Shown in pieces: positions 1 through 64,000 of a stretch of 64,000 nt of DNA. Source of the stretch: Akkermansia muciniphila (GTDB lineage Bacteria; Verrucomicrobiota; Verrucomicrobiia; Limisphaerales; UBA11320). A model generated the notes under the pieces. It had not been told where the DNA came from, made no database searches, and saw nothing but the letters and a program-made list of their open reading frames with translations. The number at the start of each line of letters is the position of its first letter. Position 1 is the first letter of the stretch. The position numbers were made by a program, and so were the translations under genes. Where the stretch lies: NCBI GenBank assembly GCA_945861575.1, contig CAMAVD010000004.1, positions 1 through 64,000 on the forward strand, written 5' to 3'.

Positions 1-181
1 AATGGACGCGAATAGACGCGAATGCGAAAAAGGCTCCTGGGTTGTAACTTCTGGATTATCGTTCTTTGGAGTTCATGCAACCCATGGCCGATGCCGTTGA
101 TCACCTCCAAGGCACACCCAACTACCAAGTATACTTCATCCTTCAGCAGTAATGTCTCATTCGCGTTCATTGGCGTTCATT
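1..181. repeat. Imperfect terminal inverted repeat pair enclosing a ~130-bp non-coding core (arms 1-24 and 158-181)
   Basis: AATGGACGCGAATAGACGCGAATG (1-24) against the reverse complement of CATTCGCGTTCATTGGCGTTCATT (158-181): 20/24 matches by eye. The left arm may be cut by the window edge. Confidence 0.6.
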
Positions 182-198
182 CGCGGTTAACGTTCAAC

Positions 199-330
199 GA
201 AAGCTTCTTTGCGCTTCGTTGCGATCCCTTCCGCCTGGGTGGGGGGAAAGCCAGAAAACGGCCTGCGCTTTGGCTCATCCTCGTTCCACTCCTGCCTACG
301 TGCTCTCGCACGAGGTCAGGATGTCTGAGC
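199..330 (+). repeat. Dispersed intergenic repeat, copy A
   Basis: Shares GAAAGCTTC..., GGGAAAGCCAGA(A/G)AACGGCCTGCGCTTT and ACGTGCT(C/T)TC(G)CACG(A/G)GGTCAGGATG with 17123-17214; part is also present inverted at 59399-59433. Confidence 0.6.
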
Positions 331-583
331 TTCGGGTGAAAGCCCTCCTGGCAAGGTTGTGGTTCAGCGGTTTGGCCGAGGTCTGCGCGGCTTGGGAGGG
401 AAAGTGAAGATGCTTCCCGTAGCGGCGGCAACCCTTGCAAAGCATCAAATGGATAAATAGCCCCATCCGGAACGCCGGCGGAAGGCTATGATCCTGGGCT
501 TCCGACTGTAACCGACCGGCTTCCCGCCTTAGTAACGCCCCCCCTACAGGGATGACAATCCGGCAGGGGAGATGCCACAGATG

Positions 584-1255
584 TTAGGCGGGAGAGACTC
601 CCTCGTCCGTCGCGCTTGGAGCCTCGGGAATATCCTCAACTTCAGAGGGCGGCTCGGGAGGCGGTGGCTCGGAGGCGGCATGTTTTGGCAGTTTGGCGCG
701 CTGATCGCGCGGCAGGGGTGTGATCATGGCATGTAGATCACGGTCTCCTGCCATCTTGGGCAAAGCATCGGCACGGCCATACGGGGCTGACTCTCGGATG
801 AAGCGGTTCATCACCTCATAGCCAAATTCTTTATGCGCCTTCTGGCGTCCCCTAAATCGCAGCTTGATATGGACCTTCCGCTCATCGCAGAGAAAGTTGA
901 TCGCATGGTTCAGCTTCACTCGGAAGTCGTTCGGATCAATGGAAGGAGTGAGCTGAATCTCCTTCATCTGATTGGAAGACTGACGGGCATGCGAGTCCTT
1001 CTTCCTTTTGGACTCCTCATACTGAAACTTGCCGTACTCGATGATGCGACAAACCGGGGGTGTGGCGGTTGGCGCAATCTCGATCAGATCCAGGCCCTTT
1101 GCCTGTGCGAGCCGCAAGGCCTCCGCGAGCGACATGACGCCGAGGGGTTGCTTGGTTTCGTCGAGCACACGTACTTCGCGGGCACGGATTTTTCCATTTC
1201 GCCTATGGGACGGCTCTCTGGATGGAAATTTGCGGAACGGAAATGGGCGGCTCAA
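584..1255 (-). CDS. infC: Translation initiation factor IF-3
   Basis: Typical IF-3 N- and C-domain sequence (RRNGKIRAREVRVLDE, PPVCRIIEYGKFQYEESKRKK, KLRFRGRQKAHKEFG). The first in-frame start is TTG. Carries a Pro/Glu-rich C-terminal tail. Confidence 0.95.
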   Translation of the reverse strand: MSRPFPFRKFPSREPSHRRNGKIRAREVRVLDETKQPLGVMSLAEALRLAQAKGLDLIEIAPTATPPVCRIIEYGKFQYEESKRKKDSHARQSSNQMKEIQLTPSIDPNDFRVKLNHAINFLCDERKVHIKLRFRGRQKAHKEFGYEVMNRFIRESAPYGRADALPKMAGDRDLHAMITPLPRDQRAKLPKHAASEPPPPEPPSEVEDIPEAPSATDEGVSPA

Positions 1256-1725
1256 TGAGCCCCCAAACGTTGAGTTTGATTCATGTAGGCTTGGACGGGG
1301 GGTTCCCCAGGGAATGATGCTGGCGCGACTCTCCTAGGGCGATGGATCACCTTGAGATCCTTTTCGTCCCTCCGGAGGCTATGCGTTGTGTTGGCAGCAA
1401 CAGGCCACCATGGCCAAGTTTTGTGCAATACCACAAGGCTAATGAACGGGAATCTTCGAAGATCTGAAAGAATGCACCTCAACCCCTCGCCCAATGCGCC
1501 GATCTTCGAGGAGTGTGATGCTAAGCTCGTGTCATTTTGCCCCTGTCCGTGGAATGCACCCAAGGCCACCTGATTGGGGTGCCTGGCACCAGTTAGGGCG
1601 CGTTACGGGCTTAGGGGTGCGCATCACCTATCGAGGCAGTTGTTTCACAGGCGTGTTGACCCAGAGGTCCGAGAGGGGCTTTTGATGGGCGTGTCGAAAA
1701 GTGTGAATACACAGACCGAATTCTC

Positions 1726-2379
1726 ATGAAACAGACCAGAAAAAAGTGGGCTCTCACTACCAAATTGTCTTTGGCTATCGTTGCGACAGGATTGCTTCCC
1801 GCCCTGATTATCGGCGGGTTGGCCCTGCGCACCGCGAACCAGACCGCCGGGGATGTGGGTAAGACCTTGGAAGCATCCGCGGTGAATCTCGCTGATACGA
1901 TCGAGCGCAATCTCTTCGAACGTTACGGAGATGTACAGGCCTTCACCCTAAATGAGGCGGTCTTCGATCGTAGTTCCTGGTATCACATCGGCAGCGAGTC
2001 GAATCGGATATCCGCTGTGGCCAATCGCTACGCCAATCTCTATGGCTGCTATCCCCTGAGCTATGTCGTGGACCTGGAAGGGCGATTGGTCGCGGTCAAC
2101 GATAAGGACCCGACGGGCAAGGCGATCGACACCGTGTCCCTCTATCAGAAGAATTTCAAGGAGGAGGCTTGGTTCCAGGCGGCCGTCGCAGGCCAGTTCA
2201 CCAAGAGCGGTTCGCTCGATGGCACGTATCTCGAGGACCTCCGAGTGGATGTTGATCTCAAGAAGGTGTACGGAGGCGAAGGTCTATCCCTCGGATTTAC
2301 CGCCCTTATCAAGGATAGCTCCGGGAAGAGTGTGGGTGTCTGGCGCAACGTCGCGATCGAGTGTCTCGGTGCAGTCTAA
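1726..2379 (+). pseudogene. N-terminal sensor part of a methyl-accepting chemotaxis protein, lacking HAMP and signalling domains (truncated)
   Basis: N-terminal TM segment followed by a Cache-like sensor region; the ORF stops after GVWRNVAIECLGAV with no MCP signalling domain. Confidence 0.65.
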
Positions 2380-2409
2380 GTGTTTCTAATCACGGTTGAA
2401 AATGAATCT

Positions 2410-2886
2410 ATGAGCAGCACGAATGAGTTCGACATGCGGGGCCGACTTGGAACGATCGTTCCGAACGTTTTTTCCACCATGGCCAGCGTGGCCGCCACCC
2501 CTCAAGAAGGGGCGGTGGAGAAGCCCAATAAGGAGCGCGTGAGTGGCACGATCGGGATCGCTGGTGAAACGGTCACAGGAGCGGTCTATGTACATTTGCC
2601 AGACGGCTTCGCGCGGCAGATTGCGAATGCCATTCTGGGGAACCCTCCCGACCAAGCGGTCGCCGATGGCGACCTGAACGATGTGGTCGGAGAGCTAACG
2701 AACATGGTGGGCGGGGGCCTTAAGTCGGCGCTCTGCGATGCAGGGCTTCGATGTGCGATGAGCACCCCTTCCGTCATTCGAGGGGCCTTTGCCATCGATG
2801 TCCCCAACGCGCTGCGCCCGGAGATTCTCCAATTCAGCTGCCAAGGACAGACCTTCTTTGTTGAAGCGCATCTCAAGTGCGCTTGA
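2410..2886 (+). CDS. CheX-like chemotaxis phosphatase domain protein
   Basis: CheX-like fold with the ExxN-type motif in DVVGELTNMVGGGLKS. Start taken at the internal ATG (MSSTNEF). Confidence 0.75.
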   Translation: MSSTNEFDMRGRLGTIVPNVFSTMASVAATPQEGAVEKPNKERVSGTIGIAGETVTGAVYVHLPDGFARQIANAILGNPPDQAVADGDLNDVVGELTNMVGGGLKSALCDAGLRCAMSTPSVIRGAFAIDVPNALRPEILQFSCQGQTFFVEAHLKCA

Positions 2887-2900
2887 GTCGATTTAAGCTC

Positions 2901-3016
2901 ATGAAAATTCTATCGGTCGATGACAGCAAGATCATCCGTTGGTGAAACCTTTCAAGGACGAGCAAGTTGTCGAAAAGGCCGGTCGCATCCTCGCGCTTAA
3001 GAAAAAGGCAGCGTGA
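2901..3016 (+). pseudogene. Internally deleted CheY-like response regulator
   Basis: ATG AAA ATT CTA TCG GTC GAT GAC AGC AAG ATC ATC CGT (MKILSVDDSKIIR) runs directly into GTG AAA CCT TTC AAG GAC... (VKPFKDEQVVEKAGRILALKKKAA stop) in another frame. The receiver core between DD and the KPF motif is missing. Confidence 0.75.
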
Positions 3017-3135
3017 TCCCCGCTAGCCCGGATTTTGAGGTTGTCGGCCGCATTCACCCGAGCTGACCGTGACTTCACATCCTCCAATCAGCGCTTTCCC
3101 TAGCGAGAACGGGTTGATAGCTTCTCCCCCACATC

Positions 3136-5292
3136 ATGTTCCCGCTGCGGCATCTGACCTTGTCTGGGCTCAGCTTAGGCCTTTTTGGCCTTCTGCTTTG
3201 TTGGGCCGTCCCGTCGCGGGGGGGCTCCGCTTCGATGGAGACCCCAGGGCCGCAACTCCGAATCGGAACGTTCACGCTTTCCGATGCCGACCGCTCCTGG
3301 TGGGCGTTCCAGCCGATCACTAAACAAGCCCCACCCTCCTCCCGGTTCTCACGCCCGCTGACTCCGATCGACGCTTTTGTGCGCTCCCGACTGGACGCCG
3401 CAGGTCTTGTTGCGAATCCTCGAGCCTCCCAGCGTAGTCGCATCCGGAGGGCCTACTTTGACGTGACTGGACTGCCTCCAACACCCGAGGCCGTCGACGC
3501 TTTTAGCCGGGATCGCTCCCCTGGGGCGTGGGAGCGAGTGGTGGATGAGCTTCTTTCCTCGCCGCACTACGGCGAGCGCTGGGCTCGCCACTGGCTCGAT
3601 CTGGTGCGATTTGCCGAGAGCAATGGCTATGAGCGCGATGGTGCCAAGCCACATGCATGGCGCTACCGGGACTACGTCATCGATGCGTTCAACCGCGACA
3701 CGCCCTACGACCTGTTCATCAAGGAGCAGCTGGCGGGCGATGAGATTGCTGACGAGATGCTGGCCTCTGGAAATCCCGTTGGGGATGCCTGGAAGCAGGC
3801 CGTGATTGCCACGGGCTTCTACCGGCTCCATGTCTGGGATGACGAGCCGGACGATACGCTGGCCGCTGAGTTCGACGATCTCGACGATATTCTGGTGACC
3901 ACCAGCACCGCCTTCCTAGGCCTCACTCTCGGTTGCGCACGCTGTCATGATCATAAGTACGACCCGCTGAGCCAGGTCGACTACTATTCCATGGTGGGAT
4001 TTCTACGGAACGTCGAGCCGTATGGATTGCATCACACAGGGGGTGGAGGCCGCGGGAGCGGACGTATCACGCGTCTGCTGGCCACGCCGACCGAGGTGAG
4101 ACGCTGGGAGACTGAAAAGAACGCCCGCATTCAGGCGTTGGAAGCCCGTATGGCTAGGGCAGAGCCCAAGGATCGGAAGAGCCTCGATGATGAGCTCAAG
4201 CGGGAGCGCGAGACCACTCCTCCCTTCGACGCAGCCCTCGCCATTGCCGAGCTCAACGGATCCCCAAAACCGACTCATGTAATGCTTCGAGGCCGCGTTG
4301 ACAGCCCTGGGGAGGAGGTTCGCCCTAGTTTCCCAGCCATCTTTGACCAGGTCCGGTCCCTGTCCGAGGTCAAAGAGACCGCTTCTCGGAGCATGAGCCG
4401 ACGTCAGGCGCTGGCTCAGTGGATTGCCAGCCCTGCCAATCCGCTTACGGCACGGGTGATCGTGAATCGTGTTTGGCAGCACTATTTTGGAGTGGGGCTG
4501 GTTCCCACCCCTGACGATTTCGGCCGCACCGGTCTCAAGCCGACCCATCCCGAATTGTTGGATTATCTTGCGGCGCGTCTTTTGGAAGAAGGCTGGAGCT
4601 TGAAGCGTCTGCACCGGGAGATTCTGCTGAGTGAGACCTACCAGCAGTCAACGGCCGCCACCCATCGAAAGGCCTTGGGGGTGGACGAGGGCAATCGACT
4701 CCTGTGGCGACAAAATTTACGACGGATGGAATCTGAGGTGGTGCGCGACAGTTTCCTGGCTATCAGTGGGGTTTTGAATCGCACGCAGGGAGGGCCTAGC
4801 GTCTTCCCTACTCTACCCAAGGAGATCCACATCACTCAGGATTCGGCGGGCAAGGGCTGGGGGGAGAGCAGCGCTGAGGAACAGAGCCGTCGCAGCATCT
4901 ATCTGATGGTGAAACGTGCACTCAAGCTACCACTCCTGGAGGCCTTTGACTTTGCGAACTGCACCTCATCTATGGGGCAGCGCCCGGTGACGACCACGGC
5001 ACCGCAGGCATTGATGGCTTTGAACGATGGGTTTGCCCTGACACAAGCCGACGCTTTTACCACGCGCGTGGAACGTGAAGGGGGACCTTCGACCGACGGC
5101 CGAATCCGCAGGGCTTTTGCTCTGGCGTTTCAGCGACAGCCCTCGCGGACCGAGCTCCGCAGCGCACTGGCTTTACTGCGAGACCAGTCCACGCAAGGAT
5201 CGTCAGACGGCGTGAAGGAACCTCAACGCACGGCGCTGAGAAGTCTCTGCCTCTCGCTCCTCAATGCCAGCGAAACCGTTTACGCAGACTAG
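3136..5292 (+). CDS. DUF1549/DUF1553 domain-containing protein without the N-terminal planctomycete-type cytochrome c domain
   Basis: SWWAFQPI...[100 protein letters not shown]. Confidence 0.9.
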   Translation: MFPLRHLTLSGLSLGLFGLLLCWAVPSRGGSASMETPGPQLRIGTFTLSDADRSWWAFQPITKQAPPSSRFSRPLTPIDAFVRSRLDAAGLVANPRASQRSRIRRAYFDVTGLPPTPEAVDAFSRDRSPGAWERVVDELLSSPHYGERWARHWLDLVRFAESNGYERDGAKPHAWRYRDYVIDAFNRDTPYDLFIKEQLAGDEIADEMLASGNPVGDAWKQAVIATGFYRLHVWDDEPDDTLAAEFDDLDDILVTTSTAFLGLTLGCARCHDHKYDPLSQVDYYSMVGFLRNVEPYGLHHTGGGGRGSGRITRLLATPTEVRRWETEKNARIQALEARMARAEPKDRKSLDDELKRERETTPPFDAALAIAELNGSPKPTHVMLRGRVDSPGEEVRPSFPAIFDQVRSLSEVKETASRSMSRRQALAQWIASPANPLTARVIVNRVWQHYFGVGLVPTPDDFGRTGLKPTHPELLDYLAARLLEEGWSLKRLHREILLSETYQQSTAATHRKALGVDEGNRLLWRQNLRRMESEVVRDSFLAISGVLNRTQGGPSVFPTLPKEIHITQDSAGKGWGESSAEEQSRRSIYLMVKRALKLPLLEAFDFANCTSSMGQRPVTTTAPQALMALNDGFALTQADAFTTRVEREGGPSTDGRIRRAFALAFQRQPSRTELRSALALLRDQSTQGSSDGVKEPQRTALRSLCLSLLNASETVYAD

Positions 5293-5305
5293 ACGATTAC
5301 ACCTG

Positions 5306-6799
5306 ATGAGACCCGAAGAACATTCGTTTGAGCCCCGTCGGCAGTTTCTCTGGAACCTGGGTGCCGGATTTGCGGGTTTGGCCTTGTCTTCGGTCTTGGA
5401 GGGGGATGGCTTCTTTACCAAGTCCGCTGCGGCGGCTTCGGCTCCGAACCTGCGGGTGTCACAACTGCCCCAGCGTGTCACACGGGCCAAGTCCGTTATT
5501 TTTCTATTCATGTTCGGCGGGCCGTCGCAGGTGGATCTCTTTGACTACAAGCCTGAGCTGCAGAAGCGGGATGGGCAAACCATCCAGAATGAGTTCCGGC
5601 GCAACACCAAGACCAAGGCTGTCCTGCAGGCCAGCCGGCGTGTCTTCAGACAACATGGACAATCGGGCCAATGGTGCTCGGATGCCTTTCCTCACGTGTC
5701 GCGCCACATGGACAAGCTGGCGGTGGTGAAATCGCTCTATAGCGATTCCTTCGCCCATGGCAGCGCGGTGCTGCAGATGAACAGCGGGCGTATTTTGCAG
5801 GGGCATCCGTCTATGGGGGCATGGCTTAGTTATGGGTTGGGGACCTCCAATCAAAATCTTCCTGGTTACGTGGTCATGCTGGATCCGCGTGGCGGGCCTA
5901 CGACCGGGGCCCCCAATTGGTCCAACGGCTATATGCCTGCCGTACACCAGGGAACGGTCTTGCGCACTTCAGGCGACCCAATTTTGAATCTTCGTCCCCC
6001 GGAGGGAAAGAGCCGCGCGATGCAGCGTCGCGAGATCGACTTTATCAACGCTATCAACGCAGAACATCAGAGCGCACATCCGGGATATTCCGAGCTGCAG
6101 GCCCGGATCGCGAGCTACGAGCTCGCGTTTCGCCTTCAGGCCACCGCTCCGGAGGCGTTGGATTTATCGCAGGAAGACCCGCGAACGTTGGAGATGTACG
6201 GCATCAATGATCCCAAGCCCGATTGGCACCCCTTTGCGCAGGGGCCTGCTCCTTTTGGAAAGCAGTGTCTGATTGCTCGGCGACTTGTCGAGCGGGGGGT
6301 TCGTTTCATCCAACTCTACTCGGGTGGAGGTGGGGCTGGCGGACAGAACACCTGGGATGGGCATCACGGAATTGAGGAGAACCTTAAGATCCACTGCCCG
6401 GAGGTGGACAAGCCCATCGCTGCCCTGCTGGCCGATTTGGAGCAGCGAGGGCTGCTGGACGAGACATTGGTGGTCTGGGGCGGCGAGTTCGGTCGGATGC
6501 CGGTCTCTGAGACCTTCAATACCGGCGGCAAGCCCGGCGGCCGTGACCATAATCCGAAGGGATTTACCTACTGGCTGGCGGGTGGCGGCGTGAAAGGGGG
6601 GATCAGCTACGGAGAGACCGACGAGCTTGGGGAGGGGGCAGCCGTGAACCGCCACCACCTGCGAGACTTACACGCTACGATCCTGCATTTGATGGGGCTA
6701 GACCACACCCGACTCACCTATTTCTACGGCGGCCTGGAGAATAAGCTCACCGGGGTGCAGGAGGCGGAGGTCATGCGTGCCCTCTGCAGCGTGGGATAA
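5306..6799 (+). CDS. DUF1501 domain-containing protein
   Basis: FMFGGPSQVDLFDYKPEL, GHPSMGAWLSYGLGTSNQNLPGYVVM, VWGGEFGRMP, GRDHNPKGFTYWLAGGGVKGG. Start at the ATG after the preceding stop. Confidence 0.93.
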   Translation: MRPEEHSFEPRRQFLWNLGAGFAGLALSSVLEGDGFFTKSAAAASAPNLRVSQLPQRVTRAKSVIFLFMFGGPSQVDLFDYKPELQKRDGQTIQNEFRRNTKTKAVLQASRRVFRQHGQSGQWCSDAFPHVSRHMDKLAVVKSLYSDSFAHGSAVLQMNSGRILQGHPSMGAWLSYGLGTSNQNLPGYVVMLDPRGGPTTGAPNWSNGYMPAVHQGTVLRTSGDPILNLRPPEGKSRAMQRREIDFINAINAEHQSAHPGYSELQARIASYELAFRLQATAPEALDLSQEDPRTLEMYGINDPKPDWHPFAQGPAPFGKQCLIARRLVERGVRFIQLYSGGGGAGGQNTWDGHHGIEENLKIHCPEVDKPIAALLADLEQRGLLDETLVVWGGEFGRMPVSETFNTGGKPGGRDHNPKGFTYWLAGGGVKGGISYGETDELGEGAAVNRHHLRDLHATILHLMGLDHTRLTYFYGGLENKLTGVQEAEVMRALCSVG

Positions 6800-6922
6800 G
6801 GGGGGGTAAGCTTAGGGCAAGGTCTGCTTATAGTTGGTCCACTAGGTTGACTGTCCTCGTCCGCGCCGATTACATAAGGGGTGAATGAGCCTTCGACCAA
6901 GGTTCGCGTTGACCGTCGATCC

Positions 6923-7642
6923 ATGAAAGTCATCACCCGATTGTGGCGTTCGTCCTTGGGTAGAAAATTCCTCATGGCCCTGACCGGCATTGCCCTCTGG
7001 GGCTTTGTGGTGGGGCATCTGATTGGAAATCTACAGGTTTTTCTGGGCGCGGATAAGCTGAATGCCTACGCGGCTTTTCTGAAATCCCAGCCTGGACTGT
7101 TGTGGGGTGCGCGCCTGGGGCTGCTGGCTATGGTAGGGCTACACGTGGCGTCTGCGATTTCCCTGTCAGCCCAGAATAAGGCGGCCCGGCCGGTTGACTA
7201 CGGCAATGGCTTGCCGCCCCACGCCTCCAGCTATGCCTCCCGCACCATGCTGATGAGCGGTCTAATCGTAGCCTCCTTCATCCTCTATCACTTGCTGCAC
7301 TACACCCTGCTCGTGCCGGCCGTGAACCTATCGGGTGCCGACTTTGCTGGTTATTATCAGAAGCTGACCGATGGATCGGAGCGCCATGATGTCTACCGGA
7401 TGCTGGTCATCGGATTCCGGCACCCGGTGGTGGCAGGATTCTACCTGCTTTCCATCGCGCTGCTTTGTCTGCACCTAAGCCACGGCTTGTCGGCGATGTT
7501 CCAATCCCTGGGCGTCACTCGCTTTACGCGTCTCGGAAGGGATCGCTTTGCTAAAATCGTGGGAATATTGATATTTGTTGGATATGCCTCCATACCGGCA
7601 GCTGTAGTTCTGGGTCTTATTGGGAAGGAGGTAGTTAAGTGA
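6923..7642 (+). CDS. sdhC: Succinate dehydrogenase cytochrome b subunit
   Basis: TM-rich; [40 protein letters not shown]; directly upstream of the flavoprotein and iron-sulfur subunits. Confidence 0.9.
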
Positions 7643-7643
7643 T

Positions 7644-9560
7644 ATGGCGACGCTAAATTCCAACCTACCTCCGGGGCCCCTGGGACAGAAGTGGGAAAAG
7701 CATAAGTTTAGCTCCAAGCTGATCAATCCCGCGAACAAGCGAAAGTTCAAGATCGTCGTGGTGGGCGCTGGTTTGGCGGGTGCCTCGACCTCTGCCACTT
7801 TGGCTGAGTTGGGTTATCAGGTGGAGAATTTCGTTTTCCACGACAGCCCACGGCGCGCCCATTCCATCGCAGCCCAGGGCGGCATCAACGCGGCTAAGAA
7901 TTATCAGAACGACGGAGATAGCGTTCACCGGCTCTTTTACGACACGATCAAGGGAGGCGACTTCCGTGCGCGTGAGGCCAACGTCCATCGCCTGGCCGAG
8001 GTCAGTGTGAACATCATCGACCAATGCGCGGCGCAAGGCGTGCCTTTTGCCCGCGAGTACGGAGGTCTTTTGGATAACCGCAGCTTTGGCGGTGCCCAAG
8101 TCTCCCGTACCTTCTATGCGCGTGGTCAGACGGGGCAGCAATTGCTCCTCGGTGCCTATTCCGCGCTGTCTCGCCAGATTGGTTTGGGAGCCGTCACATC
8201 CCATACCCATTCGGAGATGCTGGATCTGGTGGTGATCGACGGTCACGCCAAGGGTATTATTGTTCGGGATCTCAAGACCGGCGCGATCACACGCCATGTG
8301 GGCGATGCGGTCGTACTGGCCACGGGTGGATACGGGAATGTCTTCAATTTGTCCACCTACGCCCGAGGGTCGAACGTCACGGCGATCTGGCGCGCTTACA
8401 AGAGGGGCGCCTGCTTCGCGAACCCCTGTTACACACAGATTCATCCGACGTGTATCCCGGTCACGGGGGACTACCAGTCCAAGCTCACTTTGATGTCCGA
8501 GTCTCTCCGCAACGATGGGCGCATCTGGGTGCCGAAGAAGCAGGGAGACAAGCGTGCGCCTCATCAGATTCCTGAAGCGGAGCGGGACTACTACCTGGAG
8601 CGCAAGTATCCAAGCTTCGGAAATCTGGCGCCGCGGGATATCGCATCGCGTGCTGCCAAGGAAGCCTGCGACGACGGACGTGGAGTTGGCGAGACGGGGT
8701 TGGGGGTCTATTTGGACTTCTCGGATGCGATCCAGCGCTTGGGCGAGGGCAAGATACGCGAGCGTTACGGCAATCTCTTCGACATCTATAAAGAGATCAC
8801 TGATGAGGATGCCTACAAGGCTCCGATGCGCATTTATCCGGCGGTTCATTACACCATGGGCGGGCTTTGGGTGGACTACAACCTGATGAGCAACCTTCCT
8901 GGTCTCTTCGTGCTCGGCGAGGCGAATTTCTCCGATCACGGCGCCAACCGTTTGGGGGCATCGGCTCTCATGCAGGGCCTTGCAGATGGCTACTTCGTTC
9001 TGCCAGCCACCCTTGGCAATTATCTCGCGACGCAGAAGCCCGATCAGCGCCCCAAGACCGACCATGCTTCCTTCCGCGATGCGGAGGCGAGTGTGCAGAG
9101 CACCAACCGGCGAATGCTGGCATCGAAGGGCTCACGGACGCCCGCCTCCTTTCACAAGGAGCTTGGTAAGATCCTCTGGGAGTATTGCGGTATGGCGCGT
9201 AGCGAGGCTGGGCTTAAGAAGGCCGTGCAACTTCTGCAAGCACTTCGTGAGGAATATGTGGTGAACCTGAAGGTGCCGGGCGAAGAGGGAGGGCTGAATC
9301 AGTCCCTCGAGCAGGCAGGACGCGTCGCGGATTTCATCGAGCTAGGCGAATTGATGTGCCTGGACGCGCTGACGCGCGAAGAGTCTTGTGGCGGGCATTT
9401 TCGGGTGGAGCATCAGGAGGAAGGCGAGTGCAAGCGCGACGATGAGAAGTTTGCGCATGTGGCGGCCTGGGAGTTCACCGGCGTGGGCAAGGCTCCGGTA
9501 CGAAACGTCGAGCCACTGACCTACGAAGAGATCAAGATGGCGACCCGCTCCTACAAGTGA
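7644..9560 (+). CDS. sdhA: Succinate dehydrogenase/fumarate reductase flavoprotein subunit
   Basis: [71 protein letters not shown]. Confidence 0.96.
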
Positions 9561-9602
9561 GTTGCAGGGCATCGAATCCTTTTCCACAGGAATATACAGA
9601 GC

Positions 9603-10373
9603 ATGAAAGTTAGGATTAAAGTTTGGCGGCAGAAGAACGCGGATTCCCAGGGTGCGTTCGAGACCTACGAGACCCCTACTCTCAACGCCAACATGTCTTT
9701 CCTGGAGATGCTCGACGTGGTGAACGAGGATCTATCAATGAAGGGTCAGGAGCCGATCGCGTTCGATCATGACTGCCGTGAGGGGATCTGCGGCACCTGC
9801 TCGTTGGTGATCAATGGCAAGCCCCATGGTCCGCATCGCAAGGTGGCGACGTGCCAGACCTACATGCGGAGTTTCCAGGATGGCGAGACTATCGTGGTCG
9901 AACCTTTCCGCGCCAAGCCTTTCCCCCTGATCAAGGATTTGGTGGTCAATCGCAAGTCCTTCGACCAGATCATCCAGGCCGGTGGGTTTATCAGCGTGCG
10001 GACCGGGAGTGCGCCGGACGCAAACTCGGTGCCGGTGCCGAAGATTAATTCGGATCTAGCGATGGACGCCGCCCAGTGCATCGGCTGTGGTGCCTGTGTC
10101 GCAGCCTGCAAGAATGCCAGCGCCATGCTGTTCGTTTCAGCGAAGGTTTCCCATCTGGGACTCCTGCCTCAAGGGCAGCCGGAGCGTGAGCGTCGCGTGC
10201 TAGCGATGGTGGGGACGATGGATGAACTAGGATTCGGGAGTTGCACTGTCACGGGCTCCTGCGAGGCAGTTTGCCCCAAGGACATTAGCCTGGACTTTAT
10301 CGCCCGTATGAACCGGGACTACGGCTATGCGCTCATCAAGGGCGAGCCACATCGCAACTCCGCCGAGGACTGA
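9603..10373 (+). CDS. sdhB: Succinate dehydrogenase/fumarate reductase iron-sulfur subunit
   Basis: [21 protein letters not shown] (2Fe-2S) and [42 protein letters not shown] (Fe-S). Confidence 0.96.
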
Positions 10374-10566
10374 GGGTTGGCCGCGCGGGATGGCACACCT
10401 TCTCGTGTGCATGCATTAACCTTGAAGCGGGAATGGACTCGCTGCCAGCAAGGTTGGAAAGGGTTCGTACGCGGGTGGATGAGAGCGATATAGGAGCAGG
10501 CTTCAGCTTACTGAAAAGGTGAGGTGTCCGTTCTCCTTTTTAGGATAAGCGGAGGCCGCTCTGTCT

Positions 10567-12177
10567 CTATCCCGCTGTGAGTGCAGCGCGAGCGTCGTTG
10601 GCGGCTCCGGTCTTTTCAAGGAAGTAATCGTATCCCCCGACGTAGGGAATCACTTGGCCGGCGTTCACATGCAGAACCTTCGTGGCCAGATGGCGAATGA
10701 AGTGAACATCATGGGAGATGAAGACCAAGGTGCCTTCATACCGCTCCAGCGCGAGGGTGAGCGACTCGACGGTATGGATGTCCAAATGGGTCGTGGGCTC
10801 GTCCATGAGCAGCAGGTTCGGCGGATCCACCAGAAACTTCACCAGGTTCAAACGGCTCTTCTCGCCTCCGCTCAACACAGCCGTTTTCTTGATGATGTCA
10901 TCTTTGCGGAACATGAAGGATCCCAGCACGCCTCGCACCTCCTCCTCTCGGAGCCCCCCTGCGCTGGACAAGGCCTCTTCTAAGACCGTCTTTTCTGCGT
11001 CGAGGGTGTCGGCCCGATGCTGGCTGAAGTACCCGAGCTTTGCGGCATGCCCCAGCTTCCTCTCGCCCTTCTGAAATTCGACCATGCCCGCCAGAATTTT
11101 GAGCAAGGTGGATTTCCCGGCCCCATTGGGCCCGACGAGCACCGTACGCTCGGAGCGCTCGATCAGCAGATCCAGGCCGCTATAAACTTGGTTGGTTCCA
11201 TAGGCCATATGGATTCCCTCTAGGGTGACTGCTCGCTGCCCGCCTCGGGGTGGCTGCGGAATTTGGAAGCGGAAGGGCTTCCGCGGGGCCATTGGCTTCT
11301 CAATCAATTCCATCCGCTCGATCTGCTTGAGCTTGCTCATCGCCTGCGATGCTTTGGAGGGGATTGCACGGAATCGGTCGGCAAACTCCTGCAATGCCTG
11401 GATTTCCTTCTGCTGATTCTTGTAGGAAGTCAGGCGCTGCTCGTAGCGCTCTTCGCGCTGTACGAGGTAGTCGGAGTAGTTGCCGGTGTATCCGATCAGT
11501 TTCTTTTCGGAGATCTCATGCACTTGGCTGACCACCTCATCCATGAATTGACGATCATGCGAGATCAGCAGCAGGGCTCCGGAGTAGTTTTTGAGATAGT
11601 TCTGGAGCCAGAGCAGCGAGAGGAGGTCGAGATGGTTGGTGGGCTCATCCAGCAGGAGAAGGTCGGGCTCCATCACGAGCAGGCGGGCGAGGCGCGCGCG
11701 CATGATCCAGCCCCCGCTCATCTCCTTGGCTTTGCGATCGAAGTCGGTCTCGCGATAGCCGAGGCCGCGCAGCATTTTCTTGGCCTTTGTTTCAACCTGA
11801 GGATCGCTCAATGCGCCGTGTTTAGCGTGTGCCTCCAGATACTCGGGGCTGGCTACATCCCCGGCGGACTCCAGCTCGTGAAGCCGTTTCTCTAGGCGAG
11901 GCAACTCATCGACGCGGCCTGTGGCCACGTCCAGGATCGTTTCCTCCCCATGGGCCTCACCTTCCTGAGGGAGGTAACCGACCATCGTCCACTCGTCACG
12001 CTGCACCGCTCCGGAGTCCGGGGTCTTGTGGCCAAGGATGATCGAAAGAAGCGTGGTCTTGCCGGCACCGTTGGGGCCAACCAGGGCGACTCGATCACCG
12101 TAATTCACGTCGAACGACGCGTTCTCAAAGAGAACACGTCCGCCCAAGGTCATCTTTAACTCTCGAATTGTGAGCAT
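10567..12177 (-). CDS. ABC-F family ATP-binding protein
   Basis: Two ABC modules (GPNGAGKTTLL/LLLLDEPTNHLD and GPNGAGKSTLL/LLLMDEPTTHLD), no TM domain. Start taken at MLTIRELKM. Confidence 0.94.
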   Translation of the reverse strand: MLTIRELKMTLGGRVLFENASFDVNYGDRVALVGPNGAGKTTLLSIILGHKTPDSGAVQRDEWTMVGYLPQEGEAHGEETILDVATGRVDELPRLEKRLHELESAGDVASPEYLEAHAKHGALSDPQVETKAKKMLRGLGYRETDFDRKAKEMSGGWIMRARLARLLVMEPDLLLLDEPTNHLDLLSLLWLQNYLKNYSGALLLISHDRQFMDEVVSQVHEISEKKLIGYTGNYSDYLVQREERYEQRLTSYKNQQKEIQALQEFADRFRAIPSKASQAMSKLKQIERMELIEKPMAPRKPFRFQIPQPPRGGQRAVTLEGIHMAYGTNQVYSGLDLLIERSERTVLVGPNGAGKSTLLKILAGMVEFQKGERKLGHAAKLGYFSQHRADTLDAEKTVLEEALSSAGGLREEEVRGVLGSFMFRKDDIIKKTAVLSGGEKSRLNLVKFLVDPPNLLLMDEPTTHLDIHTVESLTLALERYEGTLVFISHDVHFIRHLATKVLHVNAGQVIPYVGGYDYFLEKTGAANDARAALTAG

Positions 12178-12266
12178 GGAATTGTGAGGTCTGTGCCTGG
12201 GGACCGGCACCAAACCGAAGAAAGGGAGAGACTATGCATAGAAACCCCGCCGTCAATGGCTCACTT

Positions 12267-13772
12267 TCAAACACCGGGGCTCAGGACTGGTCTCAGGACC
12301 TCGCCGTGGACATCGGTGAGCCGCCGTTCTATCCCGTTGTGGTAGAAGCTGAGGCGCTCGTGGTCGAGTCCGAGAATGTGCAGAATGGTGGCATGAAAAT
12401 CGTAGACGGTGGCGATGTCTTCAGCTGCTTTGTAGCCAAATTCATCGGTGGCGCCGTAGCTGAAGGGAGCCTTCACTCCTGCACCCGCGAGCCAGGCGGT
12501 AAACCCAGCGGGATTGTGGTCACGTCCGCTGGCTCCCGCCTGGAAGGTGGGCATGCGTCCGAACTCTGTGCACCAGACTACCAAGGTGTCCTTGAGCAGC
12601 CCGCGCTCCTTGAGATCCGTCAGCAGCGCAGCGGTGGGCTGATCCAGCACTTCGCCATGGACGGTATACTGGTCCTTCAGCACCTTGTGACCATCCCAAT
12701 TGCTCGTCCCTTCCCCGCCGACCTGGTAGGCTCCGTTTAAGAGTTGGACGAAGCGCACTCCTTTTTCGATGAGCCGCCGTGCAAGAATGCAGTTTCGGGC
12801 GTAGCCCGCTTTCACCTCCTGGGTGCGATTCCCGGTGGCGTCGGCCCCATACTGTTTGAGCACATGGGCTGGCTCGGTGGAGATATCGCAGACCTCAGGT
12901 ACTGACAGTTGCATCCGTGCTGCCAGCTCGTAACTGGAAATCCGAGCAGCAAGCTCCGTGTCTCCCGGGTAGCCGCCGAGATGATGCTGGTTGAGCCGGG
13001 CGATGAATTCCCGCGTCGCTCGGTCTCGAGCGGGGCTGATCCCTTGCGGACGGGACAGGTTGCGCAGGGGTTTGATGGCGTTGAAGTCTGTCCCCTGGAA
13101 CGCGGCCGGGAGAAAGCCGGGGTTCCAGCAGTTGCCGGCGGACTGAGGTGCGCCTCGGGGATCGGGAATCGCGACGTAGGCCGGTAGGTTGTCGTTGACG
13201 CTGCCTAGGGCATAGGTGGTCCAAGCTCCCACGCTAGGAAAGCCATCCAGCGTGAAGCCCGTGTTCATGAAGTTTTCGCCCGGACCATGGGTGTTGGTTT
13301 TTCCCTTGAGGGAATGGACGAAGCACATTTCATCGGCCAGGTCGCCCAGGCGCGGGACGAGTTCCGAAATCATCTTGCCCGACTTCCCTCGAGCGCGGAA
13401 CTCCCATGGGCTCTTATTGAGCGCTCCCTGACCTCCCTGGAAGGTAACCAGCTTGTCCCCTCCTGGCATTGGCTGGCCGTGTCGCTTGATGAGCTCCGGC
13501 TTGTAGTCAAAGGTGTCAAGGTGGCTGCAGCCGCCGGCCGAGAAGATCATGAGCACCTGCTTGGCCCGTGGGGCAAAGTGGGGTTCTCGCACCGCGTTCG
13601 GATTCGCAGCGTCGATTTTCGGGCGTGCGGGCTGCTTCCCGCTGAGTTCTGCGGCCAGGAGCCCATCACGACCCAGCAGTTGGGCGAGGGCCATGCCGCT
13701 CAGGGCGGTCGCGCTATGGCTGAGAAAACCTCGTCGGTTCAGAAAGGGATGCGGGGCGGGGGGTAGTGCCAT
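12267..13772 (-). CDS. DUF1501 domain-containing protein
   Basis: [34 protein letters not shown] signal; [54 protein letters not shown]. Confidence 0.93.
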
Positions 13773-13782
13773 AGGGATATCC

Positions 13783-16659
13783 TCAAAAAACAAAGAGAAA
13801 CTCGCTGGTATTGTAAAGCGCCCGGCAGAAGGCTTCAAGGCCTTCGCTGCGGATCAGTGCGGCCGATGCTTGCCGCTCAAACCGATCGGCCTCCCGTCCA
13901 TAGGCCAGCCAAAACGCGCGCGCGACCTGGGCCTCGGTCTTCGCTCCCGCCTCCTTTCGCAATCGCGCGGCCAGGAGATCTGCCTGCTGGAGGACGAAGT
14001 TGCTGTTGAACAGATTGAGAGCTTGCAAGGGCGTGTTGGAGCGGCTGCGGCGGGGGATGACCTGATTGCCGCTCGGGCAGTCGAAGGCACCGAAGACGGA
14101 GTCCTGTTCCTGGCGGATCCGGGTGAGATAGACCATCCGTCGAAACTCGTTGGTGCTGAAGCTCTCCTTCGGGAAGTAGCGATAGACATTGTCGACCTCC
14201 ACTTTCTGGAGATAAAAGCCAGGGCCGCCCATGCTTAGATCCAGAGCCCCTGAGGCCGCAAGAATACAGTCGCGGATCGATTCCGCCTCCAGGCGCCGTG
14301 GCGGGAAGCGCCAAAGGAGCCGAGCATCGGCATCCACCGACAACCCTTCGCTTCGAGGTGCCGCGGACTGGCCGAATGTCCGCGAGAGAAGAATCTGCTT
14401 CTGCAGATGTTTGACGCTCCACCCGCTCCGAACAAACTCATCCGCCAGCCAGTCCAAGAGGGCAGGATGGGTGGGGGTGCCCCCATTGGCGCCGAAGTCG
14501 CTGGGGGTGTCGACAATTCCAAGGCCAAAAAGGTAGTGCCAGATGCGGTTCACCATCACCCGTGCAGTAAGAGGGTTGCGGGGGCTAGCAATCCATTCGG
14601 CCAATTGGAGACGCCGCCTCTGCTCCGGCTCGTCGACCGCAAGGCCCAGCGAGCCCAGAATGGCCACCGCGCTGGGAGCGACCACTTCGCGCTCCTGCAA
14701 CGGATCCCCGCGATAAAGACGGTGTACGGGCTTGGGCTGTGAGAAGGTTCCTAACCAGGCTGGTTGTCCCCCGGCGATCCGGCGTATGCGAGCTTCCGTT
14801 TCTTGAATGGCGGCCTGCAAGCCTTTGGCGGAGGTGGCGTCTTGTTCAGAGAGCCGACTCAGAAACGCATTGGGATCCGCTGAACCGGCGGGCGCTCTGT
14901 CGGCAGAGGAGCCAAGCTCGACCCATTTGCCCGAAGGGAGCGACGCTTCTATGCGATAGTCCGTGGCCAAGCGGTCCTTAAACTGGCCCTGACGGTCGCG
15001 GCTCCAGACGATACGTTGGATTGAATGGGTCTTTGGAAAATCCAAACGCACCCAACCGCGACCCGAGGTATCGGAAATCCAGCTCCTCGCATTGCCGGCG
15101 ACCCCGTCGTTGAGGTGCTCCAGCTTGTGAATGGCATGGCCCGGGAGGGTGCCCGAGGCGGTTGGCTTCGTGCCGAGCGAGGCGAGCGCTATATTCGTTC
15201 CGCGGGCATCAAAAACTTCGAGCTCGTCAATACAGGGCTCCGCCCCTGTGGTCCCCTGAATGGTGAATCGGACGGCGTTTGCCTCGATCGCGGGGAAGAG
15301 TTCTTCGTTCAAGCGCTCGTTGACTGCGGGTCGAGGCTCCTTCACCAAGGTTGTCCCTTTTGCGGATGCCGCCTTGGCCTTCAATGAAGCCAGCGCAGAT
15401 TCTTTGGACGCACGCTGTTGTTTCAGACTGGCGAGCTCCAGGGTTTCCTCTGGGTTCAAGGTGCGACGGAGTGGACGTTCGGCAAAGTTCACTCCGGCGA
15501 AGACGGCCTGAACGCCGTAGTAATCCTTCTGTGTGATGGGATCAAACTTGTGATCATGGCAGCGGGCGCAGCCAAGCGTGAGGCCGAGGAAAGCTGTCCC
15601 CGTGGTATTGACGATGTCAGCGAGCTCGTCCTGCCGCTGCATCAGGGTGAGGTTGATATCCGGGCTCTTCACGAGGTCGAAGGCACCCGCCACGAGGAAA
15701 CCCGTGGCCACGTCCACCTCCAGGGCGTCCCCGGCAATCTGCTCGCGGATGAAGCGGTCGTAGGGCTTGTCTTCGTTGAAAGCCTGGATGAGGTAGTCGC
15801 GGTAGGGATAGGCGTTCTTGCGCTCGCGATTCGTCTCAAATCCGTTGGAGTCGGCGTAGCGAACGACATCCATCCAGTGGCGAGCCCAGCGTTCACCGTA
15901 GCGGGGGCTGGCCAGGACGCGGTCCACCAGTGCTTCGACGGCATTCGGATGAGAGTCTTTCACGAACCGACGCACCTCTTCAGGTGTCGGTGGCAGTCCA
16001 TGCAGGACGAGGTAGAGTCGGCGGATGAATGCTGCACGATCGGCGGGGGAGGACAGGGCGAGGCCCTTCTCCGCCAAACGGGCAGATACAAAGGCGTCGA
16101 TGGGATGGGTGGATCTCTGCTTGGGGGTTGCGTTGGCGGGGACCTGGGGACGTTCGACTGGTTTGAGAGACCAGAGCTGCGCCTTGGGCCGCGACTTCTC
16201 CGCTGGCCAATTGGCTCCTTGATCAATCCAGGCCCGAAGCTGGCCAATCTCCGTCGGAGTGAGCCTGTCCCCCTTCTGTGGCATTTCCAGATCTCGGACC
16301 AAATGAGCGACGAAGTGGATCAAGGGACTGCCCGCGCTGTTCCCGGGCTTGATCGCCGGGGCGTGGTTTTCTCCTCCCTTCAGGGCAGACTCGCGGGTAT
16401 CGAGACGGAACCCACCGCGCTGCTTATTCTCTCCGTGACACGAGAGGCACGAACGTTCGAACAGGGGATGGATATCGCGGCTGAAGTCGATGGGGTTGGT
16501 CGCAGCTGGCGGCAGGCTTTGCAGATCCAGAATTGGGGCGGTTGCGCCGAAGACACTGGTGACCATGGCGGCTATCGACAGGGCCAGCGGCAGTCTAAGC
16601 GGTCGCCGCAGCGATCCTTCGATCGATCTTGCTATGGATTCAAGACAACGTGTGCTCAT
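13783..16659 (-). CDS. PSCyt1/DUF1549/DUF1553 protein with an inserted F5/8 type C-like region
   Basis: [29 protein letters not shown] (cytochrome c), [85 protein letters not shown] (discoidin-like), [18 protein letters not shown]. Confidence 0.93.
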
Positions 16660-17122
16660 ACGGTGGGGTGCGGCGTGCCGACATCATTTCTCGGGGTGAA
16701 ACAGATGCATCACCCACTATCAGCGTGTGCACTATAGGGTCTGTGCTCGGTGTTTGACTAGCCTGGATCTGCAGCACCTTACGACGACTCCAAAGGGATA
16801 GTTCAGCACAAACGGGCTTAATACCCGGACTCACGAACGCTGGAGACAAGACTGACAGGCTGCTCGTGACGCTCTGAGTGCCATGAACAATGGCGGCAAA
16901 GCGAAGCACTCCAGCACTTGGCACCTGCTTGCGTCGATGCCACCAAGAAAGCAGAACCTCGAATCCGCGAACCAAAGGTGAACGCTCTGTGAGCGAAACC
17001 AAGGCTGAACCGGTGGGATTGGGAGTCGGTGATCTGTGGATGACAATTGCGGTCTTCACACAGTCGCCTCACCGGCTTCCGCCTACTCTACTCAAAGAAG
17101 ACCCTAATCCCCGCCCCGTGTA

Positions 17123-17214
17123 GAAAGCTTCGTTGAGGTCGCTCCCGCCGGGCTCAGGGAAAGCCAGAGAACGGCCTGCGCTTTACGTGCTTTCTCACGG
17201 GGTCAGGATGGCTG
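17123..17214 (+). repeat. Dispersed intergenic repeat, copy B
   Basis: Same blocks as 199-330, with the ~26-nt spacer GGCTCATCCTCGTTCCACTCCTGCCT absent. Confidence 0.6.
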
Positions 17215-17277
17215 AATCTGGCCTTCATCCTGTGGTCAGAGTGCCGATCACGATCGTCTTCTTCAACGAACCGGTTG

Positions 17278-18573
17278 TCAGCTTAACTTCCAGTCGCCCC
17301 GGTAGTTGACCGCTTTGAGCAGTTTGTCGGCAGTCGGATCGTCGAGGACCTGTTCGTTTTTCGGATCCCACTTCAAGGCTCGACCTAGCGCGGCAGAAAC
17401 ATATCCGAGATGGCCCGGGGTGATCGAACGATGGGCCGCCTCGGCGGGCGCGATGCATTCTTTTCGGGTTCGAACCCCCTCAATGAAGTTCGCATGATGA
17501 TCCCCGGAGACGTAGGCCTTGATGGGACCCCGATTGAAATCGGGACGAATCCATTCCTCATTGGAAGATTCGATTTTACCGCGATCCGCGAAAATCCACC
17601 CGTTCTGTCCGATCCACTTGGTGCCCATTCGATTTTTGTTGGAGAGGGAGGAAGTGATGCCCCCTTCGAATTCGCACTTCACCTCGTAATTGATGGGATT
17701 GTCCCACATTCCCTTTTCGGGGAACGTAAACCCAACCGCTTCCACTTTGGTCGGCCCGCTCTTGTCCATGCCGAGCCCCCAATGGGCAATGTCGTTATGA
17801 TGCCCTATCCAGTCCATGAGCTGTCCGCCCCCGTAGTCCAGGCACCATCTCCAGTTCCAATGTAGCCGATCCGGATTAAAAGGCAGATAGCGGCTGGGGC
17901 CGCACCAGAAGTCGTAGTCGATATCGGCGGGAATCGGAAGGCCGATCCTGCCGTCCTTATCTGTTTTGTTCCCAGTGGGCAGACCAATTTCCACATGCTG
18001 AATCTTGCCCAGGAGTCCGTTTTGAACCGCTTCCACCGCAATGCGAAAGTTCCTGTCGGAACGCTGCTGGGATCCCGTCTGGAAGATCGCCTTCCGCTTG
18101 GCGACCTCCTTGTAAAGCGCCTGACCTTCTCCGAAAAGATGAGTAATGGGTTTCTCGCAATACACATCCTTGCCATTGCGCAGCGCTTCCATAGCGGCCA
18201 GCGCGTGCCAGTGATCCGGCGTGCCTACGATGACAGCATCAATGTCCGGACGCGCGCAGAGTTCGCGGAAATCGCTATACGTGTCGCATCCCTTGTAAAC
18301 ACCGCTGTCCTTTTTCTCAGCGTAGTACTTTTCTACTCTGGCTTTTACGGATTCACGTCCTTTGGACACGTCACAGATGGCCACAATTTGGGTACCGTCT
18401 CGTCTCATGATGCCGTTCATCACGCCAGCTCCTTGGCCTCCGGCTCCAATGAGTCCAACGTTCACACGGTCCCCGGGTGAGATCGTTCTGCCCTGTCCGA
18501 GGGCTGAGGAAGGAATGATCGTAGGAGCCACAATGGCTCCCGCCGCTAGTTTGACAAAATCTCGCCGCTTCAT
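17278..18573 (-). CDS. Gfo/Idh/MocA family oxidoreductase (secreted, Tat-like signal)
   Basis: MKRRDFVKLAAGAIVAPTIIPSSALG; VNVGLIGAGGQGAGVMNGIM; DIDAVIVGTPDHWHALAAMEALRNGKDVYCEKPITH. Confidence 0.93.
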   Translation of the reverse strand: MKRRDFVKLAAGAIVAPTIIPSSALGQGRTISPGDRVNVGLIGAGGQGAGVMNGIMRRDGTQIVAICDVSKGRESVKARVEKYYAEKKDSGVYKGCDTYSDFRELCARPDIDAVIVGTPDHWHALAAMEALRNGKDVYCEKPITHLFGEGQALYKEVAKRKAIFQTGSQQRSDRNFRIAVEAVQNGLLGKIQHVEIGLPTGNKTDKDGRIGLPIPADIDYDFWCGPSRYLPFNPDRLHWNWRWCLDYGGGQLMDWIGHHNDIAHWGLGMDKSGPTKVEAVGFTFPEKGMWDNPINYEVKCEFEGGITSSLSNKNRMGTKWIGQNGWIFADRGKIESSNEEWIRPDFNRGPIKAYVSGDHHANFIEGVRTRKECIAPAEAAHRSITPGHLGYVSAALGRALKWDPKNEQVLDDPTADKLLKAVNYRGDWKLS

Positions 18574-18854
18574 GGTCGGCAGGGTATCGCACCGGGCCTC
18601 CACTTCAATGCAATTTTTTAATCAAACCTCCTCAGGGGCGCATCTCAGCAAAACGGTCGCGGCCCTGGCTGCGGAATGTCAGCACGTTACTGGAAGCTTG
18701 TCGAAGCCTCGCGGCACCCAGTAGGTTGGCTGGACTGCTCCTGATGAAACTGAAGGAACAGACGTCTGAGTCCGGTCACCTGGACGCCGCACTTTGCGCC
18801 GCGCCGACGGTGTGGTGAAACGACCCTGGCGGAAGTCTCGAAAGGAATCATGGC

Positions 18855-21800
18855 ATGAAGATCAAAAATCGAATCAGAGAGGTCTGTTTCCTCATCATCG
18901 GCTGCGCTGCATTGGTCGGAACGCCGACGGTGCGGTCGGCCGACCATCCACTCTTCGCCCGCACCAACCTGATGGCCTGGTGCATTGTACCCTTCGACGC
19001 CAAAAAGCGCGGCCCCGAGGAACGCGCGGCGATGATGGAACAGCTCGGCTTCAAACATTTTGCCTACGACTATCGCGCCGAACACCTCCCGCAGTTCGAC
19101 GCGGAGATCGCCGCATGCAAAAAGCACGGTGTGGGCTTCGATGCGTGGTGGTTTCCCACCGTGATGAACGACGAGGCCCGGCTCATCCTCGAGGTGCTGA
19201 AGCGAAACAACGTGAAAGCGCAACTCTGGGTCACGGGTGGCGGCGATCCCACGAAGACCTCGGAGGAACAGCGCGCGCGTGTGGAGGCGGAGGCCAAGCG
19301 CATTCGTTCCATCGCAGAAGCCGCCGCCCCGATCGGTTGCACGGTAGCGCTCTACAATCACGGCGGCTGGTTCGGTGAACCGGAGAACCAAGTGCAGATC
19401 ATCCGTCGCCTCCAGCAAGACGGCATCCGCAACGTCGGCATCGTATACAATCAGCATCATGGGCACGATCATCTTGACCGTTTCGCCACGCTACTCGAAG
19501 CCATGAAGCCCCACCTCCTCGTGCTGAATCTCAATGGCATGACGCGCAACGGCGACAAGGTGGGAAAAAAAATCCTTCCGCTCGGTCAAGGCGATCTCGA
19601 TCTTGGGCTGCTAAAGACGATTCGCGATAGCGGCTGGCGAGGGCCCATCGGCATTCTCAATCACACCGACGAGGACGCCGAGGCTCGCCTGCGCGACAAC
19701 CTCGACGGCCTGGATTGGCTCGTGCCGCAACTCGATGGCAAACCCGCTGGGCCAAAGCCGACGCCACGCAGCTGGCGTGAACCGGCCCCGCCCGCCGCAC
19801 CGAAAAAGTCCGTCGGCCAAGCCTCGCTCTCGCCGGCGTTCGGCCAGGCGCTGAGCGGCGGAATGGTCGTGGAAGGCAAGGCCGAGTATCGCTCGCGACC
19901 CATCACTGTCGAATGCCGCGCCAAGATCGACAGCAAGGGTGAATTTAACATTCTCGTCGCCAGCGACTCCAAGGCGTCGGCGGAACATTGGGAGCTATAC
20001 ACCTACGCCGGCAGCGGGGTTCTGAGTCTCTATCAGCCGGGACGGGGTGGCGAAGTGCGTTCGGATGTGGATGTCTGTGACGGCCGCTGGCATACACTGG
20101 CCGCCGTGATCGAACCGGATCGCGTCCGCCTTTACATCGACGGGAAGCTGGTGAAAGACGCTCCGACCAAACCGTTGACGGGAACACCGATTCCCGGGGG
20201 CCTGGCGTTCGGAGCCTTGGTGGAAGGCGGGATCGGCTGCGACGGTGTGATCGACGACGTGCGACTTTCCAGAGGCGTGCGTGCCATTTCGGATATGTCG
20301 AGTGAGCCGCTCAAGAGAGACGCTCAAACCATTGGCCTTTGGAGCTTCGACGACTCGAAGGCCTCCATTCGGCCGCCACCCGATCCGTGGGCTGTCGAGG
20401 ATGCAAAGGCACGGGCCGCTTTGCCCGAGTTCCAGGAGATACCCGCAGCCAAGCTCGCCGAACTCACTCCCGCCGCGAACTGGCCGCGCGTCGAATCCGT
20501 AACCAACTGGCATCGGTCGCTCGGGGATGCGACTTCGAGCCGCTTCTCGGCGCTCGCGCAGATTAACCGCGAGAACGTGAAGCGCCTCGAGGTCGCGTGG
20601 ACCTATCACTCGAAGGACGGCGTCGGTAACATCCAGTGCAATCCGATCATCGTGGACGGCGTGATGTTCGCGCCGACGGCCGGTCATCACATCGTTGCCC
20701 TGGATGCCGCCACCGGAGTCGAGCTGTGGCGATTCAAGCCGGAGATTCGCAAGGGCGGGATGCGTCTCGAAGATTTCCCGGCGCGCCGCGGGCTGCTCTT
20801 CTGGCCTGGTGATGGGGAAGCGCCCGCGCGGATTCTCTTCACCTGCGGCAATTGGATCTACGCGCTCGATCCGAAGACAGGCCAGCCCCTCGGCGGCTTC
20901 GGCGACAACGGCCGTACAGTCCTTCCCACCGGCGGCACAGTGGCGGGCGCGGTGTTCAAGAACGTCCTCGTCGTGCCCGGCTTCAACCGGGATGTGTTCG
21001 GCTGCGACATCCGGAGCGGGAAACCACTGTGGACCTTTCACACCCTGCCGCAACCCGGGGAGTATGGTCACGAGACCTGGAGCCGGGTTTCGGACGGGGC
21101 CAATTGTTGGGGCGGCATGGCGCTCGATGAGCAACGAGGCATTGCCTATCTGGCGACGGGCTCGCCGAAGCCGAACTTCGTCGGCACCGGACATCATGGC
21201 GACAACCTGTTTTCGAACTGCCTCCTCGCGCTCGACGCGCTGACCGGAAAGCGCCTCTGGCACTTTCAGGAGATTCGCCATGACATCTGGGACTGGGATA
21301 TCCCCGCGCCTCCGAACCTGGTGACCGTGAATCGCGACGGCAAGCGCGTGGATGCTGTCGCCCAGGTCACCAAGCTCGGCAACACGCTCCTGCTCGATCG
21401 CGTGACCGGCCAGCCGTTATTTCCCGTCCGTCTGCGCCGGGCGCCGACCTCGAAACTGCCCGGCGAACAAACCGCGCCGTATCAGCCCGACATCCAACTG
21501 CCCGAGCCATTCGCGCGCCAGCAGTTCAGCCCTGCCGAGGTGACCACGCGCAGTGAGGAGGCGCGTGGATACATCGAGAAGCGCGTGGCGAATGTGAACT
21601 CCGGCTGGTTCGAGCCGTTCGAGGAAGGCAAGCCGACGGTACTTTACAACATTCATGGCGGCGCCGAGTGGACCGGGGCGGCGTTCGACCCGACCAGCGG
21701 CTGCCTCTATGTGAGTGCCAACGAGATTCCGTGGATTGTCACCGTCTTTAGCGATGAACCCGAGCCGGCGCCCGATCCAAAGAACCCGACCTTGGGTGAG

Positions 21801-22472
21801 AAGCTGTATCAGCAGAACTGCGCGTCCTGTCACGGCCCGGATCGAATCGGGATCGGCACCGCTCCGCCGTTGCGCGGCTTGCGACATCGCCTTAGGGATT
21901 CTGACGTGCTGGCGTTGCTCAAGACCGGACGCAACCTGATGCCGCCCGCACCACCGATGACGGAGGCCGAACAGAAGGCGCTGCTCGACTTCATCTTCCT
22001 GCGCGACCGCACCCAGCCGGTGAGCCCCGCAAAACCTTCACGCCCGGCCTACACCCACAACGGCTATCCGAAGCTGCTCGACCACGAAAACTATCCCGGG
22101 AACAAACCGCCGTGGGGCACGCTCAATTGCGTGGACCTGAACACGGGCAAGCTGCGTTGGAAAGTTCCCCTCGGCGAATACCCCGAGCTCACCGCGCAGG
22201 GTGTTCCGAAGACCGGCACGGAAAACTTTGGCGGCGCGGTGGTGACGGCGGGTGGTCTCGTCTTCTGCTCCGGCACGCGCGACAACCTGATTCGCGCCTT
22301 TGATGCGAAGACCGGCGACGAACTCTGGTCGCACCAACTGCCGCTGCACGGCACCGCGCCGCCCGCGACCTATTCCGTGAAGGGTCGTCAGTTCGTTGTC
22401 ATCGCGGCGACAGGTGGCGGCAAGCTCGGGGGAGCGACCGGAGACGCCTGGGTGGCGTTCGCGATTCCTTGA
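18855..22472 (+). CDS. Multidomain fusion: xylose-isomerase-like TIM barrel, LamG-like domain, PQQ-dependent dehydrogenase with c-type cytochrome
   Basis: Sugar-isomerase-like N-terminus (MMEQLGFKHFAYDYRAEHLPQFDAEIAACKKHGVGFDAWWFPT); LamG-like region (ISVECRAKID-type, DGRWHTLAAVIEPDRVRLYIDGKLV, GVIDDVRLSRGVRA); PQQ repeats (ALDAATGVELWRFKPE, IYALDPKTGQPLGGFG, RAFDAKTGDELWSHQLP); CXXCH in LYQQNCASCHGPDRIG. Confidence 0.9.
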   Translation: MKIKNRIREVCFLIIGCAALVGTPTVRSADHPLFARTNLMAWCIVPFDAKKRGPEERAAMMEQLGFKHFAYDYRAEHLPQFDAEIAACKKHGVGFDAWWFPTVMNDEARLILEVLKRNNVKAQLWVTGGGDPTKTSEEQRARVEAEAKRIRSIAEAAAPIGCTVALYNHGGWFGEPENQVQIIRRLQQDGIRNVGIVYNQHHGHDHLDRFATLLEAMKPHLLVLNLNGMTRNGDKVGKKILPLGQGDLDLGLLKTIRDSGWRGPIGILNHTDEDAEARLRDNLDGLDWLVPQLDGKPAGPKPTPRSWREPAPPAAPKKSVGQASLSPAFGQALSGGMVVEGKAEYRSRPITVECRAKIDSKGEFNILVASDSKASAEHWELYTYAGSGVLSLYQPGRGGEVRSDVDVCDGRWHTLAAVIEPDRVRLYIDGKLVKDAPTKPLTGTPIPGGLAFGALVEGGIGCDGVIDDVRLSRGVRAISDMSSEPLKRDAQTIGLWSFDDSKASIRPPPDPWAVEDAKARAALPEFQEIPAAKLAELTPAANWPRVESVTNWHRSLGDATSSRFSALAQINRENVKRLEVAWTYHSKDGVGNIQCNPIIVDGVMFAPTAGHHIVALDAATGVELWRFKPEIRKGGMRLEDFPARRGLLFWPGDGEAPARILFTCGNWIYALDPKTGQPLGGFGDNGRTVLPTGGTVAGAVFKNVLVVPGFNRDVFGCDIRSGKPLWTFHTLPQPGEYGHETWSRVSDGANCWGGMALDEQRGIAYLATGSPKPNFVGTGHHGDNLFSNCLLALDALTGKRLWHFQEIRHDIWDWDIPAPPNLVTVNRDGKRVDAVAQVTKLGNTLLLDRVTGQPLFPVRLRRAPTSKLPGEQTAPYQPDIQLPEPFARQQFSPAEVTTRSEEARGYIEKRVANVNSGWFEPFEEGKPTVLYNIHGGAEWTGAAFDPTSGCLYVSANEIPWIVTVFSDEPEPAPDPKNPTLGEKLYQQNCASCHGPDRIGIGTAPPLRGLRHRLRDSDVLALLKTGRNLMPPAPPMTEAEQKALLDFIFLRDRTQPVSPAKPSRPAYTHNGYPKLLDHENYPGNKPPWGTLNCVDLNTGKLRWKVPLGEYPELTAQGVPKTGTENFGGAVVTAGGLVFCSGTRDNLIRAFDAKTGDELWSHQLPLHGTAPPATYSVKGRQFVVIAATGGGKLGGATGDAWVAFAIP

Positions 22473-22618
22473 CCTACCAGGGTGCCGCGCTAAGGTCCGG
22501 GTGGGTTCAGAACCCGATCGATACATGTCTGTCTGTCGAACGTGAAGAACCCGGTGCGGTTCGATTCGAGTATCACGTCTAGAGTTCTATTCCGCACCAA
22601 GATCGCTTGTTACTAATC

Positions 22619-25438
22619 ATGCGCCCATCAGCTCTCATCTTGTCCTTTGTCGTTCTACTCTCGTTCCAGTCCTTCGGGGCCGGGAACCTCTCATGGGAAC
22701 GCCTTCGCGCGCCCGGGTTCTGGGAGAAACAGTTCGGAGGAGTCCTGGAGGCTCATGATGGCTTCGCGTGGTATCGGTGCTTTGTCCGGGTGCCAGCAGA
22801 CTGGAAGGGAGAGACGCTCACCCTCGATCTAGGCCGGATCGATGACTGCGACGAGACGTTCTTCAACGGATCGAAGATCGGCACCAGCGGCTCCATTGAA
22901 CCGTTCCGCTCGGCTTCTGGCGACGCGCGGCGCTACACAATCCCCGCTGACCAAGTCCGCGCGGGTGAGTGGAACCTGCTGGCAATCCGGGTCTGGGACG
23001 GCGGCGGTGCAGGAGGGATCGCTTCGGGGCCGTTGAAACTCAGCTGCGCCAAGGGTTCCATGAGCCTCTCAGGGCTATGGGAATTTCAAAAGGGTGACGA
23101 CGCGGCTCGCGCACAATGGCCCGCGGGTCTGGACAACGCAGCCCGCTCGCAGCTTGCAGAGGCATTTGCCGCCCAAGCCGGATCGAGATTCGGGAGTTCC
23201 ATCGATACCAGCCCGCTCGCCGGCACCCAGCCGTTGACCCTGGGCGGAGATATTGCTTCCGAACTCGTGGCTGGAGTGGATCGGTTTCTGTTGCGTGAAA
23301 CCGCCCGCTCTCTGGAGCGCCGTCCCGCCTTCTGGAAACGGGATTTTTCCTCACCGGACGCCTACCTGCGCTCGATCCAAACCAACCGCGATCGGCTCGC
23401 ATTCATCGTCGGCGCGCGCGACAAGCGTGTGGCGACACCGTCGATGGAGCTGCTTGCCACGGTGGATCAACCCGCACTGGTCGGCGGGGGACAGGGCTAC
23501 GAGATCCACTCCGTCCGGTGGCCGGCCTTTGGTTCAGTGCATGGCGAGGGGCTGCTCCTCACCCCCGTCGGCCGCACCCCCGTGGCAGACGTGATCGCCA
23601 TCCCCGACGCCGGCCAGACGCCAGAGCAGATCTGCGGACTGGTCGAAGGCGTGCCGGCCGAGTCCCAATATGCGCGACGTCTGGCTGAGAGCGGGTGCCG
23701 CGTGATCATCCCGACTGTGATTGACCGCAGCCGCGGGCCCCACCTGGATCGCACCCGCATCAGCGCACGACAGTTCCTCTATCACGCCGCCTTTGAACTC
23801 GGCCGCCACCTCATTGGCTATGAGGTGCAAAAAGTTCTGGCCGCGGTGGACTGGTATGTGCAGACCGGGGCCAAGTCCGGAGATCGGCAACGGATTGGCG
23901 TGATCGGATGGGGCGAGGGCGGGTTGCTTGCCCTCTACGCTGGAGCCCTCGATCCTCGCATCGACGCCGTCGGCGTGAGCGGATACTTCGAGGATCGCAG
24001 TCGCCTATGGGAAGAGCCGATTGATCGCAATGTCCATGGACTCCTGGAGCAGTTTGGCGACGCCGAACTGGCCAGCCTGATTGCCCCGCGCGCCCTCGTC
24101 ATCGAGGCTGCGGGTGGCCCGCAGCTCACGATGACCTACAGGGACGGGGGCGCGCCAGCCCGGCTTAGGACTCCGGATCTGGGCGTTGTCACGCAGGAAG
24201 TGGCCCGCGCCCGCGCCCTCGTGCGGGATCTCCAGCCCGCCGCCCCCATCGAACTGGTGGTGAGCGGCGATGGTTCCGGGCCCTTCGGAAGCGAACCTGC
24301 GTTGACCGCGTTCCTCCGGACGGCAGCCCCGGGCGCGAGCCTGGCGGGGTCGGGCGCCCGACCCGAACAACGCCGCACCCCGGTGGACGCCCCGGGGCGA
24401 CAGCTCCGGCAGTTGACCGAAATGGATGCGCACACGCAGCGCCTGCTCATGAACAGCCCTGAGGTCAGACGGGAGTTCATGAAGAAGCTGGATACGCGTT
24501 CGCTCGACGCCTATACGCGGAGCAGCGAGTGGTATCGGGAGTACTTCGCGGAGGAAGTCATCGGCCGCTTCGATCACCCGCTGCTGCCTCCGAATGTCCG
24601 GACCCGCAAGGCCTACGATGAAGAGAAGTGGGTGGGCTATGAAGTGGTGTTGGACGTTTTCCAGGACGTGATCGCCTACGGCATCCTGCTTCTGCCGCGC
24701 GATCTCAAGCCGGGCGAGAAACGTCCGGTGGTGGTTTGCCAGCATGGGTTGGAAGGACGTCCGCAGGATATTGTGACCGGGGACAATCAGTTCTACCACG
24801 ACTTTGCGGCCCGGCTCGCCGACCGCGGGTTCATCACCTTTGCGCCACAAAATCTCTACATCTTCGAAGACCGCTTCCGCACCCTCCAGCGGAAGAGCAA
24901 TCCGCTCAAGAAAACGCTGTTCTCGACCATCGTTCCGCAGCACCAGCAGATCGTGAACTGGCTCAAGACCCTGCCGGGGGTGGACGCCCAGCGCATCGCC
25001 TTTTACGGCCTGAGTTACGGGGGCAAGTCGGCCATGAGGATTCCTCCGTTGGTGCCGGACTATGTGCTCTCCATCTGTTCAGCGGATTTCAACGAGTGGG
25101 TCGGTAAGAACGCCGCCACAGCGGGGACCGCCGGCCGCTATAGCTATGTCTGGGGTGGGGAGTATGAGATTTTTGAGTTCGATCTCGGCAGCACCTTCAA
25201 CTACGCCGAGATGGCGGCCCTCATCGCCCCACGGCCGTTCATGGTCGAGCGCGGCCATTTCGACGGTGTGGCACCCGATGAAACCGTGGCCTGGGAATTT
25301 GCCAAAGTGAACTTTCTTTATGCCGCCAAGCTTGGTATTGGCGATCGCTGTGAGATGGAAACGTTCGTGGGACCGCACACCATCAACGGCCAGGGAACCT
25401 ACGAGTTCCTGCACAAACACCTCCGCTGGCCAAAGTGA
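22619..25438 (+). CDS. Secreted protein: N-terminal galactose-binding-like jelly roll plus two tandem alpha/beta-hydrolase domains
   Basis: WYRCFVRVPADWKGETLTLDLGRIDDCDETFFNGSKIG; first hydrolase RIGVIGWGEGGLLALYAGALDPRIDAVGVSGYF; second hydrolase RIAFYGLSYGGKSAMRIPPLVPDYVLSICSADF. The ORF also has an upstream TTG; ATG at 22619 preferred. Confidence 0.85.
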   Translation: MRPSALILSFVVLLSFQSFGAGNLSWERLRAPGFWEKQFGGVLEAHDGFAWYRCFVRVPADWKGETLTLDLGRIDDCDETFFNGSKIGTSGSIEPFRSASGDARRYTIPADQVRAGEWNLLAIRVWDGGGAGGIASGPLKLSCAKGSMSLSGLWEFQKGDDAARAQWPAGLDNAARSQLAEAFAAQAGSRFGSSIDTSPLAGTQPLTLGGDIASELVAGVDRFLLRETARSLERRPAFWKRDFSSPDAYLRSIQTNRDRLAFIVGARDKRVATPSMELLATVDQPALVGGGQGYEIHSVRWPAFGSVHGEGLLLTPVGRTPVADVIAIPDAGQTPEQICGLVEGVPAESQYARRLAESGCRVIIPTVIDRSRGPHLDRTRISARQFLYHAAFELGRHLIGYEVQKVLAAVDWYVQTGAKSGDRQRIGVIGWGEGGLLALYAGALDPRIDAVGVSGYFEDRSRLWEEPIDRNVHGLLEQFGDAELASLIAPRALVIEAAGGPQLTMTYRDGGAPARLRTPDLGVVTQEVARARALVRDLQPAAPIELVVSGDGSGPFGSEPALTAFLRTAAPGASLAGSGARPEQRRTPVDAPGRQLRQLTEMDAHTQRLLMNSPEVRREFMKKLDTRSLDAYTRSSEWYREYFAEEVIGRFDHPLLPPNVRTRKAYDEEKWVGYEVVLDVFQDVIAYGILLLPRDLKPGEKRPVVVCQHGLEGRPQDIVTGDNQFYHDFAARLADRGFITFAPQNLYIFEDRFRTLQRKSNPLKKTLFSTIVPQHQQIVNWLKTLPGVDAQRIAFYGLSYGGKSAMRIPPLVPDYVLSICSADFNEWVGKNAATAGTAGRYSYVWGGEYEIFEFDLGSTFNYAEMAALIAPRPFMVERGHFDGVAPDETVAWEFAKVNFLYAAKLGIGDRCEMETFVGPHTINGQGTYEFLHKHLRWPK

Positions 25439-26104
25439 ACAACCATAAACTTAAGAGCGCATTCGTCGGAATGACACCGGGGGCATCCACCCGCGCGGTG
25501 GCTGCCGCCGCGTTGCTGGCTTGGGTCACGCTCACCGCTGCCGCTGCGACTCCTCGGGCAAAACAGATGCCGGTGGATTTCAACCGCGAGATCCGCCCCA
25601 TCCTCTCCGACCACTGCTTCCCCTGCCATGGACCGGATGAAAAGCAACGCAAGGCCGGCCTGCGATTGGACCTCAAGGAAGCGGTCTTTGCGACCAAGGA
25701 TGGCGTCACTCTCGTCGTGCCGGGACGGAGCGAGGCGAGCGCGCTGATTCAGCGAGTGACCCATTCTGACCCCTGACCCGGGCGAGATCATGCCCCCGCC
25801 GAAAGCGGGCAAGAAGCTCACACCCACACAACTCGGAAAGCTTCGGCAATGGATTAATGAAGGTGCAGCCTGGAGCGGGCACTGGGCTTTTCAGCCACCC
25901 ACTCGTCCCGCCACGCCCGCGGTACGCAGGAAGGGCTGGGTGCAAAATTCCATCGATGCATTTGTGTTGGCGCGGCTGGAACAAGACAAGTTGTTGCCGC
26001 AGGTGGAGGCGGATCCATGCCGACTCTGCCAAGGACCACTCGAAAGCAAGGAGGCCAAGGCACCAGTGAATGTGCAGAAGGTGGAAGCCGTATCAAGACA
26101 CTGA
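25435..26104 (+). pseudogene. Decayed PSCyt1/DUF1549 protein: frameshifted after the heme domain, truncated soon after
   Basis: First frame FNREIRPILSDHCFPCHGPDEKQRKAGLRLDLKEAVF...IQRVTHSDP stop; second frame resumes MPPPKAGKKLTPTQLGKLRQWINEGAAWSGHWAFQPPTRPA...NSIDAFVLARLEQDKLLPQVEAD and then leaves the family. A 7-bp tandem duplication (25766-25779) explains the shift. Confidence 0.85.
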
Positions 26105-26221
26105 TACTCCGTCAACGGACGCATTTATCGTTGACCCAGGCTTGGCTCCGTCTTCATCTTCGGCGGTGTTAAAACCAATCACTGAACACTCTGCCACTTC
26201 TCACCCCGGCGAACAGCTCTT

Positions 26222-26590
26222 ATGGTAAAACTCATCGCCCTCTTGAAACGCAAAACTGGCATGTCACGTGAGGAATTTAAGCGGCGCTGGTTGATTGATC
26301 ACACCAAGCTCTCCTCACAGCTGCCCGATTGCCGAGAATACCGCATCAACATTTCGCTCGATCATCAGCCGGACGGGGACGGCGTCGAGCCGCTCTACGA
26401 TGGCACGGCCGAATTGTGGTGGGACAGCGTCGCTACGATGGAGCGTTGCTTTTCCACGGAGATCGCCGGTATCGCCGGTCGGGATGCCGATGCTTTTTGT
26501 GACATCCGTATCCACATCTTCACGGAGGAATTCAGCGTCATCCACGGGGGTAAGGCGGTGCAACCCCCGCAACTCCGAACCACTCCATGA
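26222..26590 (+). CDS. EthD domain-containing protein
   Basis: MVKLIALLKRKTGMSREEFKRRWLIDHTKLSSQLPDCREYRINI...IAGRDADAFCDIRIHIFTEE. Confidence 0.75.
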   Translation: MVKLIALLKRKTGMSREEFKRRWLIDHTKLSSQLPDCREYRINISLDHQPDGDGVEPLYDGTAELWWDSVATMERCFSTEIAGIAGRDADAFCDIRIHIFTEEFSVIHGGKAVQPPQLRTTP

Positions 26591-27528
26591 ACTCAGATCC
26601 GCGCGTGTGCGTGGTCGGGAGCTCCATGCACGATCAGATCACGAGAGCGGCTCGGCTGCCGAATCCTGGAGAGACTCTCGTGGGGAGCAGCTACGTCACT
26701 GGCTTTGGCGGCAAGGGCTCCAACCAGGCGGTCATGGCCGCGCGTCTGGGCGCGAGCGTGACGATGGTGGTCAAGCTCGGCAACGATGCTATTGGAAAGG
26801 AGACGGCCCGGCACTACGCCGAAGAACAGATCCAAACGGATTTTGTGTTCTTCGACGACCGGCTGTCCTCCGGCGTCGCGCCGATCTGGGTGGACGAGAA
26901 GACCGGACAGAACAGCATCCTCGTCGTGCCCGGCGCGAACCGGGCGCTGACTCCGCAGGAAGTGCGGCGGGCCACCGACTCCCTACAGTCCGCCCAGGTC
27001 GTGGTCTGCCAGATGGAGATTTCCATGGAGTGCAACCTCGAGGCATTCCGGATTGCGAAGGAGGCTCCATCGGTGCTGACCATTTTGAACCCGGCACCCA
27101 GCACGCCGGTGTCCGATGAAATGCTGCGCCTGACCGATCTGCTGGCACCCAACGAAAGCGAAGCTGCGGCGCTGAGCGGATTGCCCGTTTCAAATCTCGC
27201 TGAGGCAGAGCGAGCAGCCCGTGCGTTGCAGGCACGTGGTGCTCGCACAGTCCTGATCACGCTCGGCGCGAATGGCGCCTTGGCCGTGACTCAGGATGGC
27301 GAAGTGATTCATGTCGCGGCGCCGGCGGTGAAAGCGGTGGATACCACCGGTGCGGGGGACTGTTTCATCGGCAGCCTCGCGTATTTCATGGCGGTGGGTT
27401 TCGGTTTGAGATCTGCCATGGAGAAGGCCTGCGTCATCGCCAGTCGCAGCGTCACTGCGATGGGCACGCAATCATCGTTTCCCGGTAGAGATGCACTGGA
27501 TCCGTCGCTGTTTGCCGTCCCTGGTTAG
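26587..27528 (+). CDS. Ribokinase / PfkB family carbohydrate kinase
   Basis: GETLVGSSYVTGFGGKGSNQAVMAARLG and AVKAVDTTGAGDCFIGSLAYFMAVG. Confidence 0.92.
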   Translation: MNSDPRVCVVGSSMHDQITRAARLPNPGETLVGSSYVTGFGGKGSNQAVMAARLGASVTMVVKLGNDAIGKETARHYAEEQIQTDFVFFDDRLSSGVAPIWVDEKTGQNSILVVPGANRALTPQEVRRATDSLQSAQVVVCQMEISMECNLEAFRIAKEAPSVLTILNPAPSTPVSDEMLRLTDLLAPNESEAAALSGLPVSNLAEAERAARALQARGARTVLITLGANGALAVTQDGEVIHVAAPAVKAVDTTGAGDCFIGSLAYFMAVGFGLRSAMEKACVIASRSVTAMGTQSSFPGRDALDPSLFAVPG

Positions 27529-27581
27529 CGCACCCTGCCCATCTGAGTGTTCACATCCACGCCTGAACCGCCCATACTCTC

Positions 27582-28118
27582 ATGAACTCGAACCACTTTG
27601 CCCCGTCGATCCGGCTCCTGTTTGTTTGGACACTGATCGCCGCCTTCCTGCCCGTGTCGGTTCCAGCACTCACGCTGGAACTGCAACGCCGCGATCCTGC
27701 TACGGGTGCGATCAAGATTCAGAAGGAGGAGGCCGATCCGAAGCGCGTCGGCGTCATCGCCGTGGATGTCTGGAACTTTCATTGGTGCAAGACAGCGACG
27801 ATGCGCGTGGATGCCTTCGTGCCGAGGATGAACAAGGCGCTCGAGGCTGCTCGTGCGCTCGGCATGACGGTCATGCTGTGTCCGAGCGACGTGGTGGAAA
27901 ACTACGCAGGCTACCCGCAACGCGAAGCCATCTTCGCTCTTCCGAGAGTCACGGTGCCCAAGGTCATGGAGGTGACCTGTCCACCGGTGCCGGACGCTGG
28001 CTGCTACGACCGCGCACCCGGCGCCACAGAACGCTCCCACCAATTTCCCCCCAGCAGGCCAGGTGAAGGGCGCCCATTCGTATCGAGACGCTGCCTTCGG
28101 ATGGCTGCGTGCTCGTGA
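27582..28118 (+). pseudogene. Truncated cysteine hydrolase / isochorismatase-like protein
   Basis: RVGVIAVDVWNFHWCKTATMRVDAFVPRMNKALEAARALGMTVMLCPSDVVENYAGYPQR; sequence diverges after VPDAG. Confidence 0.6.
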
Positions 28119-28190
28119 TTCGCGAAGCGTCTTGTGGAGAGCGGTAGCCCTCTACCGCCTTCCCCTCCCGGCCAATGGGGCACCCTTGCT

Positions 28191-28394
28191 GGGACGTGTT
28201 GATGAACTGGCCATCTACAGGACGATCGAATCATCGTGCTGCGCGGTTTGGACAACCAGAACGTGACCCTGGCTCGAGCCGATCTGGACGATCTCCGGGT
28301 TTCCGGAATGTCCTTGATGCCGGAAGGATTGCTGGCTGCTTTCCCTGACGACCAAGTCGGGGCGGGTGATTTGGTTGGCGATGCAGCTCGCTAA
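28191..28394 (+). pseudogene. LamG-like tail joined to the C-terminal end of a PVC-type heme-binding-domain protein
   Basis: 28191-28230 encodes GRVDELAIYRT-like LamG end; 28233-28394 (another frame) encodes IVLRGLDNQNVTLARADLDDLRVSGMSLMPEGLLAAFPDDQVGAGDLVGDAAR stop. Confidence 0.55.
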
Positions 28395-28906
28395 AGCTCT
28401 CGGCAGTAGACGGCGCCAAAGGAGGCGTCCTCGGCCAGCATCGCCGGCGTGGTCATGTCATCGAACCAGACCGAAATCTTGCTTCCGATGCGCTGGACCC
28501 GAACACGATGCCATTGGTTCTGGCCCCAGTGGCTGCCCGCGGTGGTCTGGGTCGAGATTTTGGTGAAGGGCTTCTCATTGACGATGAAAATCTGGTTCGC
28601 CTCCGGGTCGGTCTTGCTGGCGAGATGGACGTGAGTCGCGATGCGAATACCCATCCCTTCCGCCAGGGACGTCATCTTGATCGTTTCGAGTATACCGCAA
28701 TTCCAGGCCACTTCGGGCTGGATAAAACTCAACACGCCGCTCGCCACTGCGCTGGCCGCTTGCTCGATTGTCTCGAAATGTTCTCCCGTCGAAATCGGAA
28801 TGGACGTGGAAGCCGCCACCGCTTTCAGATCATCCATTGTCCAGCAGCATTCTTTTCGTCTCCGCCACTTCTTGTCAAACTGCGAACACCTCGCGAGACA
28901 CTCCAC
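28391..28906 (-). pseudogene. Chimeric remnant: enolase-superfamily C-terminal fragment fused to a LamG/DUF1080-like fragment
   Basis: DDLKAVAASTSIPISTGEHFETIEQAASAVASGVLSFIQPEVAWNCGILETIKMTSLAEGMGIRIATHVH changes to LASKTDPEANQIFIVNEKPFTKISTQTT...NQWHRVRVQRIGSKISVWFDDM. Confidence 0.6.
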
Positions 28907-29019
28907 CCAGTCAGTCGGTGGCGCTTTGGGTGACCTGAGAAGGACCGGGAACTGATCCAGCTCATCCGGCGGAAGTGTGGAGTGCCAATCCGACTTGGGG
29001 CTGGCCCGCGCGGGACCCC

Positions 29020-30411
29020 TCAGGGGGCTTCGGTGCCCACTTGAGATTTGATGCTGTCCGCGATTCGTTTGGACCAGGCGTCCAGCACAGTGGAGTCGCG
29101 TCCTTCGATCAGCAGCCGCGCCTTGGGTTCGGTGCCTGAATAGCGGAGCAACACACGTCCGCCCTCTGGCTTCACCGCAGCTTCCGCTTGGGCTACCAGT
29201 TCCAGAACGCCGCTGATTTGTTCGAAAGGCTTCTTTTCTCGCACACGGATGTTGGTGACGCGCTGAGGGTAACGGCTCCAGCAGGCTGCGAGCTTGGACA
29301 ATGGAACCTGATTGGCCTTCATAATACGAAGGATCTGCAGGGCGGCGATCAAACCGTCTCCCGTTGTGCTGTGCTCACCAAAGATCAGGTGCCCACTCTG
29401 CTCACCGCCTAAATTGAAGCCGTTCTTCAGCATCTCATCGATGACGTTTTTATCCCCGACAGCTGTGCGCACGACACGAGCGCCCACCTTGTGCAGAGTG
29501 GCGTCGAGGCCGGCGTTGCTCATAATGGTAGCGACGAGGGTCTTGCGCGCGAGTGCCCCCTCCGAGAGGAGGTCGAGAGCCGCGATGGCCATGATGTCGT
29601 CCCCATCGATCAGGTTGCCTTTCTCATCGCAGAGCAGGACGCGGTCGGCGTCGCCGTCGTGTGCGATTCCGATATCAGCCCGCAGCTCGCGAACCTTTTG
29701 GCACATGGTCTCCGGGTGCATGGAGCCGCACTCCTTGTTGATGTTCGTGCCATCGGGTTGGTTCCCGATCACAAACACTTCGGCACCCAGCTCCCGCAGC
29801 ACGCAGGGGGAGGACTTGTAGGAGGCGCCATTGCCGCAATCCAAGACCACACGAAGCCCCTCGAGGGTGAGGCCTCGCGGGATGGAGGATTTGGCAAACT
29901 CGATGTAACGGCCCAGGGCATCGTCGATACGAACCGCTTTGCCAATGGACTCCGCCGTGGGGCGAATCGCTTCAATGGCACCGCTGAAAACGAGTTGTTC
30001 GATCTCGGCTTCGATAGCGTCGGCCAGCTTGTAGCCGTCGGGCCCAAAAAACTTGATACCGTTGTCATCGTAAGGATTGTGTGAGGCCGTGATGACAATC
30101 CCTGCATCCGCCCGGAGGCTGCGCGTTACATAGGCGACGCCCGGCGTGGGTAGAGGTCCGATGAACAGCACGTCGACCCCCATGGACAGGATGCCAGAGG
30201 AGATGGCGTTCTCGAGCATGTAGCCCGAGAGGCGGGTGTCCTTGCCGATCACGATCTTGTGTCGGGCATTGCCCCGCGCCTGGGATTCGAGCTTCTTAAA
30301 AACATGGCCTGCGGCCCGACCCAGTTTGAGGGCGGTCTCGGCAGTCACCGGCTCGACGTTTGCAGTGCCTCGGACGCCATCAGTTCCGAAGATCTTAGGA
30401 TTACTTTTCAT
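29020..30411 (-). CDS. glmM: Phosphoglucosamine mutase
   Basis: FGTDGVRGTANVEPVTAE, GIVITASHNPYDDNGIKFFGPDGYKL, AHDGDADRVLLCDEKG, GGEQSGHLIF. Confidence 0.95.
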   Translation of the reverse strand: MKSNPKIFGTDGVRGTANVEPVTAETALKLGRAAGHVFKKLESQARGNARHKIVIGKDTRLSGYMLENAISSGILSMGVDVLFIGPLPTPGVAYVTRSLRADAGIVITASHNPYDDNGIKFFGPDGYKLADAIEAEIEQLVFSGAIEAIRPTAESIGKAVRIDDALGRYIEFAKSSIPRGLTLEGLRVVLDCGNGASYKSSPCVLRELGAEVFVIGNQPDGTNINKECGSMHPETMCQKVRELRADIGIAHDGDADRVLLCDEKGNLIDGDDIMAIAALDLLSEGALARKTLVATIMSNAGLDATLHKVGARVVRTAVGDKNVIDEMLKNGFNLGGEQSGHLIFGEHSTTGDGLIAALQILRIMKANQVPLSKLAACWSRYPQRVTNIRVREKKPFEQISGVLELVAQAEAAVKPEGGRVLLRYSGTEPKARLLIEGRDSTVLDAWSKRIADSIKSQVGTEAP

Positions 30412-30484
30412 GAGCTGGACGGGTTCGACAAGACGCATGGTTACAAATCAAAGGGTTCTGGGTCACACGGACGTATACACCGCA

Positions 30485-30946
30485 CTAACGACTCTCCTTC
30501 TGGGCTGGATCTGCTTTGATCCGGACCGATTGAGGCAAGAGGTTCACCACCTGCAGATGTGGGCTAGGAGTGAGGGCCTGAACGGGATAGAGACCTCCCA
30601 GCTCTGGGGGGCCGCCCGTCTCTACAAATGCTTTCAGGTCCTTTAGTTCCATCCCATTCATGCGGGCTGGCTCGCCTTCGACCGTCACAACCACTTTGCG
30701 CGGTAGCGCCTGGAACCCTGGGAAATTCGTGCCGTCCCATCGAACCTCGACAGTGACTTCGAACCGCCGGGGGATCCGTGCGTGCCTGAGATACTCATCG
30801 GCTGTTTCCTCGTTCTGGTAAACCTGCCGAGTCTCCTTTTCAAGGTTCGCCTGTACCGTGAGCCAGATCAGCGTCGCCAGAACCGCCGAGGTCAGCTTGA
30901 GCCAGAAGTTTTTGAGGAACCAGTCGCGCATGTGAAGCGTTGTCAA
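30485..30946 (-). CDS. YbbR-like / CdaR family protein
   Basis: N-terminal TM (FWLKLTSAVLATLIWLTVQ) and YbbR-like region (RKVVVTVEGEPARMNGM); lies between cdaA and glmM, with a start/stop overlap to cdaA. Confidence 0.75.
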   Translation of the reverse strand: MTTLHMRDWFLKNFWLKLTSAVLATLIWLTVQANLEKETRQVYQNEETADEYLRHARIPRRFEVTVEVRWDGTNFPGFQALPRKVVVTVEGEPARMNGMELKDLKAFVETGGPPELGGLYPVQALTPSPHLQVVNLLPQSVRIKADPAQKESR

Positions 30947-31839
30947 CGAGCCGCTGGGGGGGGCGGAAGTTGCGGCCGGGCTGCTGCCACGGTGGGGGCG
31001 GCCATGGGGGTCGACGCTGAAGGGGGCGTGTTACGAGGCTTCAAAACACCTGCCATCCGCGACCACCAGGTAGTCGGGGTTTGAGGTCCAAGCTTGATCA
31101 ATGCCGAGGTCAGGGCGGCCCGGAGAGACTCAAGGGTGAGTCCGCGCACCAAATGTCCGTGATGGGCGTAGGAAATCATCCCGGTTTCCTCCGAGACCAC
31201 GACGATGAGTGCATCCGACTCCTCGCTGAGTCCGATGGCGGCGCGATGCCGTGTGCCGAGCGACTTGCTCAGATCTTGGCGTTGGGTTAGGGGGAAGATG
31301 CAGGCCGCATGGGTGATGCGGTCGCCCTTCATGACCACCCCCCCATCGTGGATGGCGTTGTTCGGAAAAAAAATCGTTTCGAACATCTCTGGCGTTGCAA
31401 TGGTGTCGATGGGAACGCTGGACTCAACGAGGTCGATCAGCTGGACGTTCTGTTCGATGGCAATGAGGACACCAATCTTTACTTCCGCGAGGCGCTCCAC
31501 CGTCTGGATGATGACCTCGATATTCTCCCGCTGATCCTGAACCGGGTTAAAGACATGGAGGCTTCCCACCTGGGCGAGCATCCTCCGGATCTCGGGTTGG
31601 AAGAGCACAATCACAGCGAAGGCGATGATGGTGGTGAAAGTGCCCAGTAGCCACTTCAGCACCTCCAGTTTCAGGAAGGTTGCGGCTGCCAGGAGCGTCA
31701 GTGCCACCACGAGAAAGCCTGTGAAGACGGCGGCGCCGCGGGTGCCTCGGACGAAGTTCAGTACATAGTAAATGCCCACAGTGAGAATCCCGATCTCAAC
31801 CGCAGGCTTCACAATGTCTCTGAAGAAATGCCAGCTCAT
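30943..31839 (-). CDS. cdaA: Diadenylate cyclase (DAC domain), CdaA type
   Basis: Three N-terminal TM segments; NNAIHDGGVVMKGDRI and GTRHRAAIGLSEESDA catalytic motifs. Confidence 0.92.
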   Translation of the reverse strand: MSWHFFRDIVKPAVEIGILTVGIYYVLNFVRGTRGAAVFTGFLVVALTLLAAATFLKLEVLKWLLGTFTTIIAFAVIVLFQPEIRRMLAQVGSLHVFNPVQDQRENIEVIIQTVERLAEVKIGVLIAIEQNVQLIDLVESSVPIDTIATPEMFETIFFPNNAIHDGGVVMKGDRITHAACIFPLTQRQDLSKSLGTRHRAAIGLSEESDALIVVVSEETGMISYAHHGHLVRGLTLESLRAALTSALIKLGPQTPTTWWSRMAGVLKPRNTPPSASTPMAAPTVAAARPQLPPPPAAR

Positions 31840-32687
31840 GCCGTCTTCCGTTCGTGTGCCACAATGGCCTCCGCCGTCCGCAAGGCCTGACGGGTGGCGG
31901 CCACGTCATGGGTGCGCACAATCTGAGCACCGTTCAAGCAGCTCCACACCGCACCTGCCAGAGATCCGGGCAGCCGTTCCGACGGCTCCGGCACACCGGC
32001 CAGTGCGCCAATGAAGGACTTCCGAGAAAGGCCCACGAGCACCGGACGCTCCCAATGCCCGAAACGTTTCAGATTCGCGAGCAATTTCAGAGTGTGTTCC
32101 ACGGTTTTTCCAAAGCCTATCCCCGGGTCCAGGATGATCGCCTCCGGCCCAAGGCCGCAAGCCGTCATTCGCCTGAGTCGCTCGCCGAAGAATCGATCGA
32201 TCTCCTCCACCACATCGGCATAGGTGGGCGAGGACTGCATGGTGGAAGGCTCACCTTGCATGTGCATGGCGACATACCCGGCCCCATACGCCGCTACCAG
32301 CCTCCACAAGGATTCGTCGTGTCGCTGCGCAGCGACATCATTGACCAGACTGGCGCCTGCCTGAAGGGCCGCCTCGGCGACGGTCAGCTTCATGGTGTCC
32401 ACCGAGATGGGGATGGTCAGAATCGACGCCAGTTGACGGATCACCGGAATGACACGGTTGATCTCTTCGGTTTCAGAAACCGGAAGGGCACCCGGGCGTG
32501 TGGATTCGCCTCCGATGTCGAGAATATCCGCGCCTTCAGCTGCCAGTCGGATCCCATGTTCCACAGCTGCGCACGAGGCATAGTGCTGACCTCCATCTGA
32601 AAACGAGTCCGGAGTCACGTTCAAGACACCCATGATGAGCGCAGGACGCGGGAAACGGATTTCAAACTGGCGGGCTCGAAGCAGCAT
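31836..32687 (-). CDS. folP: Dihydropteroate synthase
   Basis: IMGVLNVTPDSFSDGG, DILDIGGESTRPGA, GASLVNDVAAQR, ILDPGIGFGKTVEHTLKLL. Confidence 0.95.
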   Translation of the reverse strand: MLLRARQFEIRFPRPALIMGVLNVTPDSFSDGGQHYASCAAVEHGIRLAAEGADILDIGGESTRPGALPVSETEEINRVIPVIRQLASILTIPISVDTMKLTVAEAALQAGASLVNDVAAQRHDESLWRLVAAYGAGYVAMHMQGEPSTMQSSPTYADVVEEIDRFFGERLRRMTACGLGPEAIILDPGIGFGKTVEHTLKLLANLKRFGHWERPVLVGLSRKSFIGALAGVPEPSERLPGSLAGAVWSCLNGAQIVRTHDVAATRQALRTAEAIVAHERKTA

Positions 32688-32786
32688 TCAATGCGGACCG
32701 GAAGCCGCCCTCCGGCCTCGGCAACTTAGACCCCTGAGGTGCGCGGCGCAAGTGTTGGCTGCCCCGGAAGTCTATCACGATCCGAT

Positions 32787-33698
32787 CTAAGGCGTTCCCA
32801 ATGACCGACCGGTGAGACGTTCGAAGGCTTCGAGGTACTTGGCTTGGGTTTTGGTGACCACGTCCGCTGGAAGTGCCGGAGCGGGGGGGGTCTTGTCCCA
32901 CGCGAGTGTTTCGAGATAGTCCCTCACGAACTGTTTGTCGAAGCTGGCCTGGCCCCGCCCCGGCTGATACTGATCGGCGGGCCAGAAACGGGACGAATCG
33001 GGCGTGAGCACCTCGTCGATCAGGATCAGTTTTCCCTCGAACATGCCAAATTCGAACTTTGTGTCGGCGATGACGATGCCGCGGGCGCGGGCATAGTCTC
33101 GGGCGCTCTGATAGAGGAAGAGGCTTGCCTTCCGGGCTTCTTCGACGATCTCAGACCCGACGATACGCGCTGCCTCTTCGAGCGAGATATTCTCATCGTG
33201 TCCGCTTTCAGCCTTGGTGGCCGGAGTGAAGAGGGGCTCCGGCAGCTCGGCACACTCGGAGAGACCCGCAGGCAAGGAGAGTCCGCAGACCGTTTGGGAC
33301 TGACGATACTCTTTCCAGCCCGAGCCGGCCAGGTAGCCCCGCACGACACATTCGATGGCCAGTGGGGTTGCCTTTTTCACCACCATGCAGCGGCGTTGAA
33401 GCCAGGCTTGAAATGGTTGCAGTATGGGAGGTAGGGGGTCGTTGGGGCCTGCGAGCCGATGATTCGGAATGGCGGAGGCGAAGCGATCGAACCAAAAATG
33501 GGAAATTTGTGTGAGAACCTCGCCCTTTTGAGGGATGCCATTCGGCAGGATGCAATCGAAGGCCGAGACCCGGTCTGTGGCCACCAGTAGCAGGCAATCG
33601 CCGAGGTCAAAGATCTCGCGCACTTTGCCGCTTTTCAACTTTCTGACCCCAGGCAGTTCGACCTGGAGCAATGGCTCACTCGTCATGGGTCGCAGCAT
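32787..33698 (-). CDS. purC: Phosphoribosylaminoimidazole-succinocarboxamide synthase
   Basis: KLKSGKVREIFDLGDCLLLVATDRVSAFDCILPNGIPQKGEVLTQIS, ECVVRGYLAGSGWKEY, IVIADTKFEFG, LIDEVLTPDSSRFWPADQY. Confidence 0.95.
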   Translation of the reverse strand: MLRPMTSEPLLQVELPGVRKLKSGKVREIFDLGDCLLLVATDRVSAFDCILPNGIPQKGEVLTQISHFWFDRFASAIPNHRLAGPNDPLPPILQPFQAWLQRRCMVVKKATPLAIECVVRGYLAGSGWKEYRQSQTVCGLSLPAGLSECAELPEPLFTPATKAESGHDENISLEEAARIVGSEIVEEARKASLFLYQSARDYARARGIVIADTKFEFGMFEGKLILIDEVLTPDSSRFWPADQYQPGRGQASFDKQFVRDYLETLAWDKTPPAPALPADVVTKTQAKYLEAFERLTGRSLGTP

Positions 33699-33824
33699 GT
33701 GCCCTGGGTCGTTTGAAATCGAGAAACTTTCGAGAGCACGCGCTGCAAAATCTGATCCCCTGTCAGCTCAAATGACTTGCCTCGCGTCGAGGGAGCCGGT
33801 TTCCTAGGGATTCAACAACACCAT

Positions 33825-34970
33825 ATGAAACCATTGCGTATAGGACTCATCGGTTACGGCTTCATGGGCCGTGCCCACTCCAATGCATTTCGCAAAGTCG
33901 CGAATTTTTTCGACCTCAAGCATCAGCCCATTCTGAAGGCCGTCTGCGCCCGTGACGCTGCCAAGGCGAAGGCTTTCGCCTCCAACTGGGGCTACGAAAG
34001 CATCGAGACGGACTGGCGGCGACTGATTGAGCGCGATGACATCGATCTGATCGATATTGCCAGCCCCAACAACACCCACTCCGAGATCGCCATTGCCGCT
34101 GCCAAAGCGGGCAAGATGATCCTGTGCGAGAAGCCCCTCGCCATGAATGGGCCCCAGGGGGAAAAGATGGTGGCCGCGGTCGCCAAGGCGAAGGTCCCCA
34201 ATATGGTTTGGTACAATTATCGTCGGATGCCGGCGGTGACCCTGGCCAAGCAGTTGATCGACGAGGGCCGCCTCGGGCGCATTTTCCACTATCGCGCCAA
34301 ATTCCTCCAGGACTGGACGATTAATCCCGAACTGCCCCAAGGCGGTGCCGGGCTCTGGCGTTTGGACATCAAAGTGGCGGGCAGCGGTGTCACCGGGGAC
34401 CTGCTCGCGCACTGTATTGACACGGCCGTCTGGTTGAACGGTCCGATCAACAGCGTTACGGCCATGACAGAGACTTTTGTTAAGGAGAGGAAGCACACCC
34501 TGACCGGAAAGGTGGAGAAGGTTGGAATCGATGATGCCAGTGCCTTCCTTGCACGCTTCAGCAACGGCTCTCTGGCCACCTTTGAGTCCACACGCTACGC
34601 CCGTGGACACAAGGCCCTCTACACCTTTGAGATCAACGGGGAACATGCTTCGATCTCCTGGGATCTGCACGATCTGCATCGTCTGCAATACTTCGAGCAC
34701 AAGGACGAGGGTCGTGTGCGCGGGTGGCGCAATATCCATGTGACCGACCCCGACCAGCCCTACATGAAGAACTGGTGGGTCCCCGGACTGGCCATCGGTT
34801 ACGAGCACAGTTTCATCCATCAGGTGGCGGATTTCATTCAGGGTCTCGATACCGGCAAGCTCGTCGGGCCGACCTTCAGGGATGCACTGGAGACCGAATA
34901 CGTCACCGACGCCGTCCTTAAGTCTGCCCGCACCCGGCGCTGGGAGACTGTGAAGAAGCTGAAGAAGTAA
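33825..34970 (+). CDS. Gfo/Idh/MocA family oxidoreductase
   Basis: [61 protein letters not shown]. Confidence 0.93.
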
Positions 34971-35026
34971 GCCGCTAAGTCTTTGCGAGGAGGCGTGGCA
35001 GAGGCAGCCTCCCCAGCGCCTTCTGT

Positions 35027-35057
35027 GAGCCCGGGAGAAGCCTCCCGGGCTCTTTTT
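35027..35057 (+). terminator. Rho-independent terminator
   Basis: GAGCCCGGGAG-AAGC-CTCCCGGGCTC-TTTTT: perfect 11-bp stem, 4-nt loop, T-run, ~55 nt after the oxidoreductase stop. Confidence 0.85.
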
Positions 35058-35093
35058 CATGGCCAGCTTGCCCGCTCCTGTTAGTCTCGGTTC

Positions 35094-35585
35094 ATGCGGA
35101 CCGTGATCTATCCTGGAACCTTTGATCCCTTGACGAACGGACACCTGGACTTGATCCATCGTGCTTCCAGACTGTTTGATCGAGTCATCGTGGGAGTGGC
35201 AGCCAACAAGGCGAAAGGGCCTATTTTCAGTCCTGAAGAGCGGATGTCTCTGGTGGTAGACAGCTTGGCGGCGCTTTCTTTGTCGAATGTTGAGGTGGAA
35301 ACCTTCACCGGACTTCTTGTCGATTACGTGCAGAAGCGCTCAGGCCATGCTATTATTCGAGGGTTGCGGGCCGTTTCCGATTTTGAGTTCGAGTTCCAGC
35401 TGGCCCTGATGAACCGTAAGCTCAATGAGCATGTGGAAACCATCTTCATGATGCCGAAGGAATCGTTTACCTTCCTCAGTTCCCGGCTGGTGAAGGAGAT
35501 CGCCCAGTTGGGAGGTGACGTCTCGAAGTTCGTGCCTCCAGTCGTCGTGGTAGCGCTCAAAAATAAGTTTTCGCAACCGTTGTAA
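35094..35585 (+). CDS. coaD: Pantetheine-phosphate adenylyltransferase
   Basis: MRTVIYPGTFDPLTNGHLDLIHRASRLFDRVIVGVAANKAK; IIRGLRAVSDFEFEFQLALMNR; FLSSRLVKEIAQLGGDV. Confidence 0.96.
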   Translation: MRTVIYPGTFDPLTNGHLDLIHRASRLFDRVIVGVAANKAKGPIFSPEERMSLVVDSLAALSLSNVEVETFTGLLVDYVQKRSGHAIIRGLRAVSDFEFEFQLALMNRKLNEHVETIFMMPKESFTFLSSRLVKEIAQLGGDVSKFVPPVVVVALKNKFSQPL

Positions 35586-35608
35586 GCGGTTACTATATAA
35601 CCATTTAT

Positions 35609-36112
35609 ATGGACTCAAAACCTTTGGTTGTTTTTCTTAGCCAGCTCGAACGAGGCGCGGTCTTTCTGAAGGGGTCGATCTCGATTGAAGACCTGGGGCT
35701 GGAGGTCAATGACGAGCTGATGCACTTCAACCGTGCGCTCGACTATGATTTGGAAGTGGAGGTTATTGGGGAGGGGATTCTAGCGAAAGGGGGGGTGCGC
35801 ATCGTGGTGGATTGCGACTGTTCCCGTTGTTTGAAACCCTTTGAGTATGCCTTGGTTTTTGAGGATTGGGCCTGTCATCTGGCGTTGGAGGGGGAGGAAA
35901 AGGTGGTCATCGATGGTGACTCCGTGGACTTGACGCCTCAGATTCGGGAAGATATCGTGCTTGCGCTTCCTCAACATCCGTTGTGTGATTCCAACTGCAA
36001 CGGACTCCCCGGTGCTGTGAAGAGTGATGAGGGGAAGCCGTCTGCAACCCCGTCGGGTGGCCCCAAGCCGAACTCGGTGTGGGATAAACTGGATAAACTG
36101 AAATTAAGTTAG
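35609..36112 (+). CDS. DUF177 domain-containing protein
   Basis: VDCDCSRCLKPFEYAL; DLTPQIREDIVLALPQHPLCDSNCNGL; immediately upstream of rpmF. Confidence 0.85.
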   Translation: MDSKPLVVFLSQLERGAVFLKGSISIEDLGLEVNDELMHFNRALDYDLEVEVIGEGILAKGGVRIVVDCDCSRCLKPFEYALVFEDWACHLALEGEEKVVIDGDSVDLTPQIREDIVLALPQHPLCDSNCNGLPGAVKSDEGKPSATPSGGPKPNSVWDKLDKLKLS

Positions 36113-36116
36113 CAAT

Positions 36117-36305
36117 ATGGGTGTCCCGAAGAGAAAACCATCGAAGAGCCGCATGCGGATGCGGCGTGCGTATAATAGCGTGCTGAAGTTGCCCCAGATT
36201 GGTGTTTGCCCGCACTGCGCGGCTTCCTATCGCCCCCATCGGGTCTGCCCTTCCTGCGGCTTCTACAAGGAGCGCCAGGTGATCTCGATCAAGGCCAAAG
36301 CCTGA
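36117..36305 (+). CDS. rpmF: 50S ribosomal protein L32
   Basis: MGVPKRKPSKSRMRMRRAYNSVLKLPQIGVCPHCAASYRPHRVCPSCGFYKERQVI. Confidence 0.95.
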   Translation: MGVPKRKPSKSRMRMRRAYNSVLKLPQIGVCPHCAASYRPHRVCPSCGFYKERQVISIKAKA

Positions 36306-36314
36306 TTTTCCCGC

Positions 36315-36348
36315 CGAGCGCAGCGGCCTTGACGGTTCGCTGCGCTCG
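36315..36348 (+). promoter_or_regulatory. Hairpin in the rpmF-plsX intergenic, just upstream of the plsX start
   Basis: CGAGCGCAGCG-GCCTTGACGGTT-CGCTGCGCTCG: perfect 11-bp stem, 12-nt loop, ending 8 nt before the plsX ATG. Confidence 0.6.
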
Positions 36349-36356
36349 TTCCATTT

Positions 36357-37379
36357 ATGCGCATCGTGGTCGATGTGATGGGCGGTGATCAGGGGCCGGC
36401 CGTCGTGATCGAAGGTGCTCTTAAGGCGCTGGAGATGCCGGGGAACGAGCGTATCGAGAAGCTCTATCTGGCAGGCCAACGGTCTGCAATTGAGCCTATA
36501 CTCGAGCGCCTTCGTGTGTCTTTGTCGCGAGTGGAGGTCTTGCATGCCAGCGAGGTGCTGACCATGGAGGACAAAGCCACGGACGCGTTGCGCAAGAAGA
36601 AGGACTGTTCCATGGTCCGCGCGATTGAATTGGTCAAGGAGGGCGAGGCTCAAGCCTTGATTTCCCCTGGAAACACTGGCGGGTTGGTGGCTACCTCGAC
36701 GATTCGACTGCGCTTGCTCGAAGGGGTGGAGCGTCCAGCGATTGCCACAGTGCTGCCTACCACGGATTCCGAGTTCGTCTTGTTGGACGCGGGTGCTAAT
36801 CCAGAGGTCAAGCCGCTGCATCTATTGCAGTTCGCGATCATGGGTGAATGCTATGCGCGCGACCTTCTGGGCAAGTCCAATCCCCGCGTGGGCCTCCTGA
36901 GCAATGGCACCGAGGAGATGAAGGGCAACGACGTCACACGCGAGGCCCTCAAGCTGTGCCGGAAAGCTGGATTCAATTTCCTAGGCTACGTTGAGGGCCA
37001 CGATCTATTCGCAGACCGAGTGGACGTGGTGGTTGCGGATGGATTCGTGGGCAATATCGTGCTGAAGACCATTGAGAGCATGGGTAAGTGCGTGCAGACC
37101 ATCCTGCGCCGGGAGTTTAAGAAAAATCCGTTGCGGATTCTGGGAGCGTCCATAGCCTACGGTGGTTTCCGGGATATCAAGCGACGCATGAACCCTGACA
37201 GCTATGGCGGTGCCCCGTTGCTTGGAATCAATGGCACCGTCATCAAGGTGCACGGATCGGCGAAGGCGGGGATGATAACGAACGCTGTCGCCCAGACAGC
37301 TACCGCTTTTGATCATCATTTGAATGACCACATCCAACAAGCCATCCTACGCGCTGGTGAATGGCTTCCGGCCGCCTGA
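36357..37379 (+). CDS. plsX: Phosphate acyltransferase PlsX
   Basis: MRIVVDVMGGDQGPAVVIEGALKAL; SPGNTGGLVATSTIRLRLLEGVERPAIATVLP; LLSNGTEEMKGNDVTREAL. Confidence 0.95.
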   Translation: MRIVVDVMGGDQGPAVVIEGALKALEMPGNERIEKLYLAGQRSAIEPILERLRVSLSRVEVLHASEVLTMEDKATDALRKKKDCSMVRAIELVKEGEAQALISPGNTGGLVATSTIRLRLLEGVERPAIATVLPTTDSEFVLLDAGANPEVKPLHLLQFAIMGECYARDLLGKSNPRVGLLSNGTEEMKGNDVTREALKLCRKAGFNFLGYVEGHDLFADRVDVVVADGFVGNIVLKTIESMGKCVQTILRREFKKNPLRILGASIAYGGFRDIKRRMNPDSYGGAPLLGINGTVIKVHGSAKAGMITNAVAQTATAFDHHLNDHIQQAILRAGEWLPAA

Positions 37380-37447
37380 GGCCTGTCTCTCTATCTGATG
37401 CATCTCATCCTGGCATCCAACCCGTCCTTTAAGGCCACCAAGGCGAC

Positions 37448-38476
37448 ATGACGTCCAAACGATTTAAGAACCCGCGTGCTGAGCACGGCTATCAGGGCCG
37501 TCCCTGCTCGATCCTCAGCGTGGGCTCCTATGTTCCTGAGCGGATAATGACTAACGCCGAGTTGGAGAAGTTGGTGGATACCTCGGACGATTGGATCACG
37601 ACTCGCACCGGTATCAAGGAGCGCCGGATCGCTGCGGATAACGAATTCACCTCGGACATGGCGGCTATGGCAGCGCGTCGGGCCATGGACGCGGGCAAGA
37701 TCACGGCTGACCAAATCGATCTGATAATCGTGGCCACGATCACGCCTGACATGCTGTTCCCGTCGACGGCCTGTTTGGTGCAGCATAAGATAGGGGCGCG
37801 GCGGGCCGCGGCCTTCGATGTCGAAGCAGCCTGTTCGGGCTTCATATACGCCCTGGAGATCGGTCAGCAGTTCATCACGTCGCGTACCTACGACACGGTT
37901 TTGATCATTGGGGCTGAGAAGCTGTCTTCAATCGTCGACTGGAAAGACCGCAACACCTGCGTCCTCTTTGGTGACGGTGCTGGCGCTGCTATCCTGCAAA
38001 GTCTTCCCAACTCCCATGGTCTTCTCACGGCGTGCATGGGGGCCGACGGCGAGAAGTCAGAGCTGCTCTACATGCCTGGCGGCGGAAGCATGTGCCCGGC
38101 GAGTGCCAACTCGGTGGCGGCCGGTTTGCACTTCTTGCGCATGGATGGGAAGGAAACCTTTAAGAACGCCGTTAATGCCATGTACACGGCGGCGCTGGAG
38201 GCGCTCCGGCGCTGTGAGCTTAAGATCAGCCAGATCAAGTGTGTGATTCCGCACCAGGCGAACCGCCGGATTTTGGAGGCGGTAGGGGAGCGCTTGGGGG
38301 TGACCAAGGACCAGGTCTTTGTCAACTTGGACCGTTATGGCAACACCTCGGCTGCCTCGGTGGCGATTGCTTTGGACGAAGCGGTGAGCACAGGTGTGGT
38401 CAAGCGGGGTGACCTCGTCCTGTTGGTGGTTTTCGGGGCCGGCCTGACCTGGGCAGCAGCTGTCATAGAATGGTGA
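37448..38476 (+). CDS. fabH: Beta-ketoacyl-ACP synthase III
   Basis: [71 protein letters not shown]. Confidence 0.95.
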
Positions 38477-38507
38477 TCAAACCCGCACGATAACCGAGGG
38501 CATTTCC

Positions 38508-38897
38508 ATGAGCTGGATCGATTCGCTGAAGTTTAACTCCGATGGCCTTATCCCGGCGATCGTACAGGAGCAGGGCAGTGGCCGCGTGCTCATGATGGCC
38601 TGGATGAATCGTGCCTCGCTTGAAAGCACACTCGCTACCGGCAAAACGCATTTTTGGAGTCGTTCGCGCAAGAAGTTTTGGATGAAGGGCGAGTCCAGTG
38701 GGCACACCCAGGAGGTTAAGGATGTCTCCTTCGACTGTGACGGCGACACCTTGTTGTTTCAGGTTGAGCAGAAGGGGGCCGCTTGTCACGAGGGCTACAA
38801 GTCCTGCTTCTTCAGGTCGGCTGGGGCGCTCGGTAAAGTGGTCAGCGTTATCGAACCGCAGCTCCAGACCCCGGACGAGATCTACGGGAAAAAGTGA
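38508..38897 (+). CDS. hisI: Phosphoribosyl-AMP cyclohydrolase
   Basis: [76 protein letters not shown]. Confidence 0.95.
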
Positions 38898-39433
38898 TGG
38901 GCGATTCTCTGCCTTTTGGGCAAGCCGCTTGGTGGCTGTGCTTCTCTGCGCTCTTTATGGCGAGGGGGGCAGATCTTTTCAGCACCTGGGTGGCAACCCC
39001 AAACCTCCTGCTCGAAGCGAATCCCTTGGCGCGGCGCATGGGCTGGCGTTGGGGTTTACCCATTAACCTTGGGCTCTGTCTGATCTTCGCCTTTTTCCCC
39101 CTGCCGGGAATTATCATTGCGACCACCAGTGCCTTTGTCGCAGCGCGGAACTTCCAGCAGGCTTGGCTGATGCGCTCCTGGGGTGAGGAGCCCTACCGCG
39201 CCTGGCATGTGGAACGTCTCCTGCACGCTCCCGTTGGCCTCGTGGTGGGCTGCCTGGTACTCCAAAACGTGCTTGTCGGATCCATCGGCATCATCTTGGC
39301 TTGGTCGGCAGTAGCGGGAAGCAGTATTCTGCTCGTGCCTTTCGGCATAGGGCTGGGCATCATGACCTACGCAATCACGGTGGTATTCTACACCCTGCTT
39401 GCGCTCTGGCGGATCCGAAGATCGCCATTTTAG
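38897..39433 (+). CDS. Hypothetical membrane protein
   Basis: Several hydrophobic segments; overlaps the hisI stop; no family recognised. Confidence 0.65.
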   Translation: MGDSLPFGQAAWWLCFSALFMARGADLFSTWVATPNLLLEANPLARRMGWRWGLPINLGLCLIFAFFPLPGIIIATTSAFVAARNFQQAWLMRSWGEEPYRAWHVERLLHAPVGLVVGCLVLQNVLVGSIGIILAWSAVAGSSILLVPFGIGLGIMTYAITVVFYTLLALWRIRRSPF

Positions 39434-39441
39434 AAGAAGCT

Positions 39442-40962
39442 ATGTATTCACCGACATTGGATGCTTTTAAGACGCTGGCGGCTCAGGCCAACCTGATTCC
39501 AGTCGCTCGCCGCCTGCTCGCGGATTTTGAAACGCCCCTTTCTGCCTACGTTAAGATCCGGGGCCAGGGAGAGTCCTTCCTCTTTGAATCGGTGGAAGGA
39601 GGGGAGCATCTGGGCCGTTACTCCTTTCTCGGATGCAATCCCAGGGCGGTCATACGGCAGGAGGGCGGGAAGGTGGAGTTGCTCGAAAATGGCCGAGTGA
39701 TCGAGTCCTACCGCGTGAGCCGGGACGGCACACCTGGCTCGGTGCAGGATGGCTTGGTGGTGGTGGAGAAGGTTTTGGCGCGCTACCGGCCCGCCCAGCT
39801 GCCAGAGCTGCCTCGATTCACGGGAGGAGCCGTTGGCTTTATTGGCTACGAGTTTATCCATGACGTCGAGCCTGTGGTTCCCAAACCGTTGAAGGATGAC
39901 CTGCATACCCCGGCGATGTATTTTCTCATTGCCGACGAACTTCTTGTCTTTGATCGTGTGACCCAGACTATCACCGTGCTGGTGAACGCGGTGGTGGAGC
40001 CCGGAGCCTCGCCTGAGGTTGCCTATGAGGACGCCATCGCCGAGATCGAGCGCTTGGTTTCTCTCCTGGAGCAGCCCACGGAGGCTGTCCCTCTCACAGT
40101 CCCCACCCTGGTCGCGGATCTGCCCTTCAGCTCCAATCAGACCCCTGCCGTCTTCCACGCCAATGTGCTCAAGGCGAAGGAGTTTATCAACAAGGGCGAT
40201 ATCATCCAGGTGGTGGGCTCTCAGCGATTCTCGACGCCCACGGCGGTGAGCGCCACCGACCTCTACCGCGCCGCGCGCTTGATCAACCCGTCTCCCTACA
40301 TGTTTCTCCTGGAGCTCGAAGGCTTCTCGCTCGTGGGGGCCTCGCCGGAACTTCATGTGCGATGCGAGGATCACAAGGTCGAGATCCGACCCATCGCGGG
40401 AACCCGGAGGCGGGGGCGTACGAAAGAAGAGGACCTGGATCTCGAGAAAGAGCTGCTGGCGGATCCGAAAGAGCGAGCGGAGCATGTGATGCTGGTGGAC
40501 TTGGCGCGCAATGACATTGGTCGCGTGTGTGATTACGGGTCCGTTCATGTGAAGGATCTGATGATCATCGAGCGCTACAGCCACGTGATGCACATTGTGT
40601 CGCAGGTGGAAGGTCAACTTTCAGACAACCGTACGCCCTATGACCTGATGCGAGCCACGTTCCCTGCCGGAACGCTCAGCGGCGCCCCGAAAATTCGAGC
40701 CATGCAGATCATCTCCGAGCTGGAGCAAACGCAGCGGGGACCCTATGGCGGCTGTGTCGGCTATTTTTCGTTCGATGGTAATCTGGACTGCTGCATCACG
40801 ATTCGCACCGCTTTGTTGAAGGACGGCCAAGCCCATGTCCAAGCGGGGGGCGGATGGGTCAGCGACTCCACACCCGAGGCGGAGTTTCAGGAGACTGTGA
40901 ACAAGTCGCGCGCCATGCTGAAGGCTGTGGCGATGGCTGAAAGCTTCCGCACACAGCGCTGA
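39442..40962 (+). CDS. trpE: Anthranilate synthase component I
   Basis: FLFESVEGGEHLGRYSFLGCNP; VEIRPIAGTRRRG; VMLVDLARNDIGRVCDYGSV; TFPAGTLSGAPKIRAMQIISELE. Confidence 0.94.
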   Translation: MYSPTLDAFKTLAAQANLIPVARRLLADFETPLSAYVKIRGQGESFLFESVEGGEHLGRYSFLGCNPRAVIRQEGGKVELLENGRVIESYRVSRDGTPGSVQDGLVVVEKVLARYRPAQLPELPRFTGGAVGFIGYEFIHDVEPVVPKPLKDDLHTPAMYFLIADELLVFDRVTQTITVLVNAVVEPGASPEVAYEDAIAEIERLVSLLEQPTEAVPLTVPTLVADLPFSSNQTPAVFHANVLKAKEFINKGDIIQVVGSQRFSTPTAVSATDLYRAARLINPSPYMFLLELEGFSLVGASPELHVRCEDHKVEIRPIAGTRRRGRTKEEDLDLEKELLADPKERAEHVMLVDLARNDIGRVCDYGSVHVKDLMIIERYSHVMHIVSQVEGQLSDNRTPYDLMRATFPAGTLSGAPKIRAMQIISELEQTQRGPYGGCVGYFSFDGNLDCCITIRTALLKDGQAHVQAGGGWVSDSTPEAEFQETVNKSRAMLKAVAMAESFRTQR

Positions 40963-41012
40963 TCTTTCCACACCCAGCGCCTCATTTGTTGGGTAGAAAA
41001 GTGAAGGCGACA

Positions 41013-41071
41013 GCGCAAGGACTTGGAGGGAATCGAGCTCTCTGCCAAGTCCGAAGCGCCAGAATCCTTTT
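41013..41071 (+). terminator. Possible rho-independent terminator after trpE
   Basis: GCGC-AA-GGACTTGG ... CCAAGTCC-GAA-GCGC stem with bulges, followed by CAGAATCCTTTT. Confidence 0.4.
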
Positions 41072-41107
41072 GTGCTTCTGCGGGCGGGAAGCGTATGTTG
41101 CTGGCAC

Positions 41108-41725
41108 ATGGACGGCGATGAGGCTCAGATGATCGAAGGCTGCCGCGCGGGCGAACCCGCGGCCTGGGAGCTTCTCTTTGAGCGGCACTACCAGCCGTCG
41201 GCGCGCTTCGTTTGGCAGCTGAGCAACCTCCTCAACGCTGAGGACGTCGAGGAGATTTGTCAGGAAACCTTCCTGACCGTAATTCGCAGCCTCGACAGCT
41301 TCCAAGGCGGTTCGCGGCTCCAAACCTGGATCTTTCGGATCGCGGCGAATAAGGCTCATGACTACGTCGAAAAGGGACGCGCCCAGAAGCGCGGCGGCGG
41401 TGAGACCATTCTTTCGTTAAACGCGGACGATCCTATAAGCGGGCTCCCTATCGATCCGCCCAGTGGGGCGCGACGGCCGGACGAGTCGGCTGTCAGTCAG
41501 GAAATGGGAGGGCTGATCAGCGAGGCGCTGGGCCGACTTGGCGGTCCCTGTCAGGAGATCATTGAGCTTCGCTACTTCGCCGATCTGAGCTACGACGAGA
41601 TCTCCACGAGTCTGGATCTCAATCCCAAAACCGTCAGTTCCCGGTTGAGCAAGTGTTTGGACAAACTGGAGGAAATGGCACGTCCTCTCATTGCCGGGGA
41701 GAACAAAGCGACCGATTCCGTCTAA
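41108..41725 (+). CDS. RNA polymerase sigma factor, ECF/sigma-70 family
   Basis: NAEDVEEICQETFLTVIRSLDSFQGGSRLQTWIFRIAANKAHDYV; EIIELRYFADLSYDEISTSLDLNPKTVSSRLSKCLDKL. Confidence 0.92.
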   Translation: MDGDEAQMIEGCRAGEPAAWELLFERHYQPSARFVWQLSNLLNAEDVEEICQETFLTVIRSLDSFQGGSRLQTWIFRIAANKAHDYVEKGRAQKRGGGETILSLNADDPISGLPIDPPSGARRPDESAVSQEMGGLISEALGRLGGPCQEIIELRYFADLSYDEISTSLDLNPKTVSSRLSKCLDKLEEMARPLIAGENKATDSV

Positions 41726-41732
41726 TAAGCGA

Positions 41733-42890
41733 ATGTCAGACCCCTCTGACCATCCCATGGACCGCAGGCTTCAGGATTACGCGCGACAGCGACGCGAAAC
41801 TCCCGGGGCACCCACGGAATTGCATCCTGTCAATCGCAAGCTTCTGCTGCAACAGGTTAGGGACTTTTACCCTGTTGCTCGCCCTCCTTCAAGACCCATC
41901 AATGTCCGGGCGGTGTGGTGGGCTTGGGCCCGTCTGGCGACCGTCGGGATCGGGACGGCAGCGGTCGTCGTGATGGCCTTTTTTGCTTGGAGAGAGTTTC
42001 AGGTGGGACCTTCTCAAATGGCGCGTTTGGAGCCGGCCAAACCAGAAGCAACGACATTCAGCGCAGATAAGGCGTCCTCGCTCAGCATGGCCGCACGTTC
42101 CGAGGTGCGTGTAGATGCCATAAATTCGGAGAGGGTATCCGAGCCGCAAGGATTGCTCGCGAAGAACCCGTTGGCGGATCGAGAGGGCGATAGGCCGGAA
42201 TGGACTGACGGCGCGAAAAAAGCCGCTGTGGTCGGAGCATCGGCTGCCCCCGCAGCGCATGCGACCCCGGCACCTTCGCCACAAAGTGCGGGCTTCGCCT
42301 CGAGCCCGGCGGCAGGATTGACCTTGGATTTTGTGCAGACCTCGATGGGCGAGGGAGCCTCGGCCGTCACAGAGCTCACTCGATCGCGAAGATTAGAGCT
42401 CAGTCCTCGTAGCAAGGCTGCCGACTTAAGCCCCGCCCTGCTTCGAAGATTCCAGATCAATGCGGTGGACGGTCAATTGGATGTCCGGGACGGCGACGGC
42501 TCCGTTTATAGGGGCTCCATTCTCCCTGTCACCCTCGGGGGGGAGCCAGGCGCTGCTGTTCCCGGAAGCAGGCCTGTCGGCGGCTCTCCTATTGAGGGGG
42601 TGCAGGGGAACTCGCTGAACTCTCAGGCCATGATCGCTGGGCTCTATCGATTCCAAGCTCAGGGCTCCAACCGTTCGCTGCGGCAGTGGGTGGTGATGAA
42701 TGGGTATCTGAGCAACGCGGCCGGTTCGATGAAGGATGCCGATCCTCTTCCCGTGAATCAGCAGCCGACCGCAGCGTCGGCCTTGGGGAGGAGTCAGGCC
42801 TGGGAAATCCAAAGCCGTATTCAATTGGGAACCCAGACCCCGACGACTCTCAGGGCGCGCCAGGCACCGATCGCGCAGACGCCTCCATGA
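41733..42890 (+). CDS. Hypothetical single-TM protein; candidate regulator of the adjacent sigma factor
   Basis: Starts 8 nt after the sigma-factor stop; ~60-aa N-terminal segment, one TM (VGIGTAAVVVMAFFAW), then a long low-complexity region. Confidence 0.6.
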   Translation: MSDPSDHPMDRRLQDYARQRRETPGAPTELHPVNRKLLLQQVRDFYPVARPPSRPINVRAVWWAWARLATVGIGTAAVVVMAFFAWREFQVGPSQMARLEPAKPEATTFSADKASSLSMAARSEVRVDAINSERVSEPQGLLAKNPLADREGDRPEWTDGAKKAAVVGASAAPAAHATPAPSPQSAGFASSPAAGLTLDFVQTSMGEGASAVTELTRSRRLELSPRSKAADLSPALLRRFQINAVDGQLDVRDGDGSVYRGSILPVTLGGEPGAAVPGSRPVGGSPIEGVQGNSLNSQAMIAGLYRFQAQGSNRSLRQWVVMNGYLSNAAGSMKDADPLPVNQQPTAASALGRSQAWEIQSRIQLGTQTPTTLRARQAPIAQTPP

Positions 42891-43579
42891 GTTCCAAACC
42901 TCGCGTGCAGCCTGAGGACGTGGTGGATCGCTGGGCTTTCGAGCGCTCGGCTTGGGACCGCGGTTTCATGCGGCTTGCTGGGGTGGACGAGGCAGGTCGG
43001 GGTCCGCTCGCCGGTCCTGTGGTGGCGGCTGCGGTCCTACTGCCAGCCGCATGGGCTGGTGCCGGACTTCCCAATGAACTCCAGGGTCTAAACGATTCAA
43101 AAAAGGTTCCGGCGGCACGACGAGAGCGCTATTTCCAGTTCCTGCTGAGTTGCGTTGAGATCGCGCGGGGTGTGGGGATCGTTGACGCTTCGAGCATCGA
43201 CCGGATCAATATTCTACAAGCGACCTACGTGGCGATGAACGAGGCGCTGTCGCAGATAAAGCCGTCGCCCGATCACGTGCTCGTGGATGGAAACCATGTG
43301 CCGACGATCGCCCTTCCTCAGACGTCGATCGTCTCTGGTGATTCGCTCAGCTATAGCATCGCTGCCGCCAGCATTCTGGCAAAGGTGACGCGCGATCATT
43401 TGATGGTGGAGTTCGATCGTCTCTACCCCGGCTACGGTTTTGCGGTGCACAAGGGCTACCCAACCCCTCAACATCTGGCAGCCCTCGCCGCTCAAGGGCC
43501 GAGCCCAATTCACCGTGTTTCCTTCGCTCCCGTGCGAGCGGTTCAAGGGGAGTTTTCCTTTCCGAGACCTTCAGATTAG
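42887..43579 (+). CDS. rnhB: Ribonuclease HII
   Basis: LAGVDEAGRGPLAGPVVAAAVLLP; LNDSKKVPAARRE; VLVDGNHVPTI; SILAKVTRDHLMVEFDRLYPGYGFAVHKGYPTPQHLAAL. ATGA overlap with the previous gene. Confidence 0.95.
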   Translation: MSSKPRVQPEDVVDRWAFERSAWDRGFMRLAGVDEAGRGPLAGPVVAAAVLLPAAWAGAGLPNELQGLNDSKKVPAARRERYFQFLLSCVEIARGVGIVDASSIDRINILQATYVAMNEALSQIKPSPDHVLVDGNHVPTIALPQTSIVSGDSLSYSIAAASILAKVTRDHLMVEFDRLYPGYGFAVHKGYPTPQHLAALAAQGPSPIHRVSFAPVRAVQGEFSFPRPSD

Positions 43580-43673
43580 GGATTGCCCGTCTCTTCTGAA
43601 TTTTTTTCTTGGCGGTGAGTGCCATCGTTTGCTAGGAATTGTGCGCCTTAAAGGAGGCAATAAAACAAAACAA

Positions 43674-44108
43674 ATGAAGACACAACCTATCCGTACATTC
43701 GTTGCCGGGCTGATTCTGGCAGCGTCTTTCAACCTTAACCCGTTCCTGCACGCTGCTGACAGCCCTCTGCAGGATGCACCTCCGGCCGCCGCTGACACGT
43801 CGGCCAGCGAGACGCCGGCAGGACTCCGCAAGCTGCCCTTTCATGGGAAGCTGGCCGCAGTGGACGCGGAGGCGAAGACCATCACTCTTCGCTATACGAC
43901 TGGAGACAAAGTCTTCCACCTCACTCCTCAGACCGAGGTTCTTAAGCACGAGAAGCCGGCGAAGTTGGACGAGGCAGTGATCGGGGACTCGGTGTCCGGA
44001 GCCTATGTCCGGAATGGAGAGCGAGCCGAACTGACCAAGCTCAACCTGGCTCGGAAGGCCGACGACAAGCCCAAAGCGGAGAAAAAAGACAAAGCCAAGA
44101 GTAAGTAG
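43674..44108 (+). CDS. Small secreted hypothetical protein with a Lys-rich C-terminus
   Basis: AAGGAGG upstream of the ATG; signal peptide MKTQPIRTFVAGLILAASFNLNPFLHAAD; FHGKLAAVDAEAKTITLRYTTGDKVFHLTPQTEV; tail KPKAEKKDKAKSK. Confidence 0.75.
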   Translation: MKTQPIRTFVAGLILAASFNLNPFLHAADSPLQDAPPAAADTSASETPAGLRKLPFHGKLAAVDAEAKTITLRYTTGDKVFHLTPQTEVLKHEKPAKLDEAVIGDSVSGAYVRNGERAELTKLNLARKADDKPKAEKKDKAKSK

Positions 44109-44123
44109 AGGGAACGCAGCAAC

Positions 44124-44172
44124 GATGAGGTCGGTGGCCACCGCCGGGAAGTTGGCGGCTACCGACCTCATC
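44124..44172. other. Strong intergenic hairpin
   Basis: GATGAGGTCGGTGGCCACC (44124-44142) pairs with GGCGGCTACCGACCTCATC (44154-44172): 17 Watson-Crick pairs, one G-U, one mismatch; 11-nt loop; no T-run. Confidence 0.7.
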
Positions 44173-44257
44173 CTTGAGACCGCACACTTCCAATCGCACC
44201 CTGCCCTGCCCTCCCATTTGACTTCGCACGCCTGATCTCTATTGTTGGTGATTAGTT

Positions 44258-45166
44258 ATGCAAATAGAGAGCCTGAAGGTGTTTTGCGATCTGGCTGAAA
44301 CCGAGAGTTTCACCCGGGCAGCTCAAATTAACGGAGTGACTCAGTCCGCCGTCAGTCAGCAGATCAGCTCACTTGAGCGTCAGTTCAAGTCCCTCCTGAT
44401 CGAGCGCAGCAAGAAAAAGTTCAGACTCACCCGTGAAGGTCAGTTGCTCTACGATTACAGCAAGCAAATCATCCAGACTTATGACGGGCTCTTCAGCAAG
44501 CTCCAGGAGATCAAGAATGTCATCTCCGGAGCGGTCCGGGTGGCGACCATTTACAGCATCGGGCTCCACGACCTGCCCCCCTATCTTAAAAGGTTTCTCA
44601 AAGCGTACCCGACCGTGAATGTTCACGTCGAGTATCGGCGTTCCAATCAGGTTTACGATGATGTCCTCAGCAATGTGGTGGATCTTGGCCTTGTAGCGTA
44701 TCCCAATAAGGATCCCAAGCTGGAGGTCGTCGCTCTTCGAAAGGACGTGATGGTTCTTATCTGCCATCCTGAGCACCCCTTGGCTAAGCGCAAAACGGTG
44801 AAGCTTGCCGAGCTTAATGGCGCCAAGTTCATCGGATTCCAGCCGGACATCCCTACGCGTCAGGCCATTGACAAAGTCCTCAAGGAGCACGAGGTCCAGG
44901 TGCAGCATGTCATGGAATTTGACAATATTGAAACGGTGAAGCGCGCCGTGGAGATCAACGCAGGCGTAGCCATTGTGCCGCAGGGCACGGTTGAGCAGGA
45001 GATATCCAAGCAGACCTTGGTTGAGACCCGACTGGAGGACGTGCAGTTCCACCGCCCGCTTGCGGCCATCTACAAGAAGAACAAGGTACTGTCGCCCGCC
45101 ATGAAGCAATTTCTTGCGATTCTTAAGAACGACAAGGCGGGGCTTCCCATTCCGGTCACCCTCTGA
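44258..45166 (+). CDS. LysR family transcriptional regulator
   Basis: MQIESLKVFCDLAETESFTRAAQINGVTQSAVSQQISSLERQFKSLLIERSKKKFRLTREGQLLYDYSKQI. Confidence 0.93.
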   Translation: MQIESLKVFCDLAETESFTRAAQINGVTQSAVSQQISSLERQFKSLLIERSKKKFRLTREGQLLYDYSKQIIQTYDGLFSKLQEIKNVISGAVRVATIYSIGLHDLPPYLKRFLKAYPTVNVHVEYRRSNQVYDDVLSNVVDLGLVAYPNKDPKLEVVALRKDVMVLICHPEHPLAKRKTVKLAELNGAKFIGFQPDIPTRQAIDKVLKEHEVQVQHVMEFDNIETVKRAVEINAGVAIVPQGTVEQEISKQTLVETRLEDVQFHRPLAAIYKKNKVLSPAMKQFLAILKNDKAGLPIPVTL

Positions 45167-45178
45167 CCTTCTGTTGGG

Positions 45179-46321
45179 CTAGCTTTCTATGCCGACCGCT
45201 TGTTGCAGGCTATTCAGGCCTGCGTCCGCCAGACGTTGCTGCAGGCCAACGACGATTTCGCGCGCGAGTGTCGGGCCCTCATACACCATGCCGCTATAGA
45301 TCTGCACGAGAGAGGCTCCAGCGGTGATCTTCTCCCAGGCGTCCTTGGCGCTGAAGATGCCTCCCACTCCAATGATCGGCAGTCGTCCGCGGGTGGATCG
45401 ATGCAGATGCCGAATGATCTCGGTGCTTCGCGCACGAAGAGGGCGGCCACTTAAACCGCCGGATTCTGCATAGATCTTCTGCCACTCAGAGTCGGCGTTT
45501 TCTGGGCGGGCTAGGGTGGTGTTGGTGGCCACGATGCCCGCCAGCCCGCAGGGCTCCGCGAGTTGGAGGATGTCATCGAGGGCTCCGAAGGTTAGATCCG
45601 GTGCGATCTTCACCAGGACGGGCTTGGACTTTATGGCGCGTCGATCGGTGCCCATTTGCTGCCCCGCTGCAAGGGCACAAGCCTGATTGTCGCTCTGCAA
45701 GCGCATCAAGATCTCTCGCAGAGAATCGGCATCCTGGAGGCGGCGCAGGTTTGGGGTGTTGGGAGAACTCACGTTGACTACAAAAAAGTCGGCCAATGGC
45801 CAGAGGGTGCGAAACGAGAAACTGTAGTCATCGGCTGCCTCCTCAAGGGGGGTGACCTTCGACTTACCTAGATTGATGCCCACGGGATGGACGGGCCAGC
45901 GCCGCAGATCTCGCCAGGTTTGCAAAGTCTTTGCCAGCGCCTCGGCTCCTGGATTATTGAACCCCATCCTATTGATCAGCGCTTCGTCGGGTGGGATTCG
46001 GAACATTCGCGGGGTGGGGTTCCCTGATTGTCCATGCCGTGTTACTCCACCCAGCTCGCTGAACCCAAAGCCAAACGACGGCCAGATAGGCGCAGCAACG
46101 GCGTGTTTGTCCATGCCGGCAGCCAAGCCGACGGGATTGGGGAAGCGGAGCCCCCAAAGCTCCATAGGGAGTTCGGGTGCTTGGCAAAAGCTTGCCGCGA
46201 GCTCACAGCCCAGATCGGAGCGGCTCATCCATGCCAAGGCCGCGAGCGTCTGGTTATGAATCTCTTCCGAACCCCGTGTGAAAAGCACGGGCCTGATGAA
46301 AGTCTTATAAAGCCAACCCAC
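45179..46321 (-). CDS. pyrD: Dihydroorotate dehydrogenase (quinone)
   Basis: GLRFPNPVGLAAGMDKHAVA; FGFSELGGVTRHGQSGNPTPRMFR; NRMGFNNPGAEAL; VNVSSPNTPNLRRLQ; GIVATNTTLAR; IIGVGGIFSAKDAWEKI. Confidence 0.94.
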   Translation of the reverse strand: MGWLYKTFIRPVLFTRGSEEIHNQTLAALAWMSRSDLGCELAASFCQAPELPMELWGLRFPNPVGLAAGMDKHAVAAPIWPSFGFGFSELGGVTRHGQSGNPTPRMFRIPPDEALINRMGFNNPGAEALAKTLQTWRDLRRWPVHPVGINLGKSKVTPLEEAADDYSFSFRTLWPLADFFVVNVSSPNTPNLRRLQDADSLREILMRLQSDNQACALAAGQQMGTDRRAIKSKPVLVKIAPDLTFGALDDILQLAEPCGLAGIVATNTTLARPENADSEWQKIYAESGGLSGRPLRARSTEIIRHLHRSTRGRLPIIGVGGIFSAKDAWEKITAGASLVQIYSGMVYEGPTLAREIVVGLQQRLADAGLNSLQQAVGIES

Positions 46322-46429
46322 GACTCAAGCAAAACGGGAAACGCTCCAGAATTCAGCACAAATCCGCAGGCGTCGTAGTCCTCACCTGCCCAGATGGATC
46401 AATAATAGCCATGAGATGATCACAAACGT

Positions 46430-47155
46430 TCAGCTGGGTTTCCCGAAGGATCGCATCATAAAGTCCGTGGAAGGCCCCGAATCACCGAGGGATAAGACGC
46501 GATCGGCCAGCTCATTCAACGCCCGCCTTGCCTGCTCGAAATGGTGGGACAGGTTATCAAAGACCTCCGAGACATGATATCTCTCCGCCAAGCGATGATG
46601 GCTGGCTTCCCTAAAGCTGGAGCGACCTAACGCTGCGTAGTATCGAAGGTCTGGAAATCCCCGTGTTTCAGCGCGGTGTCGGATTCGATCCGGAAAGAGC
46701 CCAGTCATGAACAAGGACTGATTTCCCATGTGTGCTCGAAGTTCAAAGCGGGTTCTTTCGTCCGCCTGATCGAGCGCACTGACCATCTCGTAGAAGTATT
46801 CCAGTGGGCGTCCGTCGCCGCCAACTGCGGCCAATTGACGCTCCTGGCGGGCGTATTCGGTCAAGAGTTCAGCAAGGTAGTCCGCGACCTCTCGCTCCTG
46901 GATCCCCGCCCGTCGCAGGGCATTGCGAACCAATATGTAAAAGTAGAAATGGAGGGAGGTTCGGAGGCAGAGCCTGGATTCCAGAAGTGAATGGAGAAGC
47001 GCTTCGGAGTCCAGGAGCAGATCGCGCGAGGATTCGTCGGCAAGAAGTTCCGTGAGGAACCCCTTCTCTGAGGGCTTCTTGCCCAGCACCTCCTGAATAA
47101 ACGCGATGTCCTCGGCAGTGAACTGCACCCTGCAGTTCGGTGTGATCACCTTCAT
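46430..47155 (-). CDS. Hypothetical protein, no family recognised
   Basis: Long ORF starting MKVITPNCRVQFTAEDIAFIQEVLGKKPSEKGFLTELLADES; predominantly helical-looking, Arg/Glu-rich. Confidence 0.65.
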   Translation of the reverse strand: MKVITPNCRVQFTAEDIAFIQEVLGKKPSEKGFLTELLADESSRDLLLDSEALLHSLLESRLCLRTSLHFYFYILVRNALRRAGIQEREVADYLAELLTEYARQERQLAAVGGDGRPLEYFYEMVSALDQADERTRFELRAHMGNQSLFMTGLFPDRIRHRAETRGFPDLRYYAALGRSSFREASHHRLAERYHVSEVFDNLSHHFEQARRALNELADRVLSLGDSGPSTDFMMRSFGKPS

Positions 47156-47497
47156 ATGCGACTCGTTCCTATGACGAGCAGAGCCCGGCCGCTCCGAAGC
47201 CGTCATCCAGGCTTGCTCTTCACAAACTACAAACTGCGAAGCAGGTTCAGTTCCACTCTCCGTGGTCTAAGAATCTACACTGGCCAGCCTCACGCACATT
47301 ACTACACAGTAGAGGGTAATTCAACTGACCTCGCAGGCCTCCAGACGATCCCTAAGGGGATAGCTCAGCACAAAACGGCTCCAGAGCCAGCCTCTCGGAA
47401 CAAAAAGTGGCGAGAGCGAAGCGGAGGTCTTACCTTAGCTGGCATTCACACGACGCCTGACAAAAGAGCCGAGCAATCGCCAGATCCATCGACCCGG

Positions 47498-48364
47498 ATG
47501 GCGGCCTATGGGCCCCTGCAGCGAGTGATGGAATTGAGCTTGGTGCTGGCCAGCCAGAATATTCAGGCGATGGTCGTGCCTACGCCTGACCGTGAGCTGG
47601 CTGAACTCCGTGTGGCTGACAAGGATGAGGACGCCGCCTTAGAGCATTTGCGCGAGTATCACCGCGAGAACCGGCATCGCCGCTGGCAGCACACGCTGCC
47701 AGGTCGTGCGGCTATCTTTGATGCGCAAAGCCTCACCTGGGCTGCCCTATTGCTGGTCTGTTACTTTTTCCAAACCCACGGTACCATTCCTTTCCGTGCT
47801 CAGGGGGACTTCAACTCGGATTTGCTGCGAGCAGGCGAGATTTGGCGTGCGGTGACTGCGCTGTTTCTCCACGCGGATCTGGGTCACCTTATCTCCAATC
47901 TCACCACGGGTATTGTGTTTCTCGGAATCGCGATGGCGGAATATGGCGCGGGCAGCGCCCTGCTGGCTTCAACGGCCGCTGGAGCATTCGCCAACCTTGC
48001 TGCACTCCTCTTTCGTGCAGCCCCCTACCACGGGTTGGGAGCCTCCGGGATGGTTCTGGCCGCGCTGGGATTGGTCGCAGTGCGGACGTTTCGGATTCGT
48101 GATTGGGCTCGGTCACGTGAGCTGACGATGGCTCGAGGCCTCCTGGCCGCCATGTTCCTCTTCATTCTCCACGGATTCAACCCAGCCTCGGATGTGCTGG
48201 TGCACAGTTTGGGCTTTGTGTTTGGAATTATCCTCGGGCTGATCCTGCAGCCGGTGGCGGAGTCGCAGGCACGTCAGGCACGCTGGGATAGAATCGGGAA
48301 AACCGTATTTCTGATTCTCTTCGCGGGGTGCTGGTACGCAGCTCTCCATCCCAAAGGCGCCTGA
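47498..48364 (+). CDS. Rhomboid family intramembrane serine protease with an N-terminal soluble domain
   Basis: TALFLHADLGHLISNLTTGIVFLG; YHGLGASGMVLAALGLVAVRTF (GxSG); DVLVHSLGFVFGIILG. Upstream part of the ORF is repeat-like, so start taken at MAAYGPLQ. Confidence 0.85.
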   Translation: MAAYGPLQRVMELSLVLASQNIQAMVVPTPDRELAELRVADKDEDAALEHLREYHRENRHRRWQHTLPGRAAIFDAQSLTWAALLLVCYFFQTHGTIPFRAQGDFNSDLLRAGEIWRAVTALFLHADLGHLISNLTTGIVFLGIAMAEYGAGSALLASTAAGAFANLAALLFRAAPYHGLGASGMVLAALGLVAVRTFRIRDWARSRELTMARGLLAAMFLFILHGFNPASDVLVHSLGFVFGIILGLILQPVAESQARQARWDRIGKTVFLILFAGCWYAALHPKGA

Positions 48365-48395
48365 GAGGGGCCTCTCTCATTGTTGCTGGGCGGGT

Positions 48396-50033
48396 TTACT
48401 CGGCCTGGACAGGGGTCTGTCTCAGCCGTAGTGAGCTCAGATCGAACCACGCGTCGCCCGCGCTCGCGCGGAGCTCGCAGAGCAGATCTGCTACGCCTTG
48501 CCCATCCCAGTTAAACTCGACTGTTAGGCGTGTCCAATCCACATCCCCGCTCAGGCTGATCGCGCTCCGCTCCTCCCTGCCGGCAAGTCGCAGGCCTGCA
48601 CCTTGTCGCTCTCCGAAAGGAAGGGGTCTCACGCCTGACGTTCGTACCTCCGCCGTGAACTCGTAGTGTCCGGGGGGTAGACGCAGCTGCGTACGCCATG
48701 AGGCGCTCGTCTTCGGACCCGCTTGTATGTGGAGAGTCATCTCGCGTTGATGGGCCTCCACGCGGCCTAGGGATCCCCCGTCGGGAGGGTTCCGTGGCGT
48801 CCAGTCACGCAGCTCCATTGTCCCACCGCTGAAGGCGGGGAGAGTGGCCTGGTCGGCGGCGAGTTGGCTCTGCAGGCTTTCCCGTCGCTTCACCAGGTTG
48901 CCTTGCAGACGACGACTGGCTTCCTGAAAGGCCTCCCTTTCTTCTCTCTGCACCGAATCCTCAAGTTTGGCCCTTTGTCGATCCAGTCCCTCCAAAAGGG
49001 GAGTCATCGACCCCATGCTGGAAAGAAGCTCGATGAATCGATTTCGATAGCGAACCTCTAAGGCGGGAACTTTCATCAGGGATCGAGCAGCCAGGCCCGC
49101 CATCTCGGGCTTCCAGACCAGATCCGGTGTGCCGAAAAGAACATCCATGCCTTGTGGGACGAAGCTGAATTGCTTCGTGCGAGGGGCGTAGCAGAGGCGA
49201 AAATTGTTTCGGGCAAGGCAGTATCCGTCGCGATGTCCGGTGATGACCTCGAGAGCCATAAACGTCATGAACTTATCCACATCCATCCAACGCTCGGTCA
49301 GTTCCAGGCGCTTCGACACGCTGGATTCCTGCAGGGCCTGCGCTAGCAGCGCGGGAGTGGGCCAGCCCTGTGGAAGACGACGCGGTCTGGAGTCTAACTG
49401 CTCGTCAAGATCGTGTCCGATCCCAGGTTCGTAGACGACGCAGTTTGGATCGTCGAATGTCCGTCGTAGAAAGTCCTCGGTCATTCCTTCCTTGAGAACG
49501 AAAAGTCCCAGCGAACGCCCGTTCAGCGTGACTCGGGCATGTGCCACACGCGGCGCAGGTTGCCCTGCGGCACGGAACACTTCCGATCCAACCCACTCGT
49601 TGAGATAGCTGGGGTCTTCTACCGAGTTGTTCAGGTGAAACTTTAGCAGGCCATGAAAACGGGGTGACGATGCGGTCCCCTCAAAGGAGAGGGTGAGCGA
49701 TGGCTTCTCGTCGAGAGTGCGAAGGCTGCCTCGTCGTCCTTTGACATGTAGCGAGGCTCTCCCGACATAGGACGAGCTGCAGCGCACGCGAGCAGGGACA
49801 TCTGAACGAGGCTTGGAGCGCAAACGCTCCATGTCCAGGGTGGAAACCATGAGCTGAATCTCGGAAACCTCCACCGACTCGAAAAGATCTACTCCGGCGG
49901 CTGCCCGGGCCGCCGCCGGGTGCATCAGATTAAACCCGAGAGCGAGTAGCAGGGTGAGGGGCCGCCAAGGCCGGGAACTCGGGCGAGATTTCCCTTTCCA
50001 CGGAGCATGGGTGGCAACGCGGATCATAGGCAT
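48396..50033 (-). CDS. CotH kinase family protein
   Basis: VRCSSSYVGRASLHVKGRRGSLRTLDEKPSLTLSFEG; RFHGLLKFHLNNSVEDPSYLNEWVGSEVFRAAGQPAPRVAHARVTLNGRSLGLFVLKEGMTEDFLRRTF. Confidence 0.85.
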   Translation of the reverse strand: MPMIRVATHAPWKGKSRPSSRPWRPLTLLLALGFNLMHPAAARAAAGVDLFESVEVSEIQLMVSTLDMERLRSKPRSDVPARVRCSSSYVGRASLHVKGRRGSLRTLDEKPSLTLSFEGTASSPRFHGLLKFHLNNSVEDPSYLNEWVGSEVFRAAGQPAPRVAHARVTLNGRSLGLFVLKEGMTEDFLRRTFDDPNCVVYEPGIGHDLDEQLDSRPRRLPQGWPTPALLAQALQESSVSKRLELTERWMDVDKFMTFMALEVITGHRDGYCLARNNFRLCYAPRTKQFSFVPQGMDVLFGTPDLVWKPEMAGLAARSLMKVPALEVRYRNRFIELLSSMGSMTPLLEGLDRQRAKLEDSVQREEREAFQEASRRLQGNLVKRRESLQSQLAADQATLPAFSGGTMELRDWTPRNPPDGGSLGRVEAHQREMTLHIQAGPKTSASWRTQLRLPPGHYEFTAEVRTSGVRPLPFGERQGAGLRLAGREERSAISLSGDVDWTRLTVEFNWDGQGVADLLCELRASAGDAWFDLSSLRLRQTPVQAE

Positions 50034-50098
50034 TCGAGCCTTGGGCAGTCTGGACGATGGCCCTGCAAACGGCCGATAGACAGGGGCCTGGCAGTTGA

Positions 50099-51367
50099 TT
50101 AACGGATGTTTTCGACCCGGGGCGGCCGGAGGGCGGCGTCCTGAGGATGTTTTCCGACCTCGCCAGCATAGCTCGTCTGGCGGCTGAACTTGAGTTCAGC
50201 GCTGCGCGCATCGGTTTTGTCCGACGAGACCGCGACGGCTGGCAGATCGAAATGGCCGTCGGGCAGGGCGAAGCGATAGCTGAAGCTCCCGTCGGATCGG
50301 AGCTTGATCACGCGTCCCCCGATCGTGACCTGTGCGTCTGGCTCCGTCGCTCCATAGATGATCAACTCTGCGTTCACGTTGAACCAGAAGCCTTTGCGCC
50401 GGTCCCCGGATGCACCGCCGAAAGGGCTGGATAGGCTGGAAACCCCCAAGCTGCTGGGGAGCTCGGGCAGGGAGTGAGAAAACTGCGCGGCCGCTGCGGA
50501 GGAGAGTTCTTTGGCCATCTGACCTCGGATAAGTTCGGTGATCTCCAGCGAACCGATCCAGACGCGTCGGACCTCGTCAATGGAGAGCATCTCGGCCAGA
50601 GCGCGATCTTGCTCAGGCGTCCAAGGGGCTCCTGCCACGGTGGCATCCGAAGGAAGCGAGGGATGGCCAGACTCTCGAAGATCGTGAAGGGTCTCGGACA
50701 AGGCCTCATGCTGGCGAGCAGCGCTCTTTACGAAGGACACGAGCTGCCTAACAGAGACTTCCGTAGTGAGTGTGGCGAAGCGCGCGGAGCGGTCGTCTGA
50801 AACGGTCTCAGGAGGTGTGAGAGTGGCTTCGGAGACGGTGACACGTGTCCAGCGACGCTGGCCGGAATAGTAGCCGAGTTCGGAGAGAAATCGGGTGCTG
50901 CCTCGACCGACATGGATAAACCAATGTCGAGACTCTGGATGCACGTGGATCTCGGCGAATGGAGTGTCCTCGATGGCTTCCTTGTGTACCCGAAGCACCA
51001 GATGTTTGTCGATCGACTTGGCGTTGCACTCTCGCAGCTGTTCCGAGGTGAAATCCCAATGCGCATAGAGCCAGTGGGGGTCTCGAGCGATCAGCAGCAG
51101 CTTGCGCGTGCCATAGGCTTCAGGAAGGGCTTGACTGAGCACGTCCGCCGGGGCGCCCAGGGAGTGTGTGCCGAGGGAGAAACGTTCTCCAGGCCCGCTG
51201 CGATCCTCTTGGGGTGGGGCGTCTCCTTCCAGGAGGATGGAGGGGATCTCCAGGATCTCCTTGCGAGCTGGGGCAGGTTTGACCAGGGGCTTCCTCCCGG
51301 AAGTGGAGGCTTTACTGGAACCGGCCTTGGTTGGCGTAGAGGATTTCTTGGATCGATCAGATTTCAT
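50099..51367 (-). CDS. DUF4912 domain-containing protein
   Basis: RKLLLIARDPHWLYAHWDFTSEQL; FAEIHVHPESRHWFIHVGRGSTRFLSELGYYSG; Lys/Pro/Ser-rich N-terminus. Confidence 0.8.
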   Translation of the reverse strand: MKSDRSKKSSTPTKAGSSKASTSGRKPLVKPAPARKEILEIPSILLEGDAPPQEDRSGPGERFSLGTHSLGAPADVLSQALPEAYGTRKLLLIARDPHWLYAHWDFTSEQLRECNAKSIDKHLVLRVHKEAIEDTPFAEIHVHPESRHWFIHVGRGSTRFLSELGYYSGQRRWTRVTVSEATLTPPETVSDDRSARFATLTTEVSVRQLVSFVKSAARQHEALSETLHDLRESGHPSLPSDATVAGAPWTPEQDRALAEMLSIDEVRRVWIGSLEITELIRGQMAKELSSAAAAQFSHSLPELPSSLGVSSLSSPFGGASGDRRKGFWFNVNAELIIYGATEPDAQVTIGGRVIKLRSDGSFSYRFALPDGHFDLPAVAVSSDKTDARSAELKFSRQTSYAGEVGKHPQDAALRPPRVENIR

Positions 51368-51632
51368 ACGTGCGGCGGTGGTGAGCTGGCTGGTAGCGCC
51401 TTCTGGAGGCTGACCTTACCGATCCAGTTCCAGGCCGTGCAACGAGAAACTCCAAACACCAGCATGTATTACGGCAGTTTCTGCCGTTCCATTAGAACCT
51501 ACCTCCTCGGGTTCCGGCCCCTGGGCGCCTGGGGGGAATGCGACGCGACCAAAGGGGAGTGCTGGAAGCTACCGTTCTCCGTCCTGTTCTCCAGCGTTGA
51601 GCCCCCGCCGGGTTTGGTTCAGGATACATCCC

Positions 51633-52991
51633 ATGCCGAGTGTTTACATCAAGACGTACGGCTGCCAGATGAATGAGCGCGACTCCGAACAGGTCGCCGC
51701 ACAGCTGGTGGCCAAAGGGTATCTCCTTGCCACCTCCGAGGCGGATGCGGACGTGATCCTCCTAAACACGTGCAGTGTGCGAGACATGGCGGAACAGAAA
51801 GCCATCGGGAAGATGCAGAACCTTGCTGCGGACGTCCGGAAGAACCGTCCGGATGTCGTACTCGGCTTCATGGGCTGCATGGCACAAAGCCGCGGTCGTG
51901 AGCTGATCGACAAGCTTCCCGATGTCGACCTGGTGCTTGGCACTCAGAAGTTCCACCGCGCCGCGGATTATATTGATGATCTGCTGCACGGCCGACGTGA
52001 GCACGTGGTGGATGTCGACGCGGAGCCGGGGAGCCAGTCCACCATTCGGGAGCATCTCCTGAACGGTGTTGGGGATGAGCGGTCGGTGACCGCTTTTGTC
52101 AGTATCATGCAGGGCTGCAATCAACACTGCACCTTCTGTATCGTGCCAAGCACCCGAGGTGAGGAGCGCAGCAGAACCATTCCTGACATTGTTAAGGAAT
52201 GCAGGGAACTTGTGTCCCGAGGCGTGCGAGAGATCACCCTGCTGGGGCAGATTGTGACGAGCTTCGGTCGCCGGGATATCCCTGTGCAGAATGGCCGGTC
52301 CGCCTTCGTCCAGCTGTTGGACGCCGTGCACGACGTGGATGGCCTGGAGCGCATCCGCTTTACTTCCCCGCATCCCAAGGGGTATGGGGACGATCTGGTG
52401 GAGGCCTATGGTCGGCTGCCGAAGCTGGTGGAGAGCGCCCATATCCCCGTGCAGAGCGGGAGCAACCGCCTTCTCAAAGCCATGCACCGCGGCTACACGC
52501 GCGAACGTTTCTTGGAGATCATCGGCAAGCTGCGCTCGGTGAAGCCGAACATGGGCATTACCACTGATATCATCGTCGGGTTTCCGGGTGAGACGGAACA
52601 GGAGTATCTGGAGACGGAATCTCTGGTTCGGGAAGCGGCCTTTGACAACGCCTACATCTTTCGCTACTCGCCTCGTCGCGACACACCCGCGGCCACCTTG
52701 CCCGATCAGCTAACGGACGAAGTGAAAGAGGATCGCAATCAGCGCTTGCTTGCGCTCATCAACGACGTCTCTGGACGGCGCTACGAGGCTTGCGTGGGAC
52801 ATCTCATGGACATCCTTGTGGAAGGCCCAAGCAAGCGGAATGCTGCCCGAATGATGGGTCGATCCCGCTGCAACCGCATCGTGGTGTTCGATGGTTCCGA
52901 GCGTCACCGCGGGGAGCTGATGAACGTGCGCATCACCCGAGCTGGATCGTTCACTCTGTATGGGGATCCGGCCGTGATCGGGATGGATTAA
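51633..52991 (+). CDS. miaB: tRNA (N6-isopentenyl adenosine(37)-C2)-methylthiotransferase
   Basis: MPSVYIKTYGCQMNERDSEQVAAQL; SIMQGCNQHCTFCIVPSTRGEERSR (radical SAM CxxxCxxC); GITTDIIVGFPGETEQEY; C-terminal TRAM-like region. Confidence 0.95.
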   Translation: MPSVYIKTYGCQMNERDSEQVAAQLVAKGYLLATSEADADVILLNTCSVRDMAEQKAIGKMQNLAADVRKNRPDVVLGFMGCMAQSRGRELIDKLPDVDLVLGTQKFHRAADYIDDLLHGRREHVVDVDAEPGSQSTIREHLLNGVGDERSVTAFVSIMQGCNQHCTFCIVPSTRGEERSRTIPDIVKECRELVSRGVREITLLGQIVTSFGRRDIPVQNGRSAFVQLLDAVHDVDGLERIRFTSPHPKGYGDDLVEAYGRLPKLVESAHIPVQSGSNRLLKAMHRGYTRERFLEIIGKLRSVKPNMGITTDIIVGFPGETEQEYLETESLVREAAFDNAYIFRYSPRRDTPAATLPDQLTDEVKEDRNQRLLALINDVSGRRYEACVGHLMDILVEGPSKRNAARMMGRSRCNRIVVFDGSERHRGELMNVRITRAGSFTLYGDPAVIGMD

Positions 52992-53090
52992 GGAAGTACG
53001 ATTACGAGGTGCTGAGATGTGCACATTAACGAAGAGGGCTCCGTATCGGCCTTGACTCCGGCCCACTTCTCCCCGGGTAATGAAGAACTG

Positions 53091-54989
53091 ATGAGCAATC
53101 TGCGAGACATCCTTCGCTTTGGCTGGCCCTATCTGCGGCGCTATCGAACGCGCTTCTTTCTGGGCATCCTGCTCGGCTTGCTTTTCTCTGCGGTAAACGG
53201 AGCCTTGGTGCCCGCCTTCAAGGTCATCATGGATCGGTTGGATCCTCCGACGCAGACACTCAAGGAGGAGGTGGCCAAGGTATCCTATCTGGACAAATTT
53301 CCACGACTTAAGAAACCCTTCGAGGCTCTGGAGATGTCTACCAAACGCTTCAGGGAGGAAGTGATGACGGCTCTCGACGTCTGGCTTCCCAAAGCGCATC
53401 GCAAGCTCGATAGCCGTCAGATCGCAGGGGTGCTGCTGCTTTTCCCCCTTCTTATGGCGATCCGGGGCTTTACCGGATACTTGAGCAGCTACTGCCTGGG
53501 CTGGGTTACAGAACGTGTGATCAATAATATGCAGGTGGATGTGCTGAAGAAGTTGCATTCACTTTCCATCGATTACTTCAACAAATCCAAGCTGGGAGAT
53601 CTCACGGCTCGGGTGCAGTCCGACACCGCGTGGCTGCACCGAAGCCTCAACTTGGGTTTATCCGATCTGATCAAGGAACCGAGCACCGTGTTCTTTGTCT
53701 TCGTCGTGCTCTTTCTGATGGATGCAAAGATGACGCTTTTTCTCCTGGTGTTGCTCCCCGCGTGTGTGCTCCCGGTGGTGATCCTTGGGAAAAAGATCCG
53801 GCGCGCTTCGGATCGGAGCGTGAGCACCAAGGTGTCTCAATCGAGCCTGCTCTTCGAGATCCTGACAGGGATTCGAGTGGTCAAGGCATTCGGGCTGGAG
53901 GCTTATCAGGCGGAACGCTTCGGTGACCACGCTCACGATCTGGTGCGTTACGGGGTGAAAAGTGTTCAAGCGAAGGAGTTGGTCAATCCGATCATCGAGA
54001 CGGTCACCGCCTTCATCTTTGGCGTTCTTGTTATCTTCCTCTTTGTCAGCGGGCGGGAGCCTAAGGAGATGATGCCTTTCGTGCTGGGTTTAGTGGCCGT
54101 TTACACGCCGTTTAAGAAGATCGCCAATTTGCACATCCTTTTTGAGCAGTCGAGTGCGGGTGTGCGGCGTCTCGGCCAGATTCTGGAGGAGCAGCCCACG
54201 GTGGTCGAGCCATCGCAGCCCATCAAACCGGCCCGGTTTTCACATTCGATCGAGCTGGATCAGGTATGCTTCGGGTATGGAGGAGACACGGTGCTGCGGG
54301 GGGTGACTCTCACGATCCCTGCGGGACAGAAAGTGGGCGTGGCCGGTGAGAGCGGCTCAGGGAAGAGCACTTTGCTCAATCTCCTCTTCCGTTTCTACGA
54401 TCCCACCTCCGGCAGCATTCGTCTGGACGGCGTGGACTTACGTTCCATGCATACCGCCGACCTTCGACATCAGATGGCACTGGTCAGCCAGGAGGTTGTG
54501 CTTTTTGACCAAACGGTGGCGGAGAATATTGCCTGCGGTCGGCTGGGTGCCAGTCGTTCCGACATCGAAGAGGCGGCGAAGGCCGCGTTCGCTCACGACT
54601 TCATCGAATCGATTCCAGGCGGCTACGACGCACGGGTCACCGAGCGAGGTTCGAATCTCTCAGGCGGCCAGCGCCAGCGTCTGGCGATCGCCCGGGCGTT
54701 TGTGCGCAATGCCCCTATTCTGGTTCTCGACGAAGCGACCGCTTCGCTGGACAGCAAGTCTGAGTCTGAGGTCCAACGTTCCATCGATGCCCTCGCTGAG
54801 CATCGGACCGTGTTTTGCGTGGCTCATCGACTGTCTACCCTGATCAACATGGACCGAATCCTCGTTCTGGAAAAGGGACGGATCGTTGAGGATGGCTCAT
54901 TCCAAGAGCTTTTGAAAAAGGGAGGCCTGTTCGCTGCCATGGCACGTCGACAAGGGATCGAAAGCTCCATAAGCGGATCGCTATCTTGA
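53091..54989 (+). CDS. MsbA-like ABC exporter, fused permease/ATPase
   Basis: Six-TM exporter domain plus GESGSGKSTLLNLLFRFYDPTSG, LSGGQRQRLAIARAFVRNAPILVLDEATASLD. Confidence 0.93.
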   Translation: MSNLRDILRFGWPYLRRYRTRFFLGILLGLLFSAVNGALVPAFKVIMDRLDPPTQTLKEEVAKVSYLDKFPRLKKPFEALEMSTKRFREEVMTALDVWLPKAHRKLDSRQIAGVLLLFPLLMAIRGFTGYLSSYCLGWVTERVINNMQVDVLKKLHSLSIDYFNKSKLGDLTARVQSDTAWLHRSLNLGLSDLIKEPSTVFFVFVVLFLMDAKMTLFLLVLLPACVLPVVILGKKIRRASDRSVSTKVSQSSLLFEILTGIRVVKAFGLEAYQAERFGDHAHDLVRYGVKSVQAKELVNPIIETVTAFIFGVLVIFLFVSGREPKEMMPFVLGLVAVYTPFKKIANLHILFEQSSAGVRRLGQILEEQPTVVEPSQPIKPARFSHSIELDQVCFGYGGDTVLRGVTLTIPAGQKVGVAGESGSGKSTLLNLLFRFYDPTSGSIRLDGVDLRSMHTADLRHQMALVSQEVVLFDQTVAENIACGRLGASRSDIEEAAKAAFAHDFIESIPGGYDARVTERGSNLSGGQRQRLAIARAFVRNAPILVLDEATASLDSKSESEVQRSIDALAEHRTVFCVAHRLSTLINMDRILVLEKGRIVEDGSFQELLKKGGLFAAMARRQGIESSISGSLS

Positions 54990-56192
54990 ACCTCTTGCCA
55001 AGGTCCCTAGGCCCGAGGGCATGCCAGGCACTTCGATTCGCTTGCCGGTGTCGCGAAGCCCGCTTCGGGTGACTTCAAACAACCAGAGCCGCTTTTCAGG
55101 ATGGCACTGCACCACAACATGGCGGCCATCCGGGGTGAAGATAGCCCCTTCGGGAATCGGCCCTACGGATAGGGTTTGCCTCCTTTTGAAACTCCGCCCC
55201 TCACGTTCCAACACCACAATCTGGCCTTGATCCCCGCGATGGGTATCGGTGGGGGCCAGATTTGAGCCGTTCATCAGCACGGCCACCAGCCAGCGGCCAT
55301 CTGGACTCAGCTCAAGCGTCTCGGGTGCCCTGCCCAAGGGAACGTAGTCGGTGGTTCGGGGCGGGTTGGCTGCCAAATCGATGATGGAGAGAAGGTCGGT
55401 GTCGGCACCGTTGCCGAAGCCTTCGCCGGCGGTAAGGACCAAGGCATTGTCCGGGGTCACCTGCACCCTATAGGGGCGTCCATATGCCGAGAACTTCCGC
55501 TCGGTGGCGGTGACGGCCTCACCGTCGATCTTCAACTCCCGCAGATGGCCGCGCAAACGGACACTGACGAAGGCGCGTCGGCCGTCCGGCGCCATGGCGA
55601 CGTCGCTCACTTCGTCCGTGGGCAGCCCTAGTGAGATCTCAGCTAGCTTCTCTAGCCGTCCGTCTGCGAAGCGGAAGGCGGTGACGGATCCGCCAGCGCG
55701 GTTGGCCGCCAGGAGCATTCGTCCGTTGGGAGTGATCGCCAGACCCGAAGGCTGCTCACCCGATTCACCCTGCCCTACGACCCTCGGGGGGGTGGAAGAA
55801 AGATCCAGGATGTGGATGAAGCGATTGGGGAGCCACTTGCCGGGCGAGGCGGGATCGAGTCGGATCGAGTCCGAGACGAAAGCCCATCGACCATCGGGCG
55901 TGATTGCGACGTTGGAGGGAGGCCCAAGTACCGAGTTGCTAATCTTTGGAAGATGGGTGACCGAGGGTGGAAACTGGGTAAAGTCGAGGAGTGTGAGGCT
56001 ATCGTTCCCCGCTGGCCCGGAAACTCGCGAGGCGCCCGTGGTAAGATCGATCTTCGATTCATTGGCCGACAGCACCCACGGATGAGGCTTGAACTGTGCG
56101 GCCGCGGAGGAGGCTCCGAGAAGAGTGAAAAAAAGCCAGGTACATCGGGCGTGGTTCAGCCCAGAACTGATTGAGGATCGGAGGTGAGACAT
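54981..56192 (-). CDS. Secreted beta-propeller (YncE/lactonase-like) protein
   Basis: Repeated blade motifs: VAITPDGRWAFVSDS, LAITPNGRMLLAANRAGGSVTAFRF, VAMAPDGRRAFVSVRL, LSPDGRWLVAVLMNGSN, IFTPDGRHVVVQCHP. Confidence 0.85.
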   Translation of the reverse strand: MSHLRSSISSGLNHARCTWLFFTLLGASSAAAQFKPHPWVLSANESKIDLTTGASRVSGPAGNDSLTLLDFTQFPPSVTHLPKISNSVLGPPSNVAITPDGRWAFVSDSIRLDPASPGKWLPNRFIHILDLSSTPPRVVGQGESGEQPSGLAITPNGRMLLAANRAGGSVTAFRFADGRLEKLAEISLGLPTDEVSDVAMAPDGRRAFVSVRLRGHLRELKIDGEAVTATERKFSAYGRPYRVQVTPDNALVLTAGEGFGNGADTDLLSIIDLAANPPRTTDYVPLGRAPETLELSPDGRWLVAVLMNGSNLAPTDTHRGDQGQIVVLEREGRSFKRRQTLSVGPIPEGAIFTPDGRHVVVQCHPEKRLWLFEVTRSGLRDTGKRIEVPGMPSGLGTLARGSR

Positions 56193-56311
56193 GGGTCTAT
56201 TATCTGAACTCTCGAGGGGAAGGCAATAGCGTGAATTGCAACAATCGACCTTTGGGTGGGCCCTGGTGCGTAGGGCGGAAAGACTCAAAATCCGGCAGTC
56301 GGAGTTTGAAT

Positions 56312-56405
56312 CCTAGCAGGCCCGCAGCCAAAAATCCATTGAACCGAGGCATAGTCCCGGTCGGTGCCTCACGGAAGGACTTTCAAATTTCGAGGGCCTG
56401 CTAGG
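56312..56405. repeat. Perfect 12-bp inverted repeat at the 3' end of the O-antigen-ligase gene
   Basis: CCTAGCAGGCCC (56312-56323) and GGGCCTGCTAGG (56394-56405). Confidence 0.6.
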
Positions 56406-57831
56406 CGACATGGGCCGTGGTATGCTGAGGGTGTTCTTGCTCCGAAGATCCCTCGGTCGAATTCGGATCGCTGCGGTTTTGCAAACCGCCCAACCACTGC
56501 ACATGGCGAGCTGCAATCAGGCCGAACAAAATAAAGAGCAGGTTGTTGTATTTGGCCCAGGCAAAGCATCGATCGGTCATGTGGGGCGCGAGCAGCGCAA
56601 AGAGGGCACCGCAGGCAAAGAACGCAAACTCTCGGTCCACCTTCTTGGTTTGGAAACGGAGCAATTGCCACGCTTTCTGGACGATCTGAAAAATCATTAG
56701 GAGGAAAGGGATCGTCAGGAGCAGGCCATTTTCACCCAGCATCGCAATCACGGTGTTGTGGGGATGGTAGGTGGCAGGCGTGTCTTCAAACCAGCGAAGG
56801 TCGTCGCCCCTCTCCTGTGCACCACGGATATAGAACTTCAACCCCCCGTAACCTATCCCCATCAGCGGATGCTCGGACAGCGCCCGGAAGGCGTAGGCCC
56901 ATGCATTCAGGCGATCATGGATATTGCTCACATTGGTGATGCGCTCTTGATACAGATCCGTCTGAGAGATCACTCCCCAAGCGCTGGCACCTACCAACCC
57001 GAGGACAACCAGTCCTACGGCGAACTTGCCTCTGAATCGGGGGTTCAGCACGGTTTGGATAACGTAGCCCCCGATAAAGCCTCCCCACATATTGCGGAAC
57101 ATCACGGAGTAGATACCACCGGCCATTAGGATCGAGAACGGCCACGCTTTCCACCGTTTCAGTTTCACACCCAAGACGTGAAGCATTCTCCACCTACAAA
57201 TAATGAAGAGTGTGGTGAGATTCAGGTAGAGTCCGAGAACGCCAGGAGCAGCGAAAGGCCCGTTCGCACGCAAGCTGTCCCCATCCTCCGAAATTCTCAG
57301 CCCTCGAGCGCTGCGATCGAGGATATCAAATTTGGTGGCCTGCTCAAAGATCCCCATGCAGGCGCAATAGAGAGCTACAATGGCTAGAGTCGTGGCCAAA
57401 TTTCCCTCGAACACATCGTCATAGGTCCCTTCGCGAAGCAGAAGATAGCGAAGGAGGAAGTAGAGGTACAGGGGAATTCCGAACAGATCTGTCGCCTGGG
57501 TCCACAGGGAGAAGGCATCCCGCATGTCAGCGGTGAACAGGGCTTCAATCAGGAAGACCGCCAGGAAAACCAGCGCAGTCTTTTCAAAATTCGAGAGGCG
57601 TTTTGGAATGGCCTCCATCAGCCGACCGCCTGCCATGAGGCTCACGATGCTGGTGATGCAAGCCAAACGATCAAACGACGCGACACGAAAATTAACACCG
57701 AAGAAGATGGTGTCGTTTTGCAGTGGACTCAATGCGAGCCAGATGAGGAGCAGCCAATCCGGCCGACGAAGGCCGATCACGAACATGATCGGGATCGCCA
57801 GCAGGACCAGGCCGTCACACGCCGAATTCAT
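56401..57831 (-). CDS. O-antigen ligase family protein
   Basis: Multiple TM segments; LNAWAYAFRALSEHPLMGIGYGGLKFYI and TYHPHNTVIAMLGENGLLLTIPFLLMIF are typical of the Wzy_C/O-antigen ligase region. Confidence 0.85.
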   Translation of the reverse strand: MNSACDGLVLLAIPIMFVIGLRRPDWLLLIWLALSPLQNDTIFFGVNFRVASFDRLACITSIVSLMAGGRLMEAIPKRLSNFEKTALVFLAVFLIEALFTADMRDAFSLWTQATDLFGIPLYLYFLLRYLLLREGTYDDVFEGNLATTLAIVALYCACMGIFEQATKFDILDRSARGLRISEDGDSLRANGPFAAPGVLGLYLNLTTLFIICRWRMLHVLGVKLKRWKAWPFSILMAGGIYSVMFRNMWGGFIGGYVIQTVLNPRFRGKFAVGLVVLGLVGASAWGVISQTDLYQERITNVSNIHDRLNAWAYAFRALSEHPLMGIGYGGLKFYIRGAQERGDDLRWFEDTPATYHPHNTVIAMLGENGLLLTIPFLLMIFQIVQKAWQLLRFQTKKVDREFAFFACGALFALLAPHMTDRCFAWAKYNNLLFILFGLIAARHVQWLGGLQNRSDPNSTEGSSEQEHPQHTTAHVA

Positions 57832-57847
57832 TGCAGAGAGACTAGCC

Positions 57848-59026
57848 TTAGGCTTTCGCCACCCGCGCTGGGTGCTGGAGGATGGCTTCGATGCAGCGTA
57901 CTCCTGTGTTGCCATCCCAGAGTGGGGGAATCTGGCATTTCAAGGGCACCCCTTCGAACACTGTGTTCAGGTCCGCGCGCAGTTGAGAGACATTGGTGAG
58001 TTTGTTGCTCCCCAGGGTCACCGTGATGGGCCGCTCGGTGTTTTGGCGCAAGGTGAGACAGGGCGTTTGGAAGTAGGTCGTCTCTTCCTGGAGACCGCCT
58101 GAGTCCGTGAGTACGAGCCTGGCGTTGCGAGCGAGGCAGAGCGAATCGTGATAGCCCACCGGCTCAATAATCTGGAAGCGGGGATTGCTTGATCCATCGA
58201 TTCCAAATGTCTCGAGCATCTTGCAGGTGCGTGGATGCATCGAGAAGACGATCGGGAGGCGCTCCGAAAGTCTGCGCAGCTCTTCCATGATGCGGCTGAG
58301 GCTTGCCTTATCATCGACGTTGGAAGGACGGTGGAGCGTGACGAACACGAATTCTTTGGCCTTGGCACCTACCTTTTCCAGGATTTTGCTCGCGCTGGCC
58401 TGTTTCAGATTCGTGACGAGCGAATCGATCATAATGTTCCCAACAAGCACGATCTTCTCCCTCGGAATCCCTTCCTTGAGAAGATTCTCGTCGGCGTCGG
58501 GCGATGGGGTGAGAAAGAGATCGGAGATGGAATCGGTCACTAGGCGGTTAATCTCCTCCGGCATGGCGCGGTCATAACTTCGGAGGCCCGCTTCGATATG
58601 GGCGACGTTGATCCCGAGCTTCTTTGCCACGAGTGTGCAGGCCAGCGTTGAGTTGACGTCGCCGACGACCACAAGCCAGTCGGGTTTGTATTCGAGGCAG
58701 ACCGGCTCGAACTTGATCATGATGGTCGCTGTTTGCACGGCGTGACTGCCAGAGCCTACCTCCAGGTTTACGTCTGGTTTCCCAATTCCTAGCTCGCGGA
58801 AGAAGACGTCGGACATCTTCTCATCGTAATGCTGCCCGGTATGCACCAGCCGACACTCCACCTCGGTTCCCGAACCCTGCAGCCGTTGGTTATGTGCCTT
58901 GGCCGCCTGTAGAAACGGGGCAACTTTCATGAAGTTGGGTCGCGCTCCAGCAATCACCAAAACCTTTAGTTTTGTGATCGAGTGCGCGCCCGCTTGCGTT
59001 TGATCTACTTGTCCCATAGTGCTCAT
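57848..59026 (-). CDS. wecB: UDP-N-acetylglucosamine 2-epimerase (non-hydrolysing)
   Basis: VLVIAGARPNFMKVAPFLQA; VHTGQHYDEKMSDVFFRELGI; VGDVNSTLACTLVAKKLGINVAHIEAGLRSYDRAMPEEINRLVTD; LTDSGGLQEETTY. Confidence 0.93.
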   Translation of the reverse strand: MSTMGQVDQTQAGAHSITKLKVLVIAGARPNFMKVAPFLQAAKAHNQRLQGSGTEVECRLVHTGQHYDEKMSDVFFRELGIGKPDVNLEVGSGSHAVQTATIMIKFEPVCLEYKPDWLVVVGDVNSTLACTLVAKKLGINVAHIEAGLRSYDRAMPEEINRLVTDSISDLFLTPSPDADENLLKEGIPREKIVLVGNIMIDSLVTNLKQASASKILEKVGAKAKEFVFVTLHRPSNVDDKASLSRIMEELRRLSERLPIVFSMHPRTCKMLETFGIDGSSNPRFQIIEPVGYHDSLCLARNARLVLTDSGGLQEETTYFQTPCLTLRQNTERPITVTLGSNKLTNVSQLRADLNTVFEGVPLKCQIPPLWDGNTGVRCIEAILQHPARVAKA

Positions 59027-59398
59027 AAATTCATTGCCACGGTTCCCCTTCCACATCTTGACATCAGGCTATAGGGGGCGGAGCCGATGCCGTGTTCCGT
59101 GTCTCTGCTACGACACATCGCATCGATCGATGTATCGTCAAATAGCGGTTGCGCTTAAACACACTTCGTCGCTGCACTCTACAAACACCGCACGCCCTAG
59201 TGTCCTCTGTAAGGCCAGAGCTCATGGCTGGCAAGGGCAGGTGACGCCACCGAAGAGAGCGCTTCCCGCGCCCGATACTGCACATCTATACCAGCAGGAA
59301 AAGCCGGATCGACTCAGGGACCGCCTAACTTAACAACCCGGCAAAAAGTGCCCACAGCGAGGACTGGGAACTGTCGGGGGCAGGGCCACAGAATTCCA

Positions 59399-59433
59399 GC
59401 ATCCGGCTTTCCCCCAGCCCGGCGGAAGCGATC
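59399..59433 (-). repeat. Partial inverted copy (C) of the dispersed intergenic repeat
   Basis: Reverse complement GATCGCTTCCGCCGGGCTGGGGGAAAGCCGGATGC resembles GATC-CCTTCCGCCTGGGTGGGGGGAAAGCCAGA at 223-255 and the core at 17137-17168. Confidence 0.5.
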
Positions 59434-59518
59434 TCACACAGAGTTCACGGGGTTCGCAGAGTAAGACGCTGGGCCGGTTCTGATCAGGAACTCTGTGACC
59501 TCTGAGAACTCTGTGTGA
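59434..59518. repeat. 29-bp imperfect inverted repeat
   Basis: TCACACAGAGTTCACGGGGTTCGCAGAGT (59434-59462) against the reverse complement of ACTCTGTGACCTCTGAGAACTCTGTGTGA (59490-59518): 24/29 matches by eye. Confidence 0.65.
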
Positions 59519-59636
59519 ACCTCCTCCGGGTCTCACGGCCTTTCCCTCCACATCGCTCCGTCTCGTCTATCGCCAAGTGGGCTCAGCCTGATTCCACTCT
59601 AGGTCAGGAGTTCTGAGGCTGTGATGGCTCCGCAGT

Positions 59637-60287
59637 TCATTCCACACCTCGGAGAAACATCCAGAGGTAGCCCAAGCCTTCCGTGGTTATCGCCTTTATC
59701 CCCTCGCTGCTCGTCCACCAGCGGTTCAGATCGAATGCGGCGTCGGGGTGGGCGATCACGCCCACAGGGAAACGGCCGTTCGAGACCGCCTTGAAGGTCA
59801 TCCAGGTTCGACGGGAGTGTACGCCAATCGTATAGACGTTGATCCCCTTTGCCAGCGGGTCGTGGGTTTCGAGCCAGGCGGCGACCGCCTTGGCATGTGC
59901 CAATGACCGGCCGCGCAACACGAGCGGGCCGGGAGCCCTGACGATGCTGTTGCTCGACATGCCGACCTTGATGAGCGTTTCCGCCGCCAGGTCCGCACTT
60001 GTCTTCCGGTCTGAGAGATAGTAGCCGCTGAGAAGGGGGCTGCCCGCGGTGATCACGTAGCGATATTTGCCTCGGTGAAACTCCTCGACCGCATCCTTGA
60101 GGGCATAGTCCGGCAGCCACCCCTCCACCACCAGCACATCCGCCTCGACACGGACGGTGGGGCTTAGGAAAGAGCCACTGCCGAAGAGGAGTAAGAGGAG
60201 TACCGCGCTCAGGGTTGCGAGCACCACGCACCAACCCTGGACTGTTAAACACCATGCCGGACGTTTGCTGAGGAGTCGGATTGGCAT
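59637..60287 (-). CDS. YdcF/ElyC/SanA-family (DUF218) membrane-anchored protein
   Basis: N-terminal TM; VEADVLVVEGWLPDYALKDAVEEFHRGKYRYVITAGSPL; YTIGVHSRRTWMTFK. Confidence 0.75.
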   Translation of the reverse strand: MPIRLLSKRPAWCLTVQGWCVVLATLSAVLLLLLFGSGSFLSPTVRVEADVLVVEGWLPDYALKDAVEEFHRGKYRYVITAGSPLLSGYYLSDRKTSADLAAETLIKVGMSSNSIVRAPGPLVLRGRSLAHAKAVAAWLETHDPLAKGINVYTIGVHSRRTWMTFKAVSNGRFPVGVIAHPDAAFDLNRWWTSSEGIKAITTEGLGYLWMFLRGVE

Positions 60288-60338
60288 TGTTAAGGGGATC
60301 GCCTAAGCATGGGGCCGACTTAGTTGCGGTCCGAACGA

Positions 60339-61715
60339 TCAGCCCTGTTTGCTGACCTGGTTGAACGATTCTGCCAAACGGCCGGCAAGGCTGGAGAACT
60401 CGAATGACTTGAGGAGTTCCAGGTTGGGAGAGTAAGGAATCGCCTCAGCCTTGTGGCTCTTCCACAGAGCTAGGATCGCCGTTTTTATCTGGTCGATATT
60501 GTCTAGATCGACAACCGGCCCCAGGGTCAGTCGTTCGGCGACCGCAGCAGTCGAGCCGGGTTCTGAAAGCGTGAGCACCGGTTTCCCGGCGGCAGCGTAG
60601 TCATAGAGTTTGCCCGAGATCCCATAGACGAAGGCCCCTTCCTTCGGTACGCGGCCGATGATGAGCAGCAGCACGTTTGACTGGATCATGTAATCCAGGC
60701 TTTCTTTGCGGGAAACGTAACCTGCGATGTTCACCATGTCCCGACAGTTGAACATGTCAAGGTACTGCTCGATAGTGTGGCCGTCATTGAAAGGCGTATT
60801 CTTGCCCACGAAGACTGCCTTCACACCGGCTCGCAACGCGGGGTTTTCTTTCGCTATCTCGCCCAAAGCCTGAAGGAACTCCCGAGGTGACCTTTCTTCA
60901 CCGAGAGTGCCCGCGTGGAGCATCGTCATCACAGGCGTCTTGGGAGCGGGTCCAAGGACCACATCGCTTGAGAAGTCCGATCGGTCGAAGCCGTTGGTGA
61001 TGGTGACGTATTTGTTCGGGATCGAAGGATAGCGCTTTTCAAAATCCGCTTTGATGCCATCTGTAGTGCACACCACGCATTTTGCAATACGGATGCAGGT
61101 CTTTTCAAACAGACGATTCCAACCCCCAATCCAAAAGCCCAGTTCTGGAGCCGCTGGATTGCCGACCCACGCATCGCGAAAGTCCATCACCAGAGGGAGG
61201 CCCGTCAGCAGGGACAGCATGGCCCCCGCCATATGATTGGTGTGGGTAGGCCCAGAGGAGTAGAGGACTTTGCACTGATGTCGCTTCGCGGCTCGGTAGC
61301 CCATGATGACTGCGAAGGGTAGCCATAAGATACGCGCATCCGGAATGCGGGTAGCTTTACCCACCGTACGGAACGCCCAGAGGAGCATGCGACGGAGTGC
61401 CGAGGGTCTCTTGGGTGCCGTAGCCGTGGTTGTCTTGGGTGCGCCTGCGGTGGCTTGTGGCGGGGCAGAGTGGGCAGAGTTGCCGTGGAACAAGGACTCA
61501 AGGGTCCGTGCACGGTAAACAACGAGATCTGGAGGTAGCTCAGCGAAGAGTGACTTGTCTTCGGAGCACTTCGTCGGGCTGCACTCGACGGTTAAAATGA
61601 CAGTGGACCAATCGTTCTGGGGCAGGTATCGGATGAACTTTATGGACCTCTTCGTTCCCCGCGCGCCTTCAGGCGGGAAGTCGTAGATCACGAACAGCAC
61701 AGAATTTTTGCTCAT
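60339..61715 (-). CDS. Glycosyltransferase (GT4-like)
   Basis: LFVIYDFPPEGARGTKRSIKFIRYLPQNDW; YVTITNGFDRSDF; MLHAGTLGEERSPREFLQAL; ISGKLYDYAAAGKPVLTLSEPGS. Start taken at MSKNSV; the ORF extends to 61796. Confidence 0.87.
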   Translation of the reverse strand: MSKNSVLFVIYDFPPEGARGTKRSIKFIRYLPQNDWSTVILTVECSPTKCSEDKSLFAELPPDLVVYRARTLESLFHGNSAHSAPPQATAGAPKTTTATAPKRPSALRRMLLWAFRTVGKATRIPDARILWLPFAVIMGYRAAKRHQCKVLYSSGPTHTNHMAGAMLSLLTGLPLVMDFRDAWVGNPAAPELGFWIGGWNRLFEKTCIRIAKCVVCTTDGIKADFEKRYPSIPNKYVTITNGFDRSDFSSDVVLGPAPKTPVMTMLHAGTLGEERSPREFLQALGEIAKENPALRAGVKAVFVGKNTPFNDGHTIEQYLDMFNCRDMVNIAGYVSRKESLDYMIQSNVLLLIIGRVPKEGAFVYGISGKLYDYAAAGKPVLTLSEPGSTAAVAERLTLGPVVDLDNIDQIKTAILALWKSHKAEAIPYSPNLELLKSFEFSSLAGRLAESFNQVSKQG

Positions 61716-61789
61716 GCGGGCGTATAGAGGAACTCTGAGGGCAACTTCTGGGTTTTCGGTTGATGGTTCTGACTGGTTGCGGCCGTCCT

Positions 61790-62692
61790 TTAACAAAGCG
61801 CGGCCGCCGGAGCTTTGTCGTAGTCAGGGAAATCAGCAAGCACTGGATCGAAGGTAACTACGGGCATGGACTTCTCCTTGATCAACTGCAGCACTGCCTT
61901 CAGGGAGTCAATTCCGGGCTGGTCGGCCACGAAACCGGCCGCTGTCCTCTTGGAAAAGCTAAAGCTGTGCATGAAGAGGATGATGTAGGGCACCTTCCCG
62001 TAGGCATCCAGCACGCACTCGCAGAGTCTGGGCGCTACCATGCTGTTCACATCGAGTTTTTGATACCGCTTCCAGAGACGGCGGGTCCACCAGGGAAACT
62101 CCTTCCCGAGCTTGGCGATCGGGATCGGGGCCACGGTCACCGGGATTTGCAGCACCCCGTCACCATCGAAGGGGTCGTTCGACATGGGGAATGGGAGGTG
62201 GCAGTTCTCGCGTCCGAAGAAGAACGAGCTGTCATAAAAAATCCCGTTCCTCTTGAGCGCGGTGAGCGTATCCCGATTGGCTCCATATCTTCCAGCGCGA
62301 TGCGCGTGAGGTACCTGGCCGGTCCATCGCTTCAGCAGCGAGATACCCTCCCGAACAATGTCAATTTGTTCCGCCAGGGAATACTCATGCATGTTCAGCC
62401 TCGCACGATCATACATCCGGTCGGGATGGGTGTGGAGTTGAACGCTGTGCCCCTGGTTTAGAAGACCTTCGCAAAGCTTCTCGTAGGAGGCTTTTGGGAA
62501 CTCCGCCGTGCCATAGACGTCGAGAAAGAAGACACCGGGAACACCGTGGCGCTTTAGCGTGTCAGCGAGCCAGAGGGTGGCGTAGTTGTTTGGCTGGTCG
62601 CTCCCGAGTACATAACGCTCAAAGGCTTCGGGAATATGGCGTCCCTCGTTGCGAACTTCCGTATCGATCGTAATGATCACCTTGCTCTGCAT
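61790..62692 (-). CDS. Polysaccharide deacetylase family protein
   Basis: VIITIDTEVRNEG; HGVPGVFFLDVYGTAEFPKASYEKLCEGLLNQGHSVQLHTHPDRMY; HAHRAGRYGANRDTLTALKRNGIFYDSSFF. Confidence 0.82.
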   Translation of the reverse strand: MQSKVIITIDTEVRNEGRHIPEAFERYVLGSDQPNNYATLWLADTLKRHGVPGVFFLDVYGTAEFPKASYEKLCEGLLNQGHSVQLHTHPDRMYDRARLNMHEYSLAEQIDIVREGISLLKRWTGQVPHAHRAGRYGANRDTLTALKRNGIFYDSSFFFGRENCHLPFPMSNDPFDGDGVLQIPVTVAPIPIAKLGKEFPWWTRRLWKRYQKLDVNSMVAPRLCECVLDAYGKVPYIILFMHSFSFSKRTAAGFVADQPGIDSLKAVLQLIKEKSMPVVTFDPVLADFPDYDKAPAAALC

Positions 62693-62761
62693 ACTTCATC
62701 GATGCGCCGTCTTTGGCCGCCTACCCTTCCGCTGGGATATCGGCTTGTTGTGCAGTTCTGT

Positions 62762-64000
62762 TTAGGGGTTTCCAAAGCGAGCAATCCAACGCTGGCGGGC
62801 TGGAATGGTTCCATGTACCGGTGTGGTGTCCGTCGCTCCGGGCCCGAATGCCGGCCATGCCAAGCTTCCAAAGAATGCGGGCTTCTCCGTGAGGTAAAGA
62901 GACGGAGGAAGATCCCGGCTGGGGACGCGGGGGTCCCACTGGGTCGTTCGGGATACATAGTCGAAATTGCCATGAAACACCATCGTGTTGGTCACGCGGG
63001 TGTCGTAAGCTTCTTTCCACTCGCCGCCGCCCAGCGAGACCACCTGACCTTGGTCATTGGGCCGACAAAGGATGTTGCCAAGCACGTTGTGAGACAGTTG
63101 AGCGCGATCGATTTGAATGGCCCAGACCGAGTATTGGACGATTTTTGTGAGGCCTTGCGAATACCGTTCAACGTGATTCCGAAAGAGAGTGTTGTGACGG
63201 CTGGAGCCCCAATAATTGTCGAGAGTCAACTTTGCACAGACATTTCCCTCCACCAAGTTTTTGTGGGGATGCCCACCATGATGCTCAATGTCGGACATCA
63301 GATAATCTGTGTTCGGATACGCCTTGTCGAAAGCTCGATGCGAATAGTTGTAGGCGATCACATTGCCCGCTGCACCGTTTTGGATGACCACCGAGTGCCG
63401 CAGATAATACAAGATGTTGTCCTCAACCAGACAGTCGGTGGATCTAGCGATGCCCACACCATACCCGCCCTGGCCGTAGGTTTTCGCGTGATGGAGGAAA
63501 CTGTTGCGTAGCTCACAGCCGAAAGAAGTGTCCAGGCCGACATGCGTCCAGTTGGCGTTCGTGCTCTCGATCCCGCTAGCCCAGCAGTGCCGGGACTGGA
63601 ACATCAACACTGTCGTGTCCCTTTTACCGCGCTGATCCAGATACATGTTTTCTATACCGCAGCGAGCGAGGAGGTACATGTTTTGAATCACAGGATTCAT
63701 CGAAGCCTTGTATTTGCAAAACAAGGGTCGCTTCAGGGTGAGGCTGGTGGTGGTCTTCGCGATCACCTGATTGAACTGAGCCTGATACCGAGCGGCACCT
63801 CCAACGATTCCGCCCGGAATGTTGCCCTCCATCACCTCAGGGTCATTGTCCTGCTCCACCTTCACATCATCCCCAATGTTGAAGGCAGCCGTGGAGGCCA
63901 GTGTGACTTTGGTTGAGCCTTCGTCATACCCGCCTAGCAGGGGCGTTTTGTTCCCTGAGTAACCTCGAAAATAAATACTGGCTCCGTCCGTCGTATTCGT
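62762..64000 (-). CDS. Right-handed beta-helix (pectate-lyase-like) protein, 5' end beyond the window
   Basis: The frame of the listed ORF stays open to the window edge (TNTTDGASIYFRGYSGNKTPLLGGYDEGSTKVTLASTAAFNIGDDVKVEQDNDPEV...); helix-like repeats FGCELRNSFLHHA, STDCLVEDNILYYLRHSVVIQNGAAGNVIAYNYS, HKNLVEGNV. Confidence 0.75.
   Translation of the reverse strand, partial: TNTTDGASIYFRGYSGNKTPLLGGYDEGSTKVTLASTAAFNIGDDVKVEQDNDPEVMEGNIPGGIVGGAARYQAQFNQVIAKTTTSLTLKRPLFCKYKASMNPVIQNMYLLARCGIENMYLDQRGKRDTTVLMFQSRHCWASGIESTNANWTHVGLDTSFGCELRNSFLHHAKTYGQGGYGVGIARSTDCLVEDNILYYLRHSVVIQNGAAGNVIAYNYSHRAFDKAYPNTDYLMSDIEHHGGHPHKNLVEGNVCAKLTLDNYWGSSRHNTLFRNHVERYSQGLTKIVQYSVWAIQIDRAQLSHNVLGNILCRPNDQGQVVSLGGGEWKEAYDTRVTNTMVFHGNFDYVSRTTQWDPRVPSRDLPPSLYLTEKPAFFGSLAWPAFGPGATDTTPVHGTIPARQRWIARFGNP

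Follow-up and report, generated by a model that had tools for sequence, protein, structure and literature searches.

Class F1 chemotaxis operons have been described with CheC and CheD (PMC10746217). The operon found in the relatives of the genome analysed here matches F-type chemotaxis operons, with their CheC/CheX/CheD accessory proteins, in CheA, CheW, MCP, CheR, CheB, CheD, CheX and CheY. The genome itself is a fragmented MAG of an uncultured member of the Verrucomicrobiota (5.23 Mb in 377 contigs, 85.6% complete), and the window, by which we mean the whole stretch of DNA that was analysed, consists of the first 64 kb of its contig C4 (71,183 bp). Compared with F-type operons, the window retains no more than CheX and fragments of a receptor and of CheY, and the likeness is one of gene content. 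The locus (1726-3016) lies less than 3 kb from the contig end and consists of a cut-off MCP gene, an intact cheX and a gutted, out-of-frame cheY (Table 1). We consider it to represent real and fairly recent reductive decay of a CheD/CheX-type chemotaxis operon, with a probability of roughly 0.75; a literature search found no paper on decay of this operon in Verrucomicrobiota.

The best named relatives of the window are Verrucomicrobiota MAGs. In one related genome (G216, locus L225) the genes are ordered mcp-oprB-cheR-cheD-hdod-cheB-cheX-cheY; an hdod/cheX fusion follows, and cheR and cheD are separated by a divergent HDOD gene. In a second one (G217, L141) cheA, cheW, a gene of 366 aa and mcp' precede cheR, and the genes from cheD to hdod/cheX come after extra sequence between cheR and cheD. 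The same genes are present in permuted order in G052, where the MCP stands behind cheW, and the block cheD-hdod-cheB-cheX-cheY was found there and in at least seven other genomes (G077, G233, G076, G241, G079, G227 and G249). Judging from these arrangements, the window most likely descends from an operon of the type mcp-(oprB)-cheR-cheD-hdod-cheB-cheX-cheY-hdod/cheX. In the relatives cheY is followed by a gene (L139 3955-4680 and its equivalents) for a protein that combines an HDOD part with a second CheX domain; this gene is absent from the window, where the PSCyt2/PSD1 gene occupies its site. The 366-aa gene between cheW and mcp' in G217 (L141 13486-14583) has no Pfam match and MCP-start-like first residues, and possibly represents another receptor without signalling core.

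Table 1. Features of the chemotaxis remnant and of its two neighbouring genes in the window.
Feature	Position	Strand	Basis
infC (IF-3), intact left neighbour	584..1255	-	Pfam (IF3_N 3.2e-29, IF3_C 3.7e-23)
mcp' 5' remnant (TM1 and about 2/3 of the periplasmic dCache region)	1726..2379	+	homology; TM prediction in the alignment of relatives
Junction 1, mcp' joined to the cheX leader	2356..2409	+	comparison with relatives
cheX, intact, CheY-P phosphatase family gene	2410..2886	+	Pfam, alignment, PDB match
cheY 5' remnant, codons 1-13 (MKILSVDDSKIIR)	2901..2939	+	alignment with relatives
Junction 2, 2 nt replacing 264 nt (262-nt deletion, frameshift)	2940..2941	+	comparison with intact cheY
cheY 3' remnant, last 24 codons (VKPFKDEQ...KKKAA) and stop, other frame	2942..3016	+	alignment
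PSCyt2/PSD1 (DUF1549/DUF1553) gene, intact right neighbour	3136..5292	+	Pfam

The mcp' frame encodes 217 aa with one TM helix, TM1, at residues 10-37. Neither the MCPsignal domain (PF00015) nor a second TM helix, which together with TM1 would enclose a periplasmic sensor, was found in it; the match to dCache_1 is weak (0.0022, below the Pfam cut-off), and a PDB search with the fragment returned chance matches only. MCP matches were obtained in all of the 80 loci kept, which belong to many phyla, and nearly all of these matches end at query residue 208-210, the best full-length MCP being 60% identical over 202 aa. Full-length dCache MCPs from Verrucomicrobiota, Planctomycetota and Nitrospirota resemble mcp' over the first 210 residues (about 40-60% identity), but in the window gene the remainder of dCache is missing, as are TM2 and the signalling domain. 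Homology stops at residue ~210 (base ~2355), where 7 foreign residues lead to the stop codon, and it is secure from these alignments that the frame descends from full-length MCPs and is a pseudogene of this family. Past the break the relatives continue for about 120 more periplasmic residues, reach TM2 at ~335 and then enter the signalling domain. Since these residues and TM2 are missing, the predicted product is a fragment of a sensor, and not the sensor-only receptor ending after its Cache part that the preliminary description had assumed. Two mcp' homologues elsewhere carry stops of their own, namely a TGA in place of the Trp codon in GVWxN (L074 6598-6600) and a single in-frame stop about 35 codons beyond that position (L078 3079-3081), each followed by normal MCP frame.

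Junction 1 spans 54 nt and cannot be located to the base, and a repeat as long as ~50 nt could lie there. Its counterpart in the relatives contains the C-terminal half of the MCP and the genes cheR, cheD, hdod and cheB, preceded by oprB in one genus. Junction 1 most likely stands for several absent genes and not only for the MCP signalling domain, a conclusion that draws mainly on G216 and G217, since no other relative with an MCP immediately ahead of this gene set was found; the lesion would thereby extend beyond MCP and CheY. Direct repeats flanking the deletions were searched for, and only short chance pairs were found.

The cheX reading frame extends from 2380 to 2886, with a GTG at 2380 in frame upstream of the ATG at 2410 that is probably the real start according to the alignment. 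Its product matches the CheX family (PF13690) at 1.1e-17 (64.3 bits, curated cut-off 27) and the solved CheX structures (PDB 6vpw and 3hm4), with 2.5e-15 to 6vpw. The E-x-x-N active-site motif is kept (GELTN) and none of the 20 near-invariant columns is changed; nothing notable distinguishes the protein from the CheX phosphatase family, but the gene of its adjoining CheY substrate is broken. The Pfam search and the alignments with relatives bear out the earlier account of a chemosensory remnant with two deletion-type lesions around an intact CheX that retains ELTN, while the domain search that had been proposed along with it matched neither MCPsignal nor a receiver domain at the locus. In the phylogenetic trees the window CheX is sister to those of G077, G216 and G217 (98/92), and mcp' groups with the mcp' of G217 and two others (93/94), so that the kin of both window genes share one operon.

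The cheY remnant starts 14 nt after cheX and stands directly behind it as in the relatives; a full-length cheY lies alongside cheX at 46 of the 58 cheX loci, a set that includes a few duplicates and the window itself. The region 2901-3016 reads MKILSVDDSKIIR, then 2 nt, then VKPFKDEQVVEKAGRILALKKKAA*. In intact cheY relatives exactly 88 codons separate 'IR' from '[VI]KPF' (14/14), where the window has the 2 nt, and codons 14-101 are absent from it together with the phospho-acceptor Asp region. The preliminary description had recognised the loss of this region and the change of frame at the join, and the alignment with relatives now places the break after codon 13 and sets the loss against all 14 intact genes. 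On both sides of the junction cheY-typical sequence reaches the break. In every one of the 14 relatives VKPF is preceded by G-(V/A)-(R/Q)-D-Y-(L/I), which is unlike DDSKIIR at the 5' side; because of these unlike flanks we infer that no k-mer of at least 21 bases would be shared between them and that the join would be ambiguous by a few nt.

Such a structure probably arose in two events. In the first, everything from mcp' codon ~210 to just before cheX would have been removed or moved, and in the second, 262 nt would have been lost from the middle of cheY. Judged by domain content, neither broken gene should be able to signal, given a receptor devoid of TM2, HAMP and signalling domain and a CheY fragment devoid of the phosphorylation site. 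The decay is probably ordinary pseudogenisation. Point lesions are absent from mcp' and cheX, so that at the window locus only the deletions argue for decay.

Further chemotaxis genes occur on other contigs of the same genome, including CheA, CheB/R/D, six MCPs and a second cheX-cheY, so that chemotaxis itself may persist despite loss of the present locus. Contig C7 (L140 6122-7264) encodes a CheY with two receiver domains behind the second cheX. The window CheX presumably remains expressible, and it could act as a phosphatase on the CheY whose gene adjoins the second cheX on C7. On contig C31 (L189 8514-13938) a cheR-cheD-hdod-cheB block with neither cheX nor cheY lies close to a flagellin gene, and contig C3 carries a CheA with an MCP.

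These contigs suggest a variant of decay that would account for junction 1, namely dispersal of the operon, in which cheR-cheD-hdod-cheB was relocated to the flagellin locus on C31 and cheA/mcp to C3, and the mcp'-cheX-cheY left behind then lost the remainder of mcp' and the cheY core. It overlaps with the decay explanation, and the weight we give it is a share of that given to decay; we propose it tentatively. The block on C31 is exactly cheR-cheD-hdod-cheB, the CheA on C3 is closest to the CheA of the G052 operon (53%), and one tree places C31 next to G077, G216 and G217, the kin of the window CheX (89/92). The long C31 branch is unstable, however, and the other tree roots on C31; this placement is not strongly supported. 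At the ends of the C31 block, neither mcp' nor cheX remnants were found. The reading that C31 carries the segment cut out between mcp' and cheX, bordered by remnants of both, was rejected, since the block was found but the traces were absent and tree support was equivocal. Relocation of cheR-cheD-hdod-cheB to C31 as such is possible.

It is less probable, and on balance unlikely, that the two junctions were created by misjoining or collapse during metagenome assembly and that the operon is intact in the living organism. The genome is a fragmented MAG and the site is near a contig end; the two lesions lie 0.6 kb apart without point mutations, and the span of junction 1 could accommodate a repeat. 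In addition, a 2-N gap lies inside cheY of another MAG, where part of the receiver is lost (G203, L226 3669-3670), which indicates that assembly faults at cheY sometimes occur and can mimic decay. Against this, the cheY junction has no repeat and no N bases are present within the window. Misassembly would further have to be reconciled with the absence of an orphan MCP 3' end from the genome's own assembly, in which the six MCPsignal genes are complete and have their own, different N-termini. A Pfam scan of 20 further window proteins gave matches for 18, and in none of these is anything missing on the scale seen in mcp' or cheY, although this control is coarse, as some proteins are only partly covered by Pfam.

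The same operon is moreover decayed in relatives. In G217, mcp' and the middle/C-terminal part of an OprB porin form a single reading frame (L141 12242-13498); a full oprB adjoins mcp in G216 and is 75% identical over 238 aa to the fused part, and the fusion may be genuine, through a deletion, or may have been created during assembly. Frameshifts also affect cheB and the end of cheA in this genome. In G078 (L235 8730-10280) cheB lacks residues ~68-223, its core; cheY contains a stop codon and a frameshift, and its VDDS motif reads VDHS. G217 and G078 resemble the window in that damage to the same operon falls on similar genes (mcp', cheB, cheY), but their lesions differ from those in the window, comprising the mcp'-oprB fusion and frameshifts in the former and the deletion of the cheB core with nonsense and frameshift lesions of cheY in the latter. 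Where point lesions occur together with deletions, as in these relatives, assembly is hard to blame. The preliminary description had left deletion and repeated assembly collapse side by side; decay is favoured, because no repeat of k-mer length fits the cheY junction, so that a collapse through a repeat at cheY falls away, and because the same operon decays with point lesions in relatives.

A further explanation, that the truncated receptor is a functional and separately selected sensor fragment for which CheX has been kept, appears very improbable. The 217 codons are open, all 39 near-invariant residues are kept, and the mcp' homologues in L074, L078 and G217 are also cut nearby by a stop or deletion. 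The open frame without departures from near-invariant columns indicates that the lesions are young or, less likely, that the fragment is still selected. An open frame is, however, what a young pseudogene should show: a neutral divergence as high as ~0.12 substitutions per site would still be compatible, at 5% probability, with 210 codons free of stops. Moreover, TM2 is missing, the dCache fold is only partial, the 7 residues before the stop are unrelated, and most homologues are full length. Equally improbable is the broader idea that, within this taxonomic order, independent and recurrent losses of the operon are under way through internal deletions sparing cheX, with truncated receptors retained as functional membrane-anchored sensor fragments.

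As a case of decay, the locus offers a clear snapshot of a chemotaxis operon coming apart, in which the phosphatase gene outlasts its neighbours, and the intact layout and the independent damage in relatives can be compared side by side with the window remnant. Surveys of gene presence in MAGs could score 'MCP' and 'CheX' here despite the broken local system. Existing knowledge of chemotaxis is unchanged by the finding. In genomes of the same genus the neighbours of infC (on its upstream side) and of sdhCAB differ from those in the window, so that the locus is not traceable there by synteny. A short dispersed repeat was also observed in the window, at 213-328, 17127-17215 and 59402-59436, with copies about 83-88% alike.
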